Assembly: GCF_026151205.1 (NCBI RefSeq) | Contig: NC_087083.1 | Location: 10,787,460-10,843,943 of the forward strand | Source of the DNA: Bolinopsis microptera | Lineage: Eukaryota; Ctenophora; Tentaculata; Lobata; Bolinopsidae | Length of the DNA: 56,484 nucleotides | Direction of reading: 5' to 3' | Part shown: piece after piece, positions 1 to 56,484 of the stretch | Numbering within the stretch: the stretch's first letter is position 1 | How the letters are laid out: each line of letters begins with the position of its first letter | Made by a program: the position numbers and the translations under genes | Notes under the pieces: generated by a model | Told to the model about the DNA's origin: nothing | The model's database searches: none | The model's input: only the letters and a program-made list of their open reading frames with translations

Positions 1-1670
1 ACACATTATAGATAACAATTATATACTGCATACAATATAGTGTGTAATAATGTGTTTAGTAGGTTCAGGTGGAAGCAACATTATACCTTCATTATCATTG
101 TTTCTCAATGTGTTCCGTGTGTTTACATCGCTGATATCAGACCTCATCGTCTTCTTTGTTCCTCAGTAAATAAACAGTTTGCCACTCATTATGTAATGAT
201 TGTTATTAGTGTGTATACAATTACATTTTAACATTTGATAAAGTTTTGATGAGGTTATGTTTTTTTCGTGTGTAGTAATTGTACTTGTAGTTTTCAGTTT
301 GAGTTAAATAGCGCTTTCTTAGTTTATTGGATTTAATTTTCCAAAACTTTAATCCCGTAAAATTGATGTAAAAATTTTAAAAACAGAAGAATTTATGTGT
401 ATCACGACCCATAGGTTATAAGCTTCACTCGCAAATACTGTATTGTATTATATCACAGTGCTGCACGGTGTATAGTGTATAATATGGACACGTTCATTAA
501 AGTTTGAGGATAATGGCAAACAAAAAAATAGGGTTTTCGACGATAGTGGCTTAATTTTAGCATATATTAATCTAGCGTGTTCAGAAGTTCTGAACATTAC
601 CCGTACTCCCATATGCACTGCTCAGAAATAAAATGTATTGTTGTTAGGCACTATAATGGAAAAAATGTCACATTTTTGTGACTGTGTTAACCATAGCTAC
701 CCAATGAGCATTCCTTGCTCTAAAATATAGTATACTAGACCAGTCGATAGTCGAAAGCTTTGTTCGAGGAAATTTAAAAAATCAGTTATATTTTAATTTC
801 TATTCATCATCATATATAGCTCTCTTATACTGTAGAAATTATGGGATTTTTTTGTAAAGTTTTAAATATAAATAGATATACAGTAATATTCTTGATAGTA
901 TTGTCTGAATAGAGAGAAGATTTGTAGGATACAATACTTGAGTAGGAACAGTGTGCCTGATCGTGACGTGTAAAGCTGTAGGTTTTTGCACGATAATAGC
1001 TGGATAACGCAACATTGTTCACACACGTTTCGTGTACCTTCTTAGCATATCAATTATACAGTGAATGGTATGTCGACTTTGAGTAGGGGATATTAGGACA
1101 TGATTGGATCCTGTGATATAAAGTAAGAATATAGCTCATCGCATGTAATCCTCAACCGCTAGTATATTTTTACTACAAGCTTACAGGAAAAATGTTTCAT
1201 CCTTTTTATTTTGTGCTCGATAGACTCGGCCTGGGTCAGCTGCCTTATACTCCGGCTTATAGTTCACACATGAACTATATGCCGGAGGAAATTTAGCGTT
1301 AATTTTAAAGTGAAGTTTTTTTCGAAGACTAAATATTTAAAGATTAAGTCTAAGAACGATTTTCTGTAAATCGGAGTTTTGATCATTCACAAAATGTATG
1401 TGAAGCTCTCATTTGAAATATTTACGGTATATATCATGGTTTTACTATATCCTATCGGACGTTATCTGAACGGACATTTAAATGAACGCTAGGCGGCCTC
1501 CAGCGTCAAATTAATGTCCGTTCAACTAAATTCCGATAAGGTACACTGTGATATTAGATGAGGTGAAGAAAAGAAGGAATTGCTATTCTGACGCTGCCAC
1601 TTCTACCCTACCCTACTCTACTTCTACTTCTAATCTACTTCTACGCTGCTACTTAGTCTGGTGACATGTG
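1..1670. other. Upstream non-coding region
   Basis: AT-rich sequence with no credible coding exon; the short open frames lack family resemblance and splice context. The last ~100 bases before the receptor start are pyrimidine-rich with CTACTTCTA repeats and could be 5' UTR or promoter-proximal sequence of the thrombospondin-repeat receptor. No clear TATA box or other core promoter signal was recognised. Confidence 0.5.
1451..1541. repeat. Small imperfect inverted repeat (MITE-like)
   Basis: A roughly 90-bp foldback. The left end reads CCTATCGGACGTTATCTGAA and the right end is its approximate reverse complement. The two arms share GAACGGACATT and AGCGT cores around a GGCGGCCTCC loop. The size and shape fit a short non-autonomous DNA transposon or an extruding hairpin. 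No convincing target duplication was found. Confidence 0.45.
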
Positions 1671-1755
1671 ATGATAGTGAGGAGTGTGCTGCTACTTTCC
1701 CTTCTCTTCACAGTTTCTTTCTCTTACTTGGGCTTGAGACGCAGACGAAGCTCAT
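1671..1755 (+). other. Signal-peptide exon of the TSP1 receptor
   Basis: Starts MIVRSVLLLSLLFTVSFSYL, a basic N-region followed by a hydrophobic core, then a basic LRRRR stretch. The exon ends in phase 1 (T) at a GTGAGT donor. The join to 2282 rebuilds a Cys codon and leads directly into the first TSP1 repeat, which supports both the start codon and the splice. Confidence 0.88.
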
Positions 1756-4700
1756 GTGAGTACACACAACATTCTCTTTACTTAAATATTGGAGAAGTAG
1801 AGGGGGTCATTGAAACTTATTTATATGTTCATAAACAGTTTGTAAACAGTTTATATAAGCAAGTTACTCACTAACAGCTCCTCGACACGGATTTATCTAC
1901 AACCAACAGCTGTTTACAAACTGTTTACAAACTGTTTGTAAACTGTTTATAAACTGTTTATAAACAGTTTACAAACAGTTTATAAACTGTCAATAAACTG
2001 TTAATAAACTATTTATAAACTGTTTATAAACGGTTTATAAGCTGTTTATAAACTGTTTATAAACTGTTTATAAACTGTTTATAAACTGTTTGTAAACAGC
2101 TGTAGCTGTTGGTTGTAGATAAATCCGTGTAAAGGAGCTGCTCGCGACCAAGTGTGTTGGTGAGGAACTTGCTGAAAATAAATTGATATACTTTTTTGCG
2201 ATGATAACAAGCACCTTTTTTTTTTGCAAAAGTCGACCGTTCTCTCACTATTGCCTACTAAAGTACTAAAATTCCACACAGGTGACTCAGTGACGGGAGG
2301 GTGGAGTGGGTGGTCGGTGTGGGGGAAGTGCACGTGCACTAACAACATCCCCTCCAAGGCCCGGTACAGATACTGCACTAACCCGGCCCCTACGTGCGGG
2401 GGCCGGGTGTGTTATGGGGAGAGTGGGGACACTACGAGTTGTTTAGATCTAGCTGTTCAAGGAGGGTCAGTTTTATCTTTATTTAATCAGTGTTTCTTAA
2501 CAGTTTTGTTTTCATCGGTATTTCAGTCTTAGATAAGATTTAATCTATATTTTGAGACGGTCTGTTCCAAAAAGGGCCATACCTTGATACCTTGGCTTGC
2601 AATGTGTCTGTGTCCGAACATCGTTAAGATTGTTAATTTAAGTCGGAGTGCTAAACAACTTGATTATGACTCATAAATAATTATCTGCCAGCTGTTCTAA
2701 AACTATAAGTATATGATGCTTGAATAACTTTAGTGTCTCTAACAGATGGGGTGTCTGGGGAAGATGGAGTAGCTGTTTGTGTGATGTAGAGGGTGAAGTG
2801 AAGACAAAGGAGAGGCTGTGTGATAATCCAACTCCTAAATGTGGGGGCAGGTAGTATATTGTTTTCTACTTGATACTAAATGTGGGGGCAGGTAGGATAT
2901 TGTTTTCTACTTGATACTAGGAGGGATTAAGAAGAAAGGGCAGAATTGAAGCTGTCCAGCCCTTAGTTGTATGGCAATTACCGGAGCTGAATTTGTCCAA
3001 ATTAGGACCGGAAAAAGTAGGTTTTATTTAAAATTTCCATCGCTAATAAATAATAACTACAGCACATGTGAAGGAGAAGCGACATACTCCGAGACGTGTG
3101 CTATAGACGGAGGCTGGACCGGTTGGGGGAACTGGAACACGTGTGAGTGTGATCACGTGACGGGAACAGGGACTAGAAGTAGAACTAGATCTTGTACTGA
3201 TCCTGTACCTTCTTGCTTGGGGAGGTGAGCTTATACTTATATATATTTTGCTCCTTTATAAAAATATTTATTGTTTTTTTTATCAGGACATTATTTTTGA
3301 AACACCCTGTATTTCGTTATTCAAGGCAGAAATTGGGCACAAAATAAATGTTCAGCTAAGTGACACTTAGCTGAAAATGTAGCCTAATTAGTGTGTATTA
3401 TTGTTTTCGAACTATTAATTATTAGTTTTGACGGACAGTATTATTCTGTACAGGGAATGTGACGGTGAGAGTGTAGAGTACACACCATGCGACGATCAGT
3501 GCTGTAAGTTAAAAGGGATTTTACTTTATTTTACACATATCAAGTAATATGTATTGAAAACAAAGGCTATTGCTACAATCGAGTTTAACAATGTTCCAAC
3601 CATTTTGAAACCAAGTAGCTTAATATGTAGAGCCCTCATTTTCGCAAAGTTGCGAGTTCGAATCTTTGTAAGTTTGTACTACCGGGCCGTCATGGTTTGA
3701 CGTAGTCATTGACTACAATGTTTACCCATATAATCTTAGGTAAAACAGAGGATGGTGGTTTAACTGACTGGGGAGATTGGAGCACGTGTGAGTGTGATCA
3801 CGTGACAGGTACAGGAACTAGAAGTAGGACTAGATCTTGTACTGAACCTGTGCCTTCTTGCTTTGGGAGGTGAGATTCAAGTTTTAGCTATGTTAAATTA
3901 AGTAAGATTTCTTCTGATCTATTTTATTTGCATTTGGTGAATCAGCTTAGCCGGATTCAGGTCAGTTACCAGCTACTGTTGACAGCCTGTAGCTCTGCTG
4001 CAAGTCAAATTCACAAGTTTTAAATTGACAATTCAGTGCTAGTTCAGCTAGTGAGTTATGTCCAATTTAAGGATAAGACTGGATCTGGACGAGTCATTTT
4101 AGGGCCTACCAAATAATTTCCACCGGTATTTTGACAATTTAATTACGAATACAAAGGAGTTCTTAATTCCGTACAACCATCCAGGAGTTGTGACGAAAAT
4201 ACGCTAGATACCGGGTCCTGCAATGATGGATGTTGTAAGTTTCCTTTTGTTTTCTGCACTGTTAGTTAGGGCAAGAATTGCTGTTTATGGGTCAATCTGT
4301 GAACAAATTCGTAACAAAGGTTTGTCTACAGGAATGTGTTGTCCATAGTCCCAGGAACCACCAAAAAAAACCGTCCAGCCGAAACTTTTGGGCAAAAATT
4401 TTTATAGTCATTTTTCTCCAGGAACCCATACGCCCCACCCCTAATATTGGTTATTCGGCTCCCGAAGGTCTTGAGATCTCCACAGAGGGTGCAAAATGAC
4501 CGCAATGGCCACATTATGGCAGGCGAATGATAGTTTCAGAACGATTGGAGCTTTATTTTTCGAAATAAGTGGAATTTTTCGAAATTTTATTGAAATATCG
4601 AAAAAAAATACACCAAATTATTTTTAACGCTTATTTCAAATCTATTTAAAAACTCATCTACAAATAACAAATACAGTTAATCTAAAATGTGTATTCTCAG

Positions 4701-7700
4701 TAAATACCATGACAATTATTTATACACAGTTAATATTAATCAAAATTCGCTTGTTCTTCAACTCTTGCCCTAACTATGTTCTACGATTCTTAATAGTATA
4801 ATAACAAAAGGCTGAGATCTGGATGTTCGGTTGAATATCATTTGACTTGATTCATACCTCACGACTCTGTTAAGATAACTCCGTTAAACTCTCCAGGCAT
4901 AACAGAAGATGGGAACTGGTCAGTGTGGGATGAGTGGTCAGAAGACTGTGAGTGTGATCACGTGACTGGAGAAGGAAATTACCGTCGGTCCAGGACTTGC
5001 TCCGACCCTTCTCCATTTTGCAACGGACGGTATGTTGGCCGTTGGGGTCTGTCGCGTGGTGTGTGACGTCATGTCACGTGGTGTGTGACGTCATGTCGTG
5101 TGGTATGTGACGTCATGTTGCGTGGTATGTGACGTCATGTCACGTAGTGTGTGACGTCATGGCACGTGGCGTGTGACGTCATGTCGCGTGGTATGTGTCA
5201 ATTCGATGGGGCATATTTCAATAAATGATTTTATAGAGTAATTTTGTAGTTTTTCTTAATTATCTCCAATTTTTTTCTCTCAGGGAGTGTGTTGGAGATT
5301 CTGAAGAAGTCAAAGTCTGCTCTGAAGACTGCTGTAAGAATTTAAAGTTTAAATTTTGCTTTTCTATCTTAAACCAATAAAACCAAATTGGTTCCAAGTT
5401 ACAATTTATTGAAGTACGATCACTTCCCCCCACAAGCCTTCAACCCCCGTTACCACATCCCCCCCCCCCCTAGTTTTCTCTGAACCCGACAAGCCTTCAA
5501 CCCCCGTTACCCCCCTCGCCCCCCCCCCCCCCCCTCGCCCCCCCCCCCCCCCCCCCTCGCCCCCCCCCCCCTTAATATTCTCTCCACTCAGGTAAGCTGG
5601 AGGATGGGAGCTGGTCGGAGTGGGGAGAATGGACCACTGAGTGTGAATGTGATCACGTGACAGGGACAGGACATTACACCAGAACCAGGACATGCTCTGA
5701 TCCACCACCCGCTTGTGGCGGCCTGTAAGTAAAAGCTACTACTTATAGAACTAAGTCCGATCTACGCCAGATAACCCCCTCCATATATCCCGTTCCGCAT
5801 CAGGGTTCGCAGTTCCTCTTTAGAGTTTGTCTCGTCTTCCTTCAGTAACATGGACAAGTAGCTTTGTCGGCTGTGCTTGGGATTTAAAAGCGTATGATTT
5901 ACAATTTACATCTGGACACTGGACATATGATTGGATTTTATCGAAATGTTTAGCCTAGAATCCCTCTAATAATCATGTGATTTTCAGATCTTGTGAAGGC
6001 AGCTCAGAAGAGACTACAGATTGTTCAGAGAGCTCATGTTGTAAGTAGATAATTACAACAGTAGCAATTACATAAGAACACAACATATTTTACCATAATT
6101 ATTTCGCATGTTCCAAAACGGTTTTGTTAGAGTGTTAGGTGGCATTTTAAGCATGATGCATTTACAGGTGAATCTTAATCTAGTTTAGGATATAATAGGA
6201 GTCAGGACTGACTGGAAAAGTTGGGGCACGTGATAATTACACGTGCGAATTACCCGTGATAATTGCACGTGATAATTACACGTGATAATTACACATGATA
6301 ATTACACGTGCCCCAATTTTCCTTTTGCTAGGTTGAAGGTTACCACCGTCCCGTCATGCAGTGGCGTAACGTTGCCTGTTGGCACAGCGGGGTCGGCGGG
6401 GCCCTCCGTTACACCACTGCCGTCATGGTCTGGCGTAGTCATTGACTACAATAGTACAATGTTTACCCATATAAATTTAGGTAAAACAGAGGATGGTGGT
6501 TTAACTGAATGGGAAAGTTGGGGCACTTGTAATTGTGATTTCAGCACAGGCGATGGCACCAGGAACAGGACTAGATCTTGCAGTGACCCTGTACCTGCTT
6601 GCTTTGGAAGGTACCAACATTAGAATTTTGATTATGATTAAATTTACACAGCAATACAATAAGAATACAAATAATTGCTGTGCAGGACATTCAAGTCAGT
6701 TACAAATTGTTCAATTCTAAGGACATAGAATCAACATATAATATGTAATAATTACGAAGCTTCACGTTTAAAAACAGTATTTGTGCATGTTTTATTCTGA
6801 ATAATTGGATACAACTTGTCCTCAGTTAATATTTATGGGTAATAAACCATTGTGATGTTTATTTCAGCCAGTGTGACGAGGAGGAACTCGAAACTGGGGC
6901 CTGTCACGAATATTGCTGTAAGTTAGCTCGCTTTCCTATCTTCTTTTCTTTTTTCCTATTTAAAAACATTCTTCCTATCAATCTTCTATTTCTATGTTAT
7001 TTTCTATTATCCTATTCTCTATCTATTTATTTATTCTTCTATTATCCTATTCTATTATCCTATCAATCTTATTCAAACTGTGTTGCATACATTTAAAAAG
7101 GAAGTTTGTTCAAACTTCCTTTTTATCTATCATTTTAACTTTTAATAGTCGAATTGAGTGACAAGAGCACATTAAAAAAATTAAATACTTTTCAAATTTT
7201 ACAGAGTACAGCAATAAATGAATTCAAAATAAAATCGTTCAAAATATCGCTCCCATCTGTAAAATAAGATGGGCACCCAAACACGGTAAACACATAGTGA
7301 ACTATGTCCGCAATTACTTGGACGACCCAATACATCGAATTAATCTAAATCCAAAAATGTATGTATGAAAAACTATTAAATAACAAACAAATCTCAGGTA
7401 AATAACTAGCTGTGGATATAGTGCTAAAATTTCAGATAAAATTACAGAAACATGAGATATGGTTTTTAATGTGAATGCAGTTAAAAAGTGTGTGGGGGAA
7501 GTGTGATATGATGTTGAAAGTATTGGAAGGTAGATAAATTTTTTTTAAATAACAATAATAATAATATGGGGAGCAAAGAGACTAGGCTAGACTGTTGTTT
7601 AACTATCCAATAAACATTTCCATAGATGCTTAGTGACCACAGATTTGAAAAGACTAGTAGACACAATCTGTCTTACCAGTAAAGGGAGTCCATTCCACAG

Positions 7701-10700
7701 TATATTAGTTCTGTAGAAAAATGATTTTGCCAGTGGAATTTTTGAGGTACAGATGGTGTGTGAATCTTGAATTAACTTAGGTAAAATTGATGACACAATA
7801 GACAGACTGTCGAGGTGGCAAAAAATAAGATCATTTAAGTCAAACTTTTGAGATAATGGGAGAATGTCGACAAGCCTGCACTTTTTGACATATTGCTCAA
7901 GTGGATAAATGCGGCCCTCTTCAGATAAAATTCATTTAATAGCTCTCTTTTAGAGACTTTCTAATTTATCACTAAGTGATTTATTACAAGGGCGCCATAT
8001 TATGGAAAACTTTTTGAATTGGCTAGGAAAAAGGGAAAGGTAAAGGGCCCAGCGACGTTTCTGATCAATGACAATATGGCCATTTCTTCTGACCATACCA
8101 TTACCAAGTTGTTGGCAGGCCTTATTATAAAGTCTGTCGCATTAACTATTCCAACTTAGCTTAGGAGTAATATCGACTCCAAGATCTTTTTCTAACTCTA
8201 CATATAAAAGAGGAGAGCCATCAAGATTATATGCGAATGGAGGAGATAAGGATGGTTTCCCTGAAACAACAAGTACCTACTTTACATTTTGCTGGATGGA
8301 ATCGCATTTTGTTTCTTAGTGCCCAATCAGAAAGATAGTATATATTATCTATTTGCAAATTATCATTATCAGAAGATGAATGTACTAATTTACGCCAGAT
8401 TTTTGTATCATCGGCAAACAAAAAAATATCAGTAATATCCGAAAGGCCAAGGGGAATATCATTGATAAACAGCACAAAGAATAAAAGACCAAGAATAGAG
8501 CCCTGGGGGACACCAGAATTAACTGAAAGGGTAGATGACATCTCATTACCAATAACTACTCTTTGGTAACGGCCTTGAAGGTAATTGGTAAGGAATTTGA
8601 GAAGTTTACCATCGATGTTATGTACGATTTTAGCTTATGAAGAAGGATATGATGATATACATACATACATACATGTTACATGGTAAGGTCTCCTCCTAGT
8701 CGTTGGAGTGGCCTGCATCACACACATCGCGTTGGCGGCGTAACATATGTCTCCACTGTACTCGGTTGGTAGCCAAAGCTTCTGTTGTGTCGTTGTCGAT
8801 GTTTTCAACACCCGTAAACTTAGCAGCATCTTCGAGTACGCAGGACTTCCAGTTCTTACGGGGTCTGCCCCTTGACCTCTTTCCATAATTTGGCTTCCAG
8901 TTCAACAGAAACCTCGGTAGTCTAGAGTCTGGCATTCTAACTACATGTCCATACCAACGTAGCCTGGCAGCACTGATGAAAGTCTCAACTGACTTGATGC
9001 CAGCCCTCCTAAGAACTTCGTCGTTGGTCACATGAAAGAACCATTTAATCCTAAGGATCCTTCTCAAGGAGGTTTGATGGAAAACCTCGAAGCGTTTCAT
9101 CTGCTTTTTGGTGGTGTTCCAGACTTCAGCTCCATACAACAAGATGGTGAGGACAGCAGCCCTATAGATCCTGATCTTGGTTGGAGTCTTTATAGTTCTG
9201 CTATTCCAAATGTTCCAGAGCTGATGAAAGGCGCCATTAGACTTCTGGATACGGACATCCAGGTCTCTGTTGATTGTCCCATCCCCACTGATAGTTGCAC
9301 CCAGGTAGACAAAGTTGCTAACCTGCTCGACGGGTTCACCCTCAACCGACAGCTCAATACAATCATCCTTGATGAAAGGTCGCTGGGAGGCGCACTTGCT
9401 TACAGCCATGCATTGGGTCTTCTTTGCATTTATTCTGAGCCCAGCGTAGGAGCTGTAATGAACTAATAGATCAGTTGATTCCTGTAGGCCTTCCCCTGAG
9501 TTGTCCATAATAGCCATGTCATCAGCATAATCGGTGTCCAGAATGACCTTTTCCTCGACCGTCTTCATTTCTTTCTGCAGCACTGCGCCTTGACTGATGA
9601 TCTTGTTGGTCTCAGCCAGAAATGCAGAAAAGTTTAGGCAAAAATTAAAGACAGGAGGTGCTTGAATGTCACCCTGACCTGTGCCTGAGTTAACATCAAA
9701 CCAGTCTGTCAGCTCCCCATTAACCCTCACGGCACTCATGGTACACCCAAAAAATGACTGAAATATTCTGACATATTTTTCAGGCAGCCCATAGTGTCTC
9801 ATACTGCACCAAATAAAGTCCCTTCTGATAGAATCGAACGCTGCCTTGAAATCCACAAAATTAATGAAAAGAGGAATGTTAAACTCAAGACAGTTATGAA
9901 TAATAGTTCGGAGAGAATAAATCTGATCAATACATGAGCGGTTCTGTCTAAATCCGCACTGATTCTCCCTGAGGAGACACTCCATACCAGCATGTAAGAA
10001 TCATCTGAAAAAGCTTGGATGCTGTAGACCTTAAGGTGATCCCTCTGTTGTTCCCGCAGACTGAAGTGTCTCCTTTCTTCCCAATAACAATGATCACACC
10101 CTTTACCCAATCTTCAGGAACAGTCTCTTCTTCCCACACTTTCTTGAATAGACACTCTAGTTGATCAACTAGAGCACTCGCACCATACTTCAGTTGCTCG
10201 TTAGTTTTCCCGTCCACTCCTGGGCTTTTGTTGTTCTTAAGCTTTGTCAGGGAATAACTAATCTCGTCTCTGGTGGGTGGTCCATCCGAACAAGAGAGGG
10301 AGTTAAAGTGGGGTTGGGGTGGTACTGTATCAAGGTCGGCAAGGTCGACACTTGATAATGGAGGGTTCAGAAGTTCAGTAAAGTGCTCCTTTTACCTATC
10401 CCTCTGCTGTTGGGGATCCGTGATCTTCCTACCGTCCTTGTCCCGGACACAAGATGCTTGAGGCTTCTTGTTCTTACCAGAGATCTTCTTGATCTTTGCC
10501 CATACCTCACGCTGCTGACCTTTGCTCGCTGCTTCCTCAAGATCAGTAGCTATTCTAACTGCCCAGTTATTGTCGTCTAGCTTGCTGCTTTTCTTGACTA
10601 ACTTATTAAGTTTAGAATACTCTGACCTATTAGCGTCTGAGTTTGGGTCTTTGCGCTTAAACTGTGCCCGCTGAATCAATAAATCCTTGGTCTTCCGTGA

Positions 10701-13700
10701 CAGGTGTTGCTCCTTTGCCTTCCGGGGTCTTTTGCCTAGTACCTCCAGTGATGATATACAGAATCAATTAATGCCTTAGAAAAATCAAAATACACAACAT
10801 GATCGATAATTTTTTCGTTAAGAGACAATGCCATGCTATCACAAAAGTCAACCATATTGGTTGTGCATGACTTGTGCTCTAGTGGCCATTTGAGGAAGAC
10901 CATACATATTCCTCTCCAGTAGAGGTAAGCCACTTTGTGGCAGTTTTCACAGCAGTTTGCTTGGCCATGGGTGTTTCAAGTTCAGACATCAACGTGTCAT
11001 GTTGGATACTCTTGTTCTGAACAAAATCTGAATGCAACTCCAAGAAGTCCTCACATTTAACAGAATCCCTTTTAAGTTGCATGTTTGCTTAAATTGAATC
11101 TGACTGTTATATCTTTGTAAAACTTTGTTAACATTTTGTCAACTTGAACTGATGTCAGTGTACATGTTTAGGTAAAACAGTGGATGGTGGTTTAACTGTT
11201 TGGGGGGATTGGAGCACATGTGAGTGTGATCACAGTACAGGAACAGGAACTAGAAGTAGAACTAGATCTTGTACCAACCCTTCACCATCTTGCCTCGGAA
11301 GGTTTAAATCTTATTGAATCTGTTTACCCCCTATTAGCCTATTATACATATATATAGCTATATGTCCTTGGCTTGTGTGCATGTAACCTTGCTTAACTTT
11401 ATAGTTGTTCTCGAAACATAAATACCTGCGAGTTGAAATATTCCGACGGGCACCATTGGTTTTGGCAGTTTGCATGTTTAAAAAAATTAAAAAATTAAAA
11501 AATATAAAAATATATATAAATACCAGGCAGTGTGAAGGAGATTTCGTGACAATAGGAATTTGTAACGACCAATGTTGTAAGTTTCTTTAGGTTTGATTAG
11601 TTTAACAAATTCATGGGACCGTAGTTGGATTGCTCTTTAAAAAGTGCATGTTATGTAAACCTGTTAACAGGTAGAAGGCTGAGAAAAGAAATATTTTCAG
11701 GTAGAACAATAAACGGTGGTTTTACTGTATGGGGAGATTGGAGCACGTGTGAGTGTGATGACGTGACAGGAACAGGGACTAGAAGTAGAACTAGATCTTG
11801 TACCGACCCTTTACCTTCTTGCTTTGGGAGGTCAGTTTTGATGAAGTGATAATTTTGAATATAAGTAAATGAATAATAAAAATTTTTTCGCGAAATGGTG
11901 CATTAAACTTACGTTGTTGGATATAAATCTTCAATACCAGAAATCCAATTTCAGTGATTGTATAGGGGAGTTAGACGAGATATCGTCATGTGACGACAGT
12001 TGTGGTACGGGTACGTTATCTAATAAGTTAAGGGTATATTTGTTTAGGACAATCATTTAACAGTTAAACACTTCGTATAGCTGTATAAAATAAAAATATA
12101 ATCAAACATGGTCTAAATTATTCTAATTTTATTGGATCATACATTCTCAAAATTGATAATGTTGAAACATAATACTGAACAGTGAACATGTACCCGTAAT
12201 AAACATTCTACCAGAACCAAGTGAAATAAGAGAGGAAGTGTGTGACCCATTACTCTGCGAGAAAGACATTACCTGTAATCTAGATGAGTGCTATGTTGAC
12301 GTAGATGGTTCCATCTCTGCTATAATTGGTTTGTCATCTTGAACTCGTGTAAGAGTCCAATCGTATCAACGCATCTTCATTCTAATTTTTAGTATGTACT
12401 CTGGAGATGACTAACTAATTAACTAATTAATTAATTAATTGAATCACTATTCACATTTTTTCAACATTAGGAAAGGTGTGTGATCTGGATGATATCAAGG
12501 TAGCAGGATTCTGTCTCAGTCTATATGTTGTGGTTATCATTGGTGCTGTTCTAGTGTTATTAGCTATCCTTGCTATAGGGACTTTTATCTACCGAAGAAG
12601 AAGGAGTAAAGTGAGTAAACACTGTCTATAATCAAGCCGGTATATAATAAAAGTATAAAGAGAGCTTGATGGATATTATTATTTCATTATATACGGTAGT
12701 GTTGCTTTGTTAATAAGCATATCAAAAATCAGGAGGTCCCCTATGTTATTGAAAACGTGCATCGCACGGAGACCGAGGATTTTGATGAAGGAGCATTAAC
12801 CCTTTCTGATACTGATGTTAGGTACCGGGCACCCTGTTGTGAAGCTGATGATGGAGATTATCAAATCTTTACAAATGAGTTTGCTCTCGGTAAAATTGTT
12901 TTCCTTTTTTTAGTAACATCTTAATTTTTGATGGTCACATGATAAGTGATGTATGGTCACATTTTCTCGCCACCTGTATAGTTAAGTAGCTGTTTATAGT
13001 TAAGTAGCTGTTTATAGTTAAGTAGCTGTTTATAGTTAAGTAGCTGTTTATAGTTAAGTAGCTGTTTATAGTTAAGTAGCTGTTCACATTGATGTAATTC
13101 TTCCGAACCAATGATCATGCAAATCAGGAAACGACGGTAACGACTACATAGAAAGACAGGAGATACCAACAGCAGAAAGAGTACCCGCAACAGCAGAAAG
13201 ACCTGTCTCCACTTACGTTACTGCATACGATACTGTTAACCCGGCCGAGAACAATACTCAATACGAAAATAAACCAGAAGTCAGTTCTTCTAATGAAAAC
13301 GAAGCTGGACCAAGCTCTTCATCTTACGAGAATAATATTGGGCCAAATATTTCATCGTATGAAAATCAGGCAAAGCCAAGTACTTCGTCAACGTACGAAA
13401 ATCAACCAAGCACTTCTTCAACGTACGAAAATCAACAAAGTACTTCGTCATACGAGAATCAGAGCAGTGTCCATATAAAGGACGATATTAAATACGAGAA
13501 TCAGAAAGAGTCACCATTGTCAGCTTCAGCTATCGAAAATGACGATAATTCAATCTTTACCCCCTACGAGGATATGGCACTTCGCTCTCACCAGGTATCT
13601 ATTACTTACTCCTTACAAAAAGCTTCTTAACACTCTCACTTAAAGTGGCTATGATTTGCTTAAACTTCAGTGTGCTGACATTGTAGTATGAGATAAACGA

Positions 13701-14383
13701 AGAAAAAATAATTTAATGAAATTTAATGTTTTAAAGGGTTCTTCAAATTTAACTACAGTCTATTATGTTTGATGTAAAACCAGGTAGCAAAGGATCCAGT
13801 ATCAGAAGAAGAACATCACTACGCAGAGATCAAACCTAAAAACCAGGTAGCAAAAGATCCAATAGCAGAAAAAGAACACCACTACGCAGAGATCAAACCT
13901 ACAAACCAGGCAGCAGAAGATCCAGTACCAGAAGAAGAACACCACTACGCAGAACAAGAAGAACACTACGCAGAGGTCCGAGGTAGTGTGGGGGTTTACA
14001 GCTACGCTGGAACCACAAACAACCCTACCAGTAACACTACTACAAGTAACAGCTGGGTTGAGAGGGATGAGGAGCTGGATAAGAAGTTGGAAGAGGGTCT
14101 CGAGGTGTCTTGTAGTACAGAATACGTGGATGACGACCACATTTACTTCAACCCGGTGAGAAACTCGTTTGTTTTAGCTTTGTGGATTGTCTTAGATCGA
14201 GAAAAAATGAAGCCAAATTTCCAGACACTGCAAGTTCAATTGATTAATGAATATGAATTGGTAAACGAATCATGCTACCCACAACAAAAATGTAGCATGA
14301 ATTAAGTATTAATGGATACATAGTGAAATTGTGTTTCGTTACAAACTAAACACTTTTCCCATCAGGATTTTGATAGAATTTGA
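1671..14383 (+). CDS. Thrombospondin type 1 repeat transmembrane receptor, 980 aa, 23 exons
   Basis: Hand-built exons: 1671-1755, 2282-2465, 2746-2850, 3063-3224, 3454-3503, 3740-3869, 4185-4234, 4897-5029, 5284-5333, 5592-5724, 5988-6040, 6481-6610, 6868-6917, 11172-11301, 11527-11576, 11701-11830, 11955-12004, 12215-12328, 12471-12610, 12733-12889, 13128-13594, 13784-14155, 14366-14383. They sum to 2943 nt with every phase consistent and end in TGA. Domain order: signal peptide (about 1-19); nine TSP1 repeats (about 34-558); a Cys-containing juxtamembrane stretch; one transmembrane helix (about 610-637); stop-transfer RRRR; a 343-residue cytoplasmic tail rich in tyrosine motifs. TSP1 domains normally bind extracellular ligands or glycans, and the tail looks like an SH2-docking scaffold. 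The specific ligand and orthology are unknown. The ATG at 1671 is chosen because the ATG at 1666 is followed at once by a stop. The donor after 11301 (GTTTAA) is weak but the frame requires it. Confidence 0.93.
1875..2140. repeat. Foldback repeat in receptor intron 1
   Basis: Ends are inverted copies: the left reads AGCTCCTCGACACGGATTTA then TCTACAACCAACAGCTG, and the right carries CAGCTGTTGGTTGTAGATAA then ATCCGTGTAAAGGAGCT (approximate reverse complements). Between them is a degenerate array of CTGTTTATAAA/TTTGTAAACAG units. It is probably a small non-autonomous element whose centre has expanded. Confidence 0.65.
2836..2919 (+). repeat. 42-bp duplication spanning an exon end and its splice donor
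   Basis: The segment starting TAAATGTGGGGGCAGGTAG occurs at 2836 and again at 2878 with almost the same following bases. The first copy contains the end of the exon at 2850 plus its donor; the second is a spare donor in the intron. Using the second copy would introduce an in-frame TAG at the junction, so the first is the functional one. Confidence 0.8.
5040..5200. repeat. ~26-bp array with six TGACGTCA palindromes
   Basis: It starts about ten bases after the donor at 5030. The units read roughly GTCACGTGGTGTGTGACGTCAT and contain six copies of TGACGTCA (perfect cAMP-response-element palindrome) alternating with CACGTGG or variants. It lies entirely inside a receptor intron. A regulatory role is inference only; it may be a simple minisatellite. 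Confidence 0.8.
5459..5572. repeat. Poly-C tracts and a diverged ~50-bp repeat
   Basis: Several C runs of 9-20 bases separated by CTCG, next to two copies of a CAAGCCTTCAACCCCCGTTACC sequence. This is intronic low-complexity sequence where assembly errors are likely. Confidence 0.75.
6225..6313. repeat. CACGTGATAATTA array inside a hairpin
   Basis: Six or so units of CACGTGATAATTA are bounded by GTTGGGGCACGTG on the left and CACGTGCCCCAATTTT on the right, so the whole block can fold back on itself. It lies in the intron before the exon at 6481. Confidence 0.7.
6359..6419. mobile_element. 61-bp hAT-type MITE with 8-bp target duplication
   Basis: Begins CAGTGGCGTAACGTTGCC and ends GTTACACCACTG, near-perfect terminal inverted repeats. 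It is flanked by identical CCGTCATG at 6351-6358 and 6420-6427. An 8-bp duplication with CAG..CTG ends is the hallmark of hAT-superfamily insertion. It shares ends and internal GCGGGGTC sequence with the 290-bp copy at 44562, so this is an extreme internal deletion derivative. Confidence 0.85.
6918..7480. other. Intron 5' part, no gene
   Basis: AT-rich intron following the donor at 6918. It contains TCTATTATCCTATTC-type low-complexity repeats near 6960-7080 and a short hairpin AAAGGAAGTTTGTTCAAACTTCCTTTT at about 7097-7123. No coding signal was seen. Confidence 0.5.
7481..8649 (-). mobile_element. Outer LINE, 3' part (reverse transcriptase fragment)
   Basis: Read on the minus strand, 8640-8227 encodes part of a non-LTR reverse transcriptase: a YLQGRYQRV region, then SGVPQGSILG, FINDIP and FADDT, which contains the metal-binding A-D-D of the polymerase core. 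Further on, 7796-7599 encodes the end region with FFYRTNILWNGLP and LFKSV, typical of the C-terminus of LINE polymerases. Frames are broken between these blocks, so it is inactive. It continues on the far side of a second LINE inserted at 8650-10760. The true 3' limit near 7480 is a guess. Confidence 0.75.
8650..10760 (-). mobile_element. Inner LINE inserted into the outer one, RT pseudogene
   Basis: The minus strand encodes a non-LTR reverse transcriptase in pieces. 10745-10392 is the N-terminal linker. An in-frame TAG follows at about 10397, where the reading continues KEHFTELLNPP (probably a lost Trp). 10390-9990 includes NNKSPGVDGK and GNNRGITL. After a frameshift near 9985, a long frame runs to 8696 with FVDFKAAFDS, SGTGQGD, TDYADD and the C-terminal WYGHVVRMPDSRLP and GRPRKNW. 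The 3' tail is a (TGTA)n repeat on the minus strand. TGATGATATACA flanks both ends (8650-8661 and 10749-10760), a probable 12-bp target duplication. It belongs to the family often mislabelled craniofacial development protein 2, probably RTE-like (tentative). Confidence 0.85.
10736..11090 (-). mobile_element. Outer LINE, 5' part
   Basis: Minus-strand 10933-10736 encodes HKSCTTNMVDF, then HVVYFDFSKA and DSVYH, the first core block of a LINE reverse transcriptase with its catalytic aspartate. Reading stops at the inner LINE, and the continuation (LHKLKS then IDGKLLKFL) lies at about 8640 on the far side. This proves the two fragments were one element. The stretch 10879-11082 (other frame) has no recognised similarity. 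Confidence 0.75.
12471..12610 (+). other. Transmembrane exon of the TSP1 receptor
   Basis: Encodes a ~27-residue uninterrupted hydrophobic helix (core VVVIIGAVLVLLAILAIG) flanked outside by acidic residues and inside by RRRR. This is a type I membrane orientation. The upstream exon 12215-12328 adds a short Cys-rich acidic stalk. Confidence 0.92.
12733..14383 (+). other. Tyrosine-rich cytoplasmic tail exons
   Basis: Exon 13128-13594 contains seven Y-E-N motifs (contexts QYENK, SYENN, SYENQ, TYENQ twice, SYENQ, KYENQ) separated by Ser/Pro/Gly-rich linkers. Exon 13784-14155 has three tandem ~21-residue units ending HHYAE, two of them HHYAEIKP, then HYAEV, EYVDD and IYFNP. Y-x-N is the established consensus for GRB2-type SH2 domains after tyrosine phosphorylation. 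YAEI resembles sites bound by Src-family SH2 domains. The terminal exon codes only DFDRI and stop. Phosphorylation and partners are inferred, not shown. Confidence 0.85.
12978..13087. repeat. 18-bp tandem repeat, six copies
   Basis: Unit AGTTAAGTAGCTGTTTAT repeated six times, intronic, ending about 40 bases before the acceptor of the exon at 13128. Confidence 0.9.
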
Positions 14384-14452
14384 AAGGAAATCAAAGCAGT
14401 GAAACAAAAAGACCCTGATCAGTAATAATGCGTTATGTGAACACGATCAAAC

Positions 14453-14458
14453 AATAAA
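14453..14458 (+). terminator. AATAAA polyadenylation signal of the receptor gene
   Basis: A canonical AATAAA lies 70 bases after the TGA stop at 14381-14383, placing the mRNA end around 14470-14490. Confidence 0.6.
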
Positions 14459-14483
14459 CATGTATATTGCCAGACAATTGGAT

Positions 14484-14943
14484 TGATTGCATTGTGTAGG
14501 AATTCCTGCAAGTTCTTATTTTTAACGAGTGTATTAATTGAAGTTTTGTTGAAAAATTACAGTTTGGTCAGAGAGATTTGTCAGCCGAGTATCTCATTCA
14601 TGTTGACATATTTGTGCCTCGTGGACAAACTTTTTCAGCAATGAAACAATAAGTTTTCAATGAAGAAATCTCATATAATCATGACAATGGAAGAATGCGT
14701 TATTGATGACAAAGAGACAAGCAAAAAAAACATTAACATTAAGAGTTTGAATAATTTTATAACTTTATGACGTTTTTACTAATTGTTTGAATATCAATTT
14801 AATAATGAGTTTATTTTCTTTGCTGCATTAATTTCCCTAGTCATATTTAGTAATAAGTATATATAAAGGACCTCTCAAAACATCTAGCCGGATCTACTTT
14901 GCTAGCTAATTCCTTTGTTAACCCATTCTGAAACGTTTTCGGA
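14484..14943. other. Intergenic spacer, no gene
   Basis: AT-rich sequence after the receptor gene with no coding signal and no obvious repeat. Confidence 0.5.
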
Positions 14944-15590
14944 CCTTTAAACCGATAGTTGAAATTCGACATCTAGCGTCAGATGACGCTAAATGGCGCT
15001 ATATAGTGCTAATTAGCGACAATGCCGCCAATTGAATGGCACCTTTCCAATGTCGCCATCTAGCGCTAGATGACGCTAGTTACGCGACACTGTCAGATGT
15101 CGTCACGACACATAGCGCTAGATGGCGATAGATGTCGCCCACAAAAAGGCCAGGCTAGCCAGGCCAGGCGACAGCTAGCGCTATTTGCATAGAATTTGTG
15201 GCCTTTTTGTGGGCGACATCTATCGCCATCTAGCGCTATGTGTCGTGACGACATCTGACACGGCGACATCTAGCGCTAGATAGCGCTCGATAACGCTAGA
15301 TAACGCTAAATAGCGCTATCTAGCGGAGAATGTCGGTTTGCGACAGTTCACGCTATTTAGTGCTAGATAGCGCTAAAACGAAATTCTCCGCTATCTAGCG
15401 TTATCTAGCGGCGAATGTCGGTTTGCGACAAATCACACTATCTAGCGCTAGATAGCGTTAAAAAGCGCTAGATAGCGTGAACTGTCGAAAACCGACATTC
15501 TCCGCTGTCTAGTGTCTAGTGCTAGATAGTAGATAGCGGTGAATGTCGGTTTGCGACATTTCACGCTAAATGTCTCGGCGCTGGCTTTTC
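14944..15590. repeat. Palindrome-rich block with a perfect 62-bp inverted repeat
   Basis: Contains dozens of overlapping TAGCGCTA, CTAGCGCTAG and GACATCTAGCG motifs in both orientations. At its core 15091-15152 and 15199-15260 are exact reverse complements over 62 bases around a 46-bp loop. Further inverted pairs such as GAATGTCGGTTTGCGACA recur to the right. It is likely a foldback element or decayed satellite; no coding capacity. Confidence 0.85.
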
Positions 15591-15599
15591 TGTTTCATA

Positions 15600-16700
15600 C
15601 TAAAAATTTGCTAGCCCAAAATTAATACTTGACTTTAGTTTTTATGGTTTTGCAGATGAACTTAACGGGTGATACTCGTAAAATATCTGTTCCATATATA
15701 TATGAGTCCAACTCGGCGCGCGTCCTGGTAGGTTGTAAACCTACAACAGATGAACAAAACGGTTTTACATAAATCTTTACTGCATGCAGAATGGGCTGCG
15801 CTCAGCCTGTAATTCCGCCTAATCTCTATTCTTTATGACATGATTATAAACATAAATGTAATAGCCTGAGGTCCCCAGGTAAATAAATCTTGCAACCCTA
15901 TACCTAACCCTTGGCCTTATCTAGCTGGGGATCAGACGTACCCCAGGCTATGTATTATCGCTCCTACTATAAATCGCTCGCCCAAATTTTCAAGAAAATT
16001 GTTGTGAAAAGGCCCTTTGGGTATGAAATTGATCTAATTCGGTGTATTTTTGAACGCTGATTCCGAATCACCCCCCATGACGTAAGGTAAAAATGCTTCC
16101 CTGGAGAGTTATGGGCAAAAACCGTTTTGGTCACGTGACAGGCCCAGGCTAGTGCAGTAAAACATAAACATGCAAACATGGATTCGATTGTTTAGGGCTC
16201 GGGTTAATTAGGCCTAGGATTAGGGAATAGCTAGGGTCATGTTACTTGTTGTAAGAGTTATGGTTAGCTTCGGGGTTATCATGGCTAGGGTTAGGGTACT
16301 TGGGATTAATATAGGGTTTATGTAAACCCGTTTTGTCATTTGTAATGTAAGGCTGCAAAACCATAAAAACCTAAGTCACGTGAAATTTTTGGGCGAGCAA
16401 ATTAATAAAAGCCATGTATTATATTCACAAATGAATAAAGTGCAAGTATTGTACTTGTAGCGCGATGTGCACTACTGGGTCGAGCCGCGTATTTTCTCGC
16501 AACCACGTATGCAGATCGGCGAAATGCGAAGGATTGACATCGTGTTGTAGGTTTACAACCTACCAGGACGCGCGCCGAGTTGGACTCGTCGACGGTCCAA
16601 TATATGGAACAGATATTTTACGAGTATCACCCGTTAAACATCGTGAATCTATGCAAGTAGAGATTCGGCGGAATGCAAATGACAGGCTGAACGCATGACC
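15600..16700. mobile_element. ~1-kb inverted-repeat element
   Basis: The arms at 15663-15748 and 16543-16636 are near-perfect reverse complements, including TTAACGGGTGATACTCGTAA and GGCGCGCGTCCTGGTAGGTT, with ~800 bp between them. Additional inverted pairs occur: TTTTTATGGTTTTGCAG near 15640 against 16355, and AGCCTGTAATTCCGCCTAAT near 15803 against 16660. Their order is scrambled relative to a simple stem. It is interpreted as a rearranged or composite foldback transposon without a transposase. Confidence 0.7.
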
Positions 16701-17771
16701 ATTGTTAATGGTTTGGCCCGGCGCGCGCTACTTCGTAGCACTTGCCATTACATGAGAAGTAAGCGGCCACGCGCTAAGCTTCGAAGTAATTTAGACGAGC
16801 AACATCCGTCAATGATCACAGAAATTAAATAGGATCAGGAATTAAACAGATGCAGAAATTTAATATGAATATTTGATTCCCAGGAAACCTTACTGGCTGG
16901 AGCCTAACTTTGAAAGTAAAAGAAATAGAAACGTCTGGTTTTCAATAAAATGTTCGCCTTGTAAAAATAACGTTTCCCCCCAGGGGGGAAATTAAAAACA
17001 ACGTAGATTTTGAATTATTGCAAAAAGTCATATTTTAGGTCATATAAAACTGCGCAGCTTTAACTTTGCAGATTGTTGTTCTCTGATTGGCTGAATCGTA
17101 TCACGTGGTACGCGGTACAATTGCATCTTTGGAATGTTTGAAGCGTGCAAATGCAACGAACTCACGAGCGCGCGCGGATCTCAACAAGCTGTGAAAAGGG
17201 GATCACCCTGTAGTAATATCGCTAGCCGGTAAGGTCTGCTGGGTTTATTGTGCGGCGCTCAGCTTGTTATCAGTTATTGATCTGACGAATTTCTATTTAG
17301 TTTGTGAACATAAAAACTGAGCCTGGGGTCCCGGCCCAGGTAATATTTGATTTGACTTAAATAACAATATCAATGTTAATATTACAATTGTAGTATTAGC
17401 ATTGGTAATTGTAATTAATTATAATTTCGTAATTGTAGTGAGCTTAGAGCTAAGCATGCGCGCGCGCATTATTTTGTGCGTACTGGCTCATTTTTTATTG
17501 TTTCATTGAAGACTTTTGACTTAGTACATAACATTACGTTTCAAAGCTTGCGTTTATCCCCAAAACGTAATTTTCGCTTCAACTTTTAAAAATTAATCGA
17601 TTATATATTTTTATCATTGCAACATAATTCAATAATTCAATAAATAAATATAATTTAAATTGCTAAATCATACAGTTAATTAAGACCTGGCCAAATCTAT
17701 ATGAATAATGATTTAAACATGATTTACTGAGCAACAGTAAATCGATCCCAGCAAGCAAATCGATCCCAGCA
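16700..17771. other. Intergenic, repeat-derived
   Basis: Non-coding sequence with GC-rich patches (GGCCCGGCGCGCGCTA near 16715, CGAGCGCGCGCGG near 17165, GCGCGCGCGC near 17460) set in AT-rich DNA. No gene is recognised; an AAATCGATCCCAGCA duplication sits at 17740-17773 just before the retroelement fragment. Confidence 0.45.
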
Positions 17772-18098
17772 ATGTACCAGTCCCATGAAAATGAGAAAAT
17801 ACGGTGTTACAATGCAAGGGTCCTGGAAGTAGAGAAAGGAAGCTTCACGCCGTTAGTTTTCTCAACGTCTGGTGGAATGGGTGGTGAAGCTGAAAGACTA
17901 GTAAAGAAGCTGGCTAGTAAGATGGAATACCACACAGGGCAGAGGTACTCAGATGCGGTGGGATACATTAGGAAGCGCCTTCGTTTCGAAATCTTAAGAA
18001 CGACGGTAATTTCTCTCCGGGGAGACAGAGGGGCGAGAAAGAACTTTGTCAATATAGACAGTTTAGATTTGAACTTGGAGCCGCAAGGCCAAGGGTGA
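17736..18098 (+). mobile_element. Retroelement C-terminal fragment
   Basis: An open frame of ~110 residues contains NARVLEVEKGSFTPLVFSTS, GGMG, RYSDAVGYIRKRLRFEILRT and ISLRG. I recognise this as the characteristic C-terminus found in retroelement polyproteins of cnidarians, sponges and other invertebrates. No polymerase core precedes it, so it is a 5'-truncated remnant. Family placement is from memory of the motif, not a search. Confidence 0.6.
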
Positions 18099-18493
18099 TT
18101 TTCAAAATATTGAATTTTTGAAGGGTTTTTTTATATAGGGTCATTGTGACATTATGTGTACACTGTTTGAAACAATTTATTTAAAAAATTAGTTAGCTAG
18201 AAGTAAACTTGAGGAAATAATTATTTAAAAAACTTTATTTGGTTGTTAGTATTTTTATTATGGTAAGTGGTTGAATTTAGGGGAAAATAGTGAGACAAGG
18301 TCAGTTTCTCTATTGTCTTAGAAAAATTTCTACTTTACAGTAGGCAATGCTGAGTGGCAGGAATGAGGGACCAAAACGCTTGGGGCTAACAATGGCCCAA
18401 GTTGATTGGTTGAGCTGTGCTTGTGCACTAAAATTTGTTTCACTATATTATTGCCCACGTTAAGGGGCCTGATAATAATTTATTAAATTATTA

Positions 18494-20517
18494 CAGCAAT
18501 AGCAGCAAATCTGGGGAAACTTTGAAATACACCACTTTGAAGCATTTGACCACCCCTTAAAAATCACAAATTATGAATTCTAGTAATCTGAATATTTGCA
18601 TAGGTCCAAAAATGTCATAGCTTCATGATAGTGCAACGAAATAAATCCCAGAACATTTTTGTGCTGAGTTAGGTGGTTAAGTAGTCAAAATATGACTGAT
18701 TTGGTAGTGGACGTTTTTTTTGTACTTCTAACTCTTAAACCCTTACTACAACTGAAGATATGAGTGTTACAGTTAACATTGATGGTCATTATTGAACAGA
18801 AACGGTTCATTGACACATAGTTGAAGAAAGAAATTCAAAAGGTTAATAAATGTGGTCTGTGGAGTGGTTTATATGTGTTTATGTTACAGTGTACGCGTGC
18901 GCGCGCGCGTACTTAACCATCTGTAGGCCAACATATTTAGTTTATGCTTAATTTCTTTATATATTATGTCACCACTAGAGTGCCCAATACTTTTAGTGAA
19001 GGTGTAATGTAAAACGGTTAACCACCAACTGTGGTATATCAAAAAAACCCCAAAAGTGTACGCGTGCGCGCGCGCGCGTACTTAACCACCTGGAATGGCA
19101 CAGCATTGAGATATCACCATAATTCCAAAAGCAGAGTACACCATCCAGGTGCCCAAAACTTTTGGATATGGTCCCAATACCATAAAACCTTAGATGTGGC
19201 CATAATGTGGTTAAAACATGTTGATTTTGGACCTTCGGTCAACAGAAGCCATCACAAATTAACCATCATTCAGCACAATCTGACCTTTTGGTGCCTTATT
19301 TTGTTTTGATATTTGATTATGAGAGATAGCTGAAGGATAATAAGTGATTTTAAAGATAATGCAACAAAATGTGTGGCCGTATGGCGGATAAAACGACCAA
19401 AAACACTGATTTTGGTCAATTTTAGAACTTTATTAACCATGATGGACGCAACATAGGACTCAGTAATGTTTCTGGTCATATAAATGAGCAGGTAGTTATA
19501 TCTAGATAATGTAGCATGGCCAGCTAGCGTCAAAACTGTTTTAACCCTGCCTTAGTCAGTTGAAAGTCTGATAGCATATGTTCCGTTTGATTTGACCAAA
19601 CTAATGCCTTTTATTGCTTTATAGCTTTAAAAAGCTTATATGTGCTCTAAAAATGGTTAATTAGTGCAAATATAGGGTATTTTCGAGACATTTTAACCAC
19701 CTTAGCTGCACATTGATCGGAATGCATGAACTTGGGGTCAATTATGCATTTGCAAACAAATATACACTCATTTGGATAGCAAACCATTATCTGAAGTTCA
19801 TATTGTGGTTAATTTTCACTTTAATAGATGCCTTGTTCAACAACCTAGCAAGTAATATAGCCCTTTTAACCACTTTTATGACAACATTTCTTGATAAATT
19901 TTATCAAGACCCTTCAAATGTCCTTTGTTGACCATAAAATGTTGACTAAAACCATTAATAATGTTTTGATTGGTGGTTAACAACAAATTTTGACATTTTA
20001 ACCATCTTTTTAGCACTTTTTACGAATATTAACCACCTCAAATCAACCATACTAATAAATTGCACATTTGTTCAGATAAAAAATTATCATCCATGCACAA
20101 ATGAACAACCACCACTATACATCTATAATCAGAGCAATATTTATAGCTCACCGTTCATCTTCAATTTAACTACCATTAGGACCACAAAATGCCCCCCATG
20201 AGGTTTGAAAACTTTTGTGATAGTTGCACCATGATATGATCTCAATATAATGACTACTCAGTTCATAATATCACATCTCAAAATGGTGGTTAACCCTAAA
20301 ACTGGTATTTTAACCACCATAGTGGCCACATAGATGACCCATTAACCACAATTATTCAACATAACCGTACTGCAGTGTTTTGTGCACCAGAAAAACATCA
20401 CTCCAACATTGAGATTAACCACAATGAGCTGCAACATAATGTTGAAGTCAACATACTCAAATTGTGTGAAAAAAAGTCAATGTCCACCAAGTTTCCCCAG
20501 ATTTGCTGCTATTGCTG
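18494..20517. mobile_element. 2.0-kb DNA transposon with 29-bp TIRs and ~20 internal TTAACCA motifs
   Basis: The left end CAGCAATAGCAGCAAATCTG continues GGGAAACTT and is matched in reverse complement by the right end. ATTA flanks both sides (18490-18493 and 20518-20521), a possible 4-bp target duplication. No transposase is encoded; the open frames at 19031-19309 and 19713-19931 look unrelated to known proteins. About twenty TTAACCA(C/T) or GTGGTTAA motifs are spread over the interior in both orientations. Two copies of GTACGCG(TG)CGCGCGCG..GTACTTAACCA lie at about 18892 and 19057. The superfamily could not be assigned. Confidence 0.8.
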
Positions 20518-20682
20518 ATTAGCTATTTTAGATTTAATAATAATATGTGCTTGTAATCTGCAACTTACCGGATACCAGGTTTTAGTGTCAGAGTTAAGTG
20601 TTTGTGGTGAGCTGTGCTTGTTATCAGTGAAGGATACCAAAGTAATTGTAGTGGCAGAGTCAGTAAATTAACGCATGCTACC

Positions 20683-21024
20683 TTATGCAATGTCCTTATC
20701 ATCTGATTCGTCAGTAAATCCAACTGCCTCTTTATTAGACTCCGTAACCATACTTTCGTTGTCCGAGTCGTCTTTGTTCAGATTGTTCGGGGCAAGGTAA
20801 TATAACCAATAGCCATTCAGGAGGGAACTTGAGCCGACATATTTCGTAGTTTTTTGCTCTTGACTCTTCAGTAATTGATAATCAAGTTGATTTTTAAGTT
20901 TTCCGGCAGGAGGCTCAGTCTGATATCCCCTACAATGTTTACACGCCACCTTGAAAGCCAGTTTCATGTGAGGAAGTAAGGAAGTTAAGAATCTAATTCC
21001 TAGCCATGATATTTCCACAGCCAA
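20683..21024 (-). other. 113-codon open frame, unknown
   Basis: Minus-strand frame with KACKHCRGYQ-like basic/Cys region near residue 30 and a very acidic C-terminus (KDDSDNESM..TDESDDKD). It sits downstream of a broken hAT transposase on the same strand and might be a captured or element-encoded exon. No family was recognised, and it could be chance. Confidence 0.25.
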
Positions 21025-21282
21025 CGACTGATTTTTGTCAACAAATATATTTAAATTAAATTAAAATCAGTCGCTCTCAGGGGTTTCTCATTTCTGAAGA
21101 CGTTCACATCGAGTGCATTACACATGTGAGATCTAGCTAGATTCTTGTTGATTACTGGGACAAAAAACCCGCAAAAAAACGTGCGACAAATATTCCTGGA
21201 AATTCTCAGGAATCTACAGGAAGCGGCCGAAAAATGTATAGCTGTTTTAAAAATATATACTATTTATTTTTTCAGACTGGAT

Positions 21283-21512
21283 TCCTAGCCACTTTTTAAA
21301 TTTACGCCACTGGGGAAAGCCCTTTCACTTGCAACTGAGAAAGGAGGTGGACATGTAGGTAGATCCAGACAAGCTGGTTCAGATGGGGTACAGAGTGTGA
21401 TTTCTGCCAGAACTCCAGGGGATTACGTCTCTGTGGCTCCAGCTTTTCCTTTAAATATCTGGTTACCTTGTTCCTTATCACGTTGTTAAGAAAATATTGC
21501 ATAGGAGTTGGT
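21283..21512 (-). mobile_element. hAT transposase C-terminal fragment, frameshifted
   Basis: Minus strand reads RRNPLEFWQKSHSVPHLNQL then WIYLHV, and after a one-base frame change PPFSVASERAFPSG. This is the hAT C-terminal dimerisation region (NPLEWW..PxLxxLAxxYLxVPxSSVASERxFS) in order. The frameshift in the middle and the stop at about 21283 make it a pseudogene. Acidic sequence at 21600-21530 (DTDDSAREIDDD) may belong to it. Confidence 0.75.
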
Positions 21513-21973
21513 CAGTTGGTTCTAAGTCGCTGCATCATCGTCAATCTCTCTGGCTGAGTCGTCAGTATCACTTTTTCTTCCCTTCTCGATATCACAGTCC
21601 GCACTGATTCTTGTTAGTTTAGAAACTTAAAAAGTTTAGGAGATTTGTCATGTTCATGTTTCAAAAACCATGACTTAATACACGTTTGGGATAAAAGAAA
21701 CAGCTGGGTAAATCGGGGTTTAGGTAAATCAGGGCTTTTTGCTTCACATTCTGCAAACTGTTAATTCCTTTGGAAATTAATGGCTACAGTAAATCAGACT
21801 GTCATCGAAGCACAAAACATTTGACCATGGTACTGTGTAAATCAAATCAAATGTCTGACTGACAGTCATTTGATGCTTTAACTAAATTTTCGTATAATTT
21901 TTATGATGCAATGGTGTGATTTTTTGGAAATGTATTGAACTTAATGATTGTGTTCATTGTTTTTTACTGACAG

Positions 21974-24900
21974 GTGCATGGTATAAAGGATGGTATGCAC
22001 AATATTGTAAAGAGCTTTTTTACCGCATCAAAACCAAATGCCAATGAAAGTCAGTCAAGTACAGAGGAAGAGCTTGCTGTATCACACTTGAAGAGGTATT
22101 TATAAAATGCAGCATTTAATTATAATTGATTTTTGTCAGACTCTTGAGTTTCCAATCAACATTTTCAAGCAGCTAATAATTAAAAATATTTTCAGGGTAT
22201 TTGAACACTACAAAAACGGACGTCACCAACTAGAACCTGTCTTGCCATCATTTTGTAAAGTATGGAACAAATACTTCAAATGCTAATTAGAAACATACGT
22301 ACAGATCTTATTTATTATATTGTAATATGAGGTTGAAATTGTCAGTGGCCGTTTGAGTTACCAAATTTTTCGGGCACCATTTCATCCATGGATGTTATTT
22401 GTAGGGGTTGACCTCTAATCTTGAAGCGGAATTCCGCTGGTAGAAAATGTGAATGATAATGGCCACAAGATAATGCCTTGTGACAGTTTTGCAGCAATTA
22501 TCAGTTTGATGTTTATTATTTATTTTGTCCTTCAGGCATTCAAGTCTGCCCGTGCTCCAGAGATCAATGACAAGTTTCCTGAAATAACTGAATTCACAAA
22601 ATGTGTTGCTGCCGAATTGGTTTTGAAAATAACGTAAGTATTGTTCCTACAGTTCATTTCTTCCTGTATCTGTTAATGTTTTTGTACGATCTTAAAATAA
22701 TCTCTATGCTATTTACTGGGATATTGTCTGTATTGTTATAGGTCTGGGTTGACAACATATTTTGATGCCTAGCCTTTAGGCAGATTTGTCTGAATCTATC
22801 TTTTTAGTATATGCTCATTGCACTTGAATTGCGCCTGCTGTGTGTTTCAGTCATCACAAAAACTTCATTACCATCACCATCACTTTTGTGTCAGGCCCTC
22901 GGCACCAATAAAGGATTCCAACTTAGACTATCCAACTTAACATTGTAGCTGTGAACCTGTGTGGAGAGGTGAACTGTTTTCATTTTGTTACTTAACAAGC
23001 TGTATATGACAGGAGAACTGCTAGTAGTAAGTCATTACAAGATGGGAGTTTGGCTCTGTTTGAGCTGCTCAAGACATCACAGTGGAATGCACTCTGTACC
23101 GTTAATATTGCTGCACTAAGGTTTGTTTACGTTTCATTATACAACTATTTTCAAAACTATGTACTATAATTTTGTTACTGATTAAAATAATGTATCAGTT
23201 TACTACAGTTACTACAGGTACTCAATACTTGACAAAATAATTCCAGAATCGACAATTTACAGTTATGTTGTCGTGAATTAAAAAAAAGAAGATACAGATC
23301 GAACCTAATACATGTATACTTATTACTTAATAGAATAAACAAAACTTGTTGAAATCCAGAAAATATCACTTTATGCAGCTTGTTTTAATCGAAAATTAGA
23401 AAATACATAAGTTAGCCCGAAATTGTCTTCAGCTTGACTGCAGTTAAAGAGATGTGTGGAGAACACCTCCCCTCAACTTTAGTGAAAATGCTTTACCTCT
23501 TCATGGACCTGCCCGACTTATCTCATGATTCTCAGAATGTCGAGATGATCTCGAAAATGCTCATGTCTGTTCTTATTAGGTAAGTTTACTTTTTGTATAA
23601 GGTAAGTTTACTTTTTGTAAGGTAAGTCTGTACTTACTTGTTCGACTAATTTGTTTGAAATCTGGTCATTTTAATTCAGATTTTATTTGGATTATATATT
23701 ACGAACTTACTGACGATATCATCTTGACTCTTGAGTAACAGTTATTTGATGCTGTAAATTGGTACACATGACAGTGTTTATTCATTAGTTTTATGTGTTT
23801 ATTTACTAGTTTTATGTGTTTATTTACTAGTTGTATGTGTTTATTCGCTAGTTTTATGTGTTTATTCACTAGTTTTATGTGTTTATTCACTAGAGTTTTT
23901 ATGTGTTTATTTACTCGTTTTATTGCTATCATAACAGTACTAACTATCTGCGCGCAGGATAGGAGAGCATGTGTGTGTGGTGGAAGAATTGCGCGCAACA
24001 GACAGTGACCTACTCGTGCTGTTTGATATCTGCACGTCATGGTGGGGGCCTCATAACGCGCCCTGGCAACGCTGCACGGTGGAGTTCCTCTCTACCATCT
24101 GTAGAAAGAGTCTTAATCAAGGTTGGTTTGGTTAATTTAATTAGTAAATTATCTTATTAGCAAATTAGTAAATTAGTAAATTAGTAAATTAGTAAATTAG
24201 TAAATTAGTAAATTAGTAAATTAGTAAATTAGTAAATTAGTAAATTAGTAAATTAGTAAATTAGTAAATTAGTAAATTAGTAAATTAGTAAATTAGTAAA
24301 TTAGTAAATTAGTAAATTAGTAAATTAGTAAATTAATAACTGTTGTGTTTGTTTGTTATTACACATTTTCCTTACTTTGACTGGCAGGATTGTCTTACGA
24401 TGGACAGCCACCAGTCTTTTGGAGCAACTTTTATGACTATGTGTTAGGAGGCACGGTAACACGACTCCTGTCCGACAGCGACATCTGTCCGACAGCGACA
24501 TCTGTCCGACTAAGGGTACCAGAAAAAAACGACATCTGTCCGAAATTGTGATCTGATTTCAATACGACACATTTCCAATTTGAGACATGATCTGAACTGT
24601 TAAGTTTGCAAATTTGTATACGTAACATTGCCAATTTGAGATATGATCTGAGCCATAGTTGACTACCTAGTTTATTTTCGACCTAGGCAGGCAGGCATGA
24701 AGCAACTGCGTTGTGAATGGCGAGCTCGTAGTCCATGAGGATGGATTGTGGTTGGTAGCCCCAAGGCCCAAGAAGCCCAGGTGTCTATCTCCTCGAACAT
24801 GTTGCGGTAGAGGGTCGTCGATTTTCCAGGAATGAGTCCATAGAAGAGGGGGAGGTGCCAGCCATCAGGGAAGAGTCCGTGGACTGTGAAGAGCTGATGG

Positions 24901-27900
24901 AAGAGATTAGGTGCGGATTTGAAGGTACCTTCGACTACCCAATGCTCCGCGTCCACCATATGATCTACGTTCTTAGGAGTCCCCCAAAGGAAAGATCGAC
25001 GAGTCTGTTGATCGTCCCATAGCATTATTGGACTGTTGTCGGTAGAGAGGATGTAGTTTGCAGGAATGGATAGCGTTTCCAAATCTCTCGAGTCTGTTTG
25101 CTGCAGATCTGGGTCTGTTTACTGAAGATTGGTTGATTTTGTGGAATGCGATATCTGATCTCCATACGGCCGCTGTCCTATATGTACTCATGTAGGCTGT
25201 GTCCTGTGATGTGATCGACAGCGTACGGCTATAGCACAATACTGTCCTCAAATAGTCAATCACGTATCGATGGATCAGATCTCAATGGATCACATCAGCA
25301 TTCGAACAATGGGAGCAACGTCACGAGATTACCCGTGAGCTTGTGAAATACGAATGTGAACCGAAATTACAATATGATCCGAAATTCGGACAGCGACATC
25401 TGTCCGAAATCCCCAATTCGGCTGTCGGACAGATGTCGCTGTCGGACAGATGTCGCACGAATCAGTATACAAACATACAAACATACAAACATACAAACCT
25501 ACAAACATACAAACATACAAACATACAAACATACAAACATACAAACATACAAACATACAAACATACAAACATACAAACATACAAACATACAAACATACAA
25601 ACATACAAACGTACAAACATACAAACACACAAACATACAAACATACAAACATACAAACATACAAACATACAAACATACAAACATACAAACATACAAACAT
25701 ACAAACATACAAACATACAAACATACAAACATACAAACATATTAAACTAGGTGTCCACTCCGTGGCTCTATAATAGGAAGAACTTGTTTTAATTCTAAAT
25801 AAAAAGTTCGAATACATACAAACATAGTCATTGTATTAAATAACTCTAAATTCTAAAACCAAGTCTACGTTACTTCAAATTGTACAGTCAAAGCAATTAC
25901 ATCATCTTGCAGTGTTATACTTGCAAGTAAGTAAATAAATGACTAAATCCTTCTATCTTATGATATTTGGTACAATGTACAGTACATATCATTGTATTTT
26001 TAACATGTTTCAGTGATTGTGTAATAATCCGACCACGTGCAGTTAAATACGGTGATATAAACAATAATGTGAGATAAGGGGCTCATATTACATGCACTGA
26101 AGAGTATTGTGATATTAGTTACTGGACACAGTGTAATTCCCCAGAAACCCTACCCCTGGTATCCTTGGCCCAAAAACCCCTGTACAAGAAACCTCAGCCC
26201 CAAAAACCCCTGTACAAGAACCCCCAGACCCAAAAACCCTTGTACAAGAACCTCCAGATCCAAAAACCCTTGTACAAGAACCCCCAGCCCATAACCCCCG
26301 GCCCCAAAAACCCCTGTACAATAACCCCGGCCCCAAAAACCCCTGTACAATAACCCCCTGCAAAAACCCTGCCCCAGAAACATCCGCTCCAGAAATCTAG
26401 CCCCAGAAACCTCTGCCCCAGAAACCTCTTTCCCAGAATATCTATATCCTATCCCAAAATATTAATATCTGTATTAGATTAAATATTGGTCTAAAATATT
26501 CGAATTTTCAAATTTTGGCGACGGAATCCTCGAACAAGTAGGTACAGTATGCCATCTGCAAAGCAACAACTCTCAAAAATAAAACACGGATTAGGTATAA
26601 GACCCAACGTATGGGTACTGACTTTTAGCCCTCCCTGTACATTATATAAAGAACCTTTCCCGTGTTAGGAAGTTTTCTAAAAATATTTGATAAACAATCG
26701 GTAAGTCAGACAGACGATTCATTTGTATACCAATAGTTGGATTCCTCATCTGAATATGCAGTTTTAAATTAGTCAGAGGAATGCAATATTTTGTACTACA
26801 ATCTTCAGAATATGTATCCTCTGTCTGTCAGGTATAATTAGATACTGCACTTTTATACCATTCAGTAGAGTATCGTAGGATTCTGTTATTTATCTGTTGT
26901 TTGTGGATCACCAACCAAAAGGGCAAAAGCACAATTAGTTACAAAACTTATTATAACATTCAATTATAGAGTCCTACTTTTACTTATTATCAAACAAATT
27001 TGAAAACCTCTTCTTTAATATTTGAACACTACTTAAATTTCAGGTCTAATTGAGTATCTCCACTTGAACAAATGCATAGCTAGCTGTGTGAAGAATCTGC
27101 GCGCCTTTGCTGATACCTACGTCATCTGTAAGTACTGATTTTTAACTAGATCATTGTAAAAACTTAAGCTTAGAAATCGTTTAAATGGTAAATGCATTTA
27201 GGCTTTAGCTTAAAACTCGTAATATTAGATATTGATAACGTGCTATTTTCTATCTAAACCCCCCCTGTTATCTGATATATCTTGTGAGTTGTGTTACCTT
27301 AGGTTACCATCTGTTACCTGGTCTTACCTTATAATATCTTGTGTTGTCCAGATATAGCGGACACCTATGCTCCCCCTATTTGGATGCCTGAAAGATAGTT
27401 GCGAGATAGCGGACACCTTGCTGACCGATTTCAAGGAAGCGGAGGGCTACGAGCTCCTCACTGACGCCATATTAAATGTAAGCTCGAGTTACCGTGATTT
27501 CCAGGTGGCGCTGCACCTAGTGGTGCTGTCGTGTAATCATATTAGTAAGTCAACAGATATTTGGTGACGCCGGAAGCTTGGCAATTTGTTTCGGTGCATA
27601 TTTCACGTGTGTGCGTTTGTTTGCGTGACGCGCGGTGGCTTTTTTGTGATAAAATGTGAAAATGAAGCATTTTCTATTTACACAGACCCGCGCGCGCGTC
27701 CAATTCAAATTCCTTTTTATTCGAGGTTAGAAACAAATCACTCGCATACCGAAGATGACAGTCATCGTTCTGAACGTTTTTGAACCACTTACAATTCAAC
27801 CAAACGTGAGATAACGACAAAAACTTTACTCTGAAATTAAAGAATGTTGAGTCATAAGTCATAAAACTGTACAAATTTAGCAAAACTGACATCATTCGGT

Positions 27901-30900
27901 GCGATAAGTACACCATGCATGTTACCGTGCCTTATTTTAAAAGTGTAACTTAATATTCATACTCAACTTCTCATGAGCACACATGGGCTGAACGAGGTTT
28001 TAACATAATATGGTGTGTTTCACGTACTTTGCGCACAAATGAACAACTTCAATGTAAGAAATCAGGCATAAATAGTAGATACAGCCGGGAAGCAATCATT
28101 TTTACTGGCACAAAAGTTGTTACATGATCAAATGATGCCGATGTATTTTAATATCTGCAGTCAGTGAATTGGTTTATTACATTGGCTAAACTAGTCCATT
28201 AGAGACAATCCCCTTACGAGGGGCTTTCAATGTGTATCGCCTCACAAACAGTAGTGTATGTTATAGTCCCTCCAGTTATACACTAACTTATACTTACAAT
28301 ACTGACTACAAACTTGTCAGCTGGAGAAGCAAGAGGTAGAAAGTGACGAATTGTGTCGTATGAAGAACGAATGTCTCAACAAACTTGCGTATTCTGTTCC
28401 AACCTTGTGTACTGCTGGTGCTGATCAGGTATAGTTAACACAATGTTATCTTATTTATTTGTGATAGCTGGTAATTTAACGTTCTTACAATAAAGGAGGA
28501 GGAGATGTGTTATATTTGTAGTTTATAGTTGTATTATGGATTTATAGTCTGTTAACAACTGATTTAAAGACTTTAGAACAGAGTAACTGAAACTACCCTC
28601 AAGTGATGCCCATAATATATATCATTGACAGTTCAAAGCTTTGAGTTTATATCACTAATAGTGCAAGTACACGATTAGTGCTGACTAGAAGTGGTCTGTG
28701 ATAATATGATATTAGAATTAGAATCAAATTTACACATCAAATAATATTATAAAATGTTCAGGTCGTCCCAGAGATACACGCTAAAAGTATGCAGTTCCAA
28801 AGCAAAGACTTCTGTATTCCAGTTCCTACTGGAAAAGGTAATATTTAGGCTTATTTCGCCAGATTAGGTCTTGTAAAGCAGGATATATAATTTGATATAC
28901 AATTGTGCATCTTTTCCACTTATTAGAGTATATATAAACTGCATTGAAATCGGAAGCTTCATGACAACAAGAAAGTTAGAAAACGTGGGATCCCATATTG
29001 CTCATAATAGCGGGACTGAAAGACTCCTTCACTCAGAAACTCTAAAACATATTATACATGTAATATATGTAATAGTTGTAATATATGTAATAGTTCTCTA
29101 GTAAGCACTGACATACTCTAGAATAAAACTGCACTCCCCTCAAACTCTGAGACAGTGTTGTACTTCAGGAGCGAGTGTGAAGAACCCAGCAGCGTTTGTT
29201 GTTTTGCAGGATGTTTTCTTAAAGAGCACTACTGAACAGATAGCCTTGCTGATGATGGATGTTATTAATGTCGTGTTCAAGTATGTTCCTTATTAACTAT
29301 GTGTGATGATAACATTCTGTATTATTGGTGAAATATGTGTTATTCCGAAGGTATGTCATGATTGTGGGAATGTTTTATGGTCTGAAATATTACATTGATA
29401 ATAATAAGATTTAATTAATTAATTAATTGGTTATGTCCGCTCTAAATGTTTCCTCGCGTCAGGTTGGACGAAGTGAATTACTTTGTTCTGAGTCAACACA
29501 ACACTCTGAACTGTTTTATAGCTGAGCGACTCACAACTTCTACCACACTTATCCAGGTACTAACATGTGGTTACACGTGGTAACACGTGGCAACACGTGG
29601 TAAACACGTGGTAAACACGTGCTAACACGTGGTAAACACGTGGTACACACGTGGTAAACACGTGGTAAACACGTGGTAAACACGTGGTAAACACGTGGTA
29701 AACACGTGGTAACACGTGGTAAACAAGTGGTAAACACATAGTAAACACGTGCTAACACGTGGTAAACACGTGGTAAACACGTAGTAACACGTGGTAACAC
29801 GTGGTAAACACGTGGTAACACGTGGTAAACACGTAGTAACACGTGATAACACGTGGTAAACACGTGGTAAACACGTGGTAACACGTGGTAACACTAAACA
29901 CAGTGTAAACATTTATGGCTAAATCTCCTATCCGGTTAACCCTGTAATGTTAACATATCTTTTTGTAAGAATCATCTTACTTGTGAGTTAAAGTTAAAGG
30001 ACTCTCTAAAAATCAAAAGTTGGATGACAACGGAACAACTAGACGTGCTAACATGTTTTCATGTGACTCTTAAGACAGTTCTAACACAATTTCTTTCTCC
30101 AGAATGTCGATATCTTACATGTTTTTTGTTCAGGAACGGATATTAAAGCTAGTCGAACACATCGTGTTTGTCCTGAGATACATCCCATCAGCAGAGTTGG
30201 AGGCACTATTAATCCTCCTAAAGGACTCACCTGACTTTAACCTGGCTTCACTCATCCTGGCTACTATCAATAAGCTGGTATGTCACGTGATGCCCATATA
30301 TGGTATTATCCCCATTACGTCACGTGATTGGTTCGGCATGTGATATTAGATTTGACTTCTCGTTTATCTATTTGTCCCTGTTTCACATGCTAATTTAGTA
30401 GTTTAGATTAAAACCGCCGGTCCCCTATTACACACAATAGCGATGTTAACATTTCTCCACCTGATGCCCATATAAGGTAATATCCAGTATCCAACCCACC
30501 TGATGCCCATATAAGGTAATATCCAGTATCCACCCCACCTGATGCCTATATATATGGTAATATCCTCAGATAACAGCTGATCCGAGTCTGAAGAAAGTTA
30601 TGTTAGAGTTGGGGCTGTTGAACAGCTTACAGTTCTGCCAAATACAACTCTTACAACTTCAACAAGGTACTAATTACATTTAGTACGGTCTACTGTATTT
30701 CACCGCACTATTTTAGTTACATTTACCTCTTGTAATAAAACTTAATAACCGACATACTTTAAGAAGCTAAGTGGGTTTTAAATCTTAAAGAGTTGGACGT
30801 TCATTGAGAAATGTATTGACTTAAAAGTAGACAAGTTAAGTTTCAAGACTGAAATTATAGCGTCAGTGCTTTATATTTTGATTCTACAGACGACGAGAAG

Positions 30901-33900
30901 TTAGATGATAATTACCTTATAATGCTGATGACCACATTGAATACCTTACTAGACAACTGCCCGGAAGCTTATCAGAAGTAAGATAACACCTGTTGACCAT
31001 ATTTGGTAGTATAAAAGTGATAAGTTGGTTCTGTCAGTTTCGTACTGGTCATATTTTACTATAAACAACTATGATTATTTCAATACACTTGAGATAACAT
31101 TTGAATACAATCATTAATTTTCGGCATGCGAGAAAAATAATTGTCATTAAAAGAGACTTTTCATCTTCAAAGAACCGATAACGCTAGCTCTAAAGGAAGT
31201 CTAAAACCCTATACATTTCAGTTATTTGGAACTACAAGGTCGCGACTTCCTGTACGACATGCTACACGTTCCTGCGTTTAGAGCATACGTTCTGCTAGTT
31301 ATTAAAACTCTCTCTACCTACGTAAGTACATACTTTATTTTACTTTGATTCATGTAGTGAGGAGACCCCTTGCGTGTATTTCTGATATTCTGCTGTTTTC
31401 CAGCAGATTCTAGTCTTATTTCCCAATCCCCACGTGATGACTATATATGGTAATATCCACCCACGTGATGACTATATATGGTAATATCCCAGGTAGCATC
31501 AGAGGATCAGGACGATGTGAGAGCACTACTCCGTATGATGCACGAGAACCTTGATAACTCAGAACTAAAACTCGACATCCTGGACTGTTTATCTGAATTG
31601 TTCCTCTCCTTCCCTCCCTCCCAGCACAGATTCCAGGTACACTCCATCACATTGGTGCCCATATATGGTAATATTCTGATCACTTCATTTGCCCATATAT
31701 GGTAATATTCTGATCACATTGATGTCCATAAAATATATAAAACGGGCATATCCTGTCCAAACCCAGGATGCACTACAAGAAGAATTTGTTTTCACTTGTA
31801 TGAATGAAAAGCATTAATATATAGTATTGTTAATTATCCCCATAGTCAGTTAGTTAAATCCGATACTTGAGCTACTTTATCAGCTAGATCTCCTCACATG
31901 CCCTGTGCCCATATATATATGGTAGTATTCTGATCACTTTACATGCCCATATATGGTAATGTCTTATCACTTTACATGCCCATATATGGTAATATTCTGA
32001 TATTATTACCAGGCTCCTGATGGGTTTCTGGTTATCTCTAACCTCATCATTAGTGCTGGACAGATTGCAGGTGAGCTAGATAGGGTTATATCTAATTTTA
32101 ACATCTGTGCGAATTTTGTTATCTGAAACTCTCTAGAATGATGACTTGATTTTTGGTGCGTTAAAAGTTGAAAGTTTGAGAAAAATGTATTATTTTATTT
32201 CTTAATTTATCAACATAATTAACATTTTATAATTTAACCACCACACTATTCCCTCGTCTAACCACACTATCCCCAGATGAGAACTACATGCCTATAGTAG
32301 GAAAGGTTATAAAACTCTTACAGTCAGCCCTGCACAATAGTCCTTCTAACATTCACTACTTTGAAACCCAGGTATTATTCGGGGAACTATCCGGGAATTA
32401 TCCGGGAAATGTCCGGGAAATGTCCGGGAATTAACTGTTATGCTGTTCCCGATATAACATAATATTTGCTCGCTGTTATAATTTATAGTTCTGTATATTT
32501 GTATTTAAGTTTCTAAATCGATTTTATTTTTTAGTGAAGATTTAACTCAACCCATGATTTGTACATTTTTGATAGGTCGAATACAGTTCGCTTACCAAAT
32601 CTCTGGAATTGTTACCCTGTTTCCATAGCAACTCTCCTTGTCAAGAGAACATAATCACGGTAATACTTTTTACGCACATTTCGACATTTCGCATTTAATC
32701 ACATATTTTATAATGATTTCAAATCAGCTTTTTTTAGCAAATCATTACTTGTAACCAACATGTTAAGTTCAGTATCCCATTAACAATTCCCCACGTGATG
32801 CCCATATATGGTAATAGCCACCCTACGTGATGCCCATATATGGTAATAGCCACCCCACGTGATGCCCATTTATGATAATAGCCCGCGCCCCCTCTTCCCA
32901 GCTCTTCAAGTTTCTAATGGGACTAGCTCTGGATCTGGAACCGGAACTGTGCGGCCCCTCATCACGTGACCTGTCTAATGACACTGTTCTAGTTTCTAAA
33001 CACACTGAACTTGTGGACAAGATGGAGTATTATGATAGGTTAGTGGTCACGTGATATCATAGTGACGTCATAGTTATGTCATAGTTATGTCATAGTTATG
33101 TCATAGTTATGTCATAGTTATGTCATAGTTATGTCATAGTTATGTCATAGTTATGTCATAGTTATGTCATAGTTATGTCATAGTTATGTCATAGTTATGT
33201 CATAGTTATGTCATAGTTATGTCATAGTTATGTCATAGTTATGTCATGGTTATGTCATAGTTATGTCATAGTTATGTCATTATAGTTATGTCATAGTTAT
33301 GTCATAGTTATGTCATCGTAGTAATGTAGTCAGCAAGTTTTAAACCTAAATTCAAATCAGTTTATTTGATAAAATAATACATGTTTTTATAGCTATGTAG
33401 TTATGTGTCCTATAATGATATTAACGTTGTTGTTATGTCCCAGGTGTATTATCTACCCCAGAGTCCTCACTTCCATATTGGTTCTAACAAGACTTTCTCA
33501 ATCGGTTAGTTTTATTTACTCTAAAATATACTGTTAGGGAGGTGAGGCCACGTGGTATGATGAAACCTGTCACGTGTTAGATACGTGACAACAGCTGTGA
33601 TATGATTGGTTAGACACCTCCCTGCTAAAACTAAGACAAGGTGTTGTGCTCTACTTTTGTAATATTATAATTAATCAATATCGAATATAATATGACAAAC
33701 TTTGCATTTTAACATTCTTGTGGTTATTTGGAAGTAGTCTCAGGGAGTCCACACCCCTACTCGCGGAGAATCAGGAAATAAAACTCGGGTTTACAGAATA
33801 TAACATAAAGTTAAAAACACAATAATTAACGAGTCTAGTTAATAGTTAACAGCTACAATTAAAACAGACTTGCTAAAATTAGCAGGATATAATTGATTAT

Positions 33901-36900
33901 AGAAGGATGTACCACCGAGGCGAAAGTAGTATTATATTTTGAGAGTTGAGACAAAGCAAGACTAAAATCACCTAATTTTGAGACATAGCAACACTAGAGT
34001 CACCTAATTTTGAGACACAGCGAGACTAGAATCACCTAATTTTGAGACATAGCAACACTAGAGTTGCCTCGCAACCTACTGCAACTCTCAGCCATCTTGG
34101 TCAGCTCAATAACCGGGTCCTTATTCCGGCCCGTGTACCCGGACACTCTCCTACACACCGCCTTAGTGTACTTCCTCAGTCCCTGCCCCCTACTGATCAG
34201 CACAATGGGGTTTATACAGGAGTTCAGGATGGGTAACATGGTGCCACAGATGTAGGGTACTAGGATACTGGTACCGGACAGTACGTAGTGCCAGTAGTAC
34301 ACCGCAAACAGGATGAAGAAGGGCGTGTTGAAGACCGCGAATATAATTGTTAGTCGCAGAACTGTTCCTGTTATTCGCAGGTTTATCCTGGGGAGGGGCA
34401 GGGTTAAAATACGAAATGGAAGCTTTTTAATGGGGATTATGGCATAGAACTTGGCTGTTGTTGATTAAAAAATAGAGAAAGTGAAGGGTTTAAGACGTTA
34501 AATCTTTAAGTGAACCTATTTGTGTTAATACGATAATAGCGAGGCTGCTGTTTATACATTACCTTATATGGTAGTGTTGCTATAGTAACCTGTTCGTATT
34601 AATAGCGAGGCTGCTGTTTATACATTACCTTATATGGTAGTGTTGCTATAGTAACCTGTTAGTATTAATAGCGAGGCTGCTGTTTATACGTTACCTTATA
34701 TGGTAGTGTTGCTATAGTAACCTGTTAGTATTAATAGCGAGGCTGCTGTTGATACATTACCTTATATGGTAGTGTTGCTATAGTAACCTGTTAGTATTAA
34801 TAGCGAGGCTGCTGTTGATACATTACCTTATATGGTAGTGTTGCTATAGTAACCTGTTAGTATTAATAGCGAGGCTGCTGTTTATACGTTACCTTATATG
34901 GTAGTGTTGCTATAGTAACCTGTTAGTATTAATAGCGAGGCTGCTGTTGATACATTACCTTATATGGTAGTGTTGCTATAGTAACCTGTTAGTATTAATA
35001 GCGAGGCTGCTGTTTATACATTACCTTATATGGTAGTGTTGCTATAGTAACCTGTTAGTATTAATAGCGAGGCTGCTGTTTATACGTTACCTTATATGGT
35101 AGTGTTGCTATAGTAACCTGTTAGTATTAATAGCGAGGCTGCTGTTTATACATTACCTTATATGGTAGTGTTGCTATAGTAACCTGTTAGTATTAATAGC
35201 GAGGCTGCTGTTTATACGTTACCTTATATGGTAGTGTTGCTATAGTAACCTGTTAGTATTAATAGCGAGGCTGCTGTTTATACGTTACCTTATATGGTAG
35301 TGTTGCTATAGTAACCTGTTAGTATTAATAGCGAGGCTGCTGTTTATACGTTACCTTATATGGTAGTGTTGCTATAGTAACCTGTTAGTATTAATAGCGA
35401 GGCTGCTGTTTATACGTTACCTTATATGGTAGTGTTGCTATAGTAACCTGTTAGTATTAATAGCGAGGCTGCTGTTTATACGTTACCTTATATGGTAGTG
35501 TTGCTATAGTAACCTGTTAGTATTAATAGCGAGGCTGCTGTTTATACGTTACCTTATATGGTAGTGTTGCTATAGTAACCTGTTAGTATTAATAGCGAGG
35601 CTGCTGTTTATACGTTACCTTATATGGTAGTGTTGCTATAGTAACCTGTTAGTATTAATAGCGAGGCTGCTGTTTATACATTACCTTATATGGTAGTGTT
35701 GCTATAGTAACCTGTTAGTATTAATAGCGAGGCTGCTGTTGATACATTACCTTATATGGTAGTGTTGCTATAGTAACCTGTTAGTATTAATAGCGAGGCT
35801 GGTTCTGAGTCTCTGTCTCCGGAACAGTTCCAGCACCTGAACAATAGAGCAACCCACGACCAGTAGTACAGGAACAGCAAACGGGAGCATTATCCAGGTG
35901 ATCAGATAGTGGGAGGGAGTCAGGTCCATGTACAGTCTGGGAGGGACCTTAGTTTAGTGTGGAGATTAGTTTAGTGTGGAGCTTAGTTTAGTGTGGAGCT
36001 TAGTTTAGTGTGGAGCTTAGTTTAGTGTGGAGCTTATTTTAGTGTGGACTGTGGAGCTTAGTTTAGTGTGAAGCTTAGTTTAGTGTGGACTGTGGAGCTT
36101 AGTTTAGTGTGGAGCTTAGTTTAGTGTGGAGATTAGTTTAGTGTGGAGCTTAGTTTAGTGTGGAGCTTAGTTTAGTGTGGAGCTTAGTTTAGTGTGGAGC
36201 TTATTTTAGTGTGGAGCTTAGTTTAGTGTGGAGCTTATTTTAGTGTGGAGCTTAGTTTAGTGTGGAGCTTAGTTTAGTGTGGAGCTTAGTTTAGTGTGGA
36301 GATTAGTTTAGTGTGGAGCTTAGTTTAGTGTGGAGCTTATTTTAGTGTGGAGATTAGTTTAGTGTGGAGATTAGTTTAGTGTGGAGCTTAGTTTAGTGTG
36401 GAGCTTATTTTAGTGTGGAGCTTAGTTTAGTGTGGAGCTTATTTTAGTGTGGACTGTGGAGCTTAGTTTAGTGTGGAGCTTATTTTAGTGTGGAGCTTAG
36501 TTTAGTGTGGAGCTTATTTTAGTGTGGACTGTGGAGCTTAGTTTAGTGTGAAGCTTAGTTTAGTGTGGAATCTTGTGCTGTTTAATCTTGGTTCCAGTGT
36601 TGTTTGATAATCAACAAGTTGTCAATACAGTTTTCTATAATATAATGAGTATAAATGCGCGGATGATTAAGCAACATGACGTGACCAACATGACTAACAC
36701 GTGACCCTCACGTGACCAACATGACTAACCCGGACATAAAGAGGTAGTCGAAGAGGCCCTGTCCTACAGCAGGTAGGAAGAGGAGGTATTGGTAGAACAC
36801 TAGGTAGGAGTAGTCTTGCCGTAGTGGAATTGTGTTGTACAGGTCAAACACTGCTAGACAGCTCCAACCGGTTAGCACCACCAAGGAAAGAGCTGTTACT

Positions 36901-37887
36901 ACGGACTTTAACATCAACCTGGAGATTAGAGTTGTTACTGCGGACTTTAACATCAACCTGGAGATTAGAGTTGTTACTGCGGACTTTAACATCAACCTGT
37001 AGATTAGAGTTGTTACTGCGGACTTTAACATCAACCTGGAGATTAGAGTTGTTACTGCGGACTTTAACATCAACCTGGAGATTAGAGTTGTTACTGTGGA
37101 CTTTAACATCAACCTGTAGATTAGAGTTGTTACTACGGACTTTAACATCAACCTGTAGATTAGAGTTGTTACTACGGACTTTAACAATTAACATCAACCT
37201 GTAGATTAGAGTTGTTACTACGGACTTTAACATCAACCTGTAGATTAGAGTTGTTACTGCGGACTTTAACATCAACCTAGAGATTAGAGTTGTTACTGCG
37301 GACTTTAACATCAACCTGGAGATTAGAGTTGTTACTGCGGACTTTAACATCAACCTAGAGATTAGAGTTGTGACTGCGGACTTTAACATCAACCTGAAGA
37401 TAAGCATCCATGTTAGGGAAATAATCTTAATTGCTCGGCTACTTTACACCAACCTGAAGGCGGTGTATTAGGAAAAGGTTATATTTAGATTAGAGTTGTT
37501 ACTGCGGACTTTAACATCAACCTGGAGATTAGAGTTGTTACTGCGGACTTTAACATCAACCTGTAGATTAGAGTTGTTACTGCGGACTTTAACATCAACC
37601 TAGAGATTAGAGTTGTGACTGCGGACTTTAACAGTTTAACATCAACCTGAAGATAAGCATCCATGTTAGGGAAATAATCTTAATTGCTCGGCTACTTTAC
37701 ACCAACCTGAAGGCGGTGTATTAGGAAAAGGTTATATTTAAAATGGGTTCCTCCAGGTTACTCGTTTAGTTATAATTACGTACCTTGATGTAGGGACTAA
37801 GATAACTAGAGTTCTCGTTAAGGATAACAGTAGCTGTAACCATGCTGAAACTCGCGCTGACACCCCTGTAAGACACCATATTAGGGT

Positions 37888-37923
<36 letters not shown>

Positions 37924-40900
37924 TCAAATATAGAGATATTATTAGGGTTGGTTGGTTTGAATCAGCTTATTTTCAGGGTTGATATTTGACAGCTTTGAGC
38001 TCCACTTTAATATGATCACTTTTATAATGTACCTTAGATTAAAATCTACATTGTTCACACTGTGGGAGCAACCTTACTCTGACTAATTTCAATAGCATCA
38101 AAAGTTGCACTATTTTATTAATTGAAGAATTATTACATTATTCTCCTTCGTATTATAGACCCTACTGTTTAAGAGGAGTTAATAACATATGAATTATAAG
38201 TAATATATAACATAGTACTTATAAAACGGAATTACGTAAATGATAAATTAGTATTTTAAAAATAAAAATAAAAATTGTAAAGAATAAAAGTCGAACCTGT
38301 AATGAAGAAGGCGAGTATAGTACAGTAATCTCCCATGTTCTTCCTCCCTGTAACGAAGAAGATCCAAACCAGAGCGTGTAGGATTGCAGATATCCCGCTG
38401 AAGAAATAATACGGTTAATTTTATTGGATAATTGGTTAATTAACTGATAGATAAGTAATTGTTAAGGTGGTTAGTTGTACGAACTATGATGGATAGTCTA
38501 ACCAGTTTGATTCGCGTAGTTCTAGGGTTAACCCCTTTCCATTGATTTGTACGTTGGGTAAGGGGTATGGTCCGTGTTTGGGTAATATTGATAGTGTTAA
38601 AGTTAGATTTGGGTCTAAACTCTAAACCATAGGATGTAAGAACCGACAGAATCGAAAATTGCCAGAAATAAGTTGGCAATTTAAACCTCAGTGTGATTGT
38701 AATGTCACCAAGCATGAAAATACTACACTTAGCAGGCGTTTATCTGTAACCAGTGCGTTCACATACCATGCAGGCGTTTCAATTTCTGCGTCTTCCCGGC
38801 TAAACCCACTTATAATTATAATCATAGTTATATCAAGTCCGAACCCAGAGCTGGTTATCTAGAAAGCATGAGCTGTTAGAAAATGCCCAACACATTTAGT
38901 GGTTACAAGGTATTTTAACACTTGGAGAGCTGGGACTCTGGAGTCATGAGACGTCAGAACATAGAAATTCCTTCAACCAATATTTTCCTGATTCACTTCA
39001 TCCAGTGTTAAAAAACATTTCTTAAGCTATCCTGGTTCAGTGTATCACCCCTCCCCCTATCTTCTCACCTAGAGATATCAGAAGTAGCTAGAAGAAGGTA
39101 GAGGTAGTGCATGAGATTATCCCTCTTCTGGAAGTAGAATTTCCATATCAGCACGTTACACGCCACACAACATAAACCTGTCACGTGGAAGCTGTTACCA
39201 TGGTGATTATTTGAATTTGAGATTATTCGCGTTCAGTTACCATAGCAATGCGCGCGCCTACAAGTTCAGACCCTTTAATAGTTTAAATAGCAGTAAATAA
39301 CAAAATATACCAAGTATAACGGGTAGTACCTGTAAGAATGAAGATTGGTATAAGGATGCCCATAGCTCTGGTCTGCATGATCTTCTTGAAGATGAGCTCC
39401 TCGTCCGAGAGCACTGCAGTAGAAACTATCAGGCCACTGTTTGTCCGGTTCATCCTCTTTTAATGTGTTATTTCATTAACGCTAAAATTCAAAGAACTTT
39501 TAATTGGTATCAAGAATAGTGGTGGTTCTTTCAGAATCCAGGTTAATACAACTAAAAAAGCAAACAATCTCTATTTCTCGGTTATCTATTCCGAATGGGA
39601 CAGTTAAACAATAAACAATGGGTTGGATAATACATATAGATAAAAACGGTTTAAGCACATTATAAATGCCACCCAAGTGGCTCATAATATTATTATAAAT
39701 AAGAATAAATGTGATTACAGTTTTGATTGGCGGAGAGCAAACAACAGCTGCTTAGCAGGTGTCCAGCAAAGCATAAAATGCTCTCTTTATGGTGTCTTTA
39801 TGTAATATGCAGGAACTGGAGAACCCGTTATGTCATTATAAATATAATTTGTCTCAAGGCAACGCGATTGCAAATTGTGAGGAATTAATGATGGGTTCTG
39901 TCTGGCTTGTGAAGTCGTGTTTAAATCCGAAGGTGTGCAGTATTATTGATGGTTCGTTACAGCAACTATTCTGGGGAGATATGTCTGGGGAAATATGTCA
40001 TTAACCGTTTACTGTTTACTGCAGCGGTGGTAAATGAGTGAAACGTTTGATAAATTCTAACCAACAGGGACCACTGTATGACACTTTGCAACTGTTTAGT
40101 GAAAATTTACCTCAACTATTGCTCTCTCATAAAGAATTCTGATTAATAAATCATCTTTTAATAAATGACGCACCACGTACTTTTAATTATAATCTTTTGG
40201 GGCTTCAAACATTTCGATAATACTGGCGTGACGTCACGTGGTGTCACGGCTACCGGACAACTTCACCCAATTTGGACTTTTCCTTTAATGGGAAAATAAT
40301 TAACAACCCAATCAGTTAATAGTTAACTTTGAAACGAAAATTTCACCCAATCATCACTAGAAATAACTTAGAAAAGCGTGCCAAAAAGGATGCGATCCAA
40401 TACTCCTCAAACATCAAGCATCAAGAGGAACGAGTTCCGTGCTGAGCCAGGCTCGAGACTCTGGTACTCGTCGGAAGTGCTGATTTCAAATTTGTTATAT
40501 CCTGCACCCAAGTCTAATCTTTTCCTAGCAAATAACTAAATATCAAAACATCATTGTAGTTTCTGAAAAAATGATAAACCCCCTTTAATGAAGACCCAGG
40601 AGTAAACGATAATAGCCCAGACATTGAAACTACCTAACTATCATCAGCTGAGCGATACTGTGGGACCGGATGTAAGGTACTGCAAGGTCCTGTTGTAGCT
40701 AACTAACTAAACTTTCACGTCATTACTTGAATGGATCTCTAAGTTGAATTCCAAAATAAAAGTACTACCAATTCAGCTAATTGCTTCTACCGCGGGCTCC
40801 ACCGCGTTCTCTGGGCTATTGTCTAGGAATCTGTGGTATTCAATAATATGTTTGTGTTTACCTTTAAGAGTTTAAGTACGCTTGAAACATCTGATTGGAT

Positions 40901-43900
40901 ATTAAAGCTACCTTCTTAAGAATCTCTGTACTATTGGTATGGTAATGTTTACCTTTTAGTAAACATGAAGTACGTTCATTTGATTCGATATCAGAGCTAT
41001 TTCCTTAGAGTCAGTGGGTAGCCTCAATACTAAAACTAAAATTTATATTTTTAGTGCAAGGAAGTATTTAAGGTTAGTAGTCTGTAGAAGGGACCTCGTT
41101 CAAAGTAATAACAAGAAATTCTTTAACTGTACTAGATCAATCAAACAGTTTAAACGTTCAGTCCTAAAATTAATATAAACCACTAAACTGATCGTGATAT
41201 TATATAGTTATATTGAATTCCGAAGAAAGCTAGCCTTTCTTTATGTCTAGCCTAAATCATATACTAGTTAAATATTACAATTTATATTAAGCATATTTGT
41301 TAAACTACGAGAATTAGATTCTAGCCTAGCCATCTTGTTAAGCTATATGAATTATAAGTTATACTTAAAATACTTAAAAAACTATTTAAAACTTTACGAG
41401 TTGAAAATTCTCACTTACAGCTTAATACTGTTTCTCATGAAACCACAATTTCAGGACGAGATATTAAAAACAGTTTGTGAGTGGGTGTTACAGATGACAC
41501 TGCTGCCCCACAACCTGCAACTGCTCTCTGACACCAAGTTCCTAACATCTCTGCTCACCCTCTTTTCCCACGTATTTACAGGTCAGTCTCAAATAAACTC
41601 AAACTGATATTTACTTCTGATATCCTACTGATATTTACAACTGATATCGTTACTTTACTACTGATATCCTACTGATATTTACAACTGATATCGTATATGA
41701 TGTGATAACAATTTGATGCTCATGCTCTATTGATTAATTGATGGTGGGTGGGGAAGTGATTGATATTGTTTGACAGTGACTCAGTGACTGTCAGCTTTCT
41801 AAAGCAACCAATCGAAAACCAGAAACAATGTCAGATAACGAAGTTATCTTCATATGTACGATCTTCATTGAAGTAGTCAGTAAAACAAGGACATGATACT
41901 ATGCGTGGGGACTACCGCGGACCCCATCATAACCCATTTCAAATTTGCCGCCTGGTTACATAGTACTGAAATACAATATAATTCAATATACATACAAATT
42001 CAAAGCAATATAATCATAGTACACACCAGCCCAGACGCTCAACATGATATAGTTAAGTCGTGAAATAATTGAAGCTTTACTCTCGATTCGCAAGTCGATG
42101 GAAACTCTACCCCATTTTGAATGCTTGAATTGATGAATGAGTATATCGTACTGATAGTACAAGATCCGTGGTATGAGAAAAATTGAGTTTATTACTCGGA
42201 CGTGACGATTGGAGAAGCGCAGTTTGAGGACCATCATATTACTACGGGGTAATATAGTCCCCAGCCATCTCTAGGTCAAATTCTCTAGGTCACATACTGT
42301 CTCTCTTACATCGTTTCGGTCCTGAAGTTTTCATTGTCACGTGTCTTTCTTCGGATCGACAGAGAGAGGTGAATTTGGTGAGAAATTGCATTTTTCAATA
42401 TGCTGAATCTTGAGATGAATTGCACTTTCTAATATAATGAATGATGGGATGAATTGGGGTAATAAATTGCACTTTCCAATATGTTAAATTCAGTGGTAGA
42501 CACTGGGGCTGTGTTCAGATGATTACGTCTGGGACGTAATTTTATTAGGTCGGTCACAGGTTGAAGAACTGTAAAATACGTTGCTGCAGTAATATATTTC
42601 GAACACCAGACGAGGGTGCTTGTTACTATAGGTTACTATAGGTTACTATAGGTTACTATAGGTTACTATAGGTTACTATAGGTTACTATAGGTTACTATA
42701 GGTTACTATAGGTTACTATAGGTTACTATAGGTTACTATAGGTTACTATAGGTTACTAAGGATTTATGGGAATAAAGAGCGACCTAGTAGAAAACAATCA
42801 TACTCAGATAGTAACTGATAAATGCCTTTAAAGCAAACCTATCCCATTTATATGTACGTCTTATAAAGTAATATGTGAGCCAAAAAATAGTCTATAAATT
42901 AGCTTATTTTAAAGAAGCATTACACTGGAACTATGCCTATATAATAGTGACTGAACATCACGAAGAACTGTTTCTTTTTTATTCAGAAATAACAATAAAT
43001 GCTGCAGAGCTTACAGTAACCAAAATTAATCTCCTCAAGTGCAACTCCATTGTTGTAACTATTATTATATTATGTTGCCTTTGAGCACAAAGGGAAACAC
43101 CCAATACGAGGCTTGAAATCTTCGTAAATCTTGTAAATCAATCTTGAAAAACCGTATAATATATATTATATAAAGATAAAACAAACTAATATAATATATT
43201 AGTTATATATTATATATAATATATTCACGTAGCAAGACCACAGCAGAGCCAACATATTGTATATTAAATATTATATTAATGTCCAAGTGCGTTATCAGGC
43301 AATTTACACTTTTAATTTGACGAGCATTACGAGCACCACATACGGCGCTCCTGACAAATTAATTAAATTTTAATATCTGTCTAGCCAGAGGATCTGGAGT
43401 ATGAAGAAATTTATGCAATTTTGTTATCAATCTAAGAACTATTATATTATATACATAATAATCAGGAGAGAACTGAAATTCCAAGTTCACCACACATTCC
43501 TCAATTACGATTTCCCGATCATTCGAGTCAACTGTGAGGTTTACCAATTTGGTCAATGGAAAATTGCCAAATAAAATAGTTTACGATGAAATGAGAAACA
43601 TTTCTCTGTCACTGCAGCTTATTGGGAGTAATAAGCTCAGTTATCAAGCCGAGAAGAACCAAAAACAACAAAACGATTCTAGATATTTTGAACTGTAAAC
43701 TGTTCTTGAAGTATTGCTAGGTCTGACTATAGCTATACAGCTTAAAGTTAAAGCCCTTTTAGCTAAACTGCCCTTCCAGTTGACCGGTCCTTCAATACTG
43801 CAACTACCATGTTCCCATGTTCCCAATCTTTAAAGCTTTCAACTTTTAAAGATATAATAGGAAATTGAGACTAGTAGTCACGAATGGAGCACAAACAGGT

Positions 43901-46900
43901 TTGGGCATGTTTAGGCGATTTTAAATGTCTATACAAAAATGGGCGTTACCATTACCAACGTGCAGACACCGGCGAGGGCTTACTATTACTCCCTTAAAAG
44001 TATCCTTGTTTGTTGGTAAATCAGGTTTTACAATTCTAGCTGCTAATAATAAGATAATAGGAATTCAAAGGTTATCTTAAATAATACATATTACGCAGTC
44101 ACCTGTCACACTTATCATGAAGTTACGTGCGCTTTTTTATAAAGCTATGAAAATGATAGATATCATACTGGTAACTGTTCTGTCTCTGATTTAGGGCCAC
44201 TCCCTGTTGACCGTGGCAGTGTCCACTTTAAGTCACGTGGGTAACCACTAACCAGTGTCAGTCTCAGTGTCACGTGATCACTGATCAGTGACAGTCTCAG
44301 TGGGGCGAGTATGATGCTGGGGCGAGTATGATGCTGATATAATCATTTTATTGCAATATACATCATTATAATCAAACATGTATCAACCTTATTATAAGTT
44401 ATAATTTCTGAACAGAATGAAGCGTTCTTATGGGGTATCATTTCGTAGGGGTTTTGCCACAGTACCATTGATCACAGACCAATCATACTGCTCCCTGATG
44501 GTTTATGATTCGTCTTCATGCTCTCATGCGTCAATTAATATAAAGTTATTGTGATAGAAATCAGTGGCGTAACGTTGCCTGTTGGCGCCCCCCTGCCGAA
44601 AAATGCGCCCCCCCTGTTGGCGCCCCCTCCCCTTTTAGTGCCCCTCCCTAAAATTGAACAAATTAGGTGATTTTAAAGAATACGCCAGTAAAATCTCTAA
44701 AAAAGTGTGTATCTAGAGCAAAACGCGCAGTTTTGCTAGTACTTTAGTTAAGTTTTCGAAATTGTCCCACATTCAAACGACGATTTGGCGCCCCCCTAAG
44801 ACGGCGCCCCCCTGCACAGCGGGGTCAGCAGGGCCTTTCGTTACGCCACTGATAGAAATGGTCATGTTTTGAAATAATTATCGTTTCATGTTGCAATTGA
44901 GACAGTGGAAGGGATATAATGAGCACGTGTACATTTTCACGTTGAAGTACCAATAGTAGCGTACGTTCTGCTTGACCTGTTACATATTAGATTAAAAACA
45001 ACTATGATCTTCAGATCCGCGCAAAGTGCCCACGTGCACGTTTACAGTCTCACTACCTGTATGTTAAAAACTTCTACTCCCTTCAGATCCTGCGCACAGC
45101 GCCCACGTGCGTGTTGTAAGCGTGTTTGAAGTTCTGGCTCGTCACAGACTCTACCCTGATCAACTGAGGTGAGTGTATAAAGTTACTGTAAGTTACTTTA
45201 AGTTACTGTAAGTTACTGTAAGTTACTGTAAGTTACTGTAAGTTATTGTAAGTTACTTTAAGTTACTGTAAGTTACTGTAAGTTACTGTAAGTTACTGTA
45301 AGTTACTGTAAGTTACTTTAAGTTACTGTAAGTTACTGTAAGTTACTGTAAGTTACTGTAAGTTACTGTAAGTTACTTTAAGTTACTGTAAGTTACTTTA
45401 AGTTACTGTTAGTATCATGAACTGAAGAGTCAAAATGGGAGGGAGATTATTTTAGCAACAAATTGTGGGTTTTTGCCTTTTTGATGAGAAAAACGATTCA
45501 ATATCGAAATGGACCCCTGCAAAGCCAATGTCAACATTAAGACAAATTTTTATTGGAATTGTCGTAGAGTTTGATCAATAGCTACGATAGTGGCGTGCGT
45601 TGGAAATAGAATAAACGTATCATAAAAATATGGGGAAATAAAATGAAATATGATTTGAAAATACAATGAACCGTAAGAGAAGAAAAATATATAAGAAAAT
45701 AAAGCCACGTTGTCGGACTTTCTGCAAGGTGTCTGCCTGTGATTTGATTGGATATACTCTCGAATTATAATATCATATAGCGCACTCAATTCGCTTTGTT
45801 ATTTACTTATTTAGGATAGTGCTCTCTCTCTTTTTAGGCTCATAGCATACGGTTCAAATACAGTTCAAATATAATAAATATATGAATATCCATAGTAATC
45901 TTTTCACAAAAATAATCTCAATATTTATAATAACGGTATGTATAGTTTATTAACTGTACAATGTACAATACTGAAGACACTGTTACTAGTCAGTGACACA
46001 ATTGAGTATCAATTCTTGATTCATTTGAATAAAGATTTTATTTCTTCAAAACATGATTTTATTGATGATATTATTATGTATGGTTTAAGGCAATCAACGA
46101 TTAATGATATGATAGATAATTGATATGATGGCCAGGCCCCGGTGCATGCTGCAGCTATCGTAAATACTGCGGTTAACTGTTGTCAATATAGCAACTATTT
46201 TGATTGAATTGTGGTATCAACCTTTGCTTTGGTTAGATTACAACTTAAAACAAGCTGAGCACCATACAAGAGGTAATTTTTAGGGGCTCTTCGCGCTCAA
46301 AATGTATCCAGTACCGGGGGAGGGGGGGTCTGTACAAACATATTATGAAATAGCGCATTACCTCATTACTATTTCAAAGAAGTTGACAGACGTCAAAGGT
46401 CTCAGACGCTCGCCAATACTAGCGTTAAATGTTTAAATACAGCTAAACAGTTTGATCTCTAAATCCTTAATCCTGTTATACTGACAAATAGCTCAGTAGT
46501 AGTTGTAAATGTAACTAGTAAAATTAGTAAAAGGATAAAAAGCTTTTAACTCAGTGTACTAAACGGTTAGATCGATGTAGTACGGATTAAAGAGGACAAA
46601 GCTCCCAGCTTATTTCATAAGCTGCAATTTATTTTAATCCATCAGAAAGGAGTATTTGAAACAAAGATGGATCTTAATAAGATTATTTAATAAGTAACAT
46701 GGTTTAAATGCCAGCTTACAAAAAACACCTTTCTTACTACACATTGAAAGCTTTAAGATGCTAAAACATGGCTTTAATCTTTAATCTTTAAGCAAAGGAT
46801 ATTCAGTTGATCTTGTAACGTGGTGAATTACATTAACCAGCCTTTTGCCGTTAAAGCAGTAAATTCATTTAAACATTTAAATACATGTCTATCAAATATG

Positions 46901-49900
46901 TATCCTTTATTACTGCTAACACGCATTATATGGAAATATCTGGAGTCACTTCAACTTCTTAAGACTAAATGTTTCTGGCTAGGTTCATTCACCGCCACAT
47001 AATTGATCCGCCATTAATTATGTTGCTGACTTAAAGCCCTTATATGGGTATCTTATAATATTAACCAACCACTGATCACCTAAAAAGCTCTTTGCTTCAG
47101 ACGACGGTTTCTCTGAGTAATGCCTATAAATAATTTTACTGAGTAATGTCTATATAAATAATGGTTATTGTGGCTGAAACGTATTTACCTTAGTAAGGAT
47201 AGTACCATAAAAAGTAAAAACTTGTCAAAACAACGTCAGCTTGATATTGTAGAGTGGCACAAAATGAACGCAACGTGACCTGAAACAGTTATCAGAGCAG
47301 ACAAATAGTATTTAACCTTAGCGTAGCACAGTTAAAACTTTAAAATATGCAATAAAATTCATGAAATTTTAAACTTATATTATATATACCTGTATAAACC
47401 TGTATAAAATTATATAAACCTGTATAAACGGTGCGCACTGCACCATGTCACGAGCTCACGACGAACTGTTTATCAATTTACCAATGAGCTTAAATCCTCA
47501 CTAAAAAAAACCCAAATTCGGGTTTTTGTGGTGCTGGATCAGCAAAAAGATTCCACGATGTAATTTGGTGACTTTTTTGAGAAATGATACATAATATTAT
47601 GAAGGAGCAGTTGCTAAAAACTGTACAAATTGAGTTTTTTCTGGCCCACTCTGTTGACTAAAATGCCTGCTGAAAATGATATAACTATGCCCTATATCTT
47701 GGTATCAACAGTTTGGATTAGCAACAAATAATTGTGTTGCTCGCCGCGTGTGTCCCATATTGTAGGACCTTGCTCGGGAGTCCGGCAATCCTGCATATTC
47801 GCTTACCAACAAAACAAAAACTATACCACATATATTATTGGGCAACATCCTATCAACAGGCTTCATATTCGCTCGCCAACAAAACAAAAACTAAACCGTG
47901 AAATATATTATTGGGCAACATCCTATCAACAGGCTTCATATTCGCTCGCCAACAAAACAAAACAAAACCAAATATATTATTGGGCAACATCATATCAACA
48001 GGCTTCATATTCGCTCGCCAACAAAACAAAAACAAAACCAAATATATTATTGGGCAACATCATATCAACAGGCTTCATATTCGCTCGCCAACAAAACAAA
48101 AACTAAACCGTGAAATATATTATTGGGCAACATCCTATCAACAGGTTTCATATTCGCTCGCCAACAAAACAAAAACTAAACCGTGAAATATATTATTGGG
48201 CAACATCCTATCAACAGGCTTCATATTCGCTCGCCAACAAAACAAAAAAAAAACCAAATATATTATTGGGCAATATCATATCAACAGTTCTAAAGTTCTA
48301 ATGAATTTTTGTTTATAAGTTTATATATAACTATATAAATACCTGTTGTTCTCAACAGTACCCAATACAAAGGATACGGGTGGAACCTGGGCGTTTATTG
48401 GTGGGAATCTTCTTCATATTATTATTCTGATTTATAACACCTGATCTATAACACCAGCTGATCTAAAACACCTGCAACCGAAACTGCAAAATATTGGTTT
48501 GCAGTAGAAGTCAGTAGACGAACATGAAATAGCACATTATTGTTTCACATAACCTGCACAATGTTTTGAGAAAACTTGCGTCTTCTTCGCATTACAACTC
48601 ATCTCAAGATTGATTTCACTGCATATTTATTATTCAAATACCTGAGTTACCAGATAATAATTGCTGCTAGACACTCGACACAACTCCCAAACTGAGCTTA
48701 AACTTGTGAAATGCATTTTAAAAGTTTATGCAAAGATTTTACTGTTGAAAATTAACCAACCCACCTGATCAAGATGAAGATTTCTCGATTCATTAATTAC
48801 TGACTGATAGAAACACGCCACCGTCACACAAACAACAGCCAATCAGAGCCCGAGGAACACGAAACCAACCAATCAGAACACAGAATACACACCACGTGAC
48901 ACAAACCAACCAATCAGAAGACACCTCCTTTGTAGCTCTATCCCATCACTTCCTACTCACCACCCTGCAATCTACTACTTGATTGAGATGAGCTTATCAG
49001 CGATTTTCCCGATTCTCTCCGATCATTTCAATGCTCCTTCTAGGACCTGGCTCATCAGGTTTGCTACGAGGTGGGGGTTTGTTCCTGAGCTCATCCTATC
49101 TACTGATTGTCTCCCATCTCTCGTCGGTGATAAAACCAGATTTACGGCAGAAAAGAACACATAACTGTCCTGTTACTGATGAATTTCATGATTAATTACG
49201 AGCATGGTACTGCACTGCAGAAAACGTACGTGTTTATTACTAGACGAGTTGCTGGGTTCATCATCACTACGAGGGTGATCTCCAGATTGTTGCCTGATAT
49301 CCAGATTGTGGCGTGATCTCCGGTTTAGCTCTGTGAATTTTCACTGATCTTATCTACTGATTACTTTGTAAGAGTCAAGTAAGAGTTGACTACAGCGGTG
49401 ATTGTGATTAATCATGAGGGGTAGCAGCTACTCAAGTCTTCTAGAGAAATAATTAATAGAGTTACAATCTTGTGGCCAAGTGCATTTGGAGCTCAATTCT
49501 GAGGTTTGTATTATACGATCATAGGCAACACAAAGCAGGGCTAAAGTAGTGGATGTCCTTGCTGTACGGCAAGTTAAACAAGGAACTGAAACTACTAGGT
49601 TCCGTACAGACTCAACTCTGCACCCATGTCAATATGTTCATTATATGCAAGCCTCTTGATTTATATATTAAATTTGTGAACCTTTCAATTCAATTTCTAT
49701 ATCCGATATCTAGTAAATTCGATAAAATCTGGCAATATTTTGATCAAAGAGTCTGTAATTTTCTGTCTAGAATAAAATTGGTTAGGAACCATGCTGAGCC
49801 CTGCTGAGTGCAAAGGTCAAGTTTAGGGAGGCAACGACTTATTTTAATCATAACCACACTTTCTAATTTACATAGAAGTATGGTTTTGATTAAACAGTCT

Positions 49901-52900
49901 GTCAGGCATTCCTAATAAATGACAACAAATCGGGTACGAGCCATGATTAGTTTAATTAAGATGATTTAGAAGTCAAAGTAGTGGTGTTTTAAAGCAGTGG
50001 AGGGGGGGGGGGGGGGGGGGGGCTCCAGTGGAGGGTTTAGCAGTACCGTAGATCTTGTATACCTCCTAGACAAGGAAGCTATGCTGTTGTGTTAGAATGC
50101 CGTGACAGTAGTCAGGGTTAAGTGCGACGATTTCTTTAGTATTATAGATTTAATGTCAACAGGTTAGCGGGTAATGTTGCGTATCAATCCGTAATATAAA
50201 ATCAAAAAGTTAGAATTACCAAAAAAATCACAAGAACAAAGTTAGAATTACCAATCAAATCACAAGAACAAAGTTAGAATTGCTAATAAAATCAAAACAT
50301 TACTTTGTATTTAAAGGTGATTTGATATATTAAGTTTTTAGCAACTGCTCCTTCATAATATTTTGTATCATTTCTCAAAAAATTCACATTTTCTGTGGTA
50401 CACCCTGTATTAAGGCGCAATGAAACTATCGGACCACGATGTATGGGGACTTGCCACCCCATGGCAACATTAAAATATATCGACACTGTTACATCGTTTC
50501 CTGTTATCGTTTTCCAAATATCTGACATAACAGCTTCAAATCGGCCCTCAAGACTTATCTGTTCAGTTTATCAACTCATGATTTGGAAAAACTTTATTCA
50601 TGAACTCGAGACTCTGGGTTACTGAGTTATATTAATATATCGTGTATTGCTGGGAATGCTGTTAAATTAGGATAGAGTTTTTGTGGCACTTATCTCAGTT
50701 TGTTCTCTTCTAGTTGTTCTCACGCTGCAGCTGAGTAAAAGTTTTACAACTTAAAAGCAGTGTTTATAATTCAATTTATTATTATTATTCATGGTTTAGG
50801 TGTTTATAATTATATAGTTACAATATCAAAATAAGGGACAACACTTAAATATTGCTGTCTTGCTGCTCACTATGACACCAACTACTGCCTTTTAAATATA
50901 CAGTATATCACAGAGGGAATATTTATTTCTCTCTGTAATATCTAACAATCTGACAGATAGGTACAAACAACATAAAGTGACTCAACTTTTAAGATTAAAC
51001 GTTTTAAGTCTAGCCGAACCAAGCGAGGATTGTGTGCGGAGATGTGATGTTATATATGTCTAGCCGAACTTGTCAAACAGGTCGATCATATCACCTGAAT
51101 TTAGGGATTTAGGGATCTCATAGACCTTTAAATCCGGTAGAATAACGTTTGATTGTAAAACCGAGAGGGTGATTCTAATGACCAATTTTAATCTTAAAAA
51201 TATAATATAATAAAGATAGTAATAATCCCTCACAAGGGCACGGCACTCAAGAGAAATGCCACACTGTGTGGGTCAGTACTTTACGACGGAATTTTAACGT
51301 GACGTAGAACACCTGTACCCATTTGCACAAGCCTTTAATAAGTGGAGAGATTCGTCGGAATTTAAATCACTCAGAAGGCAACTGACGAAGTCAACTGGTC
51401 CCGCTAAAACTGATTACCCGCGTGTTACACCCTTTCAAATACGATATCATAGGTGACTGTCTATGTCCCGAAATTGCACCAAGAGTTCGTCGAACTATTG
51501 ATTAAATTTACGATTATGGCAAATTTGATTTCGAATTAAATTTGTTCCGATGTTCAGTATATATTCATCATTCATTACCGTTAGGGCGTTAGGTGTTGGG
51601 TACTAGATTATTAATCCAGTTTCGACAGTTTAATGTCTTCATAAAAGGAATAAAAGGAAGCGTTTAGGGCAAATTTTAATTTATTATAACTTACTATAAA
51701 TGTGTTCATTGCAGTAACCAACTGTCAAATAGCACTTGCTAGAATTTTGAATTTTAAGTTATAACAATAAATAGATCAATCTTCTCAATTTTATAATAAT
51801 CTTTTACCTTAACTATGATGAGGTGGCATTTCATACTTAATTACAATTCAACTTCAAACTTTTAGATTATTAGTTTCAACGAAATTATAGTTTAAAATTA
51901 AGACATCCATTTTGCTGTGTGGTATAGATATTAGAGTTTATGATATGTATTGATTGAATAATTGGTAACAAATTTAACTTTTGTTTTATTAACTTTTGTT
52001 TTATTAACTTTTGTTTTATAAGTCAGATTAAACGCATCTAAATGTCTCTGACATGTTTCTATTATATAATTAAGGTTAGAAAAATTTGGTATGCGCGTGT
52101 TCAAATCAGTTTTTGGCCAATAAATAATTTTCCCAGTCTGAATTCTTGGGCTTGAAATTGTTTTTGGTTGTATGGACCTTGCAGAGTTGCCCAAGAAAAT
52201 TTTCATTTCATGCATAACTGACTAGAAATGATAATGGATCACATGGTATAGTGGAACTAAACATAATCATAAATTATATAACATAAATAAAATATAAATA
52301 GCGTTATGAAACATAAACATAACTAATTTTAAAATAAAGTAAATGGTGTTCTTTAACAATGATGTTTTTTAAAAATTATGTTTTTTTTTTCAGGCTGTTT
52401 TTGAGGCTGGACAGTCCCTTGTACTGTGAGAGACCTGAAACTCCAATACCTGGGCTACAACTTGACTTGAACTTCCAGGTGAGTGGTTACTAGTAACCAA
52501 TATTAACCAATAGTAACTAATAGTAACCAGTAGTAACCACTAGTGACCAATAGTAACAAAAAACCCAATTGGACTGCAAACAGGTGAGGCACGTAATGAT
52601 CATTAAACATTAAGTTCAGATGAAAGCTGGACTCCATCTTTAATGATATTTTATTCTAATTTTAGCTTTTAGTCATAAAGTGGTAAACTGTTCGAAATTA
52701 ATAAGAAAGCTGGTTAGATCAATCCCAAGTAAAAGGTTATAAATCGAAATGACGTGGCTTTAGGTATTTAATCCCTGGAATTTGAAAATGCGAACATTCA
52801 ATCCCCTTGTTACCGTAAATGATTGGAACTATAATCCTAATACTGGGGGGTTGGTTTAGTTGACGCTGTTAAATTATCCTGTTTAATATCGTTCAAAGGT

Positions 52901-54125
52901 TGTAAATCGAAAATCCGCATAATTTGAAAATGCGAACCAGTGAATTAACAGGAGTAAAATCCCTCATTAACATAAATGATTTGAACTGTGTACAATTCTG
53001 GTACCGACGGGGATGGTTTAGTTGAAGCTCGCGCTGTTAAATTATTCTGTTTAATATCGTTCAAGTTTATAAATCGAAAATCCCAATAATTTGAAAATGC
53101 GAACCGAACAGCGAATTGACGCTGTCAAATTATTCTGCTAAACGGATTATACAGTATGATAATGCTAAGGTGGAGCCTGAATATCTGAATATCCTCCCAA
53201 AAAAATAAACATATTCCTCGAATGAGTGGTGATAGTAAGTTATACCTCAATCGGGCAATCAGTGACTGAGCTATAAAGGCCAACGATAGTAACATTACTT
53301 TTTCAGACTGTTCCAGGAACCGGTATGTCTCTGGAGATAGTTGAGTGGTTACTAGTAACCAATAGTAACCAATAGTAACCAATAGTAACCAATAGTAACC
53401 AATAGTAACCATTACTTTTTCAGACTGTTCCAGGAACCGGTATGTCTCTGGAGATAGTTGATATTGAAAACGGAGAACTACTGGTTACACCTACAACCAA
53501 CCCTACCTCAACTATTGGTTAGTGCTGATAACAATAATGACGGTTTTAATACTTTCAACACTACTATATAACAAATAATTTGAGGCTCTTATGATATAGT
53601 TTTACGAAGATTTCAAGCCTTTCGTTGTGTGTTTCCCTTCGTGTCCAAAAGCATAATAATAATAAAAATATTATTATTATGAGCATAATAATAACAATAA
53701 TTATTATGATGTCATTATTGCCTTCAGATCGTGATGTTTTAGAGCTTGTAAAAGAAGATGATTTAAATTTTTGAATGTTCTATATCATTAATACGATGTT
53801 TTCACATTGAAACGTTGAATAATTCCTTTCCCGATAAGAACCTTTTCATTGTCGCATCAAACTGGATCAATATAAATTTACCCTAGAAAACATTTCAACT
53901 ATGCGACTCGTGAATAATATTCCAATCCGGATTTTACACAAGATCTGACCTGAATACTTATCATAAAATGGAAAAGAAAGTTTTTAAATTACACTAACAG
54001 TAACAGTGAATAATTTTAAACCAGGAGATGAAATAGAGAGCGACTCACGAGATGGAACACAGAGTGAGATTCAGAATACAGAGGAGATTAGCGGAGAGAC
54101 AAGTCCCACCACTCCTATAGCTGAG
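21974..54125 (+). CDS. WDFY3: WDFY3/Alfy (blue cheese) homologue, N-terminal 27 coding exons, continues off the right end
   Basis: Exons: 21974-22095 (ATG at 21995), 22196-22259, 22536-22633, 23013-23120, 23433-23579, 23958-24121, 27044-27127, ~27358-27477, 28321-28428, 28762-28837, 29169-29280, 29463-29556, 30134-30277, 30570-30666, 30890-30977, 31222-31321, 31493-31636, 32013-32070, 32277-32371, 32576-32659, 32902-33038, 33444-33504, 41455-41581, 45087-45168, 52394-52478, 53424-53517, 54025-54125. All phases agree except 27127/27358. The product (~925 aa so far) resembles, from memory, the armadillo-like N-terminus of WDFY3: LPSTLVKMLYLFMDLPDL, GYELLTDAIL, HIVFVLRYIP, VNYFVLSQHNTL, LFLRLDSPLYC fall in the expected order. 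WDFY3 is a ~3500-aa scaffold for selective autophagy of aggregates; its BEACH, WD40 and FYVE modules would be encoded beyond 56484. Confidence 0.92.
21995..22095 (+). other. WDFY3: WDFY3 start-codon exon
   Basis: MHNIVKSFF at 21995 lines up with the first residues of WDFY3. The exon begins with an acceptor (CAG at 21971-21973) upstream of the ATG, so there is a 5' UTR intron whose upstream exon was not located. The remaining 21 bases of the exon before ATG also read open, so an upstream start cannot be fully excluded. Confidence 0.75.
22874..22886. other. Intron sequence only
   Basis: The intron between 22634 and 23012 holds a short CATCACCATCACTTT low-complexity patch and nothing else recognised. 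Confidence 0.3.
23776..23925. repeat. ~21-bp tandem repeat in a WDFY3 intron
   Basis: Units of TTTTATGTGTTTATTCACTAG, about seven copies with substitutions. The array lies between exons ending 23579 and starting 23958. Open frames across it are artefacts of the 21-bp period. Confidence 0.85.
24150..24336. repeat. (TAAATTAG)n microsatellite
   Basis: About 23 near-perfect 8-bp units, beginning ~30 bases after the GTTGGT donor at 24122. Confidence 0.95.
24462..25460 (-). mobile_element. Mutator-like (MULE) element with broken transposase
   Basis: Minus strand 25130-24672 encodes a MULE-type transposase core: WVVEGTFKSAPNLFHQLFTV, HGLFPDGWHLPLFYGLIPGK, then after a frameshift near 24750 ILMDYELAIHNAVASCLP. 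The usual D-G-T-F-K is changed to E-G-T-F-K, so the first catalytic Asp is lost; the Asp and Glu of MDYE are kept. Ends consist of tandem GTCCGACAGCGACATCT units (24469-24511) and their inverted copies (25388-25456). It is a degenerate, internally deleted copy inside a WDFY3 intron. Confidence 0.8.
25462..25742. repeat. (CATACAAA)n microsatellite
   Basis: About 35 8-bp units with rare substitutions, immediately next to the right end of the MULE element. It reads open in several frames on both strands because of its composition and codes for nothing. Confidence 0.97.
25743..27043. other. WDFY3: WDFY3 intron remainder, no gene
   Basis: Apart from the C/A-rich repeat above, this stretch is AT-rich intron with no coding signal. 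Confidence 0.5.
26142..26365. repeat. ~30-bp C/A-rich tandem repeat
   Basis: About seven diverged units around CAAAAACCCTTGTACAAGAA CCCCCAG. Low-complexity open frames on both strands are composition artefacts. Confidence 0.9.
27128..28320. other. WDFY3: WDFY3 introns around the 27358-27477 exon
   Basis: The intron 27128-27357 ends in an unresolved phase (see finding). The intron 27478-28320 is non-coding with a GC-rich ACCCGCGCGCGCGTCC patch near 27686; no gene was recognised. Confidence 0.45.
29570..29896. repeat. (GTAAACACGTG)n array, ~30 CACGTG motifs
   Basis: Units of GTAACACGTG and GTAAACACGTG begin 14 bases after the splice donor at 29557 and fill most of the intron. Nearly every unit carries the E-box palindrome CACGTG. 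Minus-strand open frames rich in VYHVFTTCLPR are repeat artefacts. Confidence 0.95.
30285..32890. repeat. Dispersed CACGTGATGCCCATATATGGTAATA motif in four WDFY3 introns
   Basis: Related 20-35-bp units occur at about 30287, 30460-30565, 31432-31490, 31650-31700, 31905-32000 and 32793-32880, in the introns after exons ending 30277, 31321, 31636 and 32659. Most contain a perfect CC(A/T)6GG box (CCATATATGG or CCATATAAGG); nine such boxes were counted. Several units end within a few bases of the next 3' splice site. Confidence 0.85.
33055..33317. repeat. (TCATAGTTATG)n 11-bp array
   Basis: About 22 units start ~20 bases after the donor at 33039, seeded next to a GTCACGTGATATCATAGTGACGTCA stretch. 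Confidence 0.95.
33505..34035. other. Sequence between a WDFY3 exon and the nested GPCR 3' end
   Basis: AT-rich, with three or four copies of ACCTAATTTTGAGACATAGC near 33970-34050 that run into the GPCR stop codon. This is probable GPCR 3' UTR. No AATAAA with convincing placement was selected. Confidence 0.5.
34036..39453 (-). CDS. Rhodopsin-class (class A) GPCR, 371 aa, 7 exons, nested in a WDFY3 intron
   Basis: Exons on the minus strand in coding order: 39453-39330, 39177-39069, 38397-38297, 37865-37784, 36918-36730, 35936-35778, 34387-34036 (TAG at 34038-34036). They total 1116 nt, all phases agree. Landmarks: N-glycosylation NRT at residues 2-4; TM1 with CN(1.50)VL; TM2 LATSD (D2.50); DYC (C3.25); TM3 LSLTRT in the DRY position; TM4 TGWSC (W4.50); TM5 FAVP (P5.50); TM6 FNTP in place of CWxP (P6.50 kept); TM7 NSCINPIVL (NPxxY with Leu). 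These define the class A fold, but the D of DRY and the Y of NPxxY are replaced, so signalling may be atypical. The ligand cannot be predicted. Introns 4 and 5 are tandem arrays that include splice sites. Confidence 0.93.
34523..35799. repeat. 66-bp minisatellite, 19 copies, running into a GPCR exon
   Basis: Perfect 66-bp period: CCTTATATGG occurs 19 times from 34562 to 35750. The unit (plus strand) contains AATAGCGAGGCTGCTG and GTTACCTTATATGGTAGTGT. On the minus strand each unit holds AACAG|GTTACT, the donor of the exon ending at 35778. The last ~22 bases of the array are exonic, coding part of SLAINTNR after TM5. Each unit also carries a CArG-like CCTTATATGG box. Confidence 0.97.
35948..36568. 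repeat. 17-bp minisatellite, ~35 copies
   Basis: Unit AGCTTAGTTTAGTGTGG with a few GATTAG and GTGGACT variants. It fills the GPCR intron between the exons at 35936 and 36730 and starts 12 bases beyond the acceptor. Confidence 0.95.
36890..37650. repeat. 39-bp in-frame array carrying multiple splice acceptors
   Basis: About 17 copies of a unit containing GGACTTTAACATCAACCTGG, in two blocks (36890-37400 and 37490-37640) separated by a duplicated ~100-bp spacer. On the minus strand each unit has CTAATCTCCAG|GTTGATGTT, the acceptor used by the exon starting at 36918. The first ~28 bases of the array are exonic. The unit length is 13 codons and the frame stays open through the proximal block. Confidence 0.95.
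37889..37920. repeat. (AC)n dinucleotide repeat
   Basis: 16 AC units in the GPCR intron upstream of the TM3 exon. Confidence 0.98.
37921..38296. other. GPCR intron, no further feature
   Basis: AT-rich sequence between the TM2 and TM3 exons without repeats or coding signals. Confidence 0.5.
38398..39068. other. GPCR intron between TM1 and TM2 exons
   Basis: No coding signal beyond chance frames. The 91-codon minus-strand frame at 38440-38715 has no family features and no splice partners in frame. Confidence 0.5.
39454..41454. other. GPCR upstream region inside the WDFY3 intron
   Basis: Expected location of the GPCR promoter (minus strand, starting right of 39453). No clear TATA box was seen. 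A GCGTGACGTCACGTGGTGTCACG cluster at about 40225 contains overlapping TGACGTCA and CACGTG palindromes. No protein-coding exon was recognised; the 71-codon frame at 39789 lacks support. Confidence 0.45.
41582..44561. other. WDFY3: WDFY3 intron, left part
   Basis: Contains two CTACTGATATTTACAACTGATATC repeats (41600-41700), the 10-bp array at 42622, and an ATATAATATATTATAT stretch near 43150-43230. No gene was recognised. Confidence 0.5.
42622..42758. repeat. (GGTTACTATA)n array
   Basis: 13-14 perfect 10-bp units. The unit shares GGTTACTATAG with the minus strand of the 66-bp GPCR array and resembles the (AGTTACTGTA)n and (GGTTACTATT)n arrays in other introns of this gene. Confidence 0.97.
44562..44851. 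mobile_element. 290-bp hAT-type MITE with 8-bp target duplication
   Basis: Perfect terminal CAGTGGCGTAACG inverted repeats flanked by ATAGAAAT on both sides (44554-44561 and 44852-44859). The interior is C-rich (GCGCCCCCCTG). Same family as the 61-bp copy at 6359. Noncoding. Confidence 0.9.
45011..45046 (+). pseudogene. Duplicated acceptor and exon start (decoy of exon 45087)
   Basis: CTTCAGATCCGCGCAAAGTGCCCACGTGCACGT imitates the acceptor and first ~30 bases of the WDFY3 exon at 45087 (CTTCAGATCCTGCGCACAGC). The copy has indels that break the frame and no donor, so it is a nonfunctional duplication 75 bases upstream. Confidence 0.7.
45178..45412. repeat. (AGTTACTGTA)n array with repeated GTAAGT
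   Basis: About 23 10-bp units begin 10 bases after the donor at 45169. Most units contain CTGTAAGTTA, which matches the consensus 5' splice site, so the exon is followed by a ladder of donor-like sequences. Confidence 0.95.
47568..50392. repeat. Inverted repeat pair, 42 bp, 2.8 kb apart
   Basis: TGAGAAATGATACATAATATTATGAAGGAG.. at 47577-47618 is matched in reverse complement at about 50339-50381 with one or two differences, followed outward by ACACCCTGTAT on the right. These could be ends of one element or two opposed copies of a short dispersed repeat. Confidence 0.6.
47823..48300. repeat. ~70-bp minisatellite, about seven copies
   Basis: Units of 69-73 bp containing ATTATTGGGCAACATCCTAT and AGGCTTCATATTCGCTCGCC, with an A/C-rich length-variable segment. 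Long plus-strand frames through it are repeat artefacts. Confidence 0.93.
52479..53423. other. WDFY3: WDFY3 intron with repeats and exon copy
   Basis: The intron starts with degenerate AGTAACCAATA units right after the donor (52488-52560). It holds a ~160-bp direct repeat (TTTAATATCGTTCAA..AAATCGAAAA..GAAAATGCGAACC, seen near 52745, 52890 and 53060). It ends with a duplicated exon segment. Confidence 0.6.
53293..53423 (+). pseudogene. Partial copy of the 53424 exon with its acceptor, plus (AATAGTAACC)n
   Basis: CATTACTTTTTCAG followed by the first 37 bases of the exon at 53424 appears at 53293-53343. It then joins GTGGTTACTAGTAACCAATA, which is the beginning of the upstream intron (52483), and five AATAGTAACC units lead to the real exon. 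Frame and donor are lost, so the copy is not a functional exon. Confidence 0.85.
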
Positions 54126-55447
54126 GTAAGACGCTAATTCACCGCGATTTTTCGCTGGAAGGTTTGGCTGACTGATTATTTGGGCTTGACGGTATTTTTA
54201 ATAGTCAATAACTAAACCATAGTGGATAATAACCGCTAGCAAATATCGTCGTGGTTTTTCATGTCACGTGATATGTCCTTAAAAGGGCATCATGTCACGT
54301 GATATGTCCTTATAAGGGCATAATGTCACGTTATATTATGCGTTTGTAGAGAGGATCTGGGGATTGTGACTGCATACACCCTGAGTAATGCATCCGCTAA
54401 CTTAAAGGTTGGTATTCTGAGGAAACTTGGGAAATATTAAAGCCGAAGGCTTGAAATAGGAAATAAGAAAATTGAAACCCAATCAATGTCTTTTACTCCC
54501 AAGACGAAGGTGGCACCATGGGCTCCCCCTCATCGTAGAACTAGCAGAAATAAGACATTTTAAACCCAATCAGGTTGGAGAACTTGATCCCACGTTGAAC
54601 ATTTATCAAATGATACCAAAACGTTTACCTATAAAACCTTCTAGTCACTTGCTCAAAGAGCGACAGTATTGATTATAAGCCTAACTACTTACTCGACAAG
54701 TTATCAAATTCTTGTCAAATTTGAAATTTGACAGAGCAGTAGTTCGAATACTATAATATTTTATAAGCAATTCCGTCTGTAACATATTATATCAAACTAC
54801 ATGTCTGTAGATAAATAAATAGTAAGGAAGTACTGCTCAATTTAACAGATGTGATATTACAATTCAAGGGGAATCGTTCAAGAGGGTGAAAGGCGCGAGG
54901 GCGGAAGTCGCGAGGGCGGAGGACTCAAGGGCGGAAGTTTCCTAAGTCATAATCTCACAGTGGTAGTGATTTGTGCAGTACCTACTTAAATAAGCAGATA
55001 ATGTGGGGTGTTTCGGAATTAGCGCTCGAAAATACATCGCTTCAAGTTGGCTGGAACTCAAGTTGGCTGGAACTCTGTCGGGAGCCCTTCTAGAACAATC
55101 TATAAGTTCCCATGTGGCAAAAACTAAAAATTGGTTGTTTTAAGTGAAGATACAGAGAAGACTCACTATAAATCACTCATATTGACTGAGAGATCAAGGA
55201 TATCAATTTTATCGATTAAGATGTCAAAGATACTTCTAAAAAGATGAGTTTCATGATTTTAATGTATCGAGCAGATAATCCCCGTAACAATCTTTACTTC
55301 TTAGTATTATTATAAACTTTATAAACTACACGCCTGACACCTCGTCCAACAGCAGAGTATACAATAAAAGGAGCTATAATTACACAGGATGACCCATGCG
55401 CCCGCAGTAATCCATCTATTAATTAAGAAATAACATATTGTTAGGTA
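54126..55447. other. WDFY3: WDFY3 intron beyond the last exon found
   Basis: Two direct repeats of CATGTCACGTGATATGTCCTTA(A/T)AAGGGCAT at 54260-54325 carry GTCACGTGA and CArG-like CCTTAAAAGG and CCTTATAAGG boxes. GGGCGGAAG(T)CGCGAGGGCGGA repeats lie at 54885-54935. No further WDFY3 exon was found before the window end. Confidence 0.5.
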
Positions 55448-55455
55448 ATACATTC

Positions 55456-55801
55456 CAGGCTTGTACGCACTACGCCGCCGCCGGTCAATTTGACCACGCC
55501 GCCGGTACCACCCCCGGCGTACGACGGCGTGGCGTGAATCATGTAAAATCGAATTTTTCCGTATGACCATCTGAAAGTTTCACTCAAAATTCAATTTCAG
55601 ATTGAAAAATAAGATAAATAAATAAATCAAATTAAAATCAAATTTTTGCACAGCTCAAATTTACTCAAATTGTCATAAAAAAAAAGCACGATAATAGACC
55701 AAATGTGTTTCTTTTAGGGTTGATCTCACGCCGGCGTACGCCGCCGCCGCCGGCAGGTTTCGGGCTGCCGCCGACTGGTTTAGCCACGGCGGACAAGCCT
55801 G
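55456..55801. mobile_element. 346-bp hAT-type MITE with 8-bp target duplication
   Basis: Ends CAGGCTTGTACGC and GCGGACAAGCCTG are inverted repeats with one mismatch. ATACATTC flanks both ends (55448-55455 and 55802-55809). The subterminal regions are GC-rich (CGCCGCCGCCGG; CGGCGTACGCCG). It is a different family from the CAGTGGCGTAACG elements. Confidence 0.88.
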
Positions 55802-55809
55802 ATACATTC

Positions 55810-56484
55810 CAAATATTATGTTATCAAAGGTGTTCATAATCTAAAGGAGTTGGCTCAGTCTGGGATATTTGTCGCTGCTTGAATACTTAACTTACCCAAG
55901 ATAGCGAGTCTGATTGTGGTATCAATTGATATCATTCTTTTGGATTGGTTGCCTAGTGAACATAAGTCGGGCCCTGACCAGCGACCAGTGACTACTGACC
56001 ACGTTACCAATAAAACACGACAACAAGAAACGTAAAACCAAATTTCCACAGAAGTGGCAAAGAACCCAGGTTAAATACCCTGCACACTAGAGAGGGAGGG
56101 ACTGATAGTGGCCTCGTATTTAGCGCGTGCTTTAACCACCCGGGAGATCCGGGAGCTCCGACTAAAACCACTTAACAGAGAATAACCAGGGGTAGAACTA
56201 GCTCGTATATAATAAAAGCAACTATATAGTAGTGATTATAGTAGTATATATATTATATAATATACCAGTTTAACGACCAAATACCAATTCACCTGGAAAG
56301 GTGTCGGAACAGTCGGAGCAGTGAGGTGGTAGTATTCTTGAGGGATTAATGGGGTCCTTATCCTCCATGCAATCAGGGTGGTGGAGAGCAACCAGTGGAG
56401 GATCCGACACCTTTATGATTACATTCTATAAATAGCATCTTTAATAAAATTACACCTGCGGTTTGTCACGGGTTTCTCCAAGGA
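55810..56484. other. Window end, no gene
   Basis: Non-coding sequence with an imperfect hairpin around AAAGGTGTCGGA (56297) and TCCGACACCTTT (56402), possibly another small foldback element. Confidence 0.45.

Follow-up and report, generated by a model that had tools for sequence, protein, structure and literature searches.

Tandem duplication of AGGT-containing segments is a described route to new introns (the Rogers model; Hellsten on ATP2A1/2), and the excerpts of PMC4974935 on which we draw also include the fission-yeast gene SPOG_01682, in which an intron lies across four duplicated 24-bp exonic units, and potato RdRp, in which intron-exon structure is duplicated. In human segmental duplications, internal tandem repeats at exon-intron boundaries can give rise to alternative splicing and new introns, and the coding ones are mostly in frame (excerpt of PMC2812944). 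A tandem repeat in the intracellular loop sequence of a GPCR is exemplified by the 48-bp VNTR of DRD4, which varies in length (excerpt of PMC3164202), and the fly ratchet points of recursive splicing consist of a juxtaposed acceptor and donor (excerpt of PMC8605326).

We have analysed a stretch of 56,484 nucleotides from the ctenophore Bolinopsis microptera (contig NC_087083.1, positions 10,787,460 to 10,843,943; hereafter the window, to which all coordinates without a contig or locus label refer), in which a receptor gene on the minus strand carries a 39-bp tandem array at the junction of its intron 4 and exon 5. The array resembles the AGGT duplications, in which a tandem copy made at a coding AG|GT yields new splice sites and leaves the protein unchanged, and it resembles potato RdRp in the duplication of intron-exon structure; unlike the cases in the excerpted account (PMC4974935), the receptor segment measures only 39 bp, lies across an already existing junction, provides 17 GTTGATG sites and is overlain by a 245-bp higher-order repeat. 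Like the human boundary repeats, it is a minisatellite at an exon-intron boundary; those repeats, however, have about 4 units on average and transcript-supported changes in the part of PMC2812944 considered here, whereas the receptor array has 18.6 copies and is known from DNA alone. The DRD4 repeat, as excerpted (PMC3164202), is exonic, encodes part of ICL3 and is always translated, whereas the receptor array is probably mostly intronic, concerns ICL2 and would reach the protein depending on acceptor choice. The array units share with the ratchet points (PMC8605326, in excerpt) the placement of an acceptor and a donor at one AG|GT, but ratchet points are described from long introns, whereas many of the array units follow one another every 39 nt within an 865-nt intron and their donors are middling. 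The duplication process is of a known kind, namely that of AGGT-segment duplication and of boundary minisatellites. Among the papers listed by text searches aimed in part at this point, there was no report of a comparably long in-frame acceptor array. The array amounts to a natural experiment in acceptor competition, in which numerous strong and almost identical 3' splice sites stand in cis at intervals of mostly 39 nt and have a coding read-out; at issue in such a competition is whether donor proximity, first transcription or exon definition prevails.

The receptor gene

The receptor is represented by seven minus-strand exons (39453 to 34036; Table 1), which all join in phase and predict a protein of 371 aa. 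The comparison with Pfam 7tm_1 (34.9 bits, gathering cut-off 30.5) assigns it to the class A (rhodopsin-like) GPCRs. Motifs of this class are an arginine in TM3, a proline in ICL2 and NPxx in TM7, and R129, P136, N314 and P315 are invariant in all seven aligned receptors, while the full D/E-R-Y motif reads TRT in this GPCR. The junctions of the GPCR and of the neighbouring gene were assigned by eye. The single weak spot of the model is the acceptor of exon 2 (1.0 bits, 5th percentile); the donor of exon 1 (CAG|GTACTAC) lies at the 24th percentile of the 42 training donors described below and that of exon 4 (AAG|GTACGTA) at the 98th. Acceptor 34387 was preferred over a 32-nt mini-exon (34547-34516) because it joins in phase and its 371-aa product passes 7tm_1; the 404-aa model with the mini-exon had an ICL3 longer than that of the paralogues and no match to 7tm_1 at E 0.1. 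A 372-aa alternative, in which exon 6 would end at 35837, was rejected, since it loses the VLELF that follows VQ, where the paralogues align gap-free.

Exon 5 has a single match in the assembly (264.65 Mb, 232 contigs), which is exon 5 itself. The next receptors, among the best 90 matches listed in the protein search, are distant: the six aligned paralogues are 23-28% identical, and each of them is one uninterrupted frame.

Table 1. Features of the receptor gene and its arrays, in window coordinates
Feature	Position	Strand	Remarks
GPCR exon 1	39330..39453	(-)	start codon 39453; N-terminus and start of TM1; open frame
GPCR exon 2	39069..39177	(-)	end of TM1, TM2; frame and phase fit
GPCR exon 3	38297..38397	(-)	TM2-TM3 region; fits in frame and phase; acceptor at 11.7 bits
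GPCR exon 4	37784..37865	(-)	TM3 to ICL2; exon end TRTLVILVPTS-AG, phase 2
Higher-order duplication, 245 bp	37241..37740	(-)	2 copies, 96%; ancestral-type acceptor plus units
Twelve truncating acceptors	37198..37706	(-)	translation of each choice
Ancestral-type acceptor CCCTAACATGGATGCTTATCTTCAG|GTTGATG	first exon base 37393, second copy 37646	(-)	9.3 bits, 83rd percentile
39-bp tandem array, probable duplicate of the intron 4/exon 5 junction	36889..37633	(-)	TRF: period 39, 18.6 copies, score 937
Seven frame-keeping acceptors	36918..37152	(-)	37152, 37113, 37074, 37035, 36996, 36957, 36918; 11.1-11.9 bits
GPCR exon 5, zero-block form, 189 nt	36730..36918	(-)	end of ICL2, TM4, ECL2
17-bp array, intron 5	35944..36569	(-)	ends 7 nt from exon 6 acceptor; 4 acceptors
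GPCR exon 6	35778..35936	(-)	TM5, start of ICL3; final 24 nt inside 66-bp array
66-bp array on exon 6 donor	34534..35801	(-)	TRF 19.2 copies; about one good donor per unit, 19 in total
GPCR exon 7	34036..34387	(-)	TM6, TM7, tail, stop; acceptor CCTCCCCAG|GATAAAC, 11.8 bits

The 39-bp array and its splice sites

A preliminary description of this locus had placed a 39-bp array across the start of the exon at 36918 and given the flanking exons as 37865-37784 and 36918-36730; these coordinates stand, and the array delimited by TRF (36889-37633) reaches 30 nt into the latter exon on the minus strand and fills 715 of the 865 nt of intron 4. The same description held that every unit repeats one and the same acceptor, which is not the case, as four types of acceptor end occur among the 17 AG|GTTGATG sites (CTCCAG 6, CTACAG 6, CTCTAG 3, CTTCAG 2). 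The first exon bases of these sites are 37646 (13 nt upstream of the array limit set by TRF), 37599, 37560, 37521, 37393, 37354, 37315, 37276, 37237, 37198 and the seven frame-keeping positions of Table 1; two additional sites read TTCAG|GTTGGTG, one upstream of the array (37706) and one within an interruption of it (37453). In the frame of the gene the proximal units read R-L-M-L-K-S-(A/V/T)-V-T-T-L-I-(S/Y), and a 7-bp insertion in the unit of 37198 breaks the frame there. The unit, GTTGATGTTAAAGTCCGCAGTAACAACTCTAATCTCCAG, is identical to exon 5 at 28 of the first 30 nt and diverges beyond, while its end, AATCTCCAG, resembles TTATCTTCAG, the end of the ancestral-type acceptors 37646 and 37393, in which the usual branch-like sequence and pyrimidine tract are retained. 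The unit holds both an intron end (ATCTYCAG) and an exon start, spanning a junction. A search of the 264.65-Mb assembly, in which very common words were skipped, returned five matches to the array, all within 36889-37657, and a dispersed origin of the unit, which we also considered, is unsupported by this search.

The strength of the sites was assessed with position matrices from the same genome. Scallop myosin was aligned splice-aware to five myosin loci and, after 9 of the 51 myosin introns had been dropped by eye, the remaining 42 acceptors and 42 donors served as the training set; since the aligner itself prefers pyrimidines before AG, the acceptor matrix is not independent of it. In leave-one-out scoring the median of the 42 real acceptors was 6.4 bits and the best of them reached 10.9, and none of 1152 control AGs (from introns of the training genes and of the neighbouring gene) reached 11 bits, 13 of them reaching 8. 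Among the 19 acceptors in or just above the array, those ending in CTCCAG or CTACAG (12 sites) scored 11.1-11.9 bits, those in CTTCAG (four sites) 9.2-9.3 and those in CTCTAG (three sites) 8.0-8.3; 18 of the 19 lie at or above the 74th percentile of the training acceptors and the remaining one at the 67th, while 36918 (11.9 bits) exceeds all 42. These scores relative to the training acceptors mark the acceptors of the preliminary description as good by sequence. With all 19 at least at the 67th percentile, the intron holds several acceptors strong enough to be usable, as is characteristic of alternative tandem acceptors. In most units the AG|GT doubles as a middling donor: CAG|GTTGATG scores 5.9 bits (29th percentile; reached by 30 of the 42 donors) and TAG|GTTGATG 4.6 bits (19th percentile), and 14 donors inside the array exceed the 25th percentile. 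Among the myosin matches of this genome, two adjacent ones (C3:9154012-9154203 and 9154255-9154485) cover the same stretch of the myosin head (105-167 and 102-167) and are perhaps mutually exclusive exons.

The exon 4/5 junction falls at codon 139, three residues past the invariant loop proline P136, which places the insertion point in ICL2, as the preliminary description had it. Aligned with the six paralogues, the form without extra blocks is gap-free between R129 and the beginning of TM4; a gap of one residue follows further along TM4. The same description proposed that more distal acceptors would lengthen the loop by multiples of 13 residues. The arithmetic is right (39 bp equal 13 codons), and the proximal blocks are open in the gene frame, from 37152 to 36918 only; the prediction survives for the seven acceptors in this range, which would yield full-length receptors of 371 to 449 aa with 0-6 extra blocks, but fails for the other 12 of the 19, which lead to a premature stop (predicted products of 141 to 321 aa) at a distance of between 273 and 1126 nt upstream of the final junction. 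Skipping of exon 5 would keep the frame (308 aa) at the cost of TM4. The score against 7tm_1 falls from 34.9 to 31.5 and 30.1 bits for 0, 1 and 2 blocks, the three forms scored, the last value being under the cut-off. The open frame of the unit is weak evidence of coding use and hardly meaningful: the unit is open in four of six frames, shuffling leaves any given frame open in 44% of cases, and copied coding sequence makes up 30 of the 39 nt, roughly three quarters.

Origin and splicing of the array

The simplest reading of the unit would be a tandem duplication that straddled the intron-exon junction, the direction of this history being presumed. We consider it probable that the array arose in this way, is now mostly intron and has 36918 as its main productive acceptor. 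The duplicated segment would comprise the last ~9 nt of intron 4 (ATCTYCAG) and the first 30 nt of exon 5, and each copy would repeat a complete-looking acceptor and the first codons of the exon, while the copied exon sequence would supply a pyrimidine tract and a TAAC, which we take to be branch-like on the strength of the consensus. Splicing would remove most copies with the intron, and acceptor 36918, which lies furthest downstream, would restore the loop length of the family and make most of the functional receptor. Use of the other acceptors would be noise, the six frame-keeping ones giving a minor in-frame ladder and the twelve distal ones giving stop-containing messages; the open frame would be a legacy of the copied exon, and nothing in the present analysis points to its selection for coding. 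The make-up of the unit, the site strengths and the frame of each choice are read directly from the sequence; it is from the fit to the family and from general splicing rules that we infer both the use of 36918 and the status of the remaining acceptors. In favour of this reading are the match of the unit to exon 5, the gap-free loop and the best 7tm_1 score of the zero-block form, the in-phase gene model, the twelve truncating acceptors and, as described below, the donor array of intron 6 and the nearness of sampled arrays to junctions. It is weakened by the low identity of the paralogues (23-28%), by the poor exon 2 acceptor and by the weak junction trend in the fresh genes. Against this reading, too, exclusive use of a single site is hard to guarantee in the presence of many near-identical strong acceptors, and since the strong upstream acceptors 37706 and 37646 are transcribed first and are non-productive, the downstream site would have to be protected by some rule.

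The gene might instead produce a stochastic mixture. About 17 near-identical, very strong acceptors, mostly usable as donors too, at one intron in ICL2 would then yield receptors with 0-6 blocks together with stop-containing messages, in proportions set by the length of the array, which would itself be part of a wider habit of the genome whereby tandem repeats grow from splice junctions; we regard this broader reading as doubtful. Or perhaps the spliceosome picks among the seven frame-keeping acceptors with functional consequences, so that receptors with 0 to 6 blocks in ICL2 form a ladder of isoforms? All seven sites (11.1-11.9 bits) score above the best leave-one-out value of 10.9, all seven predict full-length receptors and the insertion point is in ICL2; however, the 7tm_1 score drops with each block tested (1 and 2), twelve other strong acceptors truncate the protein and an open frame is expected by chance as often as calculated above. 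On the sequence, a functional ladder is possible but unlikely.

The union of acceptor and donor in one unit (CAG|GTTGATG) also allows a scheme akin to recursive splicing, in which a distal mis-splice would regenerate a donor, be spliced onward and converge on 36918, so that the array would correct itself. The 14 array donors above the 25th percentile, the score of CAG|GTTGATG, attained by 30 of the 42 training donors, and the likeness to the fly ratchet points speak for it, but the regenerated junction (AAG|GTTGATG) is only at the 24th percentile, onward splicing from 36918 would skip exon 5 (the 308-aa frame), and neighbouring units, at 39 nt, are probably too close for an intron (the shortest of the 42 training introns has 87 nt), hence the hops would have to skip units. 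This scheme appears very unlikely to us. We give slightly less credence still to a poison or regulatory intron, in which the upstream acceptors would be the default and lead to decay, receptor output would depend on the frequency with which splicing gets to the proximal sites, and the length of the array would tune expression. Such a role is consistent with the stops that all twelve distal acceptors, both ancestral-type ones included, leave well upstream of the last junction, and with the strength of these acceptors (all at or above the 67th percentile); it assumes nonsense-mediated decay in Bolinopsis microptera, and exon definition, as a general rule of splicing, would favour the 189-nt form of exon 5.

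Arrays and splice junctions in the receptor gene and beyond

The receptor gene carries further arrays at its junctions. The 66-bp array opens intron 6, includes the last 24 nt of exon 6 and has the donor AACAG|GTTACT as its repeated site; it copies a donor junction the way the 39-bp array copies an acceptor junction and is its mirror case. Read past the donor of this array, the gene frame meets a stop three codons beyond the split one. Thus, a junction array in this gene, here one with a duplicated donor and an in-frame stop, need not be kept for coding. Intron 5 opens with an 11-bp array beside the donor of exon 5, which provides 3 good donors, and the 17-bp array lies at its other end (Table 1). 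The notion that intronic arrays generally carry splice sites was rejected: about one good site per unit is found in 3 of 24 arrays, all in this receptor gene. The 39-bp array has 17 acceptors together with 14 donors, a single CCT array has 2 acceptors and 19 of the 24 arrays have no good site, which makes the receptor gene stand out among the genes examined.

The proximity of arrays to junctions was assessed in two sets of introns. In the first set (42 myosin, 6 GPCR and 8 neighbour-gene introns; arrays of period at least 6), 18 of 29 intronic arrays lay at most 20 nt from a junction, where placing them at random within those introns would give 5.9; for the myosins alone the figure was 8 of 19, with 3.5 expected (p 0.004). 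The second set was obtained with an objective flank filter, which kept 51 of the 120 introns called in myosin and CCT genes (13 loci, one of them left without any intron), and included 14 window introns, giving 65; here, 15 of 24 arrays lay within 20 nt of a junction vs 3.8 expected, a result weaker than that of the first set and in the same direction. The window genes, in which 10 of 10 arrays are near a junction, had been inspected before the junction test was designed. Leaving out these two genes (51 introns), 5 of 14 arrays were within 20 nt (1.4 expected, p 0.006) and 3 of 14 within 10 nt (0.7 expected, p 0.03), while the fresh genes alone gave 2 of 3 arrays within 20 nt (0.65 expected, p 0.10) and 1 of 3 within 10 nt (p 0.31). 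The intronic arrays of the sampled introns tend to adjoin splice junctions, and we treat this as a lead, not as a result. Should the tendency extend to the whole genome, minisatellites would originate, or be tolerated, at splice junctions, a point of relevance to the growth of introns.

Single introns may be dominated by such repeats: a CCT-gamma intron (L014 2896-5295) consists of tandem array over 1900 of its 2399 nt, the array ending 19 nt from the acceptor, and in a myosin intron (L010 4420-6364, reverse complement) the array covers 1891 of 1944 nt and ends 13 nt from the acceptor. Alongside the multi-exon CCT genes the genome contains single-frame genes of the cpn60/TCP1 family (C5:15573254-15574738 and C3:16432880-16434349; 570 and 543 aa). 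In the window, the introns of the neighbouring multi-exon gene (30130-33050, plus strand) hold arrays of a CACGTGATGCCCATATATGGTAATATCCA-like unit at distances of 3-18 nt from four acceptors and single copies of it near two donors; this unit has the appearance of a small dispersed element lodging at the ends of introns. Elsewhere in the window, repeated open frames on the plus strand (2182-3225, 4851-5063, 6276-6620 and 11625-11846) exhibit a pattern similar to W..W..C.C(D)..TG.G...R.R.C.DP.P.C.G, which we take to resemble thrombospondin type 1 repeats, and open frames on the minus strand (8230-10763) have the look of a reverse transcriptase, presumably that of a non-LTR element.
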